64,000 bases of DNA from assembly GCF_900104845.1 (NCBI RefSeq), contig NZ_FNSR01000001.1, forward strand, positions 3,348,001-3,412,000, written 5' to 3'. A model generated the notes under the pieces. That model did no database searches. It worked only from the letters and a program-made list of their open reading frames with translations, and was not told where the DNA came from. This stretch comes from Paraburkholderia caballeronis. Its GTDB lineage: Bacteria > Pseudomonadota > Gammaproteobacteria > Burkholderiales > Burkholderiaceae. Position numbers and translations under genes: made by a program. Below are positions 1 to 64,000 of the stretch, one piece after another (within the stretch, counting starts at the first letter, position 1; each line of letters begins with the position of its first letter).

Positions 1-2699
1 CGATAGAGCCGGTATGCGGCGCCGATCGTCTCCGCCTCGTCCGCGCTCATCAGCCCAAAGCGCGACACCTCGCGCAGCAGCGCGATGTTCCCGGTGTTGC
101 GGATCAGCTCCGGGTCCTGCGCCGCGTGCAGCAGCACCCAGTACTGCACCAGGAACTCGATGTCGACCATCCCGCCGCGATCGTGCTTCAGATCGAACAG
201 GTCGGTCCGGTTCGGGTGCCCTTCCTCGACCCGCCGCCGCATGTCGACGATCTCGCCCGCGAGCGGCCCCGCCTCGCGCGGCGTCGTCAGCACCTGCACG
301 CGGATCGCCTCGAAGTGCGCGCCGATCCCGGCGTCGCCCGCGCAGAAGCGCGCGCGCGTCAGCGCCTGGTGCTCCCACACCCACGCGGTGTTCGCCGCGT
401 CGCCCTCGCGCAACTGGTAGCGGCGGAACGCGTCGAGGTCCGTCACGAGCAGCCCCGACTCGCCGTTCGGCCGCAGCCGCAGATCGACGTCGAACAGCGT
501 GCCCGCGCCGGTCGCGGTCGTGAGCCACGTGATCAGCCGGCGCGCGAACATCGCGTAGACGTCCGACGCGCTGTCGTCCTCGTCGTCGTACAGGAAGATC
601 AGGTCGAGGTCCGACGCGTACCCCAACTCCTTGCCGCCGAGCTTGCCGTATGCGATCGCCGCGAAACGCGGCACGTCGCGATGACGCCTCGGAAACTGCT
701 GCCACACCGCGTCGATCGTCACGTCGAGCACCGCGTCCGCGAGTTCGGACAGCCGGTCGCTCACGTGCTCGACCGACAGCCGCCCCGCGAGATCGAGCAA
801 CAGGATGCGGAACACCTCGGCCTGGTGCGCGTGGCGCAGCAGGTCCATCTGCTGCTCCACGCCGTCCGCCGCCGCGAGCCGCGCGCGCAGTTGCTGCCTG
901 AACACGGGCCAGTCGAACGGCGTCGCGATCGCTTCGTCGTCGAGCAGTTCGTCGAGTAGTTGCGGATGGCGGATCAGATAACCGGCCGCCCAGCGCGACC
1001 CGCCCAGCACCTTCAGCACCCGGGTCAGCGCGTCCGGATATTCGGTCAGCAGCGCGAGATACGCGCCGCGCCGGCCGACCGCTTCGAGCAGTTCGAACAG
1101 CCGCGCGAGCGTGTCCGCGCGGCGCTCGCGCGGCTCCAGCGTGCGCGCCGCGTCGAGCGCGCGCTGCGCGACGCTGTCGAAACGCTCGCGGCTGCGCTCC
1201 GGCAGGCTCGCATAACGCGACGACCGCCACAGCCCGCGCAGCCGCGCCAGCAGTGGCTCCGCGCCGTCGATGCCGAGTTCCGCGAGCCGCGCGAGCAGCG
1301 CGTCGTCGCCGCCGTCCTCCGCGAGCGCGCCGCTCCACACCCACGCGGCCGCGCCGTCCTCGGGCGCCGCGCAGCCGCCGTCCCCGTTCACCTTGTCCGC
1401 GAAGATCTGGTCGAACTGCCGCTCGACCCGGTCGCGGTGCGCGTCCAGCTCCGCGAGCAGCGCCGGATAACCGTCGAAGCCCATCGCGGCCGCCAGCGCG
1501 TGACGCTCCGCGTCGTCGACCGGCATCGCGTGGGTCTGCGCGTCGTCGCGGTATTGCAGCCGGTGTTCGAGCGCGCGCAGGAAGCGGTACGCGCGCGCGA
1601 GGTCCGTGCCGACCTCGGACGCGATCAACCCGCGCGCCGCCGCGTAACCGAGCACCGCGAGCGTCGGCCGCACGCGAAAACCCGCGTCCTGGCCGCCGCG
1701 GATCAACTGGAACACCTGCGCGCTGAACTCGATCTCGCGGATGCCGCCGCGGCCGAGCTTGATGTCGTCGGCCTTGTCCGGCCGCATCGTCGCGCGGCGC
1801 TGCGCTTCCTGGCGGATCTGCACATGCAGCGAGCGGATCGCGCCGATCACGCCGAAGTCGAGGTAACGCCGGTACACGAACGGCTTCACGAGCGCGTCGA
1901 GCTGCGACGCGAGCCGCTGTGCGGACTCGCTGTGCGGCTCCGACACGAGCCGCCCCTTGATCCACGCGTAACGCTCCCACTCGCGGCCCTGCACGTAGAA
2001 ATATTCTTCGAGCATCCCGAGGCTGCACACGAGCGGCCCGGAATCGCCGTTCGGCCGCAGCCGCATGTCGACGCGGAACACGAAACCGTCCGCGGTCACG
2101 TCCGCGAGCGCCGCGATCAGCCGCTTGCCGACGCGCGTGAAGAAGTCCTGCGTCGCGATCGGCGCGCGCTGGCCGCCGGTCGTCTCGCCGTCGTCCTCGT
2201 ACACGAAGATCAGGTCGATGTCCGACGACACGTTCAGCTCGCGCCCGCCGAGCTTGCCCATTCCGACGACGCCGAGCGTCAGCCGCTCGCCGTCCGGTCC
2301 GCGCGGCTCGCCGAACAGCGTTTCGAGATCGGCGCTGACGACCGCGAGCGAACGCTGGATCGCGATCTCCGCGAGGTCGGTCATCGCGCCGGTCACTTCG
2401 GCGACGTCCGCGACGCCGCCCAGGTCGCGCTCCATCACCGCGCAGAACACCTCGATGCGCAGCCGGCGCAGCACCTGCTTCAACTGCTCGTCGGTCAGCG
2501 GCGCGGCGACCGCGCCCGATGCGCCGGACGCGGAACCGCCCAAAGCCTCGCACAACGCGTCGAAGCGCGCGGCGATGCGCTCGCGCGTGACCGGCGCGGC
2601 GGCCAGCGACTCGACCTGCGCGGCCAGTTCGGGACGCGCTCCATAAGCGCGCGCCGCGTAACGGGAAAAGCCGGAACTCAGAAGAGGGATGTCAGTCAT
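1..2699 (-). CDS. glnE: Bifunctional glutamine synthetase adenylyltransferase/adenylyl-removing enzyme (C-terminal end outside window)
   Basis: GlnE adds AMP to, or removes AMP from, glutamine synthetase in response to PII and glutamine, so it sets nitrogen assimilation in the cytoplasm. About 899 codons are visible and the frame runs off the left edge; family members are about 930-950 residues, so only a short tail is missing. Both nucleotidyltransferase signatures are present. The first, GGRELNVSSDIDLIFVYED (Asp160 and Asp162), belongs to the adenylyl-removing half. The second, GGKELGYASDLDLIFLYDD near residue 700, belongs to the adenylylating half. Their spacing matches Escherichia coli GlnE. 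The start is the ATG giving MTDIPLLSSGFSRY. It is transcribed divergently from the YhdP-family gene, with about 210 bases between the start codons. Confidence 0.97.
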   Translation of the reverse strand, partial: MTDIPLLSSGFSRYAARAYGARPELAAQVESLAAAPVTRERIAARFDALCEALGGSASGASGAVAAPLTDEQLKQVLRRLRIEVFCAVMERDLGGVADVAEVTGAMTDLAEIAIQRSLAVVSADLETLFGEPRGPDGERLTLGVVGMGKLGGRELNVSSDIDLIFVYEDDGETTGGQRAPIATQDFFTRVGKRLIAALADVTADGFVFRVDMRLRPNGDSGPLVCSLGMLEEYFYVQGREWERYAWIKGRLVSEPHSESAQRLASQLDALVKPFVYRRYLDFGVIGAIRSLHVQIRQEAQRRATMRPDKADDIKLGRGGIREIEFSAQVFQLIRGGQDAGFRVRPTLAVLGYAAARGLIASEVGTDLARAYRFLRALEHRLQYRDDAQTHAMPVDDAERHALAAAMGFDGYPALLAELDAHRDRVERQFDQIFADKVNGDGGCAAPEDGAAAWVWSGALAEDGGDDALLARLAELGIDGAEPLLARLRGLWRSSRYASLPERSRERFDSVAQRALDAARTLEPRERRADTLARLFELLEAVGRRGAYLALLTEYPDALTRVLKVLGGSRWAAGYLIRHPQLLDELLDDEAIATPFDWPVFRQQLRARLAAADGVEQQMDLLRHAHQAEVFRILLLDLAGRLSVEHVSDRLSELADAVLDVTIDAVWQQFPRRHRDVPRFAAIAYGKLGGKELGYASDLDLIFLYDDEDDSASDVYAMFARRLITWLTTATGAGTLFDVDLRLRPNGESGLLVTDLDAFRRYQLREGDAANTAWVWEHQALTRARFCAGDAGIGAHFEAIRVQVLTTPREAGPLAGEIVDMRRRVEEGHPNRTDLFDLKHDRGGMVDIEFLVQYWVLLHAAQDPELIRNTGNIALLREVSRFGLMSADEAETIGAAYRLY

Positions 2700-2908
2700 C
2701 GGGGGATCTGCTTGAGGAACGCACGGGACCTTCGCGCTGCCGGCTACCGGCTTGCTACCGTTTATGCCGCCTGCCACCGCTCGCCGCCGGCCGCGCCGGA
2801 CCAGCGCCCGGCAAGCCTCCAGGGCTGCGCCGGATGGGCGTCTCGCGGGTCCTGTGTGATACATTTCGTCGTCAGAACGCAACGCTACCATACCCCACCC
2901 TCCGCAGT

Positions 2909-5900
2909 ATGTCCGAGCGAAACGACCCCGCCGGCCCGCATCAAAATGGACAGGCCAGCAACCGTGCAAGCTCGGGTGCGCGCGCACGCGACCCACGTCA
3001 CCCACACGACCATGTCGTACTGAGGCACGCGCTGCGCGTCACGCTTGCGATCGCGCTCGTCATCTGGTTCATCGTCGCCGCGCTGCTGCTCGGCCTGCGT
3101 TACGTCGTGCTGCCGCGCGTGGATGCGTTCCGCCCGCGCATCGAAGCGATCGTGTCGGAGAAGATCCACGCGGAATTCCGCATCGGCAAGCTCGCGCCGC
3201 ACTGGTCCGGGTTCCAGCCGGGCATCGACGTGACCGACCTGACGATCCGCGACCGCCACGGCGCGATCGCGCTGAACATCCCGCACGCGACCGCGACCGT
3301 CGCGTGGCGCTCGCTGCTCCAGTTGTCGCCATTGCTGTCGAGCATGATCGTCGAGCGGCCCGACGTGCTGATCCAGCGCGACGAGGACGGCACGCTCGCG
3401 GTCGCCGGCGTGCAGGTGCCGAGCACGCGCAGCGGCAACGCGACGTTCTCGACGTGGCTGCTGCGCCAGCAGGCGATCGTGCTGCGCGGCGGCACGCTGC
3501 GCTGGCTCGACTCGACGCGCGACGCGCCCGAACTGACGCTGCACGACATCCGCCTCGCGATCCTCAACGACGGTTACGACCACCGCTTCGCGCTGCAGGC
3601 GCCGAGCGAGGGCACGGTGCTGCACGGCCCGCTCGACTTTCGCGCGCGCTTTCGGCACGCGCGTTTCTCGCAAGCCGGCAAGCCGCTCGACTGGACCGGC
3701 GACGCGTACCTGTCCACCGGCCCGGTCGATCTGCCGACCCTCGCGCGCTACGCGAACCTGCCGATCACGACCTACGCCGGGCGCATCGACAACGCGATCT
3801 GGGCGCACTTCTCGGAAGGCCGGATCACGTCGGCGAACGGCGTGCTCGACGGCGCGGGCGTCGCGCTGCGCGTGAAGCCGACGCAGCCGAAGCTCGACGT
3901 GCCGGTCGCGCATTTCGACTGGCGCGTCGATGCGATCCCCGGCGACTTCACGCTGAAGCTCACCGACTTCCACGCGGAACTGGGCCAGCCGCCGCTCGCG
4001 GACGGCACGCCGCTCACCCGCTCGCTCGCGCTGGCGACGCTCGACGCGCGGTTCCGGCAGCAGTCGGTGCAGCACGGCCAGCTGTTCACGGTTCGCGGCG
4101 ACCGCATCGACCTCGGGATCCTCGCGGAATTCATGCGGACGCTGCCGCTGCCGGCGCGCGTGCTGAACACGCTCGTGCGCTTCAACCCGCGCGGACTGCT
4201 CGCGAACTACGAACTCGGGATGGAGCGCGCGCGGCCCGAGGCGAACCAGGCCGCCGCCGAGCAGCGCAGCACCAGCATCGAGCCGTTCGTCCACTATCGC
4301 TTCAAGGGCGACCTGCAAGGCATCAGCGTCGCCGCGCAGGAGCCGCCGCCGGGCCTCACGCCGCGCAATCACCCGCGCGCGGGCCTGCCCGGCGTCGAGA
4401 ACCTGTGGGGCAGCATCGACGCGGACGAACGCCACGGCACGATCCGGCTCGACACCGCGAACGCGGCGGTCACGCTGCCGGGCGTGTTCGACGATCCGCG
4501 CCTGTTGTTCGCGCGGCTGTACGGCTCGGCCGACTGGACCGTCGCGCCGACGCGCGAGCCGGGCGACACGCACAAGGCGTTCAGCGTGAACGTGACCGAA
4601 CTCGGCGTGCAGAACCCGGAAGTGCGCGCGCGGATGGCCGCGCGTTACTCGAACCCCGGCCACGGCCGCGGCTCGCTCGACATGAAGGCCGATTTCGAGG
4701 AAGCGCGCGTCGATTCGATCGTGCGCTACCTGCCGACGAGCCTCAGCGAGAAGGTCCGCACCTATCTCGGCCACGGGTTGCAGGCTGGCGTGTCGCGGGG
4801 CGCGACGATCGAGGTCCACGGCGACCTGACGAAATTCCCGTACGCGCGCGACCCGGACGCCGGGCAGTTCCGGATCGTCGCGCCCTTCACCGGCGGCCGC
4901 TTCGACCCGTCGCCGTACCCGCCGAGGACGATGAGGAACGGCACGCCGAACGTGTGGCCGGCGTTCGACGGCATCGACGGCGTGTTCCGGCTGACGGAGA
5001 ACAGGCTGCGCTTCGACATCGCGCAGGGCCACTATCGCGGTTTCGTGCTGCGCGACGTGACCGGCCGGATCGACGACACCGGCACGCGCGAATCGAACCT
5101 CGTGATCGCCGGCAACGGGCGCGGGCCGCTCGCGGACCTGATCGACTACGCGAACAACAGCGCGCTCGGCGGAATGTCGAGGCACGTCGGCGCAAAGGTG
5201 CGCGCGCAAGGGCCGGCGACGCTCGCGCTGAAGCTGACGATCCCGCGCATCCCGAAGCCGAAGATCCGCGCGGAAGGCGCGATCGGCTTCCAGAACAACC
5301 GGCTCGCGGTCGAGAACGCGCCGCCGCTCACGAACGTGACCGGCCGGGTCCGCTTCACGAACCGCAGCGCGACGACCGACCGGCTCACCGCGCGGTTCCT
5401 CGGCGGCGACGTGCGCGCGAGCGGCGGGTTGCGCGAGGACGGCCGCTACACATTCGACGTGGACGGCGACGTGTCGGCCGACGCCGCGCGCGGGCTCGGC
5501 CTGCGCGGGCCGACGGCGGCGATGCTGGAGCGGGTCCGCGGCCACGCGCCCTATGCGTTCAGCTTGCGCGGCGCGCGCGGCGGCGGGCTGCCGGAACTGA
5601 CCGCGACGTCGGACCTGACCGATCTCGCGCTCGACCTGCCCGCGCCGTTCGGCAAGACGGCCGGCGCGCCGATGCCGCTGCGCTTCGCGCTGCGCCCGGC
5701 GGGTGAAGCCGGGCCGGGCGTGCAGCACGCGGAGCTGGCGCTCGGTCCGCTCGCGGCGAACTACCTGCTGCGGCCGGAGCCGAACGGGCAGCCGCCGCAG
5801 GTCGTGCGCGGCGCGATCGGCGTGAACCGGCCGGCCGACCTGCCGGCAGAAGGCGTGACGGCGGCCGTCGATCTGCCCGAGTTCGACGCGGACGCGTGGC

Positions 5901-7441
5901 GGCGGGTCGTACAGCAGTTGCGGGCGGCGGCGGCACCGAATGCCGGCGCGGCCGGTTCGGCGCGCGCGGCCGACGCCGCCGGCAACGCGAGGCGGCCGAC
6001 GTCGGCGACGGCCGTTGCGGGAAAAGCCGCGATCAGAGCGGCCGCTGCGGAAACGGCAACAGCAGCGGCCGTTGCGGGAAACCCTGCGGCCAGAACGACC
6101 CGGGCGGCAAACGACAGCGCGCCGATCGCGGCCGACACGGCAGCGGCAAGCGCCGCGACGCCGCCGGCCGACGCAATTGCAACCGCGAACGCGATCCGCT
6201 CGAACACGCGCATCGCCCAGCCGGCCGACGCGGCGGAACAGTCCGCGGCCGCCGCCGCGAATCCCGCCGTCCCGCAGTCCGCGTTCGCGCCGTACCTGCC
6301 GTCGCGCTTCGCGGTCCACGTCGGCACGCTGACGCTGCTGAAGCGTCACTGGGAAAACCTCGTCGTCGGCGCGTCGCGCAGCGGCAACCAGTGGCAGGCG
6401 AACCTCGCGTCGAACCAGGTGTCCGGCCACCTGTCGTGGAAACCCGGCCCGGTGCCGGGCACGCCCGGCACGCTGGAGGCGCGGCTCGCGCGGCTCGTCG
6501 TCCCGGCCGCGACCGAAAACGACCTGCTCGGCCAGGCGATCTCGACGCCCGCGCAGAACATGCCGACCGTCGATCTCGTCGTGAACCAGCTGTTCGTCCG
6601 CGGCCACGACCTCGGCCGGCTCCAGGTGAACGCGCACAACCTCGAAGAGAACGGCGTGCCGGTCTGGAAGCTCGACATGTTCGAACTCAGCAATCCGGCC
6701 GCGCGCCTCACCGCGACCGCGAACTGGCGCACCGTCGACGAAACCGGCCCCGGCCAGGACGAGCCGACGCCGCGCCGCACGGCGGTCGATTTCCGGCTCG
6801 ACGTGAAGGACGCCGGCGCGCTGCTCGACCGGGCCGGCATGCCGCATACGCTGAAGGGCGGCGACGGCATGCTGTCCGGCGACGTCGAATGGCGCGGCGG
6901 CCCGGCCGCGATCGACTATCCGACGCTGAACGGCAGCGTGGCCGTCGATCTGCGGCACGGCCAGATCCTGCGCGTGAATCCGGGCCTCGCGCGGCTGCTC
7001 GGCGTGCTGAGCCTGCAAAGCGTCGCGCGCTTCGCGACGATGGACTTCCGCGACGTGCTCGGCGAAGGGCTGCCGTTCTCGCGCGTGACCGGCACCGGCC
7101 GGATCCAGGACGGCGTCGCGCACACCGACGACTTCCGGATGGTCACCGCGCCCGCGCGCGCGGAGATGTCCGGCGACGTCGACCTCGCGAAGCGGACCCA
7201 GACGCTGCACGTGCGCGTCGCGCCGACGATCAGCGCGGGCGCGGGCGTGCTCGCGGCGGCCGTGGTCAATCCGCTGTTCGGCCTCGGCGCGCTGGTCGCC
7301 GACTTCGCGCTGTCGCATTCGATCGAATCGGCGTTCGCGTTCCAGTACGCGATCACCGGACCGTGGTCGAAACCCGAGGTCGAGCGGGTGCGCGGCGATC
7401 AGGGTAAGATGGACGCGCAGGTGCCGGCCCCCGTGCGCTGA
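2909..7441 (+). CDS. yhdP: YhdP/TIGR02099-family AsmA-like giant envelope protein
   Basis: This protein of about 1510 residues belongs to the YhdP (DUF3971/AsmA-like) family. Such proteins are anchored in the inner membrane and bridge the periplasm, and are implicated in moving phospholipids to the outer membrane; that role is family knowledge. A single N-terminal membrane helix (VTLAIALVIWFIVAALLLGL, roughly residues 41-60) precedes a long beta-rich periplasmic body. The C-terminal AsmA-like part holds the FATMDFRDVLGEGLPFSRVTGT region and a glycine/alanine-rich hydrophobic end. I chose the ATG giving MSERNDPAG; an in-frame ATG 25 codons upstream is possible but puts extra sequence before the anchor. 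An Ala-rich low-complexity stretch of about 120 residues interrupts the body around residues 1000-1120. Confidence is high for the family and lower for the exact start. Confidence 0.9.
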   Translation: MSERNDPAGPHQNGQASNRASSGARARDPRHPHDHVVLRHALRVTLAIALVIWFIVAALLLGLRYVVLPRVDAFRPRIEAIVSEKIHAEFRIGKLAPHWSGFQPGIDVTDLTIRDRHGAIALNIPHATATVAWRSLLQLSPLLSSMIVERPDVLIQRDEDGTLAVAGVQVPSTRSGNATFSTWLLRQQAIVLRGGTLRWLDSTRDAPELTLHDIRLAILNDGYDHRFALQAPSEGTVLHGPLDFRARFRHARFSQAGKPLDWTGDAYLSTGPVDLPTLARYANLPITTYAGRIDNAIWAHFSEGRITSANGVLDGAGVALRVKPTQPKLDVPVAHFDWRVDAIPGDFTLKLTDFHAELGQPPLADGTPLTRSLALATLDARFRQQSVQHGQLFTVRGDRIDLGILAEFMRTLPLPARVLNTLVRFNPRGLLANYELGMERARPEANQAAAEQRSTSIEPFVHYRFKGDLQGISVAAQEPPPGLTPRNHPRAGLPGVENLWGSIDADERHGTIRLDTANAAVTLPGVFDDPRLLFARLYGSADWTVAPTREPGDTHKAFSVNVTELGVQNPEVRARMAARYSNPGHGRGSLDMKADFEEARVDSIVRYLPTSLSEKVRTYLGHGLQAGVSRGATIEVHGDLTKFPYARDPDAGQFRIVAPFTGGRFDPSPYPPRTMRNGTPNVWPAFDGIDGVFRLTENRLRFDIAQGHYRGFVLRDVTGRIDDTGTRESNLVIAGNGRGPLADLIDYANNSALGGMSRHVGAKVRAQGPATLALKLTIPRIPKPKIRAEGAIGFQNNRLAVENAPPLTNVTGRVRFTNRSATTDRLTARFLGGDVRASGGLREDGRYTFDVDGDVSADAARGLGLRGPTAAMLERVRGHAPYAFSLRGARGGGLPELTATSDLTDLALDLPAPFGKTAGAPMPLRFALRPAGEAGPGVQHAELALGPLAANYLLRPEPNGQPPQVVRGAIGVNRPADLPAEGVTAAVDLPEFDADAWRRVVQQLRAAAAPNAGAAGSARAADAAGNARRPTSATAVAGKAAIRAAAAETATAAAVAGNPAARTTRAANDSAPIAADTAAASAATPPADAIATANAIRSNTRIAQPADAAEQSAAAAANPAVPQSAFAPYLPSRFAVHVGTLTLLKRHWENLVVGASRSGNQWQANLASNQVSGHLSWKPGPVPGTPGTLEARLARLVVPAATENDLLGQAISTPAQNMPTVDLVVNQLFVRGHDLGRLQVNAHNLEENGVPVWKLDMFELSNPAARLTATANWRTVDETGPGQDEPTPRRTAVDFRLDVKDAGALLDRAGMPHTLKGGDGMLSGDVEWRGGPAAIDYPTLNGSVAVDLRHGQILRVNPGLARLLGVLSLQSVARFATMDFRDVLGEGLPFSRVTGTGRIQDGVAHTDDFRMVTAPARAEMSGDVDLAKRTQTLHVRVAPTISAGAGVLAAAVVNPLFGLGALVADFALSHSIESAFAFQYAITGPWSKPEVERVRGDQGKMDAQVPAPVR
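6009..6081 (+). repeat. In-frame degenerate repeats inside the yhdP Ala-rich insert
   Basis: The 16-base unit CGGCCGTTGCGGGAAA occurs at 6009-6024 and identically at 6066-6081. A diverged copy (CGGCCGCTGCGGAAA) starts at 6039. The spacings of 30 and 27 bases keep the reading frame, so the block encodes repeating Ala-Val/Ala-Ala-Gly/Glu-type residues. It lies in the low-complexity linker of the YhdP-like protein and looks like slippage or duplication expansion. Confidence 0.7.
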
Positions 7442-7600
7442 CGCGAGCGGAAAGGCCGGCAGGCACGGCGAATGCGGCCGACCGGTCGCCGGCGCGAACG
7501 AAATGCGCGGCCCCGGCGGCCTGACCGGCAACGCGGCCAGTCCGCGAGCGCACCGCCGAAACGCCCGCCTGTTTCCCCCTGGTTTATTGAAGAGCCGTCG

Positions 7601-8431
7601 ATGAGCGATTCGCACAGCCAATCCACGCCGTTCCGTGTCGCCGCGTTGCAGATGGTCAGCACGCCGGAGCGCGAACGCAATCTCGCCGAAGCCGGGCGCC
7701 TGATCGCGGAAGCCGCGCGAGACGGCGCGAAGCTGGTGCTGCTGCCCGAATACTTCTGCTTCATGGGCTACAAGGACACCGACAAGCTCGCGATCCGCGA
7801 ACCGTACGGCGACGGCCCGATCCAGCGTTTTCTGTCGGACGCCGCGCGCGAACACGGCATCTGGGTGATCGGCGGCACGCTGCCGCTCGTCGCGCCGGAA
7901 GCCACGCGCGTGCTGAACACGACGCTCGTGTTCGATCCGCGCGGCGAGGAAGTCGCGCGCTACGACAAGATCCACCTGTTCAATTTCGAGAAAGGCGAAG
8001 AGTCGTTCGACGAGGCGCGCACGATCCGCCCCGGCGGCGACGTCCGCACGTTCGAAGCGCCGTTCGGCCGGGTCGGACTGTCGGTCTGCTACGATCTGCG
8101 CTTTCCCGAGCTGTACCGGAAGATGGGCGACTGCGCGCTGATGGTCGTGCCGTCCGCGTTCACGTACACGACCGGGCGCGCGCACTGGGAACTGCTGTTG
8201 CGCGCCCGCGCGATCGAGAACCAGTGCTACGTGCTCGCCGCCGCGCAAGGCGGCAAACACGAGAACGGCCGCCGCACATGGGGACACACCATGCTGATCG
8301 ACCCGTGGGGCGAAATCGTGGCGGTCCGCGACGAAGGCCCCGGCGTGGTCGCCGGCGACATCGATACCGCGCGGCTCGCCGAAGTGCGCACCAGCCTGCC
8401 GTCGTGGCGGCATCGCGTGCTCGGCTGCTGA
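7601..8431 (+). CDS. Carbon-nitrogen hydrolase (nitrilase superfamily, Nit1/deaminated glutathione amidase-like)
   Basis: This 276-residue cytoplasmic amidase has the complete nitrilase-superfamily triad: Glu50 in LLPEYFCF, Lys123 in YDKIHLFN and Cys163 in [13 protein letters not shown]. The YDKIHLFN and [11 protein letters not shown] blocks and the short length resemble the Nit1/YafV-like branch, whose characterised members hydrolyse deaminated glutathione as metabolite repair. The exact substrate here is inferred. I chose the ATG giving [11 protein letters not shown] because conserved sequence begins directly after it; longer in-frame upstream sequence is low-complexity. It sits 159 bases after the YhdP-like gene and 118 bases before tldD. 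This neighbourhood is common in beta/gammaproteobacteria (yhdP-nit-tldD). Confidence 0.92.
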
Positions 8432-8549
8432 TGCGCCGCGGCCCACCGCCATCAGCACCCATCCAGCCGAACCGATCCGGCGTCCGCAACTTGATATCCG
8501 CGCACGCCGCCCGAATCTGCGTCATGAACTTTCAACCTCACCTGCCCGC

Positions 8550-10016
8550 ATGAACATCATCGAACCCGTCATTCATCACCTTGCGATCGCGAAGGACGCG
8601 CTGCTGACGCCCTACGGCCTCGACGAAGCGGTGCTCACGCGCACGCTCGGCGAGATCTTCACGCACCGCGTGGACTACGCGGACCTGTACTTCCAGGCTA
8701 CCCGCAGCGAGGCGTGGAGCCTCGAAGAAGGCATCGTGAAGTCCGGCAGCTTCAGCATCGACCAGGGCGTCGGCGTGCGCGCGGTGTCCGGCGAGCGCAC
8801 CGCGTTCGCGTACTCCGACGACCTGTCGCCCGACGCGATCCGCCAGGCCGCGATCGCCACCCGCTCGATCGCCAAGGCCGGCGGCGGCAAACAGAAGATC
8901 AAGGTCGCGTCGTCGCTGAAAGGCGTCTCCGGGCGCGACCTGTACCTGAGCGCCGACCCGCTCGCGTCGCTCGACGCCACCGAAAAGGTGAAGCTGCTGG
9001 AGCGCATCGAGCAGATGGCGCGCGGGCGTGACCCGCGCGTCACGCAGGTGATGGCCGCGCTCGCCGGCGAATACGACGTGGTGCTGGTCGCGCGCAGCGA
9101 CGGCGCGCTCGCCGCCGACGTGCGCCCGCTGGTGCGCGTGTCGGTGACGGTGATCGCCGAGCAGAACGGCCGGCGCGAGGTCGGCAACGGCGGCGGCGGC
9201 GGCCGCTTCGACTACGGTTATTTCACCGACGACGTGCTGTCGAAATACGTCGACGACGCGGTCCACGCGGCGCTGGTGAACCTCGACGCGCGGCCCGCGC
9301 CGGCCGGCGCGATGACCGTCGTGCTCGGGCCGGGCTGGCCCGGCGTGCTGCTGCACGAGGCGATCGGCCACGGGCTCGAAGGCGATTTCAACCGCAAGGG
9401 CTCGTCGGCGTTCGCCGGACAGATCGGCGAGCGGGTCGCGGCGAAAGGCGTGACGGTGGTCGACGACGGCACGCTGCCGAACCGCCGCGGCTCGCTGAAC
9501 ATCGACGACGAGGGCAACCCGACGCAGTGCACGACGCTGATCGAGGACGGCATCCTGAAGGGTTACATCCAGGACTCGCTGAACGCGCGGCTGATGAAGA
9601 TGCCGGTGACGGGCAACGCGCGGCGCGAGTCGTACGCGGCGCTGCCGATGCCGCGGATGACGAACACCTACATGCTGAACGGCGACAGGGATCCGGCGGA
9701 AATCCTCGCGTCGGTGAAGAACGGCCTCTATGCGGTGAACTTCGGCGGCGGGCAGGTGGACATCACGAACGGCAAGTTCGTGTTCTCGGCGTCGGAGGCT
9801 TACATGATCGAGGACGGCAAGATCACGTACCCGGTGAAGGGGGCGACGCTGATCGGCAGCGGGCCGGAGTCGCTCAAGTACGTGAGCATGATCGGCAACG
9901 ACATGCGGCTGGATTCGGGCGTCGGGGTGTGCGGCAAGGAAGGCCAGAGCGTGCCGGTCGGCGTCGGCCAGCCGACGCTGCGCATCGACCGCATGACGGT
10001 CGGCGGCACGGTCTGA
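8550..10016 (+). CDS. tldD: Metalloprotease TldD
   Basis: TldD pairs with TldE/PmbA to form a zinc protease that trims flexible peptides, including microcin B17 precursor and CcdA in E. coli. The 488-residue protein carries the HExxxH zinc motif in [14 protein letters not shown], with the first His at residue 269. It also has typical family blocks: the N-terminal DYADLYFQ, the middle [14 protein letters not shown] and the C-terminal [20 protein letters not shown]. The start follows immediately on the previous intergenic region and gives the conserved N-terminal helix. No tldE/pmbA partner is in this window; in this group it normally lies elsewhere. A perfect 15-bp inverted repeat begins five bases after the stop codon. 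Confidence 0.97.
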
Positions 10017-10020
10017 TCGA

Positions 10021-10055
10021 TGCATGGCCGTGCGGTAAATCCGCACGGCCATGCA
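10021..10055. terminator. Perfect 15-bp hairpin just after tldD
   Basis: TGCATGGCCGTGCGG pairs perfectly with CCGCACGGCCATGCA across a 5-base loop (TAAAT). No U-run follows, so it may be a 3' end-stabilising or Rho-assisted element rather than a classical intrinsic terminator. It separates tldD from the aroG leader transcription unit. Confidence 0.55.
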
Positions 10056-10114
10056 GACAATCCGCGCAAAACCACCCTCTTTCGCAATAGATCCGCATTT
10101 TCACCGAAACCCGC

Positions 10115-10143
10115 TTGCCAAGCCGCAGACTATCGGGTTATAA
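10115..10143 (+). promoter_or_regulatory. Sigma70-type promoter of the aroG leader
   Basis: A -35 element TTGCCA (10115-10120) and a -10 element TTATAA (10138-10143) are separated by exactly 17 bases, inside an AT-rich island of a very GC-rich sequence. A transcript would start near 10150, about 40 bases before the leader peptide ATG. No start site is shown by the sequence itself. Confidence 0.6.
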
Positions 10144-10190
10144 AGGCAATCACCTTTTTCGAATACCGCGCCGCTAAACCGCACTCCGCC

Positions 10191-10259
10191 ATGTTCGCCA
10201 CGAAGTTTTACTTTTATTTTTTCTGGCATCTCAGACCGCAGGCGGATCGAGAGGGTTGA
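10191..10259 (+). CDS. Aromatic leader peptide of the aroG attenuator (MFATKFYFYFFWHLRPQADREG)
   Basis: This 22-codon ORF has aromatic residues at 8 of its first 12 positions, with seven in a row (FYFYFFW, codons 6-12). The Phe and Tyr codons are mostly TTT and TAT, which are rare in neighbouring genes. This is the hallmark of leader peptides that sense charged Phe/Tyr/Trp tRNA. The gene downstream, aroG, makes the first intermediate of aromatic amino acid synthesis. A terminator hairpin follows 31 bases after the stop codon. The Shine-Dalgarno sequence before the ATG is weak (GCACTCCGCC), which is the main reservation. No other start codon with a better ribosome site lies between the promoter and this ATG. 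Confidence 0.8.
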   Translation: MFATKFYFYFFWHLRPQADREG

Positions 10260-10295
10260 TAGCACGCGCAACACCCGAACACACGAAAAACCGCC
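10241..10295 (+). promoter_or_regulatory. Candidate antiterminator pairing in the aroG leader
   Basis: GGCGG (10241-10245), located between the aromatic codons and the leader stop codon, can pair with CCGCC (10291-10295), the 5' arm of the terminator. A ribosome stalled on the aromatic codons would leave GGCGG free to disrupt the terminator. A ribosome reaching the stop codon would cover it. The pairing is short (5 bp plus a possible outer C-G), so its energetic adequacy is inferred. Confidence 0.45.
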
Positions 10296-10318
10296 AGCGA
10301 AGCCTGGCGGTTTTTTTT
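10286..10318 (+). terminator. Rho-independent terminator (attenuator) upstream of aroG
   Basis: CCGCCAG (10291-10297) pairs with CTGGCGG (10304-10310) over a 6-base loop. The stem is flanked by five A residues before and eight T residues after (10311-10318). This is the strongest intrinsic terminator in the window, and it lies about 100 bases before the aroG start codon rather than after a gene. Confidence 0.9.
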
Positions 10319-10420
10319 CGTCCATCCCGTAACCGAGCAGCAACTTCATCTAACGACTTTTTGGCAGCACCGTCCGCGCCACCCCGCAGACACGCTACGA
10401 ACGGATCAGGAGAACCAGCC

Positions 10421-11494
10421 ATGCCCCCGCACAACACCGACGATGTCCGCATCCGGGAATTGAAAGAACTCACGCCGCCCGCCCACCTGATCCGCGAATT
10501 CCCGTGCTCGGAAGCCGCGTCGAACCTGATCTACGAATCGCGCCGCGCACTGCACCGCATCCTGCACGGGATGGACGACCGCCTGATCGTCGTGATCGGC
10601 CCGTGCTCGATCCACGACACCAAGGCCGCGGTCGAATACGCGCGCCAGCTCGTCGAGCAGCGCAAGCGTTTCGCCGGCGACCTGGAGATCGTGATGCGCG
10701 TGTACTTCGAAAAACCGCGCACCACCGTCGGCTGGAAGGGGCTCATCAACGACCCGTATCTCGACAACAGCTTCAAGATCAACGACGGCCTGCGCACCGC
10801 GCGCGAACTGCTCGTGCAGATCAACGAACTCGGCCTGCCGGCCGGCACCGAGTACCTCGACATGATCAGCCCGCAGTACATCGCGGACCTGATCTCGTGG
10901 GGGGCGATCGGCGCGCGCACGACCGAGTCCCAGGTGCACCGCGAACTCGCGTCCGGGCTGTCGTGCCCGGTCGGCTTCAAGAACGGCACCGACGGCAACG
11001 TGAAAATCGCCGTCGATGCGATCAAAGCCGCGTCGCAGCCGCACCATTTCCTGTCGGTCACGAAGGGCGGCCACTCGGCGATCGTGTCGACCGCCGGCAA
11101 CGAGGACTGCCACGTGATCCTGCGCGGCGGCAAGGCGCCGAACTACGACGCGGACAGCGTGAACGTCGCGTGCGCGGACATCGGCAAGGCCGGTCTCGCC
11201 GCGCGCCTGATGATCGACGCGAGCCACGCGAACAGCCAGAAGAAACACGAGAACCAGATTCCGGTCTGCGCGGACATCGGCCGTCAGCTCGCGGCCGGCG
11301 ACGAGCGGATCGTCGGCGTGATGATCGAATCGCATCTCGTCGCGGGCCGCCAGGACCTGAAGGAAGGTTGCGCGCTCACCTACGGGCAGAGCATCACCGA
11401 TGCGTGCATCGGCTGGGACGAGAGCATCCCCGTGCTCGAAGGGCTGGCCGAAGCGGTCCGGCAGCGGCGCGTCGCGCGCGGCAGCGGGAACTGA
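10421..11494 (+). CDS. aroG: 3-deoxy-7-phosphoheptulonate (DAHP) synthase
   Basis: AroG condenses phosphoenolpyruvate and erythrose 4-phosphate to DAHP, the committed step of the shikimate pathway. The 357-residue protein is a class I alpha (E. coli AroF/G/H-like) enzyme. It shows RELKELTPPAHL near the N-terminus, VVIGPCSIHD, RVYFEKPRTTVGWKGLINDP, IGARTTESQVHRELASGLS, PVGFKNGTDG and the C-terminal ASHANSQK metal/substrate region. The ATG is set by AGGAGA eight bases upstream. The gene is preceded by an aromatic leader peptide and terminator, so transcription is probably attenuated by Phe/Tyr supply in addition to allosteric feedback. A terminator lies about 100 bases downstream. Confidence 0.98.
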   Translation: MPPHNTDDVRIRELKELTPPAHLIREFPCSEAASNLIYESRRALHRILHGMDDRLIVVIGPCSIHDTKAAVEYARQLVEQRKRFAGDLEIVMRVYFEKPRTTVGWKGLINDPYLDNSFKINDGLRTARELLVQINELGLPAGTEYLDMISPQYIADLISWGAIGARTTESQVHRELASGLSCPVGFKNGTDGNVKIAVDAIKAASQPHHFLSVTKGGHSAIVSTAGNEDCHVILRGGKAPNYDADSVNVACADIGKAGLAARLMIDASHANSQKKHENQIPVCADIGRQLAAGDERIVGVMIESHLVAGRQDLKEGCALTYGQSITDACIGWDESIPVLEGLAEAVRQRRVARGSGN

Positions 11495-11594
11495 TCGTCC
11501 GCTGGCGAATGCGGTCGAAGGCGCGCTGCGCTCCCTGCGCTACGCAGACGCCTTCGTCAAGCCGCCGTTCGAAGCGAAGCACGAAGCCATACCG

Positions 11595-11620
11595 AAGCCC
11601 GCGCGAGTCGCGGGCTTTTT
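11595..11620 (+). terminator. Rho-independent terminator after aroG
   Basis: AAGCCCGCG (11595-11603) pairs with CGCGGGCTT (11609-11617) over a CGAGT loop, ending in TTTTT. It ends the plus-strand aroG transcript and lies just beyond the convergent stop codon of the minus-strand glycosyltransferase. Confidence 0.85.
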
Positions 11621-11628
11621 CATGTCGG

Positions 11629-12561
11629 CTACAGGCGCGCGGCGCGTTCCGGTTTCACCGAACCCAGACACATCTCGGCAATGCCGATGACGTTGCCGAT
11701 CAGCCGCCCGCGCCGGTCGAGGTGCGCTTCGGGCCGCACCGACTTCACGCAGTTCATCCCGAGCGCGCGCACGATGTTGCTCGCCGCCTCCTTGCGCGAC
11801 AGCACGCCCTTGCGGCACAGGTACATCGCGTTCACGACCTGCGAGTAGCCGAACTTGCGCCCCGACACACGGCCGCCCTGCATCCCGAGATGCACGCCGA
11901 GCAGATAATTGCAGCGCACGAGCCGCCCGCGCCGCGACAGCCGCCGCGAGAAGTCCTTGTCCTCCAGCCAGCCGTATAGCACGAGCCGTTCGTCGAAACG
12001 CAGGTCGCCGATCGACTGCACGCGGCACGCCATGTTGCAGCCATACAGCGACGTGCACGGATCGAGCGGCGGACGTTGCAGCGCGGCCGCTTCGGCGCCA
12101 TCGACCAGCGTGAGCGCCTCCTCCCACGCAACCGGCTGTCCGGTCGCGCCGTCGCGCAGCGTGCGGCCGGACAATCCGGCAAGCGACGGGTCGGCGGCGA
12201 ACACGTCGGCGCACTGCTCGATCCAGTGGCGCTCGGGCGCGAAGTCGTCGTCGAAGAAGATCACGACGTCGGTGTCCGGCGCGAGCGCATCGAGCGCGCG
12301 ATTGCGCTGCACGCTCGAACCCGCGGTGCCGATCAGCACGTCGACACGCAGACCGTTGGCGTCGTAGGGGCCGATGTCCGCGTCGCAACTGCCGGACAGG
12401 ATCAGTTGATCGGGACGCACCGTCTGCCGCGCGAGCAGTCGCACCGCCCACGCGGTCGCGGCCGGCCGCCCCTTCGTCGCGATCACGACCGAAACGCGCA
12501 GACGCGGTTTCGCATCGTCCGTCGCTGCAAGCGGAATGTCGTCGGTCGCGAGGGTCGTCAT
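11629..12561 (-). CDS. Glycosyltransferase family 2
   Basis: This 310-residue GT-A-type glycosyltransferase is a candidate for adding one sugar to the EPS repeat unit at the cytoplasmic face of the membrane. The start of the fold is visible as VSVVIATKGRP (about residues 23-33). The nucleotide-sugar/metal motif follows in VVIFFDDDFAPERHWIE, and a WLEDKDFSRRL block matches the family's acceptor/catalytic (ED) region. There is no obvious membrane segment. The start codon is supported by GGAGAACCCG upstream. It is convergent with aroG and divergent from the next glycosyltransferase, marking the left edge of the EPS locus. Donor and acceptor cannot be read from sequence. Confidence 0.88.
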   Translation of the reverse strand: MTTLATDDIPLAATDDAKPRLRVSVVIATKGRPAATAWAVRLLARQTVRPDQLILSGSCDADIGPYDANGLRVDVLIGTAGSSVQRNRALDALAPDTDVVIFFDDDFAPERHWIEQCADVFAADPSLAGLSGRTLRDGATGQPVAWEEALTLVDGAEAAALQRPPLDPCTSLYGCNMACRVQSIGDLRFDERLVLYGWLEDKDFSRRLSRRGRLVRCNYLLGVHLGMQGGRVSGRKFGYSQVVNAMYLCRKGVLSRKEAASNIVRALGMNCVKSVRPEAHLDRRGRLIGNVIGIAEMCLGSVKPERAARL

Positions 12562-12961
12562 CGGGTTCTCCGCTTTCCGGTGGTCGCTCGGCGGCTGCGT
12601 CGCGCATCGCGCGACCGCGCAGTACAGTACAGATCGCGCACTTCACGACGAAGCGCTTCGAGGTTAACACGCCGCCTCGGTTCGCCCCCGCCCATTCGAC
12701 TGAAGTTGTCCGAAACGTTCTATTCATCGACCGATTCAAACAGTGCATCCGCGATGCGCCGAATACGGCTTCATTCACACTGCATCGAGCGCGTTTCGAC
12801 GCCTGAAAATAAGGGTGCTGCGCTTCATCGCATGCCATAGCGCCGCACCACCGAACGGTTTCGTCTAATAATTATTTTCTAGTTCCGCTCGCGTGGCAAT
12901 TCACCTACAACTACTAGGCAGATCGCGAAAACCCGTCGCGTTCATTCTCCGGAGCCGCCAC
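12562..12961. other. 400-base divergent intergenic region, left end of EPS locus
   Basis: This region separates the divergent GT2 and GT4 glycosyltransferase genes. It has an AT-rich stretch at 12864-12882 (TAATAATTATTTTCTAG) suited to a promoter. A short tandem GTACAGTACAG lies near 12618-12630. I see no convincing gene, RNA or terminator in it. Confidence 0.5.
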
Positions 12962-14119
12962 GTGACTAACAGGATCACGTCCACCGAACCGGGCCTCTGT
13001 CCCGGCGAATGCGCAACGCGCACGACGCGGCCCACCGTGTTCTACGTGCAGCCGTTGATCGCGCGTTATCGCGTCGAAGTCGTCGAATCGCTGAACCGGC
13101 TCTTCAACGTAAAGGTGTTCGCGCGTTCCGAAGGCGTCGAGGCCAGCGGCTTCTCGCGCGAGATGCCTCATTGCGAGGAGTTCGTCGAGACGCGCATCGG
13201 ACGCCTGCTGTCGCGGCGCATCCACATGCAGAGCCACGTGCTGAGGCGCATCGTGGTCGAGCGCCCCGATGCGGTGCTGATCTTCGCGGACGTCCGTTAT
13301 CTGTCGTTGTGGCTCGCGCTCGTCGCCGGGCGCGTGATCGGCGTGCCGGTGCTGATCCATGGCCAGGGGCTGTACCGCTACAAGCCCGCCGGCCTGAGGC
13401 GCGCGATCTGCTATCGGCTCGCGGTCGCGCTTGCAACGCGCTATGTCTGTTATACGGAGGCGTCGCGCTCGTCGCTCGAACAGATCGGTTGCCCGCCCAA
13501 CAAGCTCGTCGTCGCGAACAACTCGCTGACGGTGTCGCATACGGTCGATCCGTCCACGAAGACCGGCAGCGAGGACGGCGTGCTGTTCATCGGCCGGCTG
13601 CGCGAAGGTTCGCAGGTCGAGCGGCTGATCGAGGCGGTCGGCCGGTTGCGCGCCGAAGGACGCAACATCACGCTGCACGTGGTCGGCGGCGGCGAGCACG
13701 GCGAACGCCTGAAGCGCGACTACGGCGATCGCGACTACGTGGTCTGGTACGGCGCGGTATTCGACGACGCCGAGATCGCGGCGATCAGCCAGCGTTGCCG
13801 CGTCGGCTGTTATCCGGGCGCGGCCGGGCTCAGCATCGTTCACCTGTTCGCGTTGAGCCTGCCGCCTGTCGTGCACGACCACCTGCCGCTGCACATGGGA
13901 CCGGAGCCAGGTTACGTCGAGAACGGCCGCACCGGCTTCGTGTTTCCGAGCGACGGCGGCGTCGAAGGGCTCGCGGACACGCTGCGGCACATCTGGGCAT
14001 TGCCGCCCGGTGCGATGCGAGTCACGGCCGAAGCCGCGTCTGCGGCGTACCACGAACTCAATTCGCCGACGCTCGGCCGGCGGCTCGCGGAGATCGTCGA
14101 CGCGGCGGTGCGGGCCTGA
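12962..14119 (+). CDS. Glycosyltransferase, GT-B fold (family 4-like)
   Basis: This 385-residue GT-B glycosyltransferase is a predicted EPS assembly enzyme. The N-terminal half carries TVFYVQPLIARYRVEVVESLNRLF. The C-terminal Rossmann half contains GVLFIGRLREGSQVERLIEAVGRL, LHVVGGGEHGERLK and a terminal acceptor/nucleotide block around GPEPGYVENGRTGFVFPSDG, the usual positions of nucleotide-sugar contacts in family 4. I chose the GTG at 12962 because GGAG lies seven bases upstream; a GTG at 12893 would add 23 residues without a ribosome site. It converges on the Wzx-like flippase gene. The sugar transferred is unknown. Confidence 0.85.
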   Translation: MTNRITSTEPGLCPGECATRTTRPTVFYVQPLIARYRVEVVESLNRLFNVKVFARSEGVEASGFSREMPHCEEFVETRIGRLLSRRIHMQSHVLRRIVVERPDAVLIFADVRYLSLWLALVAGRVIGVPVLIHGQGLYRYKPAGLRRAICYRLAVALATRYVCYTEASRSSLEQIGCPPNKLVVANNSLTVSHTVDPSTKTGSEDGVLFIGRLREGSQVERLIEAVGRLRAEGRNITLHVVGGGEHGERLKRDYGDRDYVVWYGAVFDDAEIAAISQRCRVGCYPGAAGLSIVHLFALSLPPVVHDHLPLHMGPEPGYVENGRTGFVFPSDGGVEGLADTLRHIWALPPGAMRVTAEAASAAYHELNSPTLGRRLAEIVDAAVRA

Positions 14120-14218
14120 TACCGCTGACACCAGCACGACGACGCGGGAAGCGCGTGCGACGACACGCGCCCTGTCATCCGTTATCCGAAGCTCGTCACG
14201 GCGTTCCCAACTGAACGC

Positions 14219-15466
14219 TCACCGCCTGCGCAACGCGCGATACAGCATCCACCCCGCCCCCGACGCCAGCCCGAGCGTCATCGCCCAGGCGATGCCGGTG
14301 ACGCCCCAGCGCTGCGTCGCGACCGGCACCGTCGCGATCAGCACGACGACCTGGAGCAGCGACGCATGCGTCGCCGCGCGCGCGTCGCCGATCGCGCGCA
14401 GGTACGACACGAGCACCGCGATCAGCGCGCCGATCGCCATGTTGATTACGAAGATCCGGAACAGCGGCACCGCCGACAGCCACGCGGAACCGAGCACGAG
14501 GCTGAACAGCGGCTCCGCCGCCGCGCGCAGCACGACGACCACGACGACGAGCCCGAGCGCGACCGCGCCGAGATACATCCGGAACAGGCGCGCGGCCGCG
14601 TGCGGCCCGCCCCGATGATGCGCGGCGAAGGTCGGAAACAGGTATTGCGACATCGCGAGCGCCGCATCGGCGAGCAGCATCTGCGCGAGCCGCGACGACA
14701 TCTGGTACGCGCCGAGCTGGGTCGGCCCAAGCAGCTTGCCGACCATCACCTTGTCGAACTGGTTGATCATCAGGTTCACGACGCTGCTCGCCCAGATCCA
14801 GCGGCTGAAGCCGAGATAGTGGCCGATGCCGGACCAGCGCAGCCGCACCGGCGGACGCGGCGTCAGCGTGGTCCACGTGAGCACGCCCTTGAACGCCTCG
14901 CCGGTCATCATCCCGATCAGCAGCGAGTACGGGCCGACGCCCGTGAGCGCGAGCGTGACGCCGACCGTGCAGTCGACGCACGCGCATGCGATCTCGATGC
15001 ACGCGATGTGCTGGAAGCGCCGGTCGCGCTGCGCGAGAAAATACGCCGGCGACGACACGCCGCGCAGCAGCGGCAGCAGCGCGGCGATCTGCACGAGGCC
15101 CAATGCGCCGCCGAGATGGAACTGCGCGTCCATCAGCGGCGCGATCGCGACCAGCAGCAGCGCGACCAGCAGCCCGCGCGTCGCGAGGGTCGTCCATACC
15201 GCGCCGAACTGGTCGCGCGTCGGCGGCGCATGGCCCTGGATCATCGCCTGCGAGAGCCCGGTATCGGACAGCGCCTCCGCGATCGCGACCGCGAGCAACG
15301 CGACGCTCGCGAGGCCGATCGCGGACGGCCCGAGAATCCGCCCGATCGCGAGAAACTTCACCGCGACGAGGCCGCGCACGACGACCTGCTGCAACAGCAC
15401 CCACGTCGCCGCACCCGGACCGAAACCCAACTTCACCGGCCTTGCCGGCAGCCGCATCGCGCGCAA
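14219..15466 (-). CDS. Wzx/WzxC-like oligosaccharide flippase (MOP superfamily)
   Basis: This polytopic inner-membrane protein of about 415 residues, with roughly 12 hydrophobic helices, resembles the polysaccharide-transporter branch used to flip undecaprenyl-linked repeat units to the periplasm. N-terminal blocks typical of the family are VVRGLVAVKFLAIGRILGP and LSDTGLSQAMIQ. The RWIWASSVVNLMINQFDKVMVGKLLGPTQLG region, divided by hydrophobic helices, matches the WzxC-type middle section. The start is uncertain. A TTG at 15466 has GGAGG six bases upstream, ATG codons lie at 15457 and 15508, and all share the same frame. It would pair with the Wzy-like protein encoded 3 kb away. Confidence 0.85.
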   Translation of the reverse strand: MRAMRLPARPVKLGFGPGAATWVLLQQVVVRGLVAVKFLAIGRILGPSAIGLASVALLAVAIAEALSDTGLSQAMIQGHAPPTRDQFGAVWTTLATRGLLVALLLVAIAPLMDAQFHLGGALGLVQIAALLPLLRGVSSPAYFLAQRDRRFQHIACIEIACACVDCTVGVTLALTGVGPYSLLIGMMTGEAFKGVLTWTTLTPRPPVRLRWSGIGHYLGFSRWIWASSVVNLMINQFDKVMVGKLLGPTQLGAYQMSSRLAQMLLADAALAMSQYLFPTFAAHHRGGPHAAARLFRMYLGAVALGLVVVVVVLRAAAEPLFSLVLGSAWLSAVPLFRIFVINMAIGALIAVLVSYLRAIGDARAATHASLLQVVVLIATVPVATQRWGVTGIAWAMTLGLASGAGWMLYRALRRR

Positions 15467-15755
15467 TCTGCGCCTCCGTGTCGTGTGTCGTACCGCCGTT
15501 GATCGCATCGTTGCGCGCGCCGCCGCCGTCGGGCAGCCCGCCTCGCGCGCGAAGCCGGCCGCGCGCCGGCCTTCGGTGATGCCAGGTTAAACCGTCTGCT
15601 AAATCGCGGAACGCCATCTGCCAGGCAAATTCGGACTGCGCCGGCCGCCGCCCTGTCCGTTTCCGACACGGATGCACCCAATCTGGCGTTTCTGTTCCAT
15701 CGCGCGATGCTAAGGTGAAGCTACCTTTCGTCCCGCCGCCCTTGCGCCGACCGCC

Positions 15756-17042
15756 ATGGAACTCGTGACCGCGCCCGTCACCCGCGTTGCCGTCGCAGCC
15801 GAGTCGCCCCCGGCCCGCTCCGCCGAACCGGAACGCGGCTGGATCGCGATCATCGAGCCGAACTTCAGCGGCCACCGCTGGCGTTACGTCGAGTGGATCG
15901 CGGATGCGTGCATCGAGGCCGGCGAACGCTGCATCGTCGTCACCGACCCGCGCCACGCCTCGCATCCGCTCTCGGAGCGGATCGCGTCGAACCCGCAGCC
16001 GAACCTGCGCATCGCGTTCAGCGACATGCGCACGCTCGCGCCCGGCCTGCTGCGCCGGCGCAGCAGCTACGCGCGTTTTCACACGCTGTTCACGCGCGGC
16101 TTCGACGAAGTGAGCCGCGAACTGCCGGTCAAGCTCGTCGTCGTGCCTTACGCCGATTATTTCTTCTACACGCTCGGGATGCTCGGCTCGCCGTTCGGCT
16201 CGACCGACTGGATCGCGCTGATCATGGGCGCGACGTTCCATCATCCGCAGGTCGGCATCCGCACGCCGCGGCGGCCGCTCGTCGATCGCGCGAAAGGCCT
16301 GCTGTTCGCGCGCGGCATGCACGTGCGCGGGCTGCGCACGCTGCTGACGATCGACCCGACGCTGCCGGACTGGTTCGCCGGCTCACGCGCCGCGCGTCAC
16401 GCCGCGCCGCTCGAATACGTCGCCGACCCGTTCCCGGACACGCCGGTCGAAGACCCGCAGCGCGCGCGCCAGCGCCTCGGCCTCGATCCGCATGCCCGTT
16501 ATCTGCTGGTGTACGGCGCGATCAGCGAGCGCAAGGGCATCCGCGAACTCGTGCAGGCGCTCGCGCGCAAGGGCGATTCGCCGACGCTCGTGATCGCCGG
16601 CGAACAGGACGACGAAACGCGCGAGTTCCTGAATGCGCATCTGCTGCAACTCGCACACGAGCCGGTCGTGTTCGACCGCTTCATTCCGGACGACATGGAG
16701 CGTTCGCTGTTTTCCGCGTGCGATGCGGTGTGGCTCGGCTACAAGCATCACTACGGGATGAGCGGCGTGCTGGTGCAGGCGTACCGGTTCGGCAAGCCGG
16801 TGATCGCGACCGCGGACGGGCTGATCGGCTGGTTCTGCCGCGACGGCCGACTGGGGCCGCGCATCGACGATCTTTCGCCGGAGTCGATCGCGCATGCGCT
16901 CGACGTGATCGCGCAACGATGGAGCGGCGAGGCGGACGGCGCTTCGCTTGCGACGCCTGCGAACGAGAACCTGCTGGCGCGCAACACGCTCGATCAGTTC
17001 AAGCGGTCGTTTCAGCAGGCGGTGAGCACGGCGCGGCCGTGA
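15756..17042 (+). CDS. Glycosyltransferase, GT-B fold
   Basis: This 428-residue predicted cytoplasmic glycosyltransferase has an N-terminal segment IIEPNFSGHRWRYVEWIA and a C-terminal family 4/1-like domain. The latter includes YLLVYGAISERKGIRELVQALAR and LVIAGEQDDETREFL. DAVWLGYKHHYGMSGVLVQAYRFGKPVIATADGLIGW is the nucleotide-sugar and acceptor region. No strong Shine-Dalgarno precedes the ATG, so the first 30 residues, rich in Ala/Val/Pro, may not all be translated. It lies between the divergent wzx-like gene and the convergent acyltransferase, inside the EPS locus. Donor and linkage are unknown. Confidence 0.82.
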   Translation: MELVTAPVTRVAVAAESPPARSAEPERGWIAIIEPNFSGHRWRYVEWIADACIEAGERCIVVTDPRHASHPLSERIASNPQPNLRIAFSDMRTLAPGLLRRRSSYARFHTLFTRGFDEVSRELPVKLVVVPYADYFFYTLGMLGSPFGSTDWIALIMGATFHHPQVGIRTPRRPLVDRAKGLLFARGMHVRGLRTLLTIDPTLPDWFAGSRAARHAAPLEYVADPFPDTPVEDPQRARQRLGLDPHARYLLVYGAISERKGIRELVQALARKGDSPTLVIAGEQDDETREFLNAHLLQLAHEPVVFDRFIPDDMERSLFSACDAVWLGYKHHYGMSGVLVQAYRFGKPVIATADGLIGWFCRDGRLGPRIDDLSPESIAHALDVIAQRWSGEADGASLATPANENLLARNTLDQFKRSFQQAVSTARP

Positions 17043-17157
17043 ACGCAGTGGCGGGCTTCGGCCGATTCCCGATTCCCGGTTATCGAATGACTGCGACGCA
17101 CAACGGATGCATAGCAGGCACTGCTGCATCAGCGGTATCTGTTTGCAAGCTCGCCCC

Positions 17158-18309
17158 TCACGACAACTGCCCTTCCACCGCCGCGACATTGCCGGTCGCC
17201 GGGACCTTCGCGCGCCGGTCCGGGAAATACGCATCGCGCAGCCGCAGGAACGGATATTCGATCGCGCGCGTCGTCAGATACCCCAGCCCGATCGCGATGA
17301 TGAACTGCGCGGGCAGCACGATGGCCCAGATCGCGGTCGGCGGCCACGCCAGCGCCGCGGTCTTGCGGATCAGAAAGTCGCCGGGCGCGAGCGCAAGCGA
17401 ATGCCACAGATAGATCCCATACGAATACACGCCCATCCACGCGACCGCGCGATAAAACCACGACGCGCTGAACATTCCCGAATGTTCGAGCACGAGCACG
17501 ATCACCGCGCAGAAGCCGATCGCCTGCAACGTGAAGCCGATGCTTTCATCGAGCGCGGTGTGGCGCGTCGCGAACACGAGCCATGCGCACAGCGCGACCA
17601 CCGCGACGATCAGCGCGCCGGTATGCGCGGCGAGCCGCCGGTACACGTCGGGTTTCATCCAGTACAGCGCGGCGAGCAGCACGCCGAACAGCAGGCTGTC
17701 GATCCGGTACTGCGTATACGCGAACGCCGCGTCGAGATTGCCGTTCGCGACCACGACGCTGCGCGCGGCGAACACCGCGACGCACAGCACGGCGAGCACG
17801 CCGATGATCACGTTCGCGTTCACGCGCCAGCGCGCGAGCAGCAGCAGCAGCGCGGGCAGGAACAGATAGAAGTGCTCCTCGACCGCGAGGCTCCACGTCT
17901 GCGCGATCGACGTGCCGTAGTAGTTCTGCAGATGCGTGAGGTTCTGCCACAGGAAGGTGTCGCGCGGATGCCGGCCGACGAACGTATGGAACAGGATCAG
18001 CGCATAGTACGCGGGCCAGATCTTGAACATCCGCCGCACGATGAAACGACGCGCGTCGATGCTGCCGGACTGGGAATACTGCTTGAGCAGCAGGCCGCCA
18101 ACGAGGAAGCCGCTCAGCGTGAAGAACAGGTTCACGCCCTCGCGGCCGAAGTTCTTCAGCGGATACTCGATCGCTTCGATCAGCGGGTTGCCGGTGCGCA
18201 CCGTATGGAAATGGAAACCCATCACCGCGAGAATCGCGATGCCGCGCACGAAGTCCAGTTCGACCAGCCGCCCCCGCGCCGTCGAACGCGTACCGCGCCA
18301 TAGCTTCAT
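17158..18309 (-). CDS. Acyltransferase family 3 membrane protein (OafA/YrhL-like)
   Basis: This 383-residue integral membrane O-acyltransferase probably adds acetyl or another acyl group to the EPS repeat unit. The family start is clear: LVELDFVRGIAILAVMGFHFH, followed by NFGREGVNLFFTLSGFLVGGLL and about ten hydrophobic helices. The WSLAVEEHFYLFLPALLLLLAR block is highly characteristic. I chose the ATG giving MKLWRGTRS because GAGGAA lies eight bases upstream. A longer version starting 12 codons earlier would begin with MIRHCYLTEEC and lacks a ribosome site. It converges with the upstream glycosyltransferase and is divergent from the Wzy-like gene. Confidence 0.92.
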   Translation of the reverse strand: MKLWRGTRSTARGRLVELDFVRGIAILAVMGFHFHTVRTGNPLIEAIEYPLKNFGREGVNLFFTLSGFLVGGLLLKQYSQSGSIDARRFIVRRMFKIWPAYYALILFHTFVGRHPRDTFLWQNLTHLQNYYGTSIAQTWSLAVEEHFYLFLPALLLLLARWRVNANVIIGVLAVLCVAVFAARSVVVANGNLDAAFAYTQYRIDSLLFGVLLAALYWMKPDVYRRLAAHTGALIVAVVALCAWLVFATRHTALDESIGFTLQAIGFCAVIVLVLEHSGMFSASWFYRAVAWMGVYSYGIYLWHSLALAPGDFLIRKTAALAWPPTAIWAIVLPAQFIIAIGLGYLTTRAIEYPFLRLRDAYFPDRRAKVPATGNVAAVEGQLS

Positions 18310-18573
18310 CACGCATTCCTCAGTCAAATAACAGTGACGAATCACGCCTTCCGTTGCCCATCTTCGTCACCGGCACCTGCTTGCGTTCGCCAAGTTCACG
18401 GCGTTCTCGGACACGCGGCACGGGGCGGGCGATTTATTCTGCGCCGCCACAACCCAGGCCGATCTCGCCAGCGCCGCGCGCAACGGACTTCCGGCGTTTT
18501 ATAGTGGACCGAACCTTCGCTTGCGGCACACCCGCCGCCTGCGAGCCCCTGCTCCGCACCGGGAGAATCGGCG

Positions 18574-19941
18574 ATGCGAAACAAACACGCCATCCTGTGG
18601 ATATGGATGTGCCTGCTGCCCCTCGCACTCGACTACAAGGCGCCGGACGCGCAGTCCGGTCTCGCCGCGCAATGGCTCGTCGTGATCCCGGCGCTCGGCA
18701 GCACGCTGATCCTCGTGATGATCGCGCCGCGTTTCACGCACCCGGCGCCGCTGCGCACGTTCGTCGCGACCGCGGTCGCGTTGAGCATCGGCGGCAGCGT
18801 CGTCACGCAGCTCGCGCAGGGCAACGATGTCGGCAACTACCTGCGCGTGCTGCTGCCGTTCATGCTGTTCGCGCTCGGTTTCGTGGCCACCTGCGGCCCG
18901 TGGAAACCGCTGCGCGTCGCGCAGATGGAGCACGCGCTGTGGTATGCGAACGTGCTCTGCCTCGTGTTCACGCTCGTGTTCGGGCTCGCGGTCGGCGGGC
19001 CGCTGCACGACGTTCGCTACCGGATCGTGTCGCCGACGATGCTCGGCCTTCAGGCGGTGCTGCTGCATCAGTTCATCGTCGCGCGGCGCTTCTCGGTGAC
19101 GACGGTGCTGGTGTTCATCGCGACGCTTCTGATCGAGCTGCTGAGCGTGACCCGCAGCCTGCTCGTCGGCACCGCGCTGCTCGCGATGTTCGCGACGTGG
19201 ATCGCATCGCCGTCGCTGCGCCATCTGCTGAGGGCGAGCCTGCGCGCGCTCGGCGCGCTGCTGTGCATCGCGCTGATCGCGGCGTCGTCCGCATGGTTCG
19301 CGCCGGAGGTCGCCGATCACTGGGCGCAGCGCGTGTTCGCCGCGAAGCAGACGAGCGCGGGCCGCGATCCGACGACGATCACGCGCCTCGCGGAGATGCG
19401 CGACCAGTTCGACCAGGTGACGTCGTCGGCCGGCACGCTGCTGTTCGGCGAAGGCTACGGCCACGAATACCGCTACTCGCCGATCTATCTGCCGGACCTG
19501 CAAGGGCAGATCAGCGAAAAGGATTTCTACGCGATCCAGGACTGGACCGCCGGCCATAACTTCTGGGTCTACCAGTTGTTCGCGGGCGGCATCGTGTTCG
19601 GCATCGGCCTGCCCGTCGCCGTGCTCGGCGCGCTGCTGCGCGCCGGCTTCGCGTGCCGGCGCTGGCGGCGCGTCGCGCCGCGCGATCCGATGCTCGGGCC
19701 GTTCGGCCGCGCGGTGATGCTGCTCGCCGCGATGCCCGCGACGTCGATCGGCGGCAATCCGCTCGGCGCGCGTTTCTCCGGCCTCGTGTACGGCGTCGCG
19801 CTCGGGCTCACCGTCGCGCTGTATGCGCAACTGCATTACCGGCTCGACGTGGTGCGCGAGCGCAAGCGCGCCGAGCCGAACTTCGCCCGGCCGGTGCAGG
19901 CCGCATCGCTCAATACGTTCGTCACCTCGGAGCCCAGATGA
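18574..19941 (+). CDS. Wzy-like EPS polymerase/O-antigen ligase-family membrane protein
   Basis: This 455-residue polytopic membrane protein has about ten helices and a large periplasmic loop between about residues 260 and 325. This topology is typical of Wzy polymerases and O-antigen ligases. The loop contains RVFAAKQTSAGRDPTTITRLAEMRDQ and LLFGEGYGHEY, and the TRSLLVGTALLAM helix precedes it. In this context it most likely polymerises the repeat unit in the periplasm. Primary sequence does not separate polymerase from ligase. Its stop codon overlaps the start of the next glycosyltransferase (ATGA), so the two are translationally coupled. GGGAGAA lies just upstream of the ATG. Confidence 0.82.
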   Translation: MRNKHAILWIWMCLLPLALDYKAPDAQSGLAAQWLVVIPALGSTLILVMIAPRFTHPAPLRTFVATAVALSIGGSVVTQLAQGNDVGNYLRVLLPFMLFALGFVATCGPWKPLRVAQMEHALWYANVLCLVFTLVFGLAVGGPLHDVRYRIVSPTMLGLQAVLLHQFIVARRFSVTTVLVFIATLLIELLSVTRSLLVGTALLAMFATWIASPSLRHLLRASLRALGALLCIALIAASSAWFAPEVADHWAQRVFAAKQTSAGRDPTTITRLAEMRDQFDQVTSSAGTLLFGEGYGHEYRYSPIYLPDLQGQISEKDFYAIQDWTAGHNFWVYQLFAGGIVFGIGLPVAVLGALLRAGFACRRWRRVAPRDPMLGPFGRAVMLLAAMPATSIGGNPLGARFSGLVYGVALGLTVALYAQLHYRLDVVRERKRAEPNFARPVQAASLNTFVTSEPR

Positions 19942-21149
19942 AAATCCTGCATCTCGTGTCCACCGTCGATCCGCGTTCCGGCGGCCCGATCGAAGGCGTG
20001 CGTCAGAGCGGTCTCGCGATGACGTCGCTCGGCCATCAGATCGAGGTCGCGTCGCTCGACCCGATCGACGCGCCGTACGTGCGGGATTTTCCGCTGCCGC
20101 TTCACGCGCTCGGCCCGGGCCGCGGCCACTACGGCTACAGCGCCGACTATCTGCCGTGGCTGCGCGCGGAAGCGCCCCGCTTCGACGCGGCGATCGTGCA
20201 CGGACTGTGGCAGTACCACGGCCTCGGCGCGCGCCGCGCATTGCGCGATGCGAACGTGCCGTACTACGTGTACGCGCACGGGATGCTCGACCCGTGGTTT
20301 CGCCGCACGTACCCGGTCAAGCATCTGAAGAAGTGGGCGTACTGGCCGTGGGCCGAATACCGCGTGCTGCGCGACGCGGCCGCGGTGATCTTCACGACCG
20401 ACGAGGAACGCCGGCTCGCGCGCGAGTCGTTCTGGCTGTATCGCGCGAACGAGCGCGTCGTGCCGTTCGGCGCGAGCGCGCCGCCGGCGAGCGCCGACGC
20501 GCTGCGCGACGCGTTCCTGCGAACGTCGCCGCATCTTCAGAACAAGCGGATCGTGCTGTTCCTCGGGCGGCTGCATCCGAAAAAAGGTTGCGACATGCTG
20601 ATCCATGCGTTCGCCGAACACGCGCGCGAAACGCCGGACGCGCATCTGCTGATGGCCGGCCCCGATCCGGCGCACTGGCAGCCCGCGTTGCAGGCGATCG
20701 CGCAGTCGCACGGCATCGCGCACCGGATCAGCTGGCCGGGGATGCTGCAGGGAGACCTCAAGTGGGGCGCGTTCTACGCGAGCGACGTGTTCGTGCTGCC
20801 TTCGCACCAGGAGAACTTCGGCGTCGCGGTCGCCGAGGCGCTGGCGTGCGGGCTGCCGGTGCTCGTGTCGGACAAGGTGAACGTGTGGCGCGAGATCGAC
20901 AGCGACCATGCGGGCTTCGTCGCTCCCGATACGATCGCGGGCACGCAGCAGATGCTGGCGTCGTGGCGCGCGCTCGACGACTCGGCGCGCCACGCGATGC
21001 GCGCGCAGGCGCGGCGCACGTTCGATGCGCGCTTCGCGGTGGAAGGCATGGTGAAGGCGCTGCTCGCGCTGCTGCACGAGCATCCGTCGAACGCGGACGC
21101 GCGCTCGCGCGCGGAACGCGCAATGCGGACGGCGTCGGCCAGAAACTAG
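19938..21149 (+). CDS. Glycosyltransferase family 4
   Basis: This 403-residue GT-B glycosyltransferase starts MKILHLVSTVDPRSGGPIEG, a typical family 4 N-terminus with its glycine-rich turn. YVYAHGMLDPWFRRTYPVKH and WPWAEYRVLRDAAAVIFTTD follow. The C-terminal domain has IVLFLGRLHPKKGCDMLIHAFAEHA and the catalytic EX7E-like region HQENFGVAVAEALACGLPVLVSD. Start and stop overlap the Wzy-like gene by four bases, so the two are one operon. An 11-bp hairpin follows at 21158-21184. It probably adds a sugar to the EPS repeat unit; the sugar is not predictable. Confidence 0.9.
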   Translation: MKILHLVSTVDPRSGGPIEGVRQSGLAMTSLGHQIEVASLDPIDAPYVRDFPLPLHALGPGRGHYGYSADYLPWLRAEAPRFDAAIVHGLWQYHGLGARRALRDANVPYYVYAHGMLDPWFRRTYPVKHLKKWAYWPWAEYRVLRDAAAVIFTTDEERRLARESFWLYRANERVVPFGASAPPASADALRDAFLRTSPHLQNKRIVLFLGRLHPKKGCDMLIHAFAEHARETPDAHLLMAGPDPAHWQPALQAIAQSHGIAHRISWPGMLQGDLKWGAFYASDVFVLPSHQENFGVAVAEALACGLPVLVSDKVNVWREIDSDHAGFVAPDTIAGTQQMLASWRALDDSARHAMRAQARRTFDARFAVEGMVKALLALLHEHPSNADARSRAERAMRTASARN

Positions 21150-21157
21150 GCGAACCC

Positions 21158-21184
21158 ACGGGCCGCGCGCGATGCGCGGCCCGT
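21158..21184. terminator. Hairpin between convergent EPS genes
   Basis: ACGGGCCGCGC pairs with GCGCGGCCCGT over a GCGAT loop. It lies between the stop codons of the plus-strand family 4 glycosyltransferase and the minus-strand acetyltransferase. No T-run is present on either strand, so termination efficiency is uncertain. Confidence 0.55.
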
Positions 21185-21190
21185 GAGTCG

Positions 21191-21898
21191 TCAATCGAAG
21201 CGCCAGCGAATGAAGCGGCACGGATTGCCGCCGTACACGCCTTCGGCTTCGAGCGACCGGTGCACGACCGACAGCGGCGTGACGACCGCCGAACGCCCGA
21301 TCGTCACGCCCATCTGCACCACGCATTTCGACGAGATCCACGCGCCGTCCTCGATCACGATCGGCTCGACGTGCAGGTCCATGTTCGTGCGCATCTCGTG
21401 CGAGCCGGCGCTCAGGAACGTCCCCTGCGACAGGCACACGTTCGAGCCGATCCGGATCGGCGCCTGGTTGTAGATCCACACGTCCACGCCGACCCAGCAG
21501 TGGTCGCCCATCTGCAGGTTCCACGGCGCCTTCACGCGCATCGGATGCACGAGCCGGCAGCCGCGCCCGATCTTCGCGCCGAACAGCCTCAGCAATGCGG
21601 CGCGCAGCCCCGAGAACGGCAGCAGGCGATTGTCGAGCACCCATGTCTCCACCACGTACCACGCGGCCTGCACGAGCTTGCCGCGGCGCGACACGTAGTT
21701 GCCCTTGCCCGCGAGACTCAGGTCGATCACGCGGCCGTCACGCCGTGCGTCGGTATCGGAACCGGCGTCGGCGCGCGGCTGCGCGGCGGTCGCCGCGGAG
21801 GCCGCGGACGCGGCGCGCGGCGCCGGCTCTGCGTCGTCCGGCATCGTCGCGGCACGCAGGCCGCCGATCCGGTTCACCGTGTTCACCGCTTCCGTCAT
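21191..21898 (-). CDS. wcaF: WcaF-like hexapeptide-repeat acetyltransferase
   Basis: This 235-residue predicted EPS O-acetyltransferase (LbH/hexapeptide family, trimeric, acetyl-CoA dependent) resembles colanic acid WcaF. The left-handed helix repeats begin around FGAKIGRGCRLVHPMRVKAPW and continue through GDHCWVGVDVWIYNQAPIRIGSNVCLSQGTFL. The block SHEMRTNMDLHVEPIVIEDGAWISSK holds the likely catalytic His. The end NPCRFIRWRF is typical. The first ~75 residues are an unusual Ala/Asp/Pro-rich extension not seen in the E. coli enzyme. The start is fixed by AAGGAG six bases before the ATG. It is the last minus-strand gene of the main EPS run, separated from wcaI by a plus-strand gene. Confidence 0.88.
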   Translation of the reverse strand: MTEAVNTVNRIGGLRAATMPDDAEPAPRAASAASAATAAQPRADAGSDTDARRDGRVIDLSLAGKGNYVSRRGKLVQAAWYVVETWVLDNRLLPFSGLRAALLRLFGAKIGRGCRLVHPMRVKAPWNLQMGDHCWVGVDVWIYNQAPIRIGSNVCLSQGTFLSAGSHEMRTNMDLHVEPIVIEDGAWISSKCVVQMGVTIGRSAVVTPLSVVHRSLEAEGVYGGNPCRFIRWRFD

Positions 21899-22131
21899 GA
21901 ACGCTCCTTGCGCGGTTGCGTTGCCCGCCGCCGGGCAGGCCGCCCGCGCGACGCGACCCATCGCGCGACGCCCCCTGCCGCACCCGCTTCACGCGGCCAT
22001 TATCCGGCGCGTGCCGCATCGCACCGCACGCGTGTCCGACACGGGAAGTGTTTTGGCGGCGACGCGCGAAGCGGCGTGGGCACCATGCACGAATGACGCC
22101 GCATCGTCTGCGGCACACAGCGGAGACGCCC

Positions 22132-22752
22132 ATGTGCATGCTCCTTCGTTCGTCCCCGGCGGCCAGCGCGCCGCGCGCCCGCCCGCATCTCACGCAGGCC
22201 GCGTTCGTGTTCGTGCTCGCCGCCGCCGTGTCCGCGGTGTGCGCCGCGTATCCATCGATCGCGCACGCGCAGGCGAACAGCGCCAACGCGGCGGCGTCCA
22301 CCTCGGCGGCCGGCTCGCCGGGCGCCAGTCAGCAAAAGAACGACGACGACCTTCCGGCCGCGACGCGGCGCGCGCGCGCGGACGAGCGGCGGCTGCTCGG
22401 CGGCCCGCGTTCGACGTTCGACCCGTATGCGAGCGACGACTCGTCGCCGGCGTCGCAGGAAGACGCGCTGATGAGCGAGCAGCGGATGACGATCGTGAGC
22501 CCGTCCCAGTTCTTCGCGGCGGGCAGCATGACGTCCGGCGATCCGGGCAGCGACGGCGGGGGCGGCGGCTCGATACGCCGCTTCGGCCGCGCCGGCAACG
22601 CGTCGGACGCGAACGGCGCGGGCGGCCAGGGGGGAGGGTCGGGCGCGTCGTCGCGCTACCGCTACGGCAGCGCATCGGCGTCGCCGGTGTATCGCGATCC
22701 TTATGAAGCGCAGCGCACGGCCGCCGGTCAGCCGTACCGGTCGCCGTGGTGA
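22132..22752 (+). CDS. Exported Gly/Ser/Ala-rich protein of unknown function
   Basis: I do not recognise this 206-residue protein. It has an N-terminal signal peptide: a basic start, then the hydrophobic stretch AAFVFVLAAAVSAVCAAY, then a probable cleavage after SIAHA. The mature part is low-complexity and hydrophilic, with an acidic-basic patch (KNDDDLPAATRRARADERR), the segment LLGGPRSTFDPYASDD and a Gly-rich tail ending YRSPW. The start is supported by GGAG six bases upstream; an ATG two codons later is equally possible. It lies on the opposite strand between wcaF and wcaI, so it is physically inside the EPS locus. A periplasmic or surface role linked to EPS is only inferred from position. 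Confidence 0.65.
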   Translation: MCMLLRSSPAASAPRARPHLTQAAFVFVLAAAVSAVCAAYPSIAHAQANSANAAASTSAAGSPGASQQKNDDDLPAATRRARADERRLLGGPRSTFDPYASDDSSPASQEDALMSEQRMTIVSPSQFFAAGSMTSGDPGSDGGGGGSIRRFGRAGNASDANGAGGQGGGSGASSRYRYGSASASPVYRDPYEAQRTAAGQPYRSPW

Positions 22753-22819
22753 AACGCATCGCGAAGCGCGGCGCGCACCGTTAAGGCACGCGCGCCGCGC
22801 CGGTCACAGCCTGCAACGC

Positions 22820-24190
22820 CTATTGCGCATCCGACTGCTCGATCTCGGGCAGCGCGGGGCCGGCCGCGCCGACCGCCGCATCGGATGCGACGCCGTGCGC
22901 GCCGGCGGCAAGCGCACCGACGGCCGCCGCATCGACCGCGGCGGTCGCCACCGCCGGCGTCATCGCGCCGCCCTGCACGAGCGCCGCGAGCCGCGCATCG
23001 AGCGCGCCGAAGATCGAATGCGGCGACAGCATCCGCTGCGCGTACTGCCGCGCCGCGCGCCCGAGCGCCGCACGGCGCTCCGGGTCCGCCGCGAGCGCGA
23101 CGATCGTCGCCGCGAGCGTGCCGCTGTCCTCGGGCGGCACCGCGACGCCGTGGTTCGACACGACGTCGAACAGGCTCGTGCCGGGCCGCGCCATCGCGAC
23201 GACCGCGCGCCCGCTCGCGAGCATGCCGGTCAGCTTCGACGGCATCACCAGATCGGCGGCGTCGCCGCGTTGCGGCAGCACGTGGATGTCCGCGACGTTC
23301 AGCAGTTCGTTCAGCGACGCGGTCGGCTGCAGCGGCAGCACGTGGCAGTTCGGCAGCGACGCACAGCGCGCCGCGAGTTCGCGTTTCGCCGCGCCGTCGC
23401 CGCAGAACACGAAGCTGATGTCGCGTCTCGGCGCGAGCGCGGTCGCGACGTCCGCGAGAATCTCGATGCCCTGCTTCGCGCCCATGTTGCCGGAGTACAG
23501 CACGACGGTGTTGTCCGCCGGAATGCCGAGCCGCTCGCGATACGCGCTCGGCGCCGGCAGCGGATAGATCGCGCTCGTGTCGACCCAGTTCGGCACGCAC
23601 ACCGCGCGCTGCGCATCGACGCCCTTGTCGACGACGCGCTCGACCATCTTCGCGGAGATCGACGACACGACGTCGAAGCGGCGCAGCAGCAGCCGCTCCA
23701 TCGCGCGCGCGAAACGCGCCGCGCGGCCGCCTTGCAGCAGCCCGAGATCGAATGCCGCGTCGACCTCGAAGTCCTGGATGTGCAGCCACGTCTTCGCGCC
23801 GGCCGCGCGCGCGGCCGCCAGCGCGCCCGGCGCGCACAGCAGCGTCGGCGCGATCAGCATCACGACCTGCGGCCGCCACGCCGCGTGCCGGATCAACAGC
23901 GGCAGCGATGCGGCGGCGAAGCTCGCGAGATGCACGATCCGCTTCAGCCCGCCGGGCCGCGACGGCACCCACAACGGCGCGCGCCACACGCGCACGCCAT
24001 GCCATTCGTCGCGCTGGTAGCGCCACGCGCGGTAACCGTCCTGCACCCGCCACTGCGGGTAATAAGGCGGCGCGCAGACCATCCGCACATCGTGGCCGCG
24101 CGCCGCGAGCAGCTCCGTCATTTCCGCCGTATATTTGCCGACCCCCGACATTTCAGGCGCGTAGTTCAAGCCATAGACCAGAATCTTCAT
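22820..24190 (-). CDS. wcaI: WcaI-like colanic acid biosynthesis glycosyltransferase
   Basis: This 456-residue GT-B protein closely follows WcaI-type transferases. Matching blocks are LVYGLNYAPEMSGVGKYTAE at the start, VRMVCAPPYYPQW, WLHIQDFEVDAAFDLGLLQG, VPNWVDTSAIYPL, VLYSGNMGAKQGIEIL and VLPQRGDAADLVMPSKLTGML. In colanic acid synthesis WcaI adds a sugar (attributed to fucose transfer) to the lipid-linked unit; here that is by homology. The last ~50 residues form an Ala/Val-rich low-complexity tail that E. coli WcaI lacks. It is preceded by another glycosyltransferase 57 bases upstream in the same minus-strand run. Confidence 0.9.
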   Translation of the reverse strand: MKILVYGLNYAPEMSGVGKYTAEMTELLAARGHDVRMVCAPPYYPQWRVQDGYRAWRYQRDEWHGVRVWRAPLWVPSRPGGLKRIVHLASFAAASLPLLIRHAAWRPQVVMLIAPTLLCAPGALAAARAAGAKTWLHIQDFEVDAAFDLGLLQGGRAARFARAMERLLLRRFDVVSSISAKMVERVVDKGVDAQRAVCVPNWVDTSAIYPLPAPSAYRERLGIPADNTVVLYSGNMGAKQGIEILADVATALAPRRDISFVFCGDGAAKRELAARCASLPNCHVLPLQPTASLNELLNVADIHVLPQRGDAADLVMPSKLTGMLASGRAVVAMARPGTSLFDVVSNHGVAVPPEDSGTLAATIVALAADPERRAALGRAARQYAQRMLSPHSIFGALDARLAALVQGGAMTPAVATAAVDAAAVGALAAGAHGVASDAAVGAAGPALPEIEQSDAQ

Positions 24191-24247
24191 CGCTTCATCG
24201 TCCTCGTTCGCTTCATGCGGCGCACGGCCGGGTGAGATGAAATGCGC

Positions 24248-25390
24248 TCAGCCGCCGAGCATCAGCGCGCAGCCGCGCGCGATGTTCGCGGCGGCCGACG
24301 GCGGGTCGAAGCGGCAGATCACGTCCATGCAGCGGCGCGCGGTGCCTTCGGCATCGACGAACGCCTCCATCGCCTTGCGCATCGTCCGTTGCAGCGCGGC
24401 CGCGTCGCCGGCCGGGAACGTGTAGCCGCTCACGCCGTCGATCACGAGTTCCGGCACGCAGCCGCAGCTCTCGCTGACGACCACCGGGCAGCCGTGCGAC
24501 AGCGCCTCGTTCACGACGAGGCCCCACGGCTCGCTGCGGCTCGGCAGCACGAGGCAGGTCGCGCCGTAGTATTCGCGTGACAGCGGCTCGTCCTGCAGGC
24601 TGCCGAGAAACGTCACCGCGCCGTCGATGCCGAGCGCCGCGACCTGCTCGTCGAGTTGCGCGCGCTGCGGCCCGGTGCCGACCAGACGCAGCCGCACCTC
24701 GGGAATCCGCCGGTAGAGACGCGCAAACGCTTCGAGCAGCGTCGAAATTCCCTTCTCCCCGGACAGCCGCCCGACGAACAGGAACACCGGCGGATTGCCG
24801 TCGCGATAGCGCGCGCGCTCGACGAGCGCACGCTCCGGCGAGAACGAGCCGGGCAATGCGGCCGCCTGGCACGGCACGAAGATCTTTTCGCGCTTCGCGC
24901 CGAGCGACATCAGATACTCGCGGCTGCGTTCGCCGAACCCGAAATAACCGTCGCAGAACGAGAAGAACAGCCGCTTCGCGATCGACGTGTGCAGCCGGCG
25001 CGGCCGGTCGCGCCCGGTCGAGTCGCAGAACACCGCGCGCCGCTTGCCGGTGACGATGCACGCGGCGAGCATCGCCCAGTACTCGGGACGGTGATAACCG
25101 GGCAGCACGATCAGGTCCGCCTTCGCGCTGAACACTTCCCACACGAGACGCCGGACCATCCGCAGCATCGGCACGTCCTCGTAACAGCCGTCGAACAGCT
25201 TCTGCATCGGATAACGATGGAACGAATAATCGACGTCCGAAAAGCCGACGCGGTCGTGTTCGGTGTCCGCGATCTGCACCATCGAATAACGGATCGCGCC
25301 CGCCGCCGAGATGTCGTGCAGCGCGGTGAACACGGCACCCTTGTGGCGCGACCAGACCACGTTGTGGAAAATCTTCACTGATGCAGTCAT
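24248..25390 (-). CDS. Glycosyltransferase family 4
   Basis: This 380-residue GT-B glycosyltransferase sits in the EPS run. An N-terminal acceptor domain contains IFHNVVWSRHKGAVFTALHD. The C-terminal donor domain has PVFLFVGRLSGEKGISTLLEAFARL, VRLRLVGTGPQRAQLDEQV, VTFLGSLQDEPLSREYYGA and LVLPSRSEPWGLVVNEALSHGCPVV. The last block holds the paired glutamates (EPWGLVVNEA) typical of retaining family 4 enzymes. GAGGAGCAGTCCG precedes the ATG. It lies 184 bases after fcl, a gap with no evident gene, and 57 bases before wcaI. The transferred sugar is unknown. Confidence 0.9.
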   Translation of the reverse strand: MTASVKIFHNVVWSRHKGAVFTALHDISAAGAIRYSMVQIADTEHDRVGFSDVDYSFHRYPMQKLFDGCYEDVPMLRMVRRLVWEVFSAKADLIVLPGYHRPEYWAMLAACIVTGKRRAVFCDSTGRDRPRRLHTSIAKRLFFSFCDGYFGFGERSREYLMSLGAKREKIFVPCQAAALPGSFSPERALVERARYRDGNPPVFLFVGRLSGEKGISTLLEAFARLYRRIPEVRLRLVGTGPQRAQLDEQVAALGIDGAVTFLGSLQDEPLSREYYGATCLVLPSRSEPWGLVVNEALSHGCPVVVSESCGCVPELVIDGVSGYTFPAGDAAALQRTMRKAMEAFVDAEGTARRCMDVICRFDPPSAAANIARGCALMLGG

Positions 25391-25574
25391 CGGACTGCTC
25401 CTCGTGATGCGGGCTCCGCCTGCCGGCTGTCGCTCACGCCGCGCGCGGCTCCCCGTTTCGCTCGACCGTCCGGCGAGAGCCGGCTCGCGACGCCGCGGGC
25501 CGGCGCTCGCCGGGCCAGAAAAAGCGGACGTCGTTCAGCCGGTCCCGCGCACGACGCCCGCCGCCCGCAGACAC

Positions 25575-26537
25575 TCAGGCAGCCCGCGCCCCCACTTCGC
25601 ACGCAGGCAGCGCATGCGTATGGAGGAAATCGTCGTAGGTCCGCGCGAGCCCTTCTTCGAGGCCGATGCGCGCGCGCCAGCCGAGCCCGCCGAGCCGCGA
25701 CACGTCGAGCAGCTTGCGCGGCGTGCCGTCCGGCTTGGTCGCGTCGAACACCAGCTCGCCGCCGAAGCCGACCGTCTCGCACACGCGCTCCGCGAGTTCG
25801 CGGATCGTCAGGTCCTCGCCGACGCCGACGTTGTACAGACCGTCGCCGGTGTCGTGCTCCAGCACGAAGATCGTCGCGTCCGCGAGGTCGTCCACGTGCA
25901 GGAACTCGCGGCGCGGCGTGCCCGAGCCCCACACGGTCAGCGTGCGCTCGCCGCTCGCGCGCGCCTCGTGCGCCTTGCGGATCAGCGCGGGCAGCACGTG
26001 GCTGCTGGCCAGGTCGTAGTTGTCGTTCGGGCCGTACAGGTTGGTCGGCATCAGCGACACGAAGTGCGTGCCGTACTGGCGGTTGTACGCCTCGCACAGC
26101 TTCAGCCCGGCGATCTTCGCGATCGCATACGCCTCGTTGGTCGTTTCGAGCGGCGCGGTCAGCAGGTACGATTCGCTGATCGGCTGCGGACACACGCGCG
26201 GATAGATGCACGACGAGCCGAAGAACACCAGCCGCTCGACGCCCGCGCGGTACGCCGCGCCGATCACGTTGGTCTCGATCGCGAGGTTCTCGTACGCGAA
26301 CTGCGCGGGCTGGGTCGCGTTCGCGAGGATGCCGCCGACCCGCGCGGCCGCGAGCAGCACCGCGTCGATCTGCTCGCCCTCGAAAAATTCGTCGACGGCG
26401 GCCTGGTCGGTCAGGTCCAGCTCCGCGTGCGTGCGCGTGACGAGGTTCCCGTAGCCGTGCGCCTGCAACGCGCGCACCAGCGCCGAGCCGACCATCCCGC
26501 GATGGCCGGCGACATAGATTCGTGCGTTCCTGTCCAT
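25575..26537 (-). CDS. fcl: GDP-L-fucose synthase
   Basis: Fcl (WcaG) epimerises and reduces GDP-4-keto-6-deoxymannose to GDP-L-fucose using NADPH. The 320-residue short-chain dehydrogenase fold starts [18 protein letters not shown] (GxxGxxG nucleotide motif). It has FFGSSCIYP with the conserved Ser/Cys and the catalytic YxxxK in [38 protein letters not shown] is the usual C-terminal signature. The ATG giving [11 protein letters not shown] lies four bases after the gmd stop codon, so gmd-fcl are a tight operon; an upstream in-frame ATG would overlap gmd. Its presence predicts L-fucose in the EPS rather than the rhamnose made by an Rmd enzyme. Confidence 0.95.
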
Positions 26538-26541
26538 GGCC

Positions 26542-27660
26542 TCACTCGTGATGTTCGAGCGCCTTGAAGCCGGCGAGCGTGACGAGCGCATCGCGCCGGG
26601 CGATCTGGAAGTCCGCGCGCACCATTTCCTTCACCAGCGAATGGAACGACGTGGTCGGCTTCCAGCCGAGTTTTTCCTGCGCCTTGGTCGCGTCGCCGAG
26701 CAGCGTCTCGACCTCGGTCGGCCGGAAGTAGCGCGGATCGACGCGCACGATCACGTCGCCCGGCTCGACGCGCGTGTCGCGGCCGTCCACCGCATCGACG
26801 ACGCCGACCTCGTCGACGCCGCTGCCCTCGAAGCGCACGGTGATGCCGAGTTCGGCCGCCGCCGCGCGCACGAAGTCGCGCACGCTGTACTGCACGCCGG
26901 TCGCGATCACGTAGTCCTCCGGCATGTCCTGCTGCAGCATCCGCCACTGCATGTCGACGTAGTCGCGCGCGTGGCCCCAGTCGCGCAGCGCGGACAGGTT
27001 GCCGAGATACACCGCCTTCTGCAGCCCGACCGCGATCCGCGCGATCGCGCGCGTGATCTTGCGCGTGACGAACGTCTCGCCGCGCTGCGGCGACTCGTGG
27101 TTGAACAGGATGCCGTTGCACGCGAAGATGCCGTGCGCCTCGCGATAGTTCACCGTCGTCCAGTACGCGAACAGCTTCGCGACCGCATACGGGCTGCGCG
27201 GATAAAACGGCGTCGTCTCGCGCTGCGGCACCTCCTGCACGAGCCCGTACAGCTCGGACGTCGACGCCTGGTAGAAGCGCGTCTTCTGCGCGAGGCCGAG
27301 GATGCGGATCGCCTCCAGGATGCGCAGCGTGCCGAGGCCGTCCGCGTTCGCCGTGTACTCCGGCTCCTCGAACGACACCGCGACGTGGCTCTGCGCGGCG
27401 AGGTTGTAGATCTCGTCCGGCGCGACGCGCTGGATCACCCGCAACAGGCCGGTGGAATCGGTCAGCTCGCCGTGATGCAGCTGGATGCCCGGTTCGGGAT
27501 CGTGCGCATCGCGGTACAGGTGATCGATGCGGTCGGTGTTGAAGAGCGACGCGCGGCGCTTGATGCCGTGCACCTCGTAGCCCTTCTGAAGCAGCAGTTC
27601 TGCCAGATACGAACCGTCCTGACCGGTGATCCCGGTTATCAAGGCAATCTTACGAGCCAT
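26542..27660 (-). CDS. gmd: GDP-mannose 4,6-dehydratase
   Basis: Gmd converts GDP-D-mannose to GDP-4-keto-6-deoxy-D-mannose, the precursor of GDP-L-fucose. The 372-residue protein begins [19 protein letters not shown] (NADP Rossmann motif). It contains [14 protein letters not shown] and the dehydratase active site with ASTSELYG and [15 protein letters not shown] (Tyr-x3-Lys). [17 protein letters not shown] and [14 protein letters not shown] are strong family blocks. A Shine-Dalgarno GAGGAGAGCACG precedes the ATG. The stop codon is four bases from the fcl start. Together with manC it provides both GDP-mannose and GDP-fucose for EPS. Confidence 0.97.
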
Positions 27661-27746
27661 CGTGCTCTCCTCGCGTGTGCGAAATGGATTCCGTCATCCG
27701 ACAACCGTTCGCGCCGGCCGCGTGCCGGCGCGAACGGCACGTGCTG

Positions 27747-29969
27747 CTAACCGCCAATGCTTTCGTAACCGTAGTAGCCGCCGCGATAACCGCCGCCGGT
27801 GAACGCGCCGGTCTGCGGCACGTCGGTCAGCAGCACGCCGCGCAGGTTCACGCCGCCGTTGCGCAGCCGCTTCGCGGTCTCTTCCAGTTCGGACAGCGGA
27901 TGGCGGCCGTGGCGGATCGCGAGCAGCGTCGTGCCCGCGTAGCGGCCGATCACCGTCGAGTCGGTCACCGCGAGCACCGGCGGCGTGTCGATGATCACGA
28001 GGTCGTATTGCGCGCGCAGTTCTTCGAGCAGCGTCTCGAAGCGCGCGCTCATCAGCAGTTCGGACGGGTGCGAGTGCAGCGAGCCCTTCGCGAGCACGTC
28101 GAGGCCCGGCAGCACCTCGCGCTGGATCGCGGAGCGCAGGTCCGCGCCGAGCAGCACGTCGGACAGGCCGGGCTGGTGCGGCACGCCGAAGTGCGAATGC
28201 ACGTCGCCGCGCCGCATGTCGCCGTCGACGATCAGCACGCGCTTGTTCACCGACGCGACGAGCGCCGCGAGATTCACCGACAGGAACGACTTGCCGACGT
28301 CCGGCCGCGAGCCGGTCAGCATCACGATGTTGTTGCGCGCGTTGTTCAGCGATAGCTGCAGCGACGTGCGCAGGCTTCTGACGCCCTCGACCGCGATGTC
28401 CTGCGGCGACTGCTGCGCGAGCACGTGCAGGCCGCGCCGGCGCGACGACACGTTGTGCTGCAGCCGCAGCTGCTGCGAGCTGCGCGGCACGACCGCGAAC
28501 ACCGGCACGCCGAGCGCCGCTTCGAGTTCGTCCGGACGCTCGACGCCGCCGTACAGCGACTTGCGCACGAACGCGACGATCACGCCGAGAATCAGCCCGA
28601 CGCCGATGCTCGCGACGATCACGAGCACGCGCTTCGGCCGCACCGGATCGTCCGGCGGCTCCGCGAAATCGACGACCCGCACGTCGCCGACCTGTCCCGC
28701 CCTCGCGACGCGCAACTGCTGCGCGCTGTTCAGCAGGTTCGTGTAAAGCTCGGTATTCACGTGCACGTCGCGCAGCAGCCGCACCGCGGTCTGCTCGGTG
28801 TCGGGCAGCGCGGACACGTTGCGCGTCAGCGTCCCCTGCGCGCCTTGCAGCGTCGCGATCTGCGCGTCGAGCGCGGAGACCGCCGGATGCTTCGCGGTGA
28901 AGCGTTGCGACATCTCCGCGCGCTGCTGCTGCAATTCGACGAGCCGCGTCTTGTTGTCGACGATCTGTTGCAGCAGCAGCCGGCTTTCCTCGCTCAGATC
29001 GACGGTGCCGTGCTGGTTGCGGAACTTGTTATAGCGCTGCTCGGACGCGTCGAGTTCCGCGCGCAGTTGCGGCAGTTGCTGGTCGACGAACGCGAGCATG
29101 TGCTCCGCCTCGGCCGAGCGGCTTTCGACGTCCTGGCGGATGAACTCGCGCGCCATGCTGTTCAGGATCGTCGCGGTCTGCGCGCTGTCGTGGCCTTCGA
29201 GGCGCGCGCGGATCACGCCGGACTGCAACGCGACCTCCTGCACGTCGACCGCCTTCTGCAAGCGCTCGACGGTGCTGAACGTCGATGCGCGCGTCAGCGT
29301 GAACGGCGTTCCCGGCGGCCCGCTCAACCGGTCGACGCGCAGCGCGATCGGGCCGTCCGGCGTGTTCGCGGCGATGTCCTCGCCGACGCGACCTTCGAGC
29401 AGCCCGATGCCGTCCGGGTCGCGCAGCACGAACGAGCCGTTCTCGCCGGCGACCAGCGTGAAGTCGCGGTCGTACAGCGCGGACGGCGTATCGAAGCGCG
29501 ACACGCCGATCTGGCCGCGTCCCCACGCGAAGCCGGACGGCTTCAGCGACGCCGGCAGCCGCACGCCCCAACTGCCGTCGAAGAGTCCGGACAGCAGCCC
29601 GCCGATAAACGGAATTTCGCGCGGATGCGCGCCCACGTCGAGATGCAGCGCCCGCACCGTCTCCTCGGTGACGAGCCGCGACTTCAGCATCTCGATCTGC
29701 GCGGACGCGGACGTCTTCGTGTCGAACACGCCGGTCAACGGCGGAAGGCTGTCCTTCTTGTCGTTGTCCGTCTTGTCGATCACGTGGAACAGCACGTCCG
29801 CGCGATAGGTCGGCCGCGCGAGGAACGCATACGCACAGCCGAGCAGCGTGACCGCGAGCGTCACGAGCGCGATCACGCGCCAGTTCGCGATCACCGTTTG
29901 CAGATAGTCGCCCAGATAGCGCTCGTCGGTGCCCGCAGCGCCGTAGTTGCCGTCGAAGTTGATCGCCAT
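27747..29969 (-). CDS. wzc: Polysaccharide co-polymerase tyrosine autokinase (Wzc/BceF-like)
   Basis: This 740-residue BY-kinase controls EPS chain assembly and export with Wza. The N-terminal Wzz domain has a membrane helix near residues 32-52 (VIALVTLAVTLLGCAYAFLA). A long periplasmic coiled-coil region is followed by the second helix VLVIVASIGVGLILGVIVAF near 447-466. The cytoplasmic kinase domain carries Walker A GSRPDVGKSF (about 553-562), Walker A' VLIVDGDMRRG and Walker B LVIIDTPPV. A C-terminal tyrosine cluster (GGYRGGYYGYESIGG) is the autophosphorylation site in this family. No Wzb-type phosphatase gene is adjacent, which is unusual. AGGTTACGACG precedes the ATG. Confidence 0.96.
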   Translation of the reverse strand: MAINFDGNYGAAGTDERYLGDYLQTVIANWRVIALVTLAVTLLGCAYAFLARPTYRADVLFHVIDKTDNDKKDSLPPLTGVFDTKTSASAQIEMLKSRLVTEETVRALHLDVGAHPREIPFIGGLLSGLFDGSWGVRLPASLKPSGFAWGRGQIGVSRFDTPSALYDRDFTLVAGENGSFVLRDPDGIGLLEGRVGEDIAANTPDGPIALRVDRLSGPPGTPFTLTRASTFSTVERLQKAVDVQEVALQSGVIRARLEGHDSAQTATILNSMAREFIRQDVESRSAEAEHMLAFVDQQLPQLRAELDASEQRYNKFRNQHGTVDLSEESRLLLQQIVDNKTRLVELQQQRAEMSQRFTAKHPAVSALDAQIATLQGAQGTLTRNVSALPDTEQTAVRLLRDVHVNTELYTNLLNSAQQLRVARAGQVGDVRVVDFAEPPDDPVRPKRVLVIVASIGVGLILGVIVAFVRKSLYGGVERPDELEAALGVPVFAVVPRSSQQLRLQHNVSSRRRGLHVLAQQSPQDIAVEGVRSLRTSLQLSLNNARNNIVMLTGSRPDVGKSFLSVNLAALVASVNKRVLIVDGDMRRGDVHSHFGVPHQPGLSDVLLGADLRSAIQREVLPGLDVLAKGSLHSHPSELLMSARFETLLEELRAQYDLVIIDTPPVLAVTDSTVIGRYAGTTLLAIRHGRHPLSELEETAKRLRNGGVNLRGVLLTDVPQTGAFTGGGYRGGYYGYESIGG

Positions 29970-30039
29970 CGTCGTAACCTGTCGGAAACAGAGTCATCCG
30001 GGCGGACGCGCATTGCGCCCGCCCACCATTCGCCCGCCG

Positions 30040-31182
30040 CTACTTCGCGAGCACCGCGCTTGTGACGCCCGCGTTGATCGCCGGCAGCAGCAGGTTCAGC
30101 ACGCGGTTGAAGCGCACCAGCCCGTTGTTGTCGACGTACACCACATCGTTCGGCTGCAGTTCGAACTGGTTCGCGAGCAGCATCGACACCGGCGACGTCG
30201 CGTCGAGATGGAAAATCTCGGGCTTGTCGCTCATCGAGTTGCGGATCACGAACAACTGGCTCGCCTCGGCGGTGTTCGGATTCAGGCTGCCCGCCTGCGA
30301 CACCGCCTGGGACAATGTGAGCCGGCCGTCGCGCATCGGCATGATCGTCGCGGGCCGGTTCACCTCGCCCATCAGGAACACGCCGTTGTCGTCGCGCGAC
30401 GCGATGCGCAGCATGTCGCCGTTCTTCAGATAGATGTTCGACGGGCTGCGGCCGTGCTCGATCAGATCCGCGACGTTGACCGGATACGACACGCCGTTGC
30501 GCACCAGCGTCACGCGGCTCTGGTCCGCGTTCTGCGTGAAGCCGCCGGCGCGGTTGATCGCCTCGGTCATCGACATCGGAATGTCGTTGATCGCCTGCGC
30601 GCCCGGCGTATGCACCTCGCCGTCGATGTACACCTGCGCGGCGCGGAACGACGCGACGCGCACGGTCACCTCCGGCTTCAGGAACACCTCGCTCAACCGG
30701 GAATGCAGTTCGTTCTGCACGGTCGCCGTGTTCTTGCCGGCCACGTGCAGCGTGCCCGCATACGGAAACTGGACGTTGCCCGAATCGTCGACGAGGAAAC
30801 CCGGCGCCGCGTCCGCGGGCCGCTGCGCCTGGGTCGGCTGGCCGACCGCAGCCGCGAGTTCCGGGTGATCCCACACGGTGATCTGCAATACGTCGCCGGG
30901 GCCGATCTGGTACGGCGTCGGCTTGCCGAACAGGTTCAGCGTCGCCGCGTTCGATTCGGCCTGCGACTGCGATGCGCTGTTCATCTGGCGCAGCATCGCG
31001 AGGTTGATGTCGGTAATCGGCACGTTCACCTGCTGCTGCGGCTCGGTGCTGTACTTGCCGCCCGTTTCGGGCAGCGTCGCGGGCGTGATGATCCGCTGGC
31101 CGGGCGCGAGACTGCACGCGCCCAGCACGACGAGCGCACTCCCTCCCAGCAACAGCCTGATCGACGACAGATATCGGTTCAT
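30040..31182 (-). CDS. wza: Outer-membrane polysaccharide export lipoprotein (Wza-like)
   Basis: This 380-residue OPX protein forms the outer-membrane channel for the EPS. A lipoprotein signal ends in the lipobox ALVVLGAC, with acylated Cys at residue 23. A Poly_export domain (GPGDVLQITVWDHPEL) and SLBB-type domains (VYIDGEVHTPGAQAI, VFLMGEVNRPATIMP) follow. The C-terminal end QPNDVVYVDNNGLVRFNRVLNLLLPAIN matches the amphipathic outer-membrane helix. I chose the ATG giving MNRYLSSIRLL because GAGGAGAG lies just upstream and it gives a clean lipoprotein signal. Longer in-frame starts would add 18 residues before the signal. It is followed 70 bases later by wzc, its functional partner. Confidence 0.95.
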   Translation of the reverse strand: MNRYLSSIRLLLGGSALVVLGACSLAPGQRIITPATLPETGGKYSTEPQQQVNVPITDINLAMLRQMNSASQSQAESNAATLNLFGKPTPYQIGPGDVLQITVWDHPELAAAVGQPTQAQRPADAAPGFLVDDSGNVQFPYAGTLHVAGKNTATVQNELHSRLSEVFLKPEVTVRVASFRAAQVYIDGEVHTPGAQAINDIPMSMTEAINRAGGFTQNADQSRVTLVRNGVSYPVNVADLIEHGRSPSNIYLKNGDMLRIASRDDNGVFLMGEVNRPATIMPMRDGRLTLSQAVSQAGSLNPNTAEASQLFVIRNSMSDKPEIFHLDATSPVSMLLANQFELQPNDVVYVDNNGLVRFNRVLNLLLPAINAGVTSAVLAK

Positions 31183-31232
31183 GTTCTCTCCTCTCATTCC
31201 TGCCTGACGTGCATGAGTTGTCCGCGCCGCGT

Positions 31233-32630
31233 TCAATACGCGTTCGGACTCGCCAGCCCCCGTACGATCGTGGCCGCGATGATCCGCATGTCGAGCCAGA
31301 ACGACCAGTGCCCGAGGTAATACAGATCGTGTGCCACGCGCAGCTCCATTTTTTCGAGTCGGTCCGTTTCTCCGCGAAAGCCGTTGATCTGCGCCCAGCC
31401 GGTGATGCCGGGCTTGATCCGGTAGCGGTGGATGTAGCCGGCGACGACGCTCTGATACAGGTCGTCGTGCTCCAGCGCGTGCGGGCGCGGGCCGACGACC
31501 GACATGTCGCCGCGCAGCACGTTGAAAAACTGCGGCAGTTCGTCGAGGCTCGTGCGGCGCAGGAACGCGCCGATTCGCGTCACGCGCGGATCATCGCGCG
31601 TCGCCTGGCTCACCTTGCCTTCCGCTTCGGTATGCATGCGCATCGAGCGGAACTTGTAGATCGTGAACACGCGGCCGTCCGCGCCCTTGCGCTTCTGCCG
31701 GAACAGCACCGGGCCGCGCGACGACAGCTTCACCGCGAGCGCGATCGCGACGAGCAGCGGCGCGAGGCTCAACAGCGCGGCCGCCGCGAACACGCGGTCG
31801 AACAGTTCCTTCTTCATCAGCGCGCTCGACGACAGCGGCGACGCGACGAGGTTGATCGCCGGCACGCCGAGCAGCTCGATCACGCTGCTGGTGTCGAACA
31901 GGGCGAGGCTGCGCACGTCCGGGATGAAGCGGATGTTCACGAGGTCGTTGCGGAACTCCGCGACGAGCCGCTCGACGAGCCGTTCGTCCGCGAGCGACAT
32001 CGCGAGCCACAGTTCATGCACGTCGTGCGCGCGGATATAGCTGGCGAACGTGTCGATCGTGTCGCAGACCGCGGGCATCGGGCCGGCCGCCGCCGGCGCG
32101 ATGCCCGGCGCGGTGTTGAACAGCGCGGTCGCGCGAAAGCCGGTGCCGGGCTCGGCCTCGATGCGCCGCACGATCTTGGCGCACTGCGCGGTGGAGCCGG
32201 CGATCGCGACCTGATGCAGGTTCAGCCCGGCGCGGCGCGCGCGCGCGAGCACCGCGTGCGTGACGAGCCGCCACGCGATCAGCAGGCCGCCCGCGATCGC
32301 CGTCCAGTACGCGAACCACAGCCGCGACACGATGTCGATGTGCGTGAGCGAGTACATCGAGATCAGCGCGCAGCCCTGCACGACGAGCCACGCGAGCGAC
32401 ACCTGGCCCGCGAGCAGCCGCTTCGAGCGGCCGCGCCACGACTGGTAGATGTCGAACGCGGGAAACAGCGCGAGCGCGAACGCGGCCGAGAACAGCACGA
32501 ACGCGGCGTAGAAACCGCGCTGCGACGCCTCTTCGAAACGGATCTGCGACGCGACGGCCGCGCCGACGATCACCGCCGCGACGTCCAGCACTCTCGCCAT
32601 CAGCCCTTGAAGCTCGCGCATTTTTCTCAC
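31233..32630 (-). CDS. wcaJ: Undecaprenyl-phosphate glucose phosphotransferase (WcaJ-like)
   Basis: WcaJ-type polyisoprenyl-phosphate hexose-1-phosphate transferases start EPS repeat synthesis by loading glucose-1-phosphate on undecaprenyl phosphate. The 465-residue protein has four N-terminal membrane helices and a CoA-binding-like middle domain (LHQVAIAGSTAQCAKIVRRIEA). A re-entrant hydrophobic segment (FDRVFAAAALLSLAPLLVAIAL) precedes the catalytic domain, which has RMHTEAEGKVSQATRDDPRVT, FLRRTSLDELPQFFNVLRGDMS and VGPRP. The C-terminal RYRIKPGITGWAQINGFRGET block is diagnostic. Glucose rather than galactose specificity is by resemblance to WcaJ. AGGGTGAG precedes the start. The gene lies 25 bases after manC. 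Confidence 0.94.
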   Translation of the reverse strand: MRKMRELQGLMARVLDVAAVIVGAAVASQIRFEEASQRGFYAAFVLFSAAFALALFPAFDIYQSWRGRSKRLLAGQVSLAWLVVQGCALISMYSLTHIDIVSRLWFAYWTAIAGGLLIAWRLVTHAVLARARRAGLNLHQVAIAGSTAQCAKIVRRIEAEPGTGFRATALFNTAPGIAPAAAGPMPAVCDTIDTFASYIRAHDVHELWLAMSLADERLVERLVAEFRNDLVNIRFIPDVRSLALFDTSSVIELLGVPAINLVASPLSSSALMKKELFDRVFAAAALLSLAPLLVAIALAVKLSSRGPVLFRQKRKGADGRVFTIYKFRSMRMHTEAEGKVSQATRDDPRVTRIGAFLRRTSLDELPQFFNVLRGDMSVVGPRPHALEHDDLYQSVVAGYIHRYRIKPGITGWAQINGFRGETDRLEKMELRVAHDLYYLGHWSFWLDMRIIAATIVRGLASPNAY

Positions 32631-32655
32631 CCTGCGGTTGTTCGTTGTGCGGCGA

Positions 32656-34191
32656 TCAACTGCAACGTCCGTAGGTATCGTCGAAGCGGACGATGTCGTC
32701 CTCGCCGAGATACGCGCCCGACTGCACCTCGATGATTTCGAGCGGCACCTTGCCGGGGTTTTCGAGCCGGTGGCGAATGCCGAGCGGGATGAACGTCGAT
32801 TCGTTCTCGCTCAGCAGGAACGACTCGTCGCCGCGCGTGACGAGCGCGGTGCCGCGCACGACCACCCAGTGCTCGGCGCGATGGTGATGCAGTTGCAGCG
32901 ACAGCCGCGCGCCCGGCGACACGACGATGCGCTTCACCTGGAACCGCTCGCCGTGATCGATCGAGTCGTAGTAGCCCCACGGGCGGCGCACCTTGCGATG
33001 CGCGTCCGCTTCCGGCGCGTGCTCCGCCTTGATCCGCGCGACGAGGCCCTTCACGTCCTGCACCTTCGAGCGGTCCGCGACCAGCACCGCGTCCGCCGTT
33101 TCGACGACGACCAGATTCGACGTGCCGACGCACGCGACGAGCCGCCCTTCCGAATGCGCGTAGCTCGCGACCGCGCCTTCGAACACGACGCGGCCGCGCG
33201 CGACATTGCCGCTTTCGTCCTTGTCCATCGCGGCCCACACCGCGTCCCACGAACCGAGATCGGACCAGCCCGCGTCGAGCGGCACGACGACGCCTTCGGG
33301 CACGCCGTTCGCGCCGGTCAGCCGCTCCATCACCGCATAGTCGATCGAGTCCGACGGCGAGCGCCCGAACGCGTGCGGGCACGGACGGAACACCGCGCCG
33401 TCGCTGCCGCCGTTCGCGAACGCGGCGACGCACGCTTCGTGCATGTCCGGCTGAAGCGACTTCAGCGCGTCGAGCCACACGCTCGCGCGCATCACGAAGA
33501 TCCCGCTGTTCCACCAGTACGCGCCGTTCGCGACGTATTGCGCGGCGATCTCGGGCGCGGGCTTCTCGACGAAACCGTCGATCCGGTGCGCGCCGTCGCC
33601 CAGCGCCGCGCCGACGCGGATATAACCGAAACCGGTTTCGGGCGAACGCGGCGGCACGCCGAGCGTGACGATCGCGCCGCGCTGCGCGTGGCGCGCGGCG
33701 AGGTCGAGCGCGCCGTGCAGCGCGCTCACGTCGGCGATCGCATGATCGGACGGCATCACGACGAGAATCGCGTCGCCGCCGTCGGCCTGCGCGAGCGTGG
33801 CGCCGAGCGTCAGCGCGGGAGCGGTCTCGCGGCGCGCGGGCTCGACGACGATCCGCGCACCGATGCCGCGCTCGCGCAGTTGTTCCGCAATCGTGAAGCG
33901 ATGCTCTTCGCCGCACACGACGATCGGATCGGACGCCACCTGCCACGCGGCCGGAAAGCCGCTCATGCGGCGCACCGTCGCCTGCAGCAGCGAGTCGGTG
34001 CCGACGACGCCGATCAACTGCTTCGGATAGTGTTCGCGCGACATCGGCCACAGCCGCGTTCCCGAGCCGCCCGCGAGCACGACCGGCACGATGCGCGTGC
34101 AGTCCGGCATGGACCCGGCCGACGAATACGCGGCGACGGACGAAAAAACACCTCCCACGTAGCCATCCCGAACTGTCTGATTCGTATTCAT
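32656..34191 (-). CDS. manC: Mannose-1-phosphate guanylyltransferase/mannose-6-phosphate isomerase
   Basis: This bifunctional type II enzyme of 511 residues isomerises fructose 6-phosphate to mannose 6-phosphate and makes GDP-mannose from mannose 1-phosphate. The guanylyltransferase domain shows the signature LAGGSGTRLWPMSREHYPKQ and the FVEKP sugar-binding motif, with ESGNVARGRVVFEGAV further on. The C-terminal cupin (HHHRAEHWVVVRGTALVTRGDES) is the isomerase. The ATG is supported by AGGA nine bases upstream. It is the second gene in the minus-strand EPS run, 77 bases after the GlxA/AraC-type regulator. No phosphomannomutase (manB) gene is in the window, so that step must come from elsewhere. 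Confidence 0.96.
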   Translation of the reverse strand: MNTNQTVRDGYVGGVFSSVAAYSSAGSMPDCTRIVPVVLAGGSGTRLWPMSREHYPKQLIGVVGTDSLLQATVRRMSGFPAAWQVASDPIVVCGEEHRFTIAEQLRERGIGARIVVEPARRETAPALTLGATLAQADGGDAILVVMPSDHAIADVSALHGALDLAARHAQRGAIVTLGVPPRSPETGFGYIRVGAALGDGAHRIDGFVEKPAPEIAAQYVANGAYWWNSGIFVMRASVWLDALKSLQPDMHEACVAAFANGGSDGAVFRPCPHAFGRSPSDSIDYAVMERLTGANGVPEGVVVPLDAGWSDLGSWDAVWAAMDKDESGNVARGRVVFEGAVASYAHSEGRLVACVGTSNLVVVETADAVLVADRSKVQDVKGLVARIKAEHAPEADAHRKVRRPWGYYDSIDHGERFQVKRIVVSPGARLSLQLHHHRAEHWVVVRGTALVTRGDESFLLSENESTFIPLGIRHRLENPGKVPLEIIEVQSGAYLGEDDIVRFDDTYGRCS

Positions 34192-34268
34192 ATCAGTATT
34201 CCTAAGTACGTGACGAGTCACCGCCCGGAGGTTGAATCCGGGTCGGGGTCGAGGTCGGGTGGCCGGGC

Positions 34269-35264
34269 TCAGGCGCCGGCTTCGCGGCGGCTTTGCTGCC
34301 GGTATTCGGTGGGAGAAATCATCATGCGCTTGCGGAAAATCTTGGCGAGACGGTCGCCGTTGCCCATCCCGGTACGGCGCGCGATCTTGTCGACCGGCAG
34401 TTCCGAATCCGTCAACAGGCTGCACGTGATCGCAAGCCGCGCGTGCAACAGATAGTCCGATGGGGTGATGCCCATTTCCAGCTTGAAGCGGCGCAGGAAG
34501 TTGCGTTCGCTCATCGCAGCCACCTGCGCCGCGTCGGAGATCGAAATCGAACGCTGGCAGTTCTCCTGCAGCCAGCGCGCAGCCGCGCGCACCTTGTCGG
34601 CCGGGTCGCTGCCGAGCGCGTCGCCGAGCAGCGGCATCAGGTTGCCGCCGGAATCCGGCATCAGGCGTTCGGCCACGTTGCGCGCGATCTCGACGCCGAG
34701 GTCGCGCTTCACGAGCGCGAGCGCGCTCTTCATCGAATCGACGCGGTCGTCCGGATCGCTGATCACGTCTTCGCGCACGCTCTGCATCGCATACGAACCG
34801 AAGTCGCGCGGCACGCGCTGCCCGCACAGGCTGGCAGCCTCCAGCAGGGTCCGGCCTTCCGCGATCGGTCTTATCGTTCGCGTGTTGCCGTGCACGCGGC
34901 GCAGCCACGCAAGCAGCCGTTCGTCGGACGCCGCGTTGCACGCGCCCTTGCCGCCCGCGATGAACAGTGCGTCGAAGCCGATGTAGTGACGCGCGTCGAG
35001 ACCGTCCGTCCACACGCGCACCGACGAAGAACAGGTGACGTTGCCGCCGTCCGCAGAGAGGATGCAGACGTCATACGCCTCGTTGCGCGTGCCGCTCGCA
35101 GCGAGTTCGTTGGCGACGTGGAAAACTTCGGCGACGATTCCCGCCCCTAGCAGCGAGCATCCGTCGTACAACAGAATCGCGATGTGTCTGACCTCTCGAC
35201 TGATTCCACCTCTCACGATATGCGAGCCACTGGTGACAGGCAGATCGAGCGTTGCGTATGCCAT
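34269..35264 (-). CDS. GlxA/AraC-family transcriptional regulator of the EPS locus
   Basis: This 331-residue protein has an N-terminal DJ-1/PfpI-like domain (HIAILLYDGCSLLGAGIVAEV; FDALFIAGGKGA) and a C-terminal AraC helix-turn-helix domain (ISISDAAQVAAMSERNFLRRFK; GITPSDYLLHARL; GNGDRLAKIFRKRMMISPTEYR). Active DJ-1 relatives have a nucleophile elbow V-C-T-G-A. Here the site reads I-A-E-G-R (about residues 134-138), so it is probably a non-enzymatic sensor domain. AGGGG precedes the ATG; an upstream ATG 18 codons earlier is less likely. It is first in the minus-strand run before manC and divergent from the GH39-like hydrolase gene. That arrangement suggests local control of EPS; the ligand is unknown. 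Confidence 0.88.
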   Translation of the reverse strand: MAYATLDLPVTSGSHIVRGGISREVRHIAILLYDGCSLLGAGIVAEVFHVANELAASGTRNEAYDVCILSADGGNVTCSSSVRVWTDGLDARHYIGFDALFIAGGKGACNAASDERLLAWLRRVHGNTRTIRPIAEGRTLLEAASLCGQRVPRDFGSYAMQSVREDVISDPDDRVDSMKSALALVKRDLGVEIARNVAERLMPDSGGNLMPLLGDALGSDPADKVRAAARWLQENCQRSISISDAAQVAAMSERNFLRRFKLEMGITPSDYLLHARLAITCSLLTDSELPVDKIARRTGMGNGDRLAKIFRKRMMISPTEYRQQSRREAGA

Positions 35265-35897
35265 GCTTTTTCCCCTAAACATTCCCCGTCCAAAGTGAAA
35301 AAGGCCTGGTATTAGCATTCCGTGTGCAGTGCATCATAGGCAGACATAAATCGGCACTGTGACGACTGACCGAAACTGGCGAGACATTGGCGTATTTAGT
35401 CCGGTCGCGGACTCTTTGCGCGACGCAGCGCCGCGTGCACAGACAAAAGCATCGTGCCGCGCGCGCTGGCGCACAGACAATCCGGCACAGGAAGCGGCGC
35501 CGAACCGGCGCTTCGCCAGTTTCTCTCGCGTCGGCGGCAGGCGTTTGCGCGTGCTGCAGCGTGCGCGAACGAACGAATATTAGGCTCTTTTCGCCACGGT
35601 TGCACCGCACAAATCCAGATAAAAAAATTAATAAGCGCGGCTTTTATCTTCAGATGAATAAGCGCATTCGTTTAATTCGGACGCTTTAGCAGTTGCGGAA
35701 CCAGCATATGAATAAGCGCCGATAAGCGGGGATAACCCTGGTCCGCGGGTGCGACGAACGTTCATGCTGGCTTTTCCGGCAACCATCCGGCGGCCATTCG
35801 TGCGTGCCGGATTGCGCGAAAAGACTAGAGCCTGTCGCAGACAGCGGCCGTCCGGCACCTAGTCTTGCCTGACCAATACCGACAGGGACGCGGCAGC
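35265..35897. other. 633-base divergent control region of the EPS regulator and GH39-like gene
   Basis: This is the longest gene-free stretch in the window and it is clearly less GC-rich than its surroundings around 35300-35400 and 35590-35720. It must hold the promoters of the minus-strand regulator-manC run and of the plus-strand hydrolase. Three exact AATAAGCGC repeats occur in it (listed separately). I found no convincing ORF, tRNA or terminator. Confidence 0.6.
35630..35729 (+). repeat. AATAAGCGC direct repeats in the EPS control region
   Basis: The 9-mer AATAAGCGC occurs at 35630-35638, 35657-35665 and 35711-35719, with a variant GATAAGCGG at 35721-35729. Spacings between the exact copies are 27 and 54 bases. 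Regular spacing in an AT-rich divergent intergenic region suggests transcription-factor binding sites, perhaps for the adjacent AraC-type regulator. The assignment is inference only. Confidence 0.55.
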
Positions 35898-37844
35898 ATG
35901 AACTCAAACCTCCGCCTCGCGCCGGCCCTCGGGCCATCCATGCCGCCGCTGCGGCCGGGCTTCGGCCGGCTCTGGCTGCCGTCGCTGTTGCTCGCACTGC
36001 TGCTTGTCGCCGCATCGACCGCCTGTCGCGCGCAGACAACGATGAGTTGCCGCAGCGCCGCCGCGTCCGCGAACCCGACGGCCGGTTCGGACACGATCTC
36101 CGCGGATACGCCGGGCAGCGACGGCACGCGTCTTTTTTCGCTCGGCCAGGGCGTGCGCATCGACGTCGTCACACGCGCGTCACGGGACGACAAGGTGCAA
36201 TGGCAGATCGACGACACGTGGGGCCATGCGCAGGCGAGCGGCACGTTCGCGGTGTCGCAGGGCGCGCGCACGACGTCGCTGACCTGCTCGACGCCGCGCG
36301 CCGGCTACTTCGCGTTCAACGCGTCGCTCGCGTCGCAGCCGGCGACCACGCTGCCACAGCGAGGCACGCGGCCGGCCGGCATCACGACGTTCGGCGTGCT
36401 GCCGGACGTGTCGCAGACGCTGCCGCCGCTGAAATACGCGCACGCGGACCTGCACCGCTTCGGCGGCCAGGGCACCACGTACATCGCGCCCGGACAGCAC
36501 TGCTGCGGCGGCGACGGCTACCGGCCGCTCTATACCGACCTTGGGCTCACGTGGATCAACGACAACCGCAACTGGTACGTCACGGAGCCGAACGCGCCGG
36601 GCCAGTTCGATCCGACGAAGAACCAGCTCGCGGCGTGGCTCACGAAAGGCGATCTGCTGCGGCTGATCCTGGTCGACGGCATTCCCGCATGGGCGAGCCC
36701 GAACGGCAAGCAGACGCACAGCTACGCGCCGAAGTCCGAAACGGCGCTGCGCGACTACATGACGAAGGTCGGCACCGAATCGAGCCGCGTGCGCAAGACG
36801 GTGTATCCGACCCAGGCGCACAACTACTATCAGGTGACGTGGGAGCCCGATCCGAAGGGCGGCCTGCCGTGGCTCGACACCGATGCGAATTTCGTCGCGA
36901 TGTATGCGGCGGTATGGGAAGGCATCCACGCGAGCGATCCCGATGCAATCGTGATGGGGCCGACCTATTCGTCCGTTTCGGACAACGCGAAGTATCTGAA
37001 GCGTTATGCGACGCTCGGCCTCGCCCGCTATCTGGACGGCGTGACGGTCCACGGCTATTACGACTTCGGCAACTCGCCGTCGCATCCGCCGGAGCGGCTC
37101 GGCGACACGCCCGCGCCGAACGGCGTCGTGTCGCTGCCGGTCGCGATGCGCGATCTGCGCGAAGTGATGGCCGATACGATGAAGCCCGGCGCAAAGCTGT
37201 TCGTGACCGAAACCGGCATCACCTACGACATCGGCACGAGCTATGGGCCGCACTATCCGGACACCCAGGTGCTGTACGCGCAGAGCGCGCTCGTCGCACG
37301 CACGCATCTGATCCTGCTCGGCGAAGGCGCGGACGTCACGTTCATCTTCTATTCGCAGGACATGCCGCAGACGACGGCCGGCTACGGCGTGTTCTTCGAA
37401 CTCGATCACCCGCAGGGCGCATACGGCGCGACGAACGTGAGTCCGAAGCCGGCCGCGCTCGCGGTCGCCGCGATGACCCGCATCGTCGACGGCAGCGGCA
37501 CGCTCGGGCCGCTGCGCGACACGCCGCCCGGCGTCTATGCGTATGCATTCTCGCGGCCGGGCGGCAAGGTCATCACCGCGCTGTGGAGCCACGACAACGC
37601 GCACTGGAACACGTCGACCGGCTTCGACGCGACCCACAGCATCGACTGGCAGTTGCAGGTGGACGCGCGCGGCCGCTCGGGTCAGGTGACCGTGTTCGAC
37701 ATGATGGGCAACCCGTCGACGATGCCGTATCGCGACGGCATGCTCGCGCTCGGCATCACGCCGTCGCCGGTGTACGTCGTGTCGAACAACGTGGCGGTCG
37801 TGAAGGCGAACGCGACGACGCCGGCCGGTTACGTCGCGCCATAA
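35898..37844 (+). CDS. Exported GH39-like glycoside hydrolase (clan GH-A)
   Basis: This 648-residue protein has an N-terminal secretion signal (LWLPSLLLALLLVAASTACRAQ). A short beta-rich domain (about residues 45-150) precedes a (beta/alpha)8 hydrolase barrel. The barrel shows LRLILVDGIPAWASPNG, the acid/base Glu316 in QVTWEPDPKG and the nucleophile Glu438 in FVTETGITYD. The 122-residue spacing between the two fits clan GH-A, and the PAWAS block resembles GH39, including PslG, which trims Pseudomonas Psl. It probably acts in the periplasm or outside on the EPS made by the neighbouring genes. A Cys pair (HCCGGDGY) may form disulfides. It is divergent from the regulator-manC run. Substrate is not predictable. 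Confidence 0.8.
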   Translation: MNSNLRLAPALGPSMPPLRPGFGRLWLPSLLLALLLVAASTACRAQTTMSCRSAAASANPTAGSDTISADTPGSDGTRLFSLGQGVRIDVVTRASRDDKVQWQIDDTWGHAQASGTFAVSQGARTTSLTCSTPRAGYFAFNASLASQPATTLPQRGTRPAGITTFGVLPDVSQTLPPLKYAHADLHRFGGQGTTYIAPGQHCCGGDGYRPLYTDLGLTWINDNRNWYVTEPNAPGQFDPTKNQLAAWLTKGDLLRLILVDGIPAWASPNGKQTHSYAPKSETALRDYMTKVGTESSRVRKTVYPTQAHNYYQVTWEPDPKGGLPWLDTDANFVAMYAAVWEGIHASDPDAIVMGPTYSSVSDNAKYLKRYATLGLARYLDGVTVHGYYDFGNSPSHPPERLGDTPAPNGVVSLPVAMRDLREVMADTMKPGAKLFVTETGITYDIGTSYGPHYPDTQVLYAQSALVARTHLILLGEGADVTFIFYSQDMPQTTAGYGVFFELDHPQGAYGATNVSPKPAALAVAAMTRIVDGSGTLGPLRDTPPGVYAYAFSRPGGKVITALWSHDNAHWNTSTGFDATHSIDWQLQVDARGRSGQVTVFDMMGNPSTMPYRDGMLALGITPSPVYVVSNNVAVVKANATTPAGYVAP

Positions 37845-37888
37845 CGGCCGTCCGGTTCGACCGCTGCCCGCATTTTCACGCTTCCTCA

Positions 37889-37907
37889 CGAGCGCGGTCC
37901 GCGCTCG
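37889..37907. terminator. Possible hairpin after the GH39-like gene
   Basis: CGAGCGCG pairs with CGCGCTCG over a 3-base GTC loop, 45 bases after the stop codon. There is no T-run, so it is only a weak terminator candidate. The remaining bases up to the Nudix gene contain nothing else that I can identify. Confidence 0.35.
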
Positions 37908-38124
37908 CGTGAGCCGCACGATTCACAGGCTGCGAGCAATCGCTGTGCGCAGGCCCACATTCGCGCCCCGATTGGCTTCGCCGGGCGAGGTTTCGGCGGT
38001 TCGCGACAGTGCGGCCGTTTTTCTCGCCGCTTAGACTGCTATCGAAGCGCTTCCATTCGGAGCGGCAAAACCGGGCTCCCCCGACAGGGTCGCCGGCTCG
38101 TTCACGCACTGCGCACGGACCCTC

Positions 38125-38577
38125 ATGTTGTCGCCCACCGAATTTCTCGACGTAGTGCGGCTCGCCCCGCTCGTGTCGATCGACCTGATCGTCGTCGACG
38201 CGTCGGGACGCGTGCTGCTCGGCCAGCGGCGCAACCGGCCCGCGCGCGGCACGTGGTTCGTGCCGGGCGGACGCATCCGCAAAGGGGAACTGCTCGACGC
38301 CGCGTTCACGCGGGTCGTCGAGACGGAACTGGGGATCGCGGGCGTGGCGCGCTCGGCCGCGCGCTTTCATGGCGTGTTCGAGCATCTGTACGACGACAAC
38401 TTCGTCGCGGAGAACGGGATCGGCACGCACTACGTGGTGCTCGCGTATTCGCTCGAACTGGACAGCACGTCGCCGGTCGGCCGCTTCGACCAGCATAGTC
38501 AGTATGCGTGGCTCACACCCGAGGAACTGCTCGCGCGCGACGACGTGCACGAGAACACGAAGATCTATTTTCGTTAG
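38125..38577 (+). CDS. gmm: GDP-mannose mannosyl hydrolase (Nudix)
   Basis: This 150-residue Nudix protein resembles GDP-mannose mannosyl hydrolase (GmmA/WcaH), which hydrolyses GDP-mannose or GDP-glucose to the sugar and GDP. It has VSIDLIVVDASGRVLLGQRRNRPARGTWFVPGGRI and the degenerate Nudix helix GGRIRKGELLDAAFTRVVETELG. That lacks one glutamate of the canonical box, as is known for this family. The C-terminal THYVVLAYSLEL and HSQYAWLTPEELLA blocks also match. It probably regulates GDP-mannose or GDP-fucose levels for EPS. It follows the GH39-like gene on the same strand after 280 bases and converges with galU. Confidence 0.9.
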   Translation: MLSPTEFLDVVRLAPLVSIDLIVVDASGRVLLGQRRNRPARGTWFVPGGRIRKGELLDAAFTRVVETELGIAGVARSAARFHGVFEHLYDDNFVAENGIGTHYVVLAYSLELDSTSPVGRFDQHSQYAWLTPEELLARDDVHENTKIYFR

Positions 38578-38676
38578 GGATGCGTTGCTTTAGCGAGGCA
38601 TTCGCCGTTCAGCGGCAAAGTGCGGCGCGGCACGCACATCGTAAGCGACGTGACGTTCCGCGCCGTTCGCGATGCA

Positions 38677-39639
38677 TCATGCCGCGGTCTCGGGCTCCGG
38701 CAACGGCGTCGGGTCGGCCGGCGGCTCGGGCTCGACGTCGCGCAGGTCGCCGCGTCCCGGTCCGCCGAGGTCGCCCACACGCTCGCGCAGCCACGCGCCG
38801 AATTCGTCGCGCACCTCCGGATGCCGCAGCGCGAATTCGACCATCGCCTGCAGGTAGCCGATCTTGCTGCCGCAGTCGAACCGCTTGCCGTTGATCCGAT
38901 ACGCGAGCACCTGTTCGTCGACGAGCATCGACTGGATCGCGTCGCTCAACTGGATCTCGTCGCCCGGCGCAGGACGCAGCCGGCGCAAATGCTCGAAGAT
39001 GCGCGGCATCAGCACATAACGGCCGACGACGCCGAGCGTCGAAGGCGCGGCGGCCGGCGCGGGTTTCTCGACGATGCGCGTCATCCGGAACATGTGCTCG
39101 TCCCAGCGGCGCGCGTCGACAACGCCATACGAACGCGAGTCCTGCCGCTCGATCTCCTCGACCGCGACCATCGAGCAGTGGTAGTGGTCGAAGCGTTCGA
39201 GCATCTGCGCGAGCACCGGCGTCGTCGCGTCGAGCAGGTCGTCCGCGAGCAGCACCGCGAACGGCTCGTCGCCGACGATCTTCTGCGCGCACAGCACGGC
39301 ATGGCCGAGCCCGAGCGGCTCGGGCTGGCGCACGAAGAAACACTCGACGTTCGCCGGCTTGATCCGCTGCACGCATTCGAGCAGCGCCGCCTTGCCGCGC
39401 GCCTTCAGCTCGCATTCGATCTCATAGGACTTGTCGAAGTGATCCTCGATCGCGCGCTTGCCGCGCCCGGTCACGAAGATCATCTCGGTGACGCCCGCCG
39501 CGACCGCTTCCTCGACTGCGTATTGAATCAGCGGCTTGTCGACGACCGGAAGCATCTCCTTCGGGCTCGCCTTGGTTGCGGGAAGAAACCGGGTGCCGAG
39601 TCCCGCGACCGGAAACACCGCCTTGCGTACCTTGATCAT
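38677..39639 (-). CDS. galU: UTP-glucose-1-phosphate uridylyltransferase
   Basis: GalU makes UDP-glucose from UTP and glucose 1-phosphate, feeding WcaJ-type transferases and other glycans. The 320-residue protein carries [70 protein letters not shown] and [16 protein letters not shown]. The tail after [10 protein letters not shown] is a short Pro/Glu-rich extension. GGGAGACCGAC precedes the ATG. The gene is divergent from the second GlxA/AraC-type regulator, across 195 bases. Confidence 0.96.
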
Positions 39640-39834
39640 GTCGGTCTCCCGTTCATACCGCCAGGGTGGGCAGGAATGTTGCGAAGGCCCAGCTTAACCA
39701 GCGCATATCGAGCCAATCTGCCAACATCTCGGTCTTTTCCGACGCTATGCCGGGGCTGCAACGGGTGCGGCATATGATTGCCTCCACGGGTGCGAGACGC
39801 CCGTGTCGGCTCGGTCCGCAAAGGGAGATCGACC

Positions 39835-40857
39835 ATGCGCATCGACAGGGTGATCAGCAGGATCGCTACTTTCCAGCCGCGCGATGCAATCTACAAGGTC
39901 CCACACTTGGCCAGGCGCATCGGTATCCTCGTCTTCGACGCGTTCCCGCTCAGCGACGTCAGTCTGCTGGCGGACGTGTTCCGCCTTGCGAACGAAACGC
40001 ACGCGGGACGCTTCGGCGGCGCGCCGCCGGTCTATTCGCTCGTGATGCTGTCGGAACTCGGCGGCAGTGTCGCCAGCAGCTGCTCGCTGCGGATCTGGAC
40101 CGAGAGCCTGCACGCGCCGCTGATGAACGGCTTCGACACGCTGTTCATCGCCGGCGGGCCAGGCGCGATCGATGCCCGGCGTAACGAACGGCTGATCGCG
40201 CGACTGCGCGCGATCGCACCGAAGATCCGCGTGATCCGCGCGCTCGGCGAGGGCCGCGCGGTGCTCGCTCGCATCGACGCGTCGTTCCTGCGCGGCGGCC
40301 TGAATCCGGCCGCGGCCGCGCTGCGGCTGCGCCGCTCGCTGCCGTCGCAGGAGGTCGGCAGCGCGGCGGTCGTCGCGCCGTCCGAGGCGCTCGTCGCCGC
40401 GCTGAAGCTCGTGAAGCGCGATCACGGCGTCGCGCTCGCGCAGCAGATTTCCGAGCATTCGGCGCCGGGCGCGTGGGACAAGCTCGGCCTCGTGCTCGAC
40501 GACGGCGAATCGGAGACCGCGAACAGCAAGATCAACACGGCCGCGCACTGGCTGCGCGAGAACTACCATCAGCCGATCTCGGTGGCGGACGCGGCGCGCG
40601 TCGCGCAGATGAGCATGCGGAATTTTCTGCGGCACTTCAAGACGCAGACGGGGCTCACGCCGTCCGAATATCTGCTGCGCGCGCGGCTCGATGCGAGCTG
40701 CACGCTGCTCGCGCAGACGGACCTGCCGATCGACGAGATCGCGCAGCGCTGCGGCGTGCCGCGAGGAGACCGGCTCGCGCGGATATTCAGGCGGCGGCTG
40801 TCGATTTCGCCGTCCGATTATCGGGCGGTGAATCAGCGGGGAGATAACGAGAAGTAG
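39835..40857 (+). CDS. GlxA/AraC-family transcriptional regulator, paralogue of the EPS regulator
   Basis: This 340-residue protein has the same plan as the regulator upstream of manC. A DJ-1/PfpI-like domain (RIGILVFDAFPLSDVSLLADVFRLANE; FDTLFIAGGPGAIDA) is followed by an AraC DNA-binding domain (ISVADAARVAQMSMRNFLRHFK; GLTPSEYLLRARLDAS; GDRLARIFRRRLSISPSDYR). Shared blocks include LKLVKRDHGVALAQQISE. The elbow reads L-G-E-G-R where active DJ-1 proteins have a Cys, so it is not expected to be an enzyme. AGGGAGA lies upstream of the ATG. It is divergent from galU and ends with a direct repeat around 40857-40887. Its target is unknown; sugar-nucleotide or EPS control is inferred from position. 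Confidence 0.88.
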   Translation: MRIDRVISRIATFQPRDAIYKVPHLARRIGILVFDAFPLSDVSLLADVFRLANETHAGRFGGAPPVYSLVMLSELGGSVASSCSLRIWTESLHAPLMNGFDTLFIAGGPGAIDARRNERLIARLRAIAPKIRVIRALGEGRAVLARIDASFLRGGLNPAAAALRLRRSLPSQEVGSAAVVAPSEALVAALKLVKRDHGVALAQQISEHSAPGAWDKLGLVLDDGESETANSKINTAAHWLRENYHQPISVADAARVAQMSMRNFLRHFKTQTGLTPSEYLLRARLDASCTLLAQTDLPIDEIAQRCGVPRGDRLARIFRRRLSISPSDYRAVNQRGDNEK

Positions 40858-40887
40858 AGGTGCGGCCGCATGTTGAGGTGCGGCCGC
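40857..40887. repeat. GAGGTGCGGCCGC direct repeat after the regulator gene
   Basis: GAGGTGCGGCCGC occurs at 40857-40869 and 40875-40887 (18-base period). Because GCGGCCGC is self-complementary, the two copies can also fold as an 8-bp hairpin. It starts at the last base of the regulator stop codon and may serve as a 3' end structure. Confidence 0.4.
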
Positions 40888-40967
40888 GTTCGCCGGTTGA
40901 TCGGGCGGGATGTGGATGGACCTTCAGGCTTGTCTCGTGCAGCCGCGACACAAGCCCTCCACGTCGA

Positions 40968-42173
40968 TCAGTCGATCATCCCCGATCCGAAAATCTCGGT
41001 ATGAACCCGTGCGGGATCGACGCCGCGCGCGGCCAGTGCCGCGCTCTGCTCGCGCATGAACGCAACCGGGCCGCACAGGTAGTAGTCGGCGTCGGGCAGC
41101 ACGATGTCGTCCGCGATGCGCGCGAGATCGAGCCGGCCTTCGAAGTCGTGGTCGCCGCCCGCGCGGTCGTCCGCTTCGACCTGTTCGTAGAACACGACGC
41201 GCTTCAGGTCCGGATACGTGGCCGCCGCGCCGCGCAGCCAGTCGCGGAACGCATGCACGCGGCCGTTGCGGCACGCATGCACGAACGCGACCTTGCGCGC
41301 GCTGTGCTCCGCGATCAGCGTGGACAGCATCGACGCCATCGGCGTGATGCCGACGCCGCCACTGATCAGCACGACCGGCGTGGCCTTCGAACGGTCGAGC
41401 GTGAACTCGCCCATCGGCGCGCTCACGTGCACGACTGCCCCTTCGTCGACGCCGTCGTGCATCAGGTTCGACACGTGGCCCGGCTGGGTCTCCCCGCGAC
41501 CGGCCTCGCGTTTCACCGAGATGCGCAGCCAGCGCCCGTGCGGCGCATCGGACAGGCTGTACTGGCGAGGCTGGTCGACACCGAGCCGGTCGATGAACCG
41601 CTTGACGCTCACGTACTGCCCCGGCTCGAAACCACCGGCCGGCGCGCCGTCCGCCGGCGCGAGATAAAACGACGTGATCTCGTCGCTTTCCACCTGCTTG
41701 CGGATCACGCGGAACGGACGGAAGCCGCTCCACGACGCCTGCTCGTACAGCTTCGCTTCCGCACCGATCAGGATCTGCGCGAGCTGCTCGTAGGCGACCT
41801 TCCACGCGTCGAGCGTCGGTTGATCGACCGCTTCGCCGAGCACGTCGACGACCGCGCCGAGCAGATGCCGCCCGACGATCGGATAGTGCTCAGGCCGGAT
41901 GTTCAGGCTCGCGTGCTTATGCGCGATATGCGTGACCGCGCCGCCGAGCGCGCCGAGATTGTCGATGTTCGCGGCATACGCGTACACCGCGCGCGCTAGC
42001 GTTTCCGGCTGGCTGCCGCTTTGCTGGTGGGTCTGGTTGAAAACGTTCTTCAGCTCCGGATGCGCATCGAACATCCGCTGGTAGAAGTGCTTCGTAATGG
42101 TCGGGCCGAGTTCGGCAAAGACCGGTGCGGTGGCCTTCACACGGGCCATCTGGTCGGCTGTCAGCGCAGTCAT
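40968..42173 (-). CDS. hmp: Flavohemoglobin, nitric oxide dioxygenase
   Basis: Hmp oxidises nitric oxide to nitrate with O2 and NAD(P)H in the cytoplasm. The 401-residue protein has an N-terminal globin domain (ELGPTITKHFYQRMFDAHPEL, then HIAHKHASLNIRPEHYPIVG with the proximal His). An FAD domain has the PRQYSLSDAP motif. An NAD domain has ISGGVGITPMASML and the end ADYYLCGPVAFM. I chose the ATG giving MTALTADQMARVK; the in-frame upstream sequence covers the operator and is unlikely to be coded. A 25-bp palindrome of NsrR type lies 18 bases upstream of the start codon. Confidence 0.97.
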   Translation of the reverse strand: MTALTADQMARVKATAPVFAELGPTITKHFYQRMFDAHPELKNVFNQTHQQSGSQPETLARAVYAYAANIDNLGALGGAVTHIAHKHASLNIRPEHYPIVGRHLLGAVVDVLGEAVDQPTLDAWKVAYEQLAQILIGAEAKLYEQASWSGFRPFRVIRKQVESDEITSFYLAPADGAPAGGFEPGQYVSVKRFIDRLGVDQPRQYSLSDAPHGRWLRISVKREAGRGETQPGHVSNLMHDGVDEGAVVHVSAPMGEFTLDRSKATPVVLISGGVGITPMASMLSTLIAEHSARKVAFVHACRNGRVHAFRDWLRGAAATYPDLKRVVFYEQVEADDRAGGDHDFEGRLDLARIADDIVLPDADYYLCGPVAFMREQSAALAARGVDPARVHTEIFGSGMID

Positions 42174-42191
42174 TCGGGTTCTCTCCGCGTC

Positions 42192-42216
42192 AAAGATGCT
42201 CAAACAATACATCTTT
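42192..42216. promoter_or_regulatory. NsrR-type operator upstream of hmp
   Basis: AAAGATGCTCAAACAATACATCTTT has identical arms AAAGATG/CATCTTT around an 11-base centre. It closely fits the published NsrR consensus (GATGyATTTnAAATrCATC) at both ends. NsrR is the nitric-oxide-sensing Rrf2 repressor that controls hmp in many beta/gammaproteobacteria. The site lies just before the hmp start codon, where repression is expected. No nsrR gene is in this window. Confidence 0.75.
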
Positions 42217-42288
42217 TAGGCGGGAATGACCACGTGGACAGTTTGCCGCAGGTCGTTCGGTACGGCCGCTACGCGTGGATAACGCCGA

Positions 42289-42885
42289 TCAGGCCGAAGA
42301 CGCGCCGCCGCGATCGTGCCGCCACAGCACGTCGCCGCGGCCGTCCGCACGATTCAGCACGCGGGCCAGCACGAACAGCAGATCGGACAGCCGGTTCACG
42401 TACCGCCTCGGCGTGGCGGCAACCGGCGATGTATCCGACTCGCCGGACGCATCTGCCCCACCGGATGCGCCGATGGCGACGATCGACCGTTCCGCGCGCC
42501 GGCAGACGGTCCGGCACACGTGCGCGAGCGCGGCCGCCCGCGAGCCGCCGGGCAGAATGAACTCCTTCAGAGGCGCAAGCGTCGCGTTGTACTCGCCGAG
42601 CCAGCCGTCGAGACGGGCCAGATGAGCGTCGGTGACGATCGTATGTCCCGGCATGCACAACTCGCCGCCGAGATCGAACAGATCGTGCTGGATCGCGGTC
42701 AGCGCCGCGCGCACGTCGTCGGGCAACGCCTCGCACAGCAGCACGCCGATCTGCGAGTTCAGTTCGTCGACGTCGCCGATCGCCGCGATCCGTGCATCGT
42801 CCTTGCGCACGCGGCTGCCGTCGCCGAGTCCGGTCGTGCCGTCGTCGCCGGTGCGCGTGACGATCCTGCTCAAGCGGTTGCCCAT
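42289..42885 (-). CDS. ATP:cob(I)alamin adenosyltransferase, PduO type
   Basis: This 198-residue enzyme transfers the adenosyl group of ATP to cob(I)alamin to make coenzyme B12. The PduO-type signature MGNRLSRIVTRTGDDGTTGLGDGSR lies at the start. DVDELNSQIGVLL, the ATP site around ILPGGSRAAALAHVCRTVCRRAERSIV and the end RYVNRLSDLLFVLARVLNR are all typical. Between the last two, about 20 Gly/Ser/Asp-rich residues form a longer loop than usual. AGGAGA precedes the start; an overlapping out-of-frame ATG five bases earlier is not used. It is divergent from the dld-like gene. Confidence 0.94.
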   Translation of the reverse strand: MGNRLSRIVTRTGDDGTTGLGDGSRVRKDDARIAAIGDVDELNSQIGVLLCEALPDDVRAALTAIQHDLFDLGGELCMPGHTIVTDAHLARLDGWLGEYNATLAPLKEFILPGGSRAAALAHVCRTVCRRAERSIVAIGASGGADASGESDTSPVAATPRRYVNRLSDLLFVLARVLNRADGRGDVLWRHDRGGASSA

Positions 42886-43038
42886 CGCATGTCTCCTGGA
42901 GCGGCTGCCCATGCAGCCCTGCGTGCGGCCCATTATAGGTTTGACGCAGCGCAGCAACCCATGCGGCGGCCCGAGCACAAATGTTGAGCGTAAAATGGGC
43001 CGCACCGAATATCAGGCCAACAGGAAGGAGACCCCCGC

Positions 43039-44454
43039 GTGAATCATCCCGCGCCACCGGCGGCCGTGCGCCGCCCGTTCCCCGCTGAACTGCTTGCCGA
43101 GCTGACCGCCTCGTTCGGCGAGCGCGTGTCCACTTCCGAAGCCGTGCGCAGCCATCATGGCCGCGACGAATCCCCGTTCGATCCGCAACTGCCCGACGCC
43201 GTCGTGTTCGCCCACAGCACCGACGACGTGCAGGCCATCGTGAAGCTGTGCGCGCGCTACGGCGTGCCGATCATTCCGTACGGCAACGGCTCGTCGCTCG
43301 AAGGGCATCTGCTCGCGGTGCAGGGCGGCGTGTCGATCGACCTGTCCGAGATGAACCGCGTGCTGTCGATCAACGCCGAGGACCTGACTGTCACCGTCGA
43401 GCCGGGCATCTCGCGCAAGGCGCTGAACGAGGCGCTGCGCGACACCGGCCTGTTCTTCCCGATCGACCCGGGCGCGGACGCGAGCATCGGCGGCATGTCC
43501 GCGACGCGCGCGTCCGGCACCAACGCCGTGCGCTACGGCACGATGCGCGAGAACGTGCTCGGCCTGACCGCGGTGCTCGCGGACGGGCGCATCATCAAGA
43601 CCGGCTCGCGCGCGCGCAAGTCGTCGGCGGGCTACGACCTCACGCGCCTGTTCGTCGGCTCCGAAGGCACGCTCGGCGTGATCACCGAAATCACCGTGCG
43701 GCTCTATCCGCAGCCGGAAGCGGTGTCGGCGGCGATCTGCACGTTCCACTCGATGGCCGAGGCGGTGCGCGCGGTAATCGAGACGATCCAGATCGGCGTG
43801 CCGGTTGCGCGCGTCGAATTCATCGATTCGCTCGCGGTCCGCGCGATCAACCGCCATTCGAACCTGACGCTGCGCGAAGCGCCGACGCTGTTCTTCGAAT
43901 TCCACGGCACGCCGGCCGGCGTCGAGGAACAGGCCGGGCTCGTGCAGGAGATCGCCGCGCAGAACGGCGGCGAAGGGTTCGAATGGGCGACGCGCCCCGA
44001 AGACCGCAGCCGGCTGTGGAACGCGCGTCACAGCGCGTACTTCGCGATGCTGCAACTGAAGCCCGGTTGCCGCGCGGTGACGACCGACGTCTGCGTGCCG
44101 ATCTCGCGGCTCGCCGAATGCGTGATCGAGACCGAGCAGGATCTGAAGGCCTCGCCGCTGCCCTGCCCGATCGTCGGCCACGTCGGCGACGGCAACTTCC
44201 ACGTCGCGATGCTGATCGATCCGGACAAGCCGGAAGAACTCGCGGAAGCCGAGCGGCTGAACCGCCGCATCGTCGAGCGCGCGCTCGCGATGGACGGCAC
44301 CTGCACCGGCGAGCACGGCGTCGGCCTGCACAAGATGGGCTTCCTCGTCGCGGAGCACGGCGCGGACACCGTCGATACGATGCGGGCGATCAAGCACGCG
44401 CTCGATCCGCAGAACCTGATGAACCCCGGCAAGATCTTTTCGTGGGGCGCCTGA
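43039..44454 (+). CDS. FAD-linked oxidoreductase, D-lactate dehydrogenase (cytochrome)-like
   Basis: This 471-residue flavoprotein of the VAO/PCMH family probably oxidises D-lactate or a related 2-hydroxy acid. FAD-binding blocks are VPIIPYGNGSSLEGHLLAVQGG, DPGADASIGGMSATRASGTNAVRYG and RLFVGSEGTLGVITEITVRLYP. The C-terminal FAD-oxidase domain contains VGHVGDGNFHVAMLID with the metal/His site. GEHGVGLHKMGFL and LDPQNLMNPGKIFSWGA complete it. It lies 69 bases upstream of the glcD start on the same strand and is probably co-transcribed with glcDEF. GlcD is a paralogue; LDHD-type proteins have this shorter C-terminus. The exact acid oxidised is inferred. Confidence 0.9.
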   Translation: MNHPAPPAAVRRPFPAELLAELTASFGERVSTSEAVRSHHGRDESPFDPQLPDAVVFAHSTDDVQAIVKLCARYGVPIIPYGNGSSLEGHLLAVQGGVSIDLSEMNRVLSINAEDLTVTVEPGISRKALNEALRDTGLFFPIDPGADASIGGMSATRASGTNAVRYGTMRENVLGLTAVLADGRIIKTGSRARKSSAGYDLTRLFVGSEGTLGVITEITVRLYPQPEAVSAAICTFHSMAEAVRAVIETIQIGVPVARVEFIDSLAVRAINRHSNLTLREAPTLFFEFHGTPAGVEEQAGLVQEIAAQNGGEGFEWATRPEDRSRLWNARHSAYFAMLQLKPGCRAVTTDVCVPISRLAECVIETEQDLKASPLPCPIVGHVGDGNFHVAMLIDPDKPEELAEAERLNRRIVERALAMDGTCTGEHGVGLHKMGFLVAEHGADTVDTMRAIKHALDPQNLMNPGKIFSWGA

Positions 44455-44523
44455 GCGCGCATGCACCCGGCAATGGCACAGCGGGCCCCGGCTCGCGGTG
44501 CCGGCCCATCGAGCGGAGGAGAC

Positions 44524-46017
44524 ATGAACGCACTGGCTGAACTGTCGCCGGAAGTGCTCGCGCAGCGTCAGCGCGAAGTCGTGCAGGCGCTGATGGCGGT
44601 GCTGCCCGCGCACTGCCTGCTGCATCGCGAGGAAGACACGGTCGCGTACGAATGCGACGGGCTTGCCGCGTACCGGCGCCTGCCGCTCGCGGTCGCGCTG
44701 CCCGAAACCGAGTCGCAGGTGCAGCGGATCGTGCAGATCTGCCGCCGCCTCGACGTGCCGATCGTGCCGCGCGGCGCGGGCACCGGCCTCTCCGGCGGCG
44801 CGATGCCGATCCGTCACGGCATCGTGCTGTCGCTCGCGCGCTTCAAGCGGATCGTCGACGTCGATCCCTATGCGCGCACGGCCACCGTGCAGCCCGGCGT
44901 GCGCAATCTCGCGGTGTCCGAGGCCGCCGCGCCGTATGGGCTCTACTACGCGCCCGACCCGTCGTCGCAGATCGCCTGCACGATCGGCGGCAACGTGTCC
45001 GAGAACTCGGGCGGCGTGCACTGCCTGAAATACGGCCTCACCGTGCACAACGTGCTGCGCGTGCGCGCGGTGACGATGGACGGCGAGATCGTCGAGTTCG
45101 GCTCGCTCGCGCCCGATGCGCCGGGCCTCGATCTGCTCGCGGTGATGATCGGCAGCGAAGGCATGTTCGCGATCGTCACCGAAGTCACCGTGAAGCTGAT
45201 TCCGAAGCCGCAGACCGCGCAGGTGGTGATGGCGAGTTTCGACGACGTCGTGAAAGGCGGCGACGCGGTCGCCGGCATCATCGCGGCCGGCATCATTCCA
45301 GCCGGCCTCGAAATGATGGACAAACCGGCGACGCGCGCGGTCGAGGAATTCGTGAACGCCGGCTACGACCTCGACGCGGCGGCGATCCTGCTGAGCGAAT
45401 CGGACGGCACGCCGGAAGAAGTCGCCGAGGAAATCGCGCGAACGACCGCGGTGCTGCGCGAGCACGGCGCGACGCGCATCCAGGTCTCGCGCTCCGAGCA
45501 GGAACGGCTGCGCTTCTGGTCGGGCCGCAAGAACGCGTTCCCGGCCGCGGGCCGCATCTCGCCCGACTACTACTGCATGGACGGCACCGTGCCGCGCCGC
45601 GCGATCGGCCCGCTGCTCGCGCGCATCCACGAGATGGAAGCGCAATATCGATTGCGTTGCATCAACGTGTTCCATGCGGGCGACGGCAACATGCATCCGC
45701 TGATCCTGTTCAACGGCAACGACCTCGACGAATGGCACCGCGCGGAAGCGTTCGGCTCGGACATCCTCGAAACGTGCGTCGAGCTGGGCGGAACGGTAAC
45801 GGGCGAACACGGCGTCGGCATCGAGAAGATCAACTCGATGTGCGTGCAGTTCTCGCCGCAGGAGCGCGATGCGTTCCATGCGGTGAAACATGCGTTCGAT
45901 CCGGCCGGCCTGCTCAACCCCGACAAGGGCATTCCGACTCGCGCGCGCTGCGCCGAGTACGGACGCATGCACGTGCGCGGCAACCTGCTGCCACATCCGG
46001 AGCTGCCGCGCTTCTAG
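44524..46017 (+). CDS. glcD: Glycolate oxidase, FAD-linked subunit GlcD
   Basis: GlcD is the FAD-binding catalytic subunit of the membrane-associated glycolate dehydrogenase (GlcDEF), which feeds electrons to the respiratory chain. The 497-residue protein has VPIVPRGAGTGLSGGAMPIRHG, SEAAAPYGLYYAPDPSSQIACTIGGNVSENSGGVHCLKYGLTV and LLAVMIGSEGMFAIVTEVTVKLI. The C-terminal INVFHAGDGNMHPLILF and GEHGVGIEKINSM blocks follow. GGAGGAGAC directly precedes the ATG giving MNALAELSPEVL. It follows the dld-like gene and precedes glcE by about 160 bases. No glcC regulator is adjacent. Confidence 0.96.
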   Translation: MNALAELSPEVLAQRQREVVQALMAVLPAHCLLHREEDTVAYECDGLAAYRRLPLAVALPETESQVQRIVQICRRLDVPIVPRGAGTGLSGGAMPIRHGIVLSLARFKRIVDVDPYARTATVQPGVRNLAVSEAAAPYGLYYAPDPSSQIACTIGGNVSENSGGVHCLKYGLTVHNVLRVRAVTMDGEIVEFGSLAPDAPGLDLLAVMIGSEGMFAIVTEVTVKLIPKPQTAQVVMASFDDVVKGGDAVAGIIAAGIIPAGLEMMDKPATRAVEEFVNAGYDLDAAAILLSESDGTPEEVAEEIARTTAVLREHGATRIQVSRSEQERLRFWSGRKNAFPAAGRISPDYYCMDGTVPRRAIGPLLARIHEMEAQYRLRCINVFHAGDGNMHPLILFNGNDLDEWHRAEAFGSDILETCVELGGTVTGEHGVGIEKINSMCVQFSPQERDAFHAVKHAFDPAGLLNPDKGIPTRARCAEYGRMHVRGNLLPHPELPRF

Positions 46018-46179
46018 GTTCGCGCCGCCGGAGCCGGATGCGCTACGCGGACGGACGGCATACGTCGCATCGGGCAGCGGGCCACACGCCCGCTCCCCTT
46101 GCGCATATACGGGTCGGCTCCGGGTTGCGGCACGCCGCCGCGCCATTACAATCGAACGAACGACAACGAAAATCACGCC

Positions 46180-47268
46180 ATGGAAGAGGACGACATCGTC
46201 GCCGTCTGGTCCGAGCGCATTCGTACGGCAAGCGCCGACGGCCGCCCGCTGCGCATACGCGGCGGCGGCACGAAGGACTGGTACGGTCAGGGGCTCGAAG
46301 GCGAGATACTCGATACGCGCGCGCATCGCGGCATCATTGCGTACGATCCCGCGGAACTCGTGATCACCGCGCGCGCCGGCACGCCGCTCGCGGCGCTCGA
46401 AGCGACGCTGGCGGAGCACGAGCAGATGCTCGCATTCGAGCCGCCGCACTTCGGCGCGCAGGCGACGCTCGGCGGCTGCATCGCGGCCGGCATCGCGGGA
46501 CCGCGCCGCGTGTCGGCCGGCGCGCCGCGCGACTTCGTGCTCGGCGCGGTGCTGATGAACGGCCACGGCGACGTGCTGCACTTCGGCGGCCAGGTCGTGA
46601 AGAACGTCGCGGGTTATGACGTATCGCGGCTGCTGGCCGGCTCGCTCGGCACGCTCGGGCTGATCCTCGAACTGTCGGTGAAGGTGCTGCCGACGCCGAA
46701 GGCCGAAACGACGCTGAAGTTCGACATGAACGGCACCGATGCGGTCCGCAAGCTCAACGAATGGGGCGGGCGTCCATTGCCGATGACCGCGAGCGCGTGG
46801 CGCAACGGCACGCTCGCGGTGCGGCTCGCGGGCGCGGAAGCGGCGGTGAAAACCGCGCGCGCTTCGCTCGGCGGCGAGGTCGTCGATGCGGTCGAGGCGG
46901 AGCGGTTCTGGGCCGGTCTGCGCGAGCAGACGGACCCGTTCTTCACCGCGATCGCGCCGAACGCGGCGCTGTGGCGCCTCGCGCTGCCGTCGATCACCGA
47001 GCCGCTGCAACTGCCCGGCGCGCAACTGATGGAATGGGGCGGCGCGCAGCGCTGGTGGATCACCGACACCGATGCGCAGACCGTGCGCATCAGCGCGAAG
47101 CAGGCCGGCGGCCACGCGACGATGTTCCGCACCGGCCACGATTACGACCGCAGCGCGGGCGTGTTCACGCCGCTGCCCGCGCCGCTGATGAAGATACACC
47201 GCGGCCTGAAAGCCGCGTTCGACCCAGCCCGCATCTTCAATCGCGGCCGTCTGTACCCCGACTTCTGA
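46180..47268 (+). CDS. glcE: Glycolate oxidase subunit GlcE
   Basis: GlcE is the second FAD-binding-fold subunit of glycolate dehydrogenase. The 362-residue protein begins with the short family N-terminus and LRIRGGGTKDWYG. VITARAGTPLAALEATLAEHEQMLAFEPPHFG follows, then LGGCIAAGIAGPRRVSAGAPRDFVLGAVLMNG and GQVVKNVAGYDVSRLLAGSLGTLGLILE. The C-terminal HRGLKAAFDPARIFNRGRLY is typical. I chose the ATG giving MEEDDIVAVWSER; an in-frame upstream ATG adds 27 residues without similarity to the family. It ends ten bases before glcF. Confidence 0.95.
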   Translation: MEEDDIVAVWSERIRTASADGRPLRIRGGGTKDWYGQGLEGEILDTRAHRGIIAYDPAELVITARAGTPLAALEATLAEHEQMLAFEPPHFGAQATLGGCIAAGIAGPRRVSAGAPRDFVLGAVLMNGHGDVLHFGGQVVKNVAGYDVSRLLAGSLGTLGLILELSVKVLPTPKAETTLKFDMNGTDAVRKLNEWGGRPLPMTASAWRNGTLAVRLAGAEAAVKTARASLGGEVVDAVEAERFWAGLREQTDPFFTAIAPNAALWRLALPSITEPLQLPGAQLMEWGGAQRWWITDTDAQTVRISAKQAGGHATMFRTGHDYDRSAGVFTPLPAPLMKIHRGLKAAFDPARIFNRGRLYPDF

Positions 47269-47277
47269 GTCCGCGCG

Positions 47278-48507
47278 ATGCAAACCAACCTCGCGGAATT
47301 CATCCGCAATACGCCCGACGGCGACGAAGCCGACGCGATCCTGCGCAAGTGCGTGCACTGCGGCTTCTGCACCGCCACCTGCCCGACCTATCAACTGCTC
47401 GGCGACGAGCTGGACGGGCCGCGCGGCCGCATCTACCTGATGAAGCAGATGGTCGAGGGCGCGCCGGTGACGCGCAGCACGCTCACGCATCTGGACCGCT
47501 GCCTCACGTGCCGCAGTTGCGAGACGACCTGCCCTTCCGGCGTGCAGTACGGACGGCTGATCGAAGTCGGCCGCAAACACGCGGAGCAGAGGGTCGCGCG
47601 CCCGGTGCGCCAGCGGCTGATGCGCCGGCTGCTCGCCGGCTTCCTGCCGCGCAGCGGACTCTTCTCGCCGGCGATGCGGATCGGCCAGCAGGTGCGTCCG
47701 CTGCTGCCGAAGCGGCTGCGCGACAAGGTGCCGGTGCGCCAGCGTCCGCTCGCGTGGCCGACGGCGAAGCACCCGCGCAAGATGCTGATGCTCGCCGGCT
47801 GCGTGCAGCCTTCGATGATGCCGAACATCAACATCGCGACCGCGCGCGTGCTCGATGCGCTCGGCATCGAGACGGTCATCGCGCCGCAAGCCGGCTGCTG
47901 CGGCGCGATCCGGCTGCATCTCGGCTATACGGACGACGCGCTCGACGACGTGCGCCGCAACGTCGACGCGTGGTGGCCGTATGTCGAACAGGGTGTCGAG
48001 GCGATCGTGATGAACGCGTCCGGCTGCGGCGCGACAGTGAAGGAATATGCGCACCTGCTGCGCGACGATCCGGCCTATGCGGACAAGGCGCGACGCATCG
48101 TCGAGCTGACGCGCGACCTGTCCGAGATCCTGCCGGCGTTCGAGGAGCAACTCGTCGCGGCGGCGCGGCGGCGCGGCATTCATACGGTCGCGTGGCATCC
48201 GCCGTGCACGCTGCAGCACGGCCAGCAGTTGCGCGGCGGCGTCGAGTCGGTGCTCGCCGCGCTCGGGCTCGACGTGCGCCTGCCGGTGGACAGCCATCTG
48301 TGCTGCGGCTCCGCGGGCACCTATTCGCTGACGCAGCCGAAGCTGTCGTACCGGCTGCGCAACCAGAAGCTCGAACGCCTCCACGCGCTCGAACCGCAAC
48401 TGATCGTGTCCGCGAACGTCGGCTGCATCGCGCACCTGCAAAGCGGCACGTCGATTCCGGTCACGCACTGGATAGAGCTGGTCGAGCATATGCTGGCGGC
48501 GAACTGA
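47278..48507 (+). CDS. glcF: Glycolate oxidase iron-sulfur subunit GlcF
   Basis: GlcF carries electrons from the GlcD/GlcE flavins through two [4Fe-4S] clusters. The 409-residue protein has Cys25, 28, 31 and 35 in CVHCGFCTATCPTYQ and Cys75, 78, 81 and 85 in CLTCRSCETTCPSGVQYG. Two CCG domains follow: LAGCVQPSMMPNINIATARVL with APQAGCCGAIRLH, and WHPPCTLQHGQQL with DSHLCCGSAGTYSLTQP. It starts ten bases after the glcE stop codon, so glcEF are a tight pair. The gap to yggS is short and carries a promoter-like TATAAT. Confidence 0.96.
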   Translation: MQTNLAEFIRNTPDGDEADAILRKCVHCGFCTATCPTYQLLGDELDGPRGRIYLMKQMVEGAPVTRSTLTHLDRCLTCRSCETTCPSGVQYGRLIEVGRKHAEQRVARPVRQRLMRRLLAGFLPRSGLFSPAMRIGQQVRPLLPKRLRDKVPVRQRPLAWPTAKHPRKMLMLAGCVQPSMMPNINIATARVLDALGIETVIAPQAGCCGAIRLHLGYTDDALDDVRRNVDAWWPYVEQGVEAIVMNASGCGATVKEYAHLLRDDPAYADKARRIVELTRDLSEILPAFEEQLVAAARRRGIHTVAWHPPCTLQHGQQLRGGVESVLAALGLDVRLPVDSHLCCGSAGTYSLTQPKLSYRLRNQKLERLHALEPQLIVSANVGCIAHLQSGTSIPVTHWIELVEHMLAAN

Positions 48508-48589
48508 ACGATTGCCGCACAGCGTAGCGAACGCGCGCCGCCGCCGACACCTGGCCGTTCGGGCTATGTTTCGCGCGCGGCGCAGTCCG

Positions 48590-48595
48590 TATAAT
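48590..48595 (+). promoter_or_regulatory. TATAAT -10 element upstream of yggS-proC
   Basis: A perfect -10 hexamer TATAAT lies 56 bases before the yggS start codon. I see no good -35 match at 16-18 bases (best candidate TGTTTC), so the promoter is plausible but unproven. Confidence 0.45.
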
Positions 48596-48651
48596 GGGCC
48601 TCGTTCGTTTCTGCCGGCCGCCGCGCGTTCGCGAGCGGCCATCCGCGCTCC

Positions 48652-49350
48652 ATGACCGACATCGCCCGCCATCTCGAAGCCGTCCAGCAACGCATCGCCG
48701 CCGCCGCCCGCAGCGCCGGGCGCGATCCGCGCACGGTCGAACTGCTGGCCGTCTCGAAGACGTTTCCCGCCGACGACGTGCGCGCCGCGCATGCAGCCGG
48801 CCAGCGCGCGTTCGGTGAAAACTACGTGCAGGAATCGATCGCGAAGATCGAGACCCTCGCGGATCTGCGCGCGGATCTCGAATGGCATTTCATCGGCCCG
48901 CTGCAATCGAACAAGACGCGGCCGGTCGCCGAGCATTTCGACTGGGTGCATTCGGTGGACCGGTTGAAGATCGCGCAGCGCCTGTCCGGGCAGCGGCCCG
49001 CGCATCTGCCGCCGCTGAACGTGTGCCTTCAGGTGAACGTGAGCGGCGAGGCGTCGAAGAGCGGCGTCGCGCCCGGCGAAGTCGCCGAGGTCGCGCATGC
49101 GATCGCCGCGCTGCCGCGCGTCGTGCTGCGCGGGCTGATGTCGATCCCCGAACCCGAAAGCGATCTGGCCGCGCAGCGCGCGCCGCATCGCCGGCTGCGC
49201 GAACTGTTCGACACCCTGCGCGCGGACGGCCTCGCGCTCGACACGCTGTCGATGGGCATGTCGGCGGACCTCGAAGCAGCCGTGCTCGAAGGCGCGACGA
49301 TCGTGCGGATCGGCACCGCGATCTTCGGCGCGCGCGACTACTCACACTGA
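48652..49350 (+). CDS. yggS: YggS-family pyridoxal phosphate homeostasis protein
   Basis: YggS/PLPBP binds pyridoxal 5'-phosphate and helps vitamin B6 and amino acid homeostasis; it is not a known catalyst. The 232-residue TIM-barrel protein has the PLP lysine Lys36 in ELLAVSKTFPADDVRAA. FGENYVQESIAKIE, WHFIGPLQSNKTRPVAEHFDWVHSVDR, VCLQVNVSGEASKSG and the phosphate-binding end LSMGMSADLEAAVLEGATIVRIGTAIFG also match the family. It is followed closely by proC, the usual yggS-proC arrangement of proteobacteria. Confidence 0.96.
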   Translation: MTDIARHLEAVQQRIAAAARSAGRDPRTVELLAVSKTFPADDVRAAHAAGQRAFGENYVQESIAKIETLADLRADLEWHFIGPLQSNKTRPVAEHFDWVHSVDRLKIAQRLSGQRPAHLPPLNVCLQVNVSGEASKSGVAPGEVAEVAHAIAALPRVVLRGLMSIPEPESDLAAQRAPHRRLRELFDTLRADGLALDTLSMGMSADLEAAVLEGATIVRIGTAIFGARDYSH

Positions 49351-49371
49351 CCGACTCACGTTTCCATCATC

Positions 49372-50187
49372 ATGAAAATTGCCTTCATCGGCGGCGGCAA
49401 CATGGCCGCCGCACTCATCGGCGGAATGATCCGCAAGGGCGTCGCGGCGAGCGACGTGTATGCGATCGATCCGAACGCGCACGCGCGCGCGCGCAACGCC
49501 GAACAGTTCGGCATCCGCACCGGCGAAGCAGCCGATGCGACGCTCGCGCAATACGACGCGGTCGTGCTCGCGGTGAAGCCGCAGATCGTAAAGAGCGTCG
49601 CCGAAGGGCTCGCACCGCATCTCGCCGCGCATCAACTGGTAATCAGCATCGTCGCCGGCATTCGCAGCGCCGACCTGTCGCGCTGGCTGAACGGCCATGC
49701 GCGGATCGTGCGCACGATGCCGAACACGCCCGCGCTGATCGGCATGGGCGCGGCCGGGCTCGTCGCGAGCGCCGGCGTCGACGAAGCGGGGCGGCAGCTT
49801 GCGTCGGACGTGCTCGGCGCGGTCGGGCAAGCGGTCTGGTTCGACGACGAAGCGAAGATCGATGCGGTGACCGCGATCTCGGGCAGCGGCCCGGCTTACG
49901 TGTTCTATTTCATCGAGGCGCTCGAAGAAGCGGCGCGCCGGCTCGGCATGGACGAGCAGCAGGGCCGCGCGCTCGCGATCGCGACGTTCACCGGCGCGGC
50001 GCAACTCGCGCTGCAGTCGAGCGAACCGCCGGCGGTGCTGCGCGAGCGCGTCACGTCGAAGGGCGGCACGACGGCGGCGGCGCTTGCATCGTTCGACGCG
50101 TCCGGCGTGAAGGAAGCGATCGTGCGCGGCGCGCTCGCGGCCGACGCGCGCGCGAAGGAAATGGGCGACGAGTTCGGCAGGCAGTGA
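49372..50187 (+). CDS. proC: Pyrroline-5-carboxylate reductase
   Basis: ProC reduces pyrroline-5-carboxylate to proline using NAD(P)H, the final step of proline synthesis. The 271-residue protein starts KIAFIGGGNMAAALIGGMIRKG (Rossmann motif). It has VVLAVKPQIVKSV, RIVRTMPNTPALIGMGAAGLV and the signature region DAVTAISGSGPAYVFYFIEALEEA. RERVTSKGGTTAAALASF lies toward the C-terminus. It follows yggS by about 20 bases and is likely co-transcribed with it. Confidence 0.97.
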   Translation: MKIAFIGGGNMAAALIGGMIRKGVAASDVYAIDPNAHARARNAEQFGIRTGEAADATLAQYDAVVLAVKPQIVKSVAEGLAPHLAAHQLVISIVAGIRSADLSRWLNGHARIVRTMPNTPALIGMGAAGLVASAGVDEAGRQLASDVLGAVGQAVWFDDEAKIDAVTAISGSGPAYVFYFIEALEEAARRLGMDEQQGRALAIATFTGAAQLALQSSEPPAVLRERVTSKGGTTAAALASFDASGVKEAIVRGALAADARAKEMGDEFGRQ

Positions 50188-50378
50188 CTGCGGCCGCGCG
50201 CGTGCGGCGGCCAGTGGCCGCAGTTGTCGATGCGCATATCGGATCGCGGTAGCTCGAAGTCGGCGGCTGGCATCCGGAATCCGGCGTTGCCGCCATTCAA
50301 GCCGCTCCGGTCACGGCCTTTCCCGAAGCAGGATGCGCGGGTTTCTGCGCCCCGCACGTCGCCACGCCTGAACGAAAA

Positions 50379-50409
50379 ACGGCCGCATCGGCAATGCCGA
50401 TGCGGCCGT
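50379..50409 (-). terminator. Intrinsic terminator between proC and ubiA
   Basis: ACGGCCGCATCGGC pairs with GCCGATGCGGCCGT over a 3-base AAT loop. On the minus strand the stem is followed by TTTTT, so it best terminates the ubiA transcript. On the plus strand it may also help end proC transcription. Confidence 0.8.
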
Positions 50410-50461
50410 CATCACATCGAGAGAACATCCGCGCAACGGTCCGCGTGCGCGTCGAAAAAAC

Positions 50462-51325
50462 TTACATCGCCGCCGCCGCGTAATGCGCGGCGATTCCCGC
50501 GAACAGCGCGCCGCCCAGCCAGTTGTTGTGACGGAATGCGGCGAAGCATGCCATCCGTTCGCGTCCGCGAATCAGCGTGTAGTGGTACACCGCGCACCCC
50601 GCCGCCGCCGCCCAGCCGAGCCAGTACAGCAGACCGAAGCCGAGCATCACGCCGACGCCGACGTAAATGCCGAGCGTCACCGCATAACACAGCATGATCG
50701 CGAGCACGTCGTAGCGGCCGAACGTCAGCGCGGACGTGCGGATGCCGATCTTGATGTCGTCGTCGCGATCGACCATCGCGTACTCGGTGTCGTACGCGAC
50801 CGACCAGAACACGTTCGCGATCAGCATCACCCAGCCGAGCGTCGGCACCTGGTCCTGAATCGCCGCGAACGCCATCGGAATGCCGAAGCCGAACGCGATG
50901 CCGAGATACGCCTGCGGAATCGCGAAAAAACGCTTCGTAAACGGATACGATCCGGCGACGAACAGCGCGACCACCGACAGTTGCTTCGTCAGCGCGTTGA
51001 GCGGCAGGATCAGCAGGAACGACACGAGCGCCAAGGCCGCCGCGATCGCGATCGCCTCCCATGCGCGGATGCGGCCCGACGTGATCGGCCGTTCCGCGGT
51101 GCGCTTGACGTGGCGGTCGAAGTCGCGGTCCGCGTAGTCGTTGATCGCGCAGCCGGCCGAGCGCATCAGGATCGTGCCGACAGTGAAGATCACCAGCAGC
51201 GACAGCGACGGACGGCCGTCCGATGCAATCCACAGCGCGTTGAGCGTCGGCCACAGCAGCAGCAGGCTGCCGATCGGCTTGTCCATGCGGACGAGCCGCA
51301 GATAGAGCGGGAGTCGGGCAAACAT
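50462..51325 (-). CDS. ubiA: 4-hydroxybenzoate octaprenyltransferase
   Basis: UbiA attaches the polyprenyl tail to 4-hydroxybenzoate, the membrane step that begins ubiquinone synthesis. The 287-residue integral membrane protein has about eight helices. Both aspartate motifs are present: [22 protein letters not shown] (NDxxDxxxD) and [21 protein letters not shown] (DxxxD). I chose the ATG giving [20 protein letters not shown] because family similarity begins there, although its Shine-Dalgarno is poor. In-frame ATGs upstream would add up to 34 residues of arginine-rich sequence. dps lies 218 bases upstream with a hairpin between. Confidence 0.95.
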
Positions 51326-51432
51326 GATCGAACCGGCAAGAGATCGCGCAAACAGGATGGCGCTATTGTAGGCCACCGCGCGCGGCCCCTGCCGCGGGCC
51401 GGGCAACGCGCGGCGCATCGGCCGCAAAACGG

Positions 51433-51464
51433 AACGGCCCGCCGGAAAATCCCGGCGGGCCGTT
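51433..51464. terminator. Hairpin between dps and ubiA
   Basis: AACGGCCCGCCGG pairs with CCGGCGGGCCGTT over a 6-base loop (13 perfect base pairs). On the minus strand it follows the dps stop codon by about 80 bases and is trailed by a T-containing CCGTTTTGC. It is a likely terminator of dps. Confidence 0.7.
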
Positions 51465-51543
51465 CGTCTGATGCGACTTCAACCTGCGGCGATGCGCTTC
51501 ATTTCTCAAAGCGCCGCGCGGCAAAGCTGCATTCAGCCGCTTG

Positions 51544-52032
51544 TTACGCGAGCAGCGAGCGCAGCATCCACGCGGTCTTTTCGTGCGTCTGCATGCGTTG
51601 CGTCAGCAGGTCGGCGGTCGGCTCGTCGTTCGCCGCATCGACGGCCGGGAAGATCGCGCGCGCGGTGCGCACCACGGCTTCCTGCCCTTCGACCAGCTGG
51701 CGGATCATGTCTTCCGCGCTCGGCACGCCTTCCGCTTCCGGGATCGACGACAGCTTGCCGAATTCGCGATAGCTGCCCGGCGCGAATTCGCCGAGCGCGC
51801 GGATGCGTTCCGCGATCGCGTCGACGGCCGTCGCCAGTTCGGTGTACTGCGTCTCGAACATCAGATGCAGCGTGTTGAACATCGGGCCGGTGACGTTCCA
51901 GTGGAAGTTGTGGGTCTTCAGATACAGCGTGTACGTGTCCGCGAGCAGACGCGACAGGCCTTCCGAAATCTTCCGGCGATCCTTGTCGCTGATGCCGATG
52001 TTGACGTGCTGCACGGTTCCCTTCTTGGCCAT
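51544..52032 (-). CDS. dps: Dps-family DNA-protecting ferritin-like protein
   Basis: Dps is a dodecameric mini-ferritin that oxidises and stores iron and protects DNA during oxidative stress. The 162-residue protein has the family start [21 protein letters not shown] and the ferroxidase/helix block [48 protein letters not shown]. The C-terminal helix [14 protein letters not shown] is also typical. AAAGGAG precedes the ATG. It lies downstream of the catalase and oxyR genes, matching an OxyR-controlled peroxide response. Confidence 0.97.
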
Positions 52033-52200
52033 GACGACTCCTTTGATCGTTGAGACGAACCCGGTCGGCACCGCGAGCGCACCGCGCGACGCGGCGGGCG
52101 CCCGCGCCCGAATGGGCGTCAGTGTAGCGTAATAAAGGCCGCGAAACACCGCATCCGGCCCCGTCTTGCGGCGGCGCGGGCGCCTGTGTCGCGCGGTGCG

Positions 52201-52383
52201 TCAGCCGCCGAGCGCGCGCTGCAGGCCGTGAACGGCGATCACCGCCAACCCGCTGCCGGCGATCGCGAACCCGACCGCGCGGCGCAGGACGCCGCCCATG
52301 CGCGCGAGCGGCGCGCCGGAGGCCGCCGCAGTGTTGCCTGCGAGACCGGCGGCCTGCAGGGTCATCGTCATCATCTGGATCAT
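52201..52383 (-). CDS. Small hydrophobic protein between katA and dps
   Basis: This 60-residue ORF (start MIQMMTMTLQAAGLAGNTAA) has a good ribosome site (AAGGAG, eight bases upstream). It carries one predicted membrane segment in the C-terminal half, AVGFAIAGSGLAVIAVHGL. I do not recognise a family. It lies on the same strand as katA and dps, in the gap between them, and is likely expressed with them. An ATG three codons later is possible. A role in peroxide stress is only suggested by the neighbours. Confidence 0.55.
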   Translation of the reverse strand: MIQMMTMTLQAAGLAGNTAAASGAPLARMGGVLRRAVGFAIAGSGLAVIAVHGLQRALGG

Positions 52384-52577
52384 GATCGTTCTCCTTGCCT
52401 GGTGGATGAAAACGGACGCGGCGCATTCGCGCCGCCCCCGACGTTATCGACCTTCGCGCGTCGCGACCCGTGGTCGCGGCCGGACTGCTTGCCGCAACTA
52501 CGCAGTTCCAGCCGCGCGCCGGTTAGCCGCACGACGCATGCCGCGTCATATCGTGTCGCGCGGCGTCGCGTCTCACG

Positions 52578-54023
52578 TCACTTCGCGGCGGCGAGCTTCG
52601 CGATCGCCGCGAGCACGCCTTGCGCATACGCCGGATCGGCGCGGCGGAAGTGCTCGACCTGGCGCTGCACGATGTCGTCCGGCACACCGGCGATCGCGCG
52701 CGCGATGTTCGCGAACAGGCGCTCGCGCTGGCCCGCGTCGAACAACCGGAACAGCGCGCCCGGCTGGCTGTAGTAGTCGTCGTCCTCGCGATGGTCGTAG
52801 TGCGCGACGGCGCCGGCGGCGAGCGGCGGCTCGGCCGCGTTCGGGTCCTCGCGGAAGTCGCCGAAGCGGTTCGGCTCGTAGTTCGCCGCCGGACCGAGGT
52901 TGCCGTCGGTGCGCATCGCGCCGTCGCGGTGATACGAGTGGAACGGGCAGCGCGGCGCATTCACCGGAATCTGGTGATGGTTCACGCCGAGCCGGTAGCG
53001 CTGCGTGTCGCCATACGAGAACAGACGGCCCTGCAACAGGCGGTCCGGCGAAAAGCCGATGCCCGGCACCACGTTGGCCGGCGTGAACGCGGCCTGCTCG
53101 ACGTCCGCGAAGTAGTTCTGCGGGTTGCGGTTCAGCTCGATCACGCCGACGTCGATCAGCGGGTAATCCTTGTGCGGCCACACCTTCGTGATGTCGAACG
53201 GGTTGTACGGCACCTTCGCCGCGTCCGCCTCGGGCATCACCTGGATGCGGAACGCCCAGCGCGGAAAATTGCCGTCCGCGATCGACGCGAACAGGTCGCG
53301 CTGCGCGGTCTCGCGGTCGCTCGCGACGGCCTGCGCGGCTTCTTCGTCGGTGAAGTTCTCGATGCCGTTCAGCGACTTGAAGTGGAACTTCACCCAGAAG
53401 CGCTCGTTGTTCGCGTTGACGAACGAGTACGTGTGCGAGCCGAAGCCGTGCATCTGCCGGTAGTTCTTCGGAATGCCGCGATCGCTCATCAGGATCGTGA
53501 CCTGATGCAGCGACTCCGGCTGACGCGACCAGAAGTCCCACGCGGCGACGTTGTTGCGCAGGTTCGTCTGCGGGTCGCGCTTTTGCGTGTGGATGAAGTC
53601 CGGGAACTTCAGCGGATCGCGGATGAAGAACACCGGCGTGTTGTTGCCGACCACGTCCCAGTTGCCTTCATCCGTGTAGAACTTGATCGAGAAGCCGCGC
53701 ACGTCGCGCTCGGCGTCGGCCGCGCCGCGCTCGCCGGCGACGGTCGAAAAGCGCATGAAGAGCGGCGTGTCCTTGCCGACTTCCGCGAACACCTTCGCTT
53801 TCGTGTATTGCGTGATGTCGTGCGTGACCTTCAGCGTGCCGAACGCGCCGGAGCCTTTCGCGTGCACGCGGCGCTCGGGGATCACTTCGCGGTCGAAGTG
53901 CGCGAGCTTTTCGAGCAGCCACACGTCCTGCAGCATGACCGGGCCGCGCGGGCCGGCCGTGATCGAGTTCTGGTTGTCGGCGACCGGCGCGCCGGCTGCG
54001 GAAGTGAGAGTGCGTTCGGACAT
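52578..54023 (-). CDS. katA: Monofunctional heme catalase (small-subunit type)
   Basis: This 481-residue catalase breaks down hydrogen peroxide to water and oxygen. Active-site residues are all visible: His54 in [13 protein letters not shown], the Asn in [16 protein letters not shown] and the heme-ligand Tyr337 in [13 protein letters not shown]. The length and lack of a C-terminal flavodoxin-like domain place it with the small-subunit (clade 3-like) catalases rather than KatE. AAGGAG precedes the ATG. The gene lies between oxyR and dps; many Burkholderia carry katG here instead. A 39-codon ORF with an excellent ribosome site lies just upstream. Confidence 0.97.
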
Positions 54024-54080
54024 CCTTGTGCTCCTTGGGAATCTACGGTGGGGTGGCTTCGCGACGAATGGGGCGGCAGC

Positions 54081-54200
54081 TCAGGCCGCGAGCGCGCGAT
54101 CGACGAGCAGCGAAAACGCGACGGTGCGCAGCCCGCGGGCGGCGGCGGTGGTCGGAACCTGGGACGGCGCAGCGGCCGTGGACGGCGTAGTCGGTTGCAT
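54081..54200 (-). CDS. 39-codon ORF upstream of katA
   Basis: The ORF encodes a 39-residue peptide that starts MQPTTPSTAAAPSQVPTTAA and ends LLVDRALAA. Its ATG follows AGGAGGAAGTG, a nearly ideal ribosome site, and its stop is 57 bases before the katA start codon. The codons look like those of neighbouring genes. It could be a short leader ORF coupled to katA translation or a true small protein. There are no known-family matches that I can recognise. Confidence 0.5.
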   Translation of the reverse strand: MQPTTPSTAAAPSQVPTTAAARGLRTVAFSLLVDRALAA

Positions 54201-54240
54201 CACTTCCTCCTGGTGGACACGATCGGAATCGATGAAGCAC

Positions 54241-54300
54241 ACTATAACAATACTATCGATATCTAGTTTTTGATTTATTTAATCTATTCAATAGGCGACA
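54241..54300 (-). promoter_or_regulatory. AT-rich katA promoter with candidate OxyR sites
   Basis: This ~60-base island is strongly AT-rich between GC-rich genes. On the minus strand a -10-like TATAGT is present without a matching -35, as expected for an activator-dependent promoter. A perfect palindrome CTATTCAATAG (54284-54294) and several ATAG/CTAT half-sites resemble parts of the OxyR tetramer motif (ATAG-N7-CTAT-N7-ATAG-N7-CTAT). The full four-part spacing is not matched, so OxyR control is inferred. Confidence 0.45.
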
Positions 54301-54445
54301 TCTGGCGCCTGGCGGCGAGTGCCGCGACGAAGGACTTCGGGAGAGAGGCGGAGCGCCAGCAGGCAGGCTGGCGGCGCAATGCAGACGGGGAAATCCGACG
54401 ACGGCGGCGCGGCGAGCCGGACGGCCTGCGCGCCGCGCCAGCGGT

Positions 54446-55405
54446 TTACGCGGCGACTTCCGGCGCTTCGAGCTTCTTCACGCCCGGCAGGTCGCACGCG
54501 TTGATCGCGTCGACGATCGCTTCGATCGCGGGCATGCGCGTGAAACTCTTGCGCCACGCGAGCACGACGCGGCGGTCCGGCACCGGCTCGTCGAACGGCA
54601 CGTACGACAGCAGGCCCGAATCGACGCCGCCCGCGTGCGGCTTCACTTCATGCACCGACATCCGCGGCAGCACGGTGATGCCGACGCCGCTCGCGACCAT
54701 GTGCCGGATCGTCTCCAGCGACGACCCCTCGAACGTCTTCTGAATGCCGTCCGCGTTCTGCGAGAAACGCATCAGTTCCGGGCAGACGCCGAGCACGTGA
54801 TCGCGGAAGCAGTGGCCGCTGCCGAGCAGCAGCATCGTTTCCTGCTTCAGGTCGTCCGGGTCGATCTTCGCGCGCTTTTCCCACGCGTGGCCGGACGGCA
54901 GCGCGACGACGAACGGCTCGTCGTACAGCGGACGCAGCGTGAGGCCGGTTTCCGGGAACGGCAGCGCCATGATCGCGACGTCGATCTCGCCCTGCTTCAG
55001 CAGTTCGATCAGCTTCAGCGTGTAGTTCTCCTGCAGCATCAGCGGCATCTGCGGCACGCGCTTGATCATCTGCTTGACGAGCGTCGGCAGCAGATACGGC
55101 CCGATCGTATAGATCACGCCGAGCCGCAGCGGCCCGACCAGCGGGTCCTTGCCCTGCTTCGCGATCTCCTTGATCGCGAGCGTCTGTTCGAGCACGCGCT
55201 GCGCCTGGGTGACGATCTGCTCGCCGATCGGCGTCACGCTGACCTCGCTCGTGCCGCGCTCGAAAATCTGCACGTTCAGTTCGTCTTCCAGCTTCTTGAT
55301 CGCCACCGACAGCGTCGGCTGGCTCACGAAGCAGGCTTCGGCCGCCCGCCCGAAGTGGCGCTCGCGGGCTACGGCGACGATGTATTTCAGTTCAGTGAGC
55401 GTCAT
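54446..55405 (-). CDS. oxyR: Peroxide-sensing LysR-type regulator OxyR
   Basis: OxyR activates antioxidant genes after forming an intramolecular disulfide. The 319-residue protein has the LysR helix-turn-helix (RERHFGRAAEACFVSQPTLSVAIKKLE). It also has the two redox cysteines exactly at Cys199 and Cys208 in GSGHCFRDHVLGVCPELM, the same numbers as in E. coli. It lies directly upstream of the katA promoter region and in the same orientation. An inverted repeat in its own upstream region is a candidate autoregulatory site. The ribosome site is weak (GGTCCCCA). Confidence 0.97.
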   Translation of the reverse strand: MTLTELKYIVAVARERHFGRAAEACFVSQPTLSVAIKKLEDELNVQIFERGTSEVSVTPIGEQIVTQAQRVLEQTLAIKEIAKQGKDPLVGPLRLGVIYTIGPYLLPTLVKQMIKRVPQMPLMLQENYTLKLIELLKQGEIDVAIMALPFPETGLTLRPLYDEPFVVALPSGHAWEKRAKIDPDDLKQETMLLLGSGHCFRDHVLGVCPELMRFSQNADGIQKTFEGSSLETIRHMVASGVGITVLPRMSVHEVKPHAGGVDSGLLSYVPFDEPVPDRRVVLAWRKSFTRMPAIEAIVDAINACDLPGVKKLEAPEVAA

Positions 55406-55432
55406 TGGGGACCAATCGAGAAAGGGGAATCA

Positions 55433-55455
55433 ATAGGTTCTAGTTATACACCTAT
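55433..55455. promoter_or_regulatory. ATAGGT inverted repeat upstream of oxyR
   Basis: ATAGGT and ACCTAT face each other across 11 bases, 28 bases before the oxyR start codon. ATAG/CTAT ends are typical OxyR contacts, and LysR-type regulators usually bind their own promoter. Autoregulation is therefore likely but not shown by sequence alone. Confidence 0.45.
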
Positions 55456-55537
55456 CGTGTCGATTAGCCAATATTCAAAGCCCAATGCGGGGACGGAACG
55501 GGATCGAGGTCGGCCGGCGAGACAAATGACGCGTGCG

Positions 55538-58015
55538 TCACGCCTTCAGGTAGTGCTCGCGCGCGCCGAGCCAACGGTTCAGGTGCTGCGTGACGACGTG
55601 CGGGTAGTCGCGCAACAGTCGTTCGGCCGCGCCGCGCGCGGGCTCGATCAGCCAGCCGTCGTTTTCGAGGCTCGCGAAGCGCAGCATCGCGGCGCCGGAC
55701 TGGCGCGCGCCGAGGAATTCGCCGGGACCGCGGATTTCGAGGTCGCGGCGCGCGATCTCGAAACCATCGGTCGTCTCGCGCATTGTCTTGAGCCGCTCGC
55801 GGCCGGTCAGCGACAGCGGCCCGCTGTACAGCAGCACGCAGACCGACGCGGTGCTGCCGCGCCCGACCCGCCCGCGCAACTGGTGCAACTGCGCGAGGCC
55901 GAACCGCTCCGCGTGCTCGATCACCATCAGCGACGCGTTCGGCACGTCGACGCCGACTTCGATCACCGTCGTCGCGACCAGCAACTGCACCTCGTTGCGC
56001 GAGAAGCCGTCCATCACCGCGGCCTTGTCGGCCGGCGCGAGGCGGCCGTGCACGAGGCCGACCGTCAGTTCCGGCAGCGCGGCGACCAGCGTTTCATAGG
56101 TCTCGACCGCGGTTTGCAGTTGCAGCGTCTCGCTTTCCTCGATCAGCGGACACACCCAGTACACCTGGCGGCCCGTCAGCGCGGCTTCGCGCACGCGCGC
56201 GATCACCTCGTCGCGGCGGCCGTCGGCGATGAGTTTCGTCAGGATCGGCGTGCGGCCCGGCGGCAGTTCGTCGATCGTCGAGATTTCCAGGTCGGCGTAA
56301 TACGTCATCGCGAGCGTGCGCGGAATCGGCGTCGCGGACATCATCAACTGGTGCGGCTGGAACTCGCGCGCGCCGTCGGCCGGCGACTTCGCGTTCTGCG
56401 CCTTCGCGCGCAGCGCGAGCCGCTGCTCGACGCCGAACCGGTGCTGCTCGTCGACGATCACGAGACCGAGCCGCGCGAACTCGACCGCGTCCTGGATGAT
56501 CGCGTGCGTGCCGATCACCAGTTGCGCGGTGCCGAGCGCCGCCGCTTCGAGCGCCGCGCGCTTCTCCTTCGCCCTCAGGCTGCCGGCGAGCCACGCGACC
56601 TGCACGCCGAGCGGTTCGAGCCAGCCGCGCAGCTTGCGCGCATGCTGCTCCGCGAGGATTTCGGTCGGCGCCATCAGCGCGGCCTGATAACCGGCGTCGA
56701 TCGCCTGCGCCGCCGCGAGCGCGGCCACGACGGTCTTGCCGCTGCCGACGTCGCCCTGCAACAGCCGCTGCATCGGATGCGGCTGCGTGAGGTCGCGCGA
56801 AATCTCGCCGACGACGCGCTGCTGCGCGCCGGTCAGCGCGAACGGCAGCGCCGCGCGCAGCCGCGCGACGAGCGAGTCGCCGGCCGCGTCGCGCAGCGGC
56901 ATCGCCGGCGCGGCGCGCGTGCGCCGCTCCTCGTGCGCGCGCTTCAGCGACAGTTGCTGCGCGAGCAGCTCCTCGAACTTGATCCGCGTCCATGCCGGAT
57001 GGCTGCCGTCGATCAGCGCGGTTTCGTCCGCATCGACCGGCGGATGGTGCAGCGTCTTCACCGCGTCGGTCAGCGCCGGCACGCCGAGCGGCGCAAGGAA
57101 CTCGCGGACGACCGGCTCCGGCAGCAGTTCGGGCAGTTCGGTCCGGGCGACCGCGTTGTCGATCGCCTTGCGCAGATACGCCTGGCTCACGCCGGCCGTC
57201 GACGGATAGACCGGCGTCAGCGCCTGCGGCAGCGGCGTGTCGCCGTCGACGATGCGCACCGCCGGGTGCACCATCTCCATCCCGAAAAAACCGCCGCGCA
57301 CGTCGCCGCGCACCCGCAGCCGCTTGCCCGGCGCCATCTGCGCGACCTGCGAGCCGTAGAAGTTCAGGAAGCGCAGCACCAGTTCGTCGCCGGCGTCGTC
57401 GCGCAGCTTCACCAGCAACTGGCGGCGCGGCCGGTACGCGATCTCGTTGTCGAACACGACGCCTTCGGTCTGCGCGATGCCGCCCGGCAGCAGTTCGCCG
57501 ATCGGCGTCAGCGTCGTCTCGTCCTCGTAGCGCATCGGCAGGTGCAGCACGAGGTCGATTCCGCGCGTGAGGCCGAGCTTCGCGAGACGGTCGGCGGTTT
57601 TGGTGACGGCGGGTTTGGCCCTGGCCGGCTTTTCCTTCGCGGATCGGGTCTTTCGCGACGGGCTATCGTCGTTGGCGGCGTCGGATTCGCCGTCCGCGTC
57701 CGGCTTCGCGTTCGCGTCGTCTTTCTTGCGGCGGCCTGCGGCGGCGCGAGGCGTCGCTCGCGCATCGGCTGCGCCGGATGGCGACGCGTCCGCTGCGGGC
57801 GATGCCGAAGAATCGAACCGCGCGTCGACGTCCTGCATCGGGCCGGCGTCGTGCGCGCGTCCGTGCGGATCGCCGGTCCCCTGCCCGATCTCGCCGCGCC
57901 GAAGCACGCCGCCGCCCGCCGTCCGCTTCGCACCGCGCGCGCCGTCCGCCGCGGGCTCGCGCGGATCGTTCGCGGGATCGGTTTCGGACATCCAACGACT
58001 GACGGACGAGGGCAT
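55538..58015 (-). CDS. recG: ATP-dependent DNA helicase RecG
   Basis: RecG remodels stalled replication forks and branch-migrates Holliday junctions. The protein of about 825 residues has the wedge/OB domain (TRGIDLVLHLPMRYEDETTLTPI). The helicase core has QRVVGEISRDL, Walker A LLQGDVGSGKTVVA, APTEILAEQHARKL, the DExH-type box VIVDEQHRFGVEQR, MSATPIPRTLAMTYYADLE and the final helicase domain VGRGSTASVCVLLY. RecG is usually near 690 residues; the extra ~125 residues are a charged, Ala/Lys/Asp-rich N-terminal extension. The start is uncertain: ATG at 58015 (weak GAAG upstream) or ATG at 57991. It is divergent from queA. Confidence 0.93.
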   Translation of the reverse strand: MPSSVSRWMSETDPANDPREPAADGARGAKRTAGGGVLRRGEIGQGTGDPHGRAHDAGPMQDVDARFDSSASPAADASPSGAADARATPRAAAGRRKKDDANAKPDADGESDAANDDSPSRKTRSAKEKPARAKPAVTKTADRLAKLGLTRGIDLVLHLPMRYEDETTLTPIGELLPGGIAQTEGVVFDNEIAYRPRRQLLVKLRDDAGDELVLRFLNFYGSQVAQMAPGKRLRVRGDVRGGFFGMEMVHPAVRIVDGDTPLPQALTPVYPSTAGVSQAYLRKAIDNAVARTELPELLPEPVVREFLAPLGVPALTDAVKTLHHPPVDADETALIDGSHPAWTRIKFEELLAQQLSLKRAHEERRTRAAPAMPLRDAAGDSLVARLRAALPFALTGAQQRVVGEISRDLTQPHPMQRLLQGDVGSGKTVVAALAAAQAIDAGYQAALMAPTEILAEQHARKLRGWLEPLGVQVAWLAGSLRAKEKRAALEAAALGTAQLVIGTHAIIQDAVEFARLGLVIVDEQHRFGVEQRLALRAKAQNAKSPADGAREFQPHQLMMSATPIPRTLAMTYYADLEISTIDELPPGRTPILTKLIADGRRDEVIARVREAALTGRQVYWVCPLIEESETLQLQTAVETYETLVAALPELTVGLVHGRLAPADKAAVMDGFSRNEVQLLVATTVIEVGVDVPNASLMVIEHAERFGLAQLHQLRGRVGRGSTASVCVLLYSGPLSLTGRERLKTMRETTDGFEIARRDLEIRGPGEFLGARQSGAAMLRFASLENDGWLIEPARGAAERLLRDYPHVVTQHLNRWLGAREHYLKA

Positions 58016-58218
58016 GAGCAGCTTCACAAGTACAATATCGGCTTTCCAGCAGCGCGCGGTTCGGGCGCGCCGCCGTGGCGGTCCTCGCAACATGGGCGTC
58101 GCGGCGGGTTGCGCCGTCCCGCAATCATAGCCGCTCGGCACCGGCCGGCGGCGCATTCCGGCGGCGATCGCCGCACGGCGCCCCTGCGCCATCCCGCATT
58201 CCTGTCTTATCTGGCCGC

Positions 58219-59274
58219 ATGTTCAAGCTTTCCGATTTCGATTTCGACCTGCCTGCCGAGCTGATCGCGCAGACCGCGCTGCCCGAGCGCAGCGCGAGCC
58301 GTCTGCTTGAGGTGGACAACCTCGCGCAGCCGCCGCGGCTCGTCGATCGCCGTTTTGCCGAGTTGCCCGGCTGCCTTGCGCCGGGCGACCTGCTCGTGTT
58401 CAACGATACCCGCGTGCTGAAGGCGCGCTTCTTCGGCCAGAAGGCCAGCGGCGGCAAGATCGAGGTGCTGGTCGAGCGGCTGACCGGCGCGCGCACCGCG
58501 CTCGCGCAGATCCGCGCGAGCAAGAGCCCCGCGCCGGGCACGACGCTGCGCCTCGCGGACGCGTTCGACGTGACGGTCGGCGAGCGCGTCGAGCCGTTCT
58601 ACACGCTGCATTTTCCGGACGACTGCCTGACGCTGATCGAGCAATATGGCCGCCTGCCGCTGCCGCCGTACATCACGCACGACGCGGACGCGACCGACGA
58701 AACGCGCTACCAGACGGTGTTCGCGCGCAATCCGGGCGCGGTCGCCGCGCCGACCGCCGGGCTGCACTTCGACGACGCGCTGCTCGCGCGGCTGGACGAA
58801 CGCGGCATCGAGCGCGCGACGCTGACGCTGCACGTCGGCGCAGGCACGTTCCAGCCGGTGCGGGTCGAGAACATCGCGGAGCATCAGATGCACAGCGAGT
58901 GGTACGAGCTGCCGCAATCGCTGGTGGACCGGATCGCCGCGACGCGCGCGCGCGGCGGGCGCGTGGTCGCGGTCGGCACGACGTCGATGCGCGCGCTGGA
59001 AGCGGCCGCGCGCGACGCGGAGAACGCCGGCCGGCCGCTTGCGGCGACCGCGGCGGAAACGGACATTTTCATCACGCCGGGTTACCGGTTCCGCGTCGTG
59101 GACCGGCTGGTGACGAATTTTCATTTGCCGAAGTCGACGTTGCTGATGCTGGTGTCCGCGTTCGCGGGAATGGAGACGATCCGGGCCGCGTATCGGCATG
59201 CGATCGACGAGCGTTACCGGTTTTTCAGCTATGGCGACGCAATGCTGTTATGCCGGCAGGAGCAGGCTCTTTAG
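58219..59274 (+). CDS. queA: S-adenosylmethionine:tRNA ribosyltransferase-isomerase QueA
   Basis: QueA makes epoxyqueuosine in tRNA by transferring the ribosyl part of S-adenosylmethionine to preQ1. The 351-residue protein shows [30 protein letters not shown] and [61 protein letters not shown] and [18 protein letters not shown] follow. The start gives the conserved [12 protein letters not shown] with no extension; upstream in-frame sequence is not conserved. It is immediately upstream of tgt, the classical queuosine pair. Confidence 0.97.
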
Positions 59275-60603
<1,329 letters not shown>

Positions 60604-60867
60604 CTCGTCGCGCATCATCGTCACGCACACGCAGCGCGCGGATCGCGGCCGGGGTTTGCCGGCTTCGTTCAACCCGCGCGCTGCGCGCATCGTCGCGAAA
60701 GGCTCGACACACATTACAATCGCCTTTCGCGACAGATGCAGGCGAGCCGCGGCGATCCTCAATAACAGCTTGATCGGAAAGCCATATCGGCCGCGTCGTC
60801 GCGCCCGGCGCCGGTGGTAGAATAACCGGCTTGCTTTTTGACCGTATCCACGAACGGAGAGACCAAC

Positions 60868-61197
60868 GTGTCGTTCATTTCCAACGCCTTCGCACAAGGC
60901 TCCGCAGCCGGCGGCGCAGAATCGAGCCTGATGAGCTTCCTGCCGCTGATCCTGATGTTCGCCGTGCTGTACTTCATCATGATCCGTCCGCAGATGAAGC
61001 GCCAGAAGGAACATCGCAACATGCTCGCCGCGATGGCGAAGGGCGACGAAGTCATCACGAGCGGCGGCATCGTCGGCAAGGTGACGAAGGTCGACGAGGC
61101 GTATGTCGGCGTCGAGATCTCGGAAGGCACCGAAATCACCGTGCAGAAGTCGTCGGTTTCGACGATCCTGCCGAAGGGCACGATCAAGTCGCTGTAA
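60868..61197 (+). CDS. yajC: Preprotein translocase auxiliary subunit YajC
   Basis: YajC is a small membrane protein associated with SecDF-YidC in protein export. The 109-residue protein has the usual short N-terminus MSFISNAFAQ and a single hydrophobic helix LLPLILMFAVLYFIMIRPQMKRQKEH-type region. The conserved cytoplasmic part GDEVITSGGIVGKVTKVDE follows. I chose the GTG giving MSFISNAFAQ because GGAGAG lies just upstream; an in-frame ATG ten codons earlier is less typical. It lies at the usual place before secD. Confidence 0.95.
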   Translation: MSFISNAFAQGSAAGGAESSLMSFLPLILMFAVLYFIMIRPQMKRQKEHRNMLAAMAKGDEVITSGGIVGKVTKVDEAYVGVEISEGTEITVQKSSVSTILPKGTIKSL

Positions 61198-61318
61198 GAC
61201 CTGCTCCTTCAGGCGTCGTCCAGAACGGCCTGTCGCGTCCGGCGCCGCGTCTTCTCCCGAAGGCCGCGCCGGACGCCGCGCTTCAAAAGGCAACTCCCCT
61301 CTCTCGTTGGGCCATCCA

Positions 61319-63367
61319 ATGAACCGTTATCCCCTCTGGAAATATGTCGTGATGCTGGTGGCGCTCGTCATCGGCCTCGTGTACACATTGCCCAATTTCT
61401 TCGGCGAAGCGCCGGCGGTCCAGGTGTCGAGCGGCAAGGCGACCGTCCGGCTCGACGCGGGCACGCTCGCGCAGGTCGAGACCGCGCTCGCCGGCAGCCA
61501 GATCAAGGCCGACGACGTGACGTTCGACAACTCGTCGACGAACGCGAACATCCGCGTGCGCGTCGCGGACACCGACACGCAACTGCGCGTGAAGGACCTG
61601 CTGCAAAAGGCGCTGAACGCCGATCCGAACGATCCGCAGTACATCGTCGCGCTGAACCTGCAGAGCGCGTCGCCGCGCTGGCTGACCGCGCTGCGCGCGC
61701 TGCCGATGTACCTCGGCCTCGACCTGCGCGGCGGCGTCCACTTCCTGCTGCAGGTGGACATGGCCGGCGCGCTGAACAAGAAGCTCGATTCCGACGCGGC
61801 CGACGCCCGCGCGCTGCTGCGCGAGCGCAACATCCGCGACGGCGGCGTGAACCGCGCCGACCAGTCGGTCGTGATCAACTTCGCGGACCCGGCGACGGCC
61901 GACGAGGCGCGCGCCGCGCTCGCGACCGGCGTGTCCGAACTGCAATGGGCGAGCCGCAACGCGCCGGACGGCGGTTATCAGCTGGTCGGCACGTTCACGC
62001 CGGCGGTGATGCGCTCGGTGCAGGACGCCGCGCTGAAGCAGAACATCACGACGCTGCACAACCGCGTGAACGAACTCGGCGTCGCGGAGCCGGTGATCCA
62101 GCAGCAGGGCAGCGACCGCATCGTCGTCGAACTGCCGGGCGTGCAGGACACCGCGAAGGCGAAGGACATCATCGGCCGCACCGCGACGCTCGAAGCGCGC
62201 CTCGCGAATCCCGTGCTGCTGCATCCGAGCCCGTCCGACCCGGTGCCGCCGGGCTACGAACTGTTCACGCAGGGCAACCAGACGCCGGTGCTGCTCTCGA
62301 AGCAGGTGATCTTCACCGGCGACCGCATCATCGACGCGTCGGCCGGCTTCGACGAGCATCAGCGCCCGTCCGTGAACATCCGTCTCGATTCGGCCGGCGG
62401 CCGCGCGGTGCGCAGCGTGTCGCGCGACAACATCGGCAAGCCGATGGCGATGGTGCTGTTCGAGAAGGGCAAGGGTGAAGTGCTGACCGTCGCGACGATC
62501 CAGTCCGAACTCGGCGACCGCTTCCAGATCACCGGCCAGCCGACCCCGCAGGCCGCGACCGACCTCGCGCTGCTGCTGCGCGCGGGCTCGCTCGCCGCGC
62601 CGATGGAAATCATCGAGGAACGCACGGTCGGCCCGAGCCTCGGCGCGGACAACATCCGCAAGGGTTTCGACTCGGTCGTGTACGGCTTCGCGGCGATCGC
62701 GGTGTTCATGATCGCGTACTACATGCTGTTCGGCCTGATCTCGGTGATCTCGCTGTCGGTGAACCTGCTGCTGCTGATCGCGATCCTGTCGATGCTGCAG
62801 GCCACGCTGACGCTGCCCGGCATCGCGGCCATCGCGCTCGCGCTCGGCATGGCGATCGACGCGAACGTGCTGATCAACGAGCGCGTGCGCGAAGAACTGC
62901 GCCGCGGCGCGGCCCCGCAACTCGCGATCCAGAACGGCTACCAGCACGCGTGGGCGACGATTCTCGACTCGAACGTGACCACGCTGATCGCCGGCCTCGC
63001 GCTGCTCGCGTTCGGCTCCGGCCCGGTGCGCGGCTTCGCGGTCGTCCACTGCATCGGCATCCTGACGTCGATGTTCTCGGCCGTGTTCTTCTCGCGCGGC
63101 CTCGTGAACCTGTGGTACGGCGGCAAGAAGAAGCTGAAGTCGCTCGCGATCGGCCAGGTGTGGCGGCCGGATTCGCTCGCGGCCGACGGCGCGCCCGCGC
63201 TCGCCAGCGACGCGGACGCCGGCACCGACACGGGCCGCGCGGTCGCCGCCGCGACGAAGAAGCCGCGCGGCGAAACGGCCGGCGCGAAAGCCGCGCCGCG
63301 CGCCGGCAAGCCGGTCGTGCGCCGCCGCACCGGCTCGACGCCTGGCAAACCGGGCTCGTCCCGCTGA
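61319..63367 (+). CDS. secD: Protein translocase subunit SecD
   Basis: SecD uses the proton-motive force to complete protein export through SecYEG. The 682-residue protein has an N-terminal helix (WKYVVMLVALVIGLVYTLPN). The large periplasmic domain has DLRGGVHFLLQVDM and ALKQNITTLHNRVNELGVAEPVIQQQG. Five C-terminal helices contain the conserved LGMAIDANVLINERVREEL and GSGPVRGFAVVHCIGILTSM. It has a Lys/Arg/Ala-rich C-terminal tail of about 60 residues. It precedes secF by 14 bases. Confidence 0.97.
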   Translation: MNRYPLWKYVVMLVALVIGLVYTLPNFFGEAPAVQVSSGKATVRLDAGTLAQVETALAGSQIKADDVTFDNSSTNANIRVRVADTDTQLRVKDLLQKALNADPNDPQYIVALNLQSASPRWLTALRALPMYLGLDLRGGVHFLLQVDMAGALNKKLDSDAADARALLRERNIRDGGVNRADQSVVINFADPATADEARAALATGVSELQWASRNAPDGGYQLVGTFTPAVMRSVQDAALKQNITTLHNRVNELGVAEPVIQQQGSDRIVVELPGVQDTAKAKDIIGRTATLEARLANPVLLHPSPSDPVPPGYELFTQGNQTPVLLSKQVIFTGDRIIDASAGFDEHQRPSVNIRLDSAGGRAVRSVSRDNIGKPMAMVLFEKGKGEVLTVATIQSELGDRFQITGQPTPQAATDLALLLRAGSLAAPMEIIEERTVGPSLGADNIRKGFDSVVYGFAAIAVFMIAYYMLFGLISVISLSVNLLLLIAILSMLQATLTLPGIAAIALALGMAIDANVLINERVREELRRGAAPQLAIQNGYQHAWATILDSNVTTLIAGLALLAFGSGPVRGFAVVHCIGILTSMFSAVFFSRGLVNLWYGGKKKLKSLAIGQVWRPDSLAADGAPALASDADAGTDTGRAVAAATKKPRGETAGAKAAPRAGKPVVRRRTGSTPGKPGSSR

Positions 63368-63381
63368 TCCCGGAGAACACG

Positions 63382-64000
63382 ATGGAATTTTTCCGCATCC
63401 GTAAAGACATTCCGTTCATGCAGCGCGCGTTGATCTTCAACGCGATCTCGCTCGTGACGTTCATCGCGGCGGTGTTCTTCCTGCTGCATCGCGGGCTGCA
63501 CCTGTCGGTCGAGTTCACCGGCGGCACGGTGATCGAGGTGCAGTATCCGCAGGCGCTCGAACTGGAGCCGGTGCGCGCGTCGCTCGCGCAGATCGGCTAC
63601 GCGGACGCGCAGGTGCAGAACTTCGGCACCTCGCGCGACGTGCTGATCCGCCTGCCGCTGAAGACCGGTCTCACGTCCGCGCAGCAGAGCGACCAGGTGA
63701 TGACGACGCTGAAGGCCGCGAATCCGCAGGTGCAGCTGCAGCGCGTCGAGTTCGTCGGCCCGCAGGTCGGCAAGGAACTCGCGACCGACGGGCTGCTCGC
63801 GCTCGCGTGCGTGGTCGCCGGCATCGTGATCTACCTGTCGTTCCGCTTCGAGTGGAAATACGCGGTGGCCGGCGTGCTCGCGAACCTGCACGACGTCGTG
63901 ATCATTCTCGGCTTCTTCGCGTTCTTCCAGTGGGAGTTCTCGCTGTCGGTGCTCGCGGCGGTGCTCGCGGTGCTCGGTTATTCGGTGAACGAGTCGGTCG
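63382..64000 (+). CDS. secF: Protein translocase subunit SecF (C-terminal part outside window)
   Basis: SecF is the partner of SecD in the Sec export complex. About 206 codons are visible before the right edge; family members are about 310-320 residues. The start MEFFRIRKDIPFMQRALIFN is followed by the first membrane helix. The periplasmic domain begins HLSVEFTGGTVIEVQYPQ. Helices containing LVVIIYLSFRFEWKYAVAGVLANLHDVVII-type and AVLAVLGYSVNESV residues complete the visible part. CGGAGA lies upstream of the ATG. It is the last gene of the queA-tgt-yajC-secDF series. Confidence 0.97.
   Translation, partial: MEFFRIRKDIPFMQRALIFNAISLVTFIAAVFFLLHRGLHLSVEFTGGTVIEVQYPQALELEPVRASLAQIGYADAQVQNFGTSRDVLIRLPLKTGLTSAQQSDQVMTTLKAANPQVQLQRVEFVGPQVGKELATDGLLALACVVAGIVIYLSFRFEWKYAVAGVLANLHDVVIILGFFAFFQWEFSLSVLAAVLAVLGYSVNESV

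Follow-up and report, generated by a model that had tools for sequence, protein, structure and literature searches.

How is the first step of aromatic amino acid synthesis adjusted in a bacterium without TyrR? The question is raised by aroG of Paraburkholderia caballeronis, whose upstream region was analysed as part of a 64,000-nucleotide stretch of DNA (the window) on a 3.7-Mb contig of the 7.1-Mb, three-contig genome. In gammaproteobacteria, control of aromatic synthesis is assigned to TyrR and TrpR (PMC5343134). A preliminary description of this DNA contrasted aroG with the TyrR-controlled aroG of enteric bacteria, and that contrast holds: the TyrR DNA-binding (HTH) domain TIGR04381 had no match in the P. 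caballeronis genome, and across a control set of 14 genomes it was found in Escherichia coli only. On the same ground, aroG does not qualify as a member of a TyrR regulon.

We consider it highly probable (roughly 0.9) that the element upstream of aroG is a ribosome-mediated transcription attenuator of the classical type, sensing phenylalanine, tyrosine and usually tryptophan. It occupies positions 10115-10420, and its 5' neighbour is tldD, which ends at 10016. The features are as follows:

10115..10143, forward strand: predicted promoter, TTGCCA at 10115-10120, 17 bases, then TTATAA at 10138-10143 (or TATAAA one base on), from the sequence and relatives
10191..10259, forward strand: leader open reading frame (ORF) of 22 codons followed by TGA, MFATKFYFYFFWHLRPQADREG, without a Shine-Dalgarno-like word, from the sequence and relatives
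10206..10226, forward strand: regulatory codons F-Y-F-Y-F-F-W, codons 6-12 of the leader, from the sequence and synonymous variation in 41 in-frame relatives
10229..10252, forward strand: predicted protector hairpin 1:2, TCTC-A-GACCG / CGG-A-TC-GAGA, within the leader ORF, from the fold and pairing in relatives
10238..10249, forward strand: antiterminator segment 2, GCAGGCGG (10238-10245) plus TCG (10247-10249), from folds and shuffles
10287..10297, forward strand: segment 3, the 5' arm of the terminator, AAAACCGCCAG, from the sequence and 3:4 helix pairing in relatives
10287..10318, forward strand: intrinsic terminator 3:4, with a stem of 11, loop CGAAGC and eight T, from the fold and relatives
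10408..10412, forward strand: AGGAG, predicted ribosome site of aroG, from the sequence
10421..11494, forward strand: aroG (ATG at 10421), a class I DAHP synthase of 357 amino acids, from its best solved relatives

At E about 1e-153, the best solved relatives of AroG bear the name of Phe-sensitive or phenylalanine-regulated DAHP synthase. In a quick tree of 80 named loci, the AroG of the window is placed together with its counterparts from Burkholderia sp. LMG 13014 and D-99 (support 93). At 10021-10055, 3' of tldD, lies a perfect 15-bp inverted repeat with the loop TAAAT and no T run; several relatives carry a TGCGGA..TCCGCA hairpin with a T run at the matching place.

The promoter, the 22-codon ORF with FYFYFFW at codons 6-12 and the terminator with eight T had all been claimed in the preliminary description, and each was found at the positions listed above. 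A simple consensus scan of 9900-10600 listed no promoter-like and no terminator-like site; we suspect that the terminator was missed because half of its T run is engaged in A4:T4 pairs of the stem, and the promoter because its hexamers deviate too much from the consensus. Chance was therefore judged with relatives. The promoter-like pattern TTG-17..22-TATAAAG is present in 34/34 aligned sequences, these being 34 of the 36 sequences from the window's genus plus L069, with L022 and L026 omitted as unfit for the anchor pattern. The terminator hairpin (10287-10314) reads AAAACCGCCAG-CGAAGC-CTGGCGGTTTT, its 3' end lying inside the T run at 10311-10318, and it is one of just four sites of the form CCGCC-N4..16-GGCGGTTTTTT in the 7.1-Mb genome.

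The alternative structures are predicted from folds. The protector hairpin, folded with bases 3' of it, reaches -10.8 kcal/mol, and segment 2, which includes GGCGG at 10241-10245, is predicted to pair with segment 3 (10287-10297) and with CGA at 10284-10286. A helix between GGCGG and the 5' arm of the terminator had been proposed from the window; it is borne out by the relatives, but in the window taken alone the match is short (5 pairs; 5/60 shuffles as good). Segment 2 contains CAGGCGG in the window versus CTGGCGG in 40 of 41 in-frame leaders of the Burkholderia type, and this places an A opposite an A in the antiterminator, which is weaker here (-15.5 kcal/mol) than in relative L009 (-26.4 kcal/mol).

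The mechanism that we propose would run as follows. Transcription would start near 10150 and a ribosome would translate the 22-codon leader. A shortage of charged tRNA for Phe, Tyr or Trp (whichever of these may matter most) would stall the ribosome in the F-Y-F-Y-F-F-W run, and its leading edge would cover or disturb segment 1. With segment 1 blocked, segment 2 (GC.GGCGG) would pair with the newly made segment 3 (CCGCC.GC), the terminator could not form and aroG would be read. With Phe, Tyr and Trp all plentiful, the ribosome would instead reach the stop codon and cover segment 2, so that segments 3 and 4 could pair and transcription would end in the T run.

Such a mechanism predicts that the two halves of the leader are conserved for different reasons, and this was examined in 41 in-frame leaders of the Burkholderia type (from Burkholderia, Paraburkholderia, Caballeronia, one Burkholderiales MAG and further genomes, identical rows included). 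All six F/Y codons vary between T and C at the third base with the residue kept, the rarer codon occurring in 1 to 17 of the 41 rows; residues of the F/Y run change in two rows only (Y to S and F to Y, giving FYFSFY). Behind the aromatic run, most of the sequence is fixed. Counted from the first F, codons L9, P11, A13 and E16 are identical in 41/41 leaders and codons L12, D14 and R15 are the same in 39-40; looser spots are R10, which differs from AGA in 8/41, and G17, whose third base varies. Four further loci (L010, L024, L031 and L033) have an extra base after TGG, which changes the peptide to WASQTAGGSRGV and leaves the nucleotides of the hairpin unchanged. From the codon variation and the frame-changed loci that keep the hairpin RNA, it follows that selection acts on the peptide in the first half of the ORF and, over most of the second half, on the RNA. 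In one locus (L023), the aromatic run is one base short and the ORF extends into the terminator region, which may reflect a sequencing error or a broken attenuator.

Pairing is retained among relatives. In 27 sequences, standard pairs fill 98.7% of the cells of the 1:2 plus 3:4 structure (97.1% for the 1:2 helix and 100% for the 3:4 helix) and 98.3% of those of the 2:3 structure; these sequences vary little, and pairs changed on both sides number two and zero, respectively. When Burkholderia-type and Cupriavidus rows are set aside, covariation is seen at base 1 of the 2:3 helix (37/52 paired against a permuted mean of 29.2, with 0/5000 permutations as high), a test that omits two loci without the CCGCC core and five without the GGCGG core and makes no correction for relatedness; at the two other 2:3 positions tested, covariation was not significant (p 0.20 and 0.12). 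Across the 104 positive loci described below, the median distance of the start of segment 2 is 12 bases from where the last aromatic codon begins, and 21 bases from the stop codon that follows. In 90/104 loci, no more than 5% of shuffles equal the real segment 2 in their fit to segment 3; the other 14 include the window.

Folds were then computed for these loci leaving out the bases under the ribosome, with shuffled spacers as control (n = 520). The antiterminator was predicted in 104/104 loci when the ribosome stood on the first or on the middle aromatic codon (controls, 253/520 for the first codon and 210/520 for the middle), and in 93/104 when it stood on the last (controls, 214/520). A ribosome placed on the stop codon left the antiterminator in 1/104 loci (controls, 56/520) and gave the terminator in 104/104; the latter is no test, because the loci were chosen for having a terminator and 515/520 shuffled controls behave likewise. 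In the absence of a ribosome, the antiterminator is preferred at equilibrium in 68/104 loci, the window among them (controls, 238/520), and the predicted protector step, with termination in the untranslated state, would therefore have to rest on folding during synthesis.

The element accordingly combines a short ORF between a predicted promoter and the first structural gene, an intrinsic terminator before that gene, a run of end-product codons kept by peptide selection and, by predicted fold, a mutually exclusive antiterminator that a stalled ribosome would release and a ribosome on the stop codon would block. The classical attenuation geometry read from the window is in this way supported by conservation, codon variation and modelled folds, and both the conservation of leader and terminator and the RNA folding, which the preliminary description had proposed as checks, came out in its favour.

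The leader-terminator pair is widespread and rare by chance. An initial search recovered 30 aroG loci, all of which (30/30) have FYFYFF or FYFSFY in a short ORF together with the same kind of terminator. Using a detector that looks in aroG upstream regions for a leader with a terminator 8-100 bases behind it, we identified the pair in 104 of 190 regions, the window included. This corresponds to 102/186 after merging duplicates, namely three places shared by the two collections and one near-identical pair. Close to identical relatives are present among the 104 positives, which comprise 78 distinct peptides. The same detector returned 0/190 antisense regions, 2/1,900 shuffled regions and 1/144 pieces of 3' flank. 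One hit was removed as spurious (L071, with an ORF 900 bases away). A likely leader in Tepidiphilus (L220), having three Phe only, was rejected by the threshold, so the counts are conservative. The 190 regions draw on 76 of the 97 genomes with an aroG match, the window included; 20 were left out and one (G043) enters only as L059.

Positive regions were found in both collections (62/110 in the first and 42/80 named loci in the second) and belong to the orders Burkholderiales, Xanthomonadales and Rhizobiales. In the first collection, 27 of the 62 lie in 12 of the 31 families other than that of the window. Named positives include, among Burkholderiales, Burkholderia, Paraburkholderia, Caballeronia, Cupriavidus, Variovorax, Polaromonas and Xylophilus, together with the Oxalobacteraceae Janthinobacterium, Massilia, Rugamonas and Oxalobacter; further positives are Xanthomonas, Stenotrophomonas, Pseudoxanthomonas, Dyella, [Pseudomonas] boreopolis, Bradyrhizobium, Mesorhizobium, Devosia and several MAGs. 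P. lacunae (L149) and C. lacunae (L159) represent Paraburkholderia and Cupriavidus among the carriers of the element. The preliminary description regarded an attenuated DAHP synthase gene in a betaproteobacterium as worthy of note; the attenuator itself is supported, but it is not peculiar to that group, given the Xanthomonadales and Rhizobiales rows. An attenuated DAHP synthase gene also has a precedent, unmentioned in that description, in Corynebacterium glutamicum, discussed below.

Among the named loci, none of seven from Enterobacterales was positive; other negatives were Enterovibrio, Colwellia, Rhodocyclales-type loci, Methylotenera, Ferrovum, Chromobacterium, Chitinimonas, Chitinilyticum, Undibacterium (L169) and the chromosome-2 copy of Cupriavidus necator (L221). 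In 19 of the 32 families of the first collection, no region was positive among the one to three examined per family, and four loci (L047, L103, L105 and L111) have a similar terminator without an aromatic leader. Eighteen upstream regions of second DAHP synthases, including the chromosome-2 copy of the window genome, and of weaker matches (L051-L068) showed no convincing leader; one of them, L058, has a weak ORF with four aromatic residues and no terminator. In a MAG labelled Anaerolineae (L197), an aromatic ORF (MSRYFSFFSWYGYFAAGQ...) lies about 200 bases before an aroG-like DAHP synthase gene; the inverted repeat behind this ORF is GC-rich but of another sequence, and a clear T run is missing.

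In a tree of AroG with 81 rows, built by a quick method and with 31 of its 78 inner branches open, the presence of the leader requires six changes against a mean of 26.9 when shuffled, which indicates that the leader follows the gene. The Rhizobiales aroG genes that carry the attenuator (L214, L215, L218, L223, L183, L184 and L189) stand beside those of Xanthomonadales (support 84, not starred), a placement that may point to a transfer of aroG together with its attenuator.

Within a genome, the element appears to be tied to a single site. A covariance model was built on 27 elements out of 42 distinct ones known here from the Burkholderia type and close kin. At E up to 0.001 it found exactly one site in each of 71 among 100 family genomes, and at least four of the 71 (G000, G003, G014 and G153) had supplied rows to the model. 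All but one of these matches (70/71) are located 39-187 bases upstream of aroG and in its orientation; in the last genome (G200), no aroG passed the threshold used. Eight of the 78 family genomes with aroG had no match. In P. caballeronis, the next match of the model has an E of 0.68, which leaves a regulon of such leaders in this genome unsupported, and no aromatic leader was found at its trpE and pheA loci with their flanks (L142 and L144).

Two properties of the leader concern what it reads and how it is read. Of the 104 leaders, 79 have all three residues F, Y and W in the aromatic run; 20 have F and Y, three have F and W, and two have F only. Stalling had been ascribed to Phe and Tyr codons; these are kept, but since Trp codons usually accompany them, the composition of the run suggests that the element is better called an aromatic sensor than a Phe/Tyr sensor. 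The weak ribosome site of the leader, singled out earlier as the main uncertainty, was correctly observed: no Shine-Dalgarno-like word was found within 20 bases of the leader ATG in any of the 34 aligned sequences, and 102/104 leaders are without one, about 7% being expected to have one by chance. The gene aroG has its own Shine-Dalgarno word in 30/30 loci (L001-L030) and in 23 of the 29 named loci that could be judged, 10 of 39 starts being not judgeable. Judging by these words, initiation on the leaders must be weak or of another type.

Three other explanations were weighed against attenuation. That the element has no regulatory role, the terminator belonging to tldD and the ORF being accidental, could be argued from its position between tldD and aroG and from the missing Shine-Dalgarno word, and yet tldD is followed by a separate 15-bp inverted repeat of its own (10021-10055), promoter-like hexamers precede the ORF in 34/34 aligned sequences, and the ORF and terminator persist as a pair in genomes whose leaders share little sequence. 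Together with the near-zero chance controls and the constraint on codons, this leads us to reject the idea, which we regard as hardly credible. Sensing by the nascent peptide deserves slightly more weight. As in TnaC with tryptophan, the leader peptide itself would stall the ribosome on a free aromatic amino acid, and the C-terminal LRPLADREG is indeed largely conserved in leaders of the Burkholderia type. However, several third bases of that stretch are fixed, which points to RNA, and outside the Burkholderia type the residues differ and the GGCGG core is kept in 52 of 57 scorable loci. The four frame-changed loci keep the RNA and lose the C-terminal residues, and we reject this mechanism as very improbable.

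The remaining explanation takes the short RNA with its 3' end at 10318 to be mainly an independent product, either a small RNA or a peptide-coding RNA acting on other targets when released. In rhizobia, the released trp leader RNA acts on other targets, and in the present case promoter and terminator bound a unit of about 170 bases in which long stretches are invariant across the 27 sequences. Most of these invariant stretches, however, are those needed for the alternative hairpins, 70 of the 71 covariance model matches stand in front of aroG, and the aromatic run is kept through synonymous change, for which an RNA role has no need. We therefore regard it as unlikely that the RNA is mainly its own product, and favour the attenuator of aroG; the leader RNA may have an additional role in trans.

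Attenuation at the entry step of the pathway fits bacteria without TyrR; relative to the aroG element, TyrR and TrpR serve the same physiological task as DNA-binding proteins. An order-wide search gave a TyrR match at E up to 0.001 in three of 150 genomes, of which one (G145) passed the cut-off, and no leader precedes its aroG (L089). The other two matches are weak, and one of these two genomes bears a leader (G083, L120). The correlation between the leader and the absence of TyrR is one-sided, because many of the TyrR-free families here are also without the leader.

Attenuation of this kind is textbook knowledge and a DAHP synthase precedent exists; the interest of the element lies in its wide distribution and its mixed-codon sensing. 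The precedent, an attenuator at aroR-aroF of C. glutamicum, was reportedly described by Neshat in 2014. Passages of two papers describe a leader peptide with F-Y-F at this DAHP synthase gene and ribosome stalling as the signal (PMC11802643, PMC4046766), and the reported response is to Phe and not to Tyr (passage in PMC11802643). By these descriptions, the two systems share an aromatic leader before a DAHP synthase gene and a stalling logic, but C. glutamicum belongs to another phylum, and the aromatic residues named for its leader are three, with no Trp among them, versus seven here. The enterobacterial pheL (pheA) and pheST leaders are likewise named as attenuators in a passage of PMC11802643; they share the attenuation logic and the aromatic codons and differ in having target genes other than aroG. 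Membership in the Rfam family RF01859 (Phe_leader) was rejected, as the match to 10199-10319, at full model length, scored 16.5 bits against a gathering threshold of 55 (E 2.9). In ilvGMEDA-type leaders, one leader reads several end products of a branched pathway, and the present element resembles them in reading several amino acids, theirs being branched-chain and these aromatic. Among attenuators predicted by Merino, a Vibrio gene is named aroA, which we take to be a DAHP synthase gene. That table (PMC1173090 Table 7) places predicted attenuators before tyrA operons, including the Vibrio operon with aroA as its first gene and gyrA-serC-pheA-tyrA of Bordetella parapertussis. These too precede aromatic operons, but as tabulated they concern tyrA operons only, without a Burkholderia row or a description of the leaders (PMC1173090). 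In searches of open-access literature we found no proteobacterial aroG attenuator; an earlier mention may exist in the survey of proteobacterial attenuators reportedly made by Vitreschak and colleagues in 2004 or in that of Merino and Yanofsky of 2005.

We give even odds to a broader proposal, namely that these elements are all homologous and make up a single family of pan-aromatic attenuators, in which one leader, translated without a Shine-Dalgarno word, senses Phe and Tyr and in most cases also Trp, and that this family is the general control of shikimate entry in proteobacteria without TyrR (in Burkholderiales, in Xanthomonadales and, having travelled with aroG, in Rhizobiales), its GGCGG/CCGCC core persisting where the peptides have diverged almost completely. 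If true, this would explain by what means the entry into aromatic amino acid synthesis is adjusted in many proteobacteria that have no TyrR. The leader would be an unusual one in that all three aromatic amino acids are apparently read at once, and its family offers many natural variants of one attenuator, in which the constraints on peptide and RNA are largely separated along the same 69 bases. The lack of a Shine-Dalgarno word as a family trait is directly testable, and the element may be of practical relevance for engineering the production of aromatic compounds in Cupriavidus, Paraburkholderia and similar hosts.
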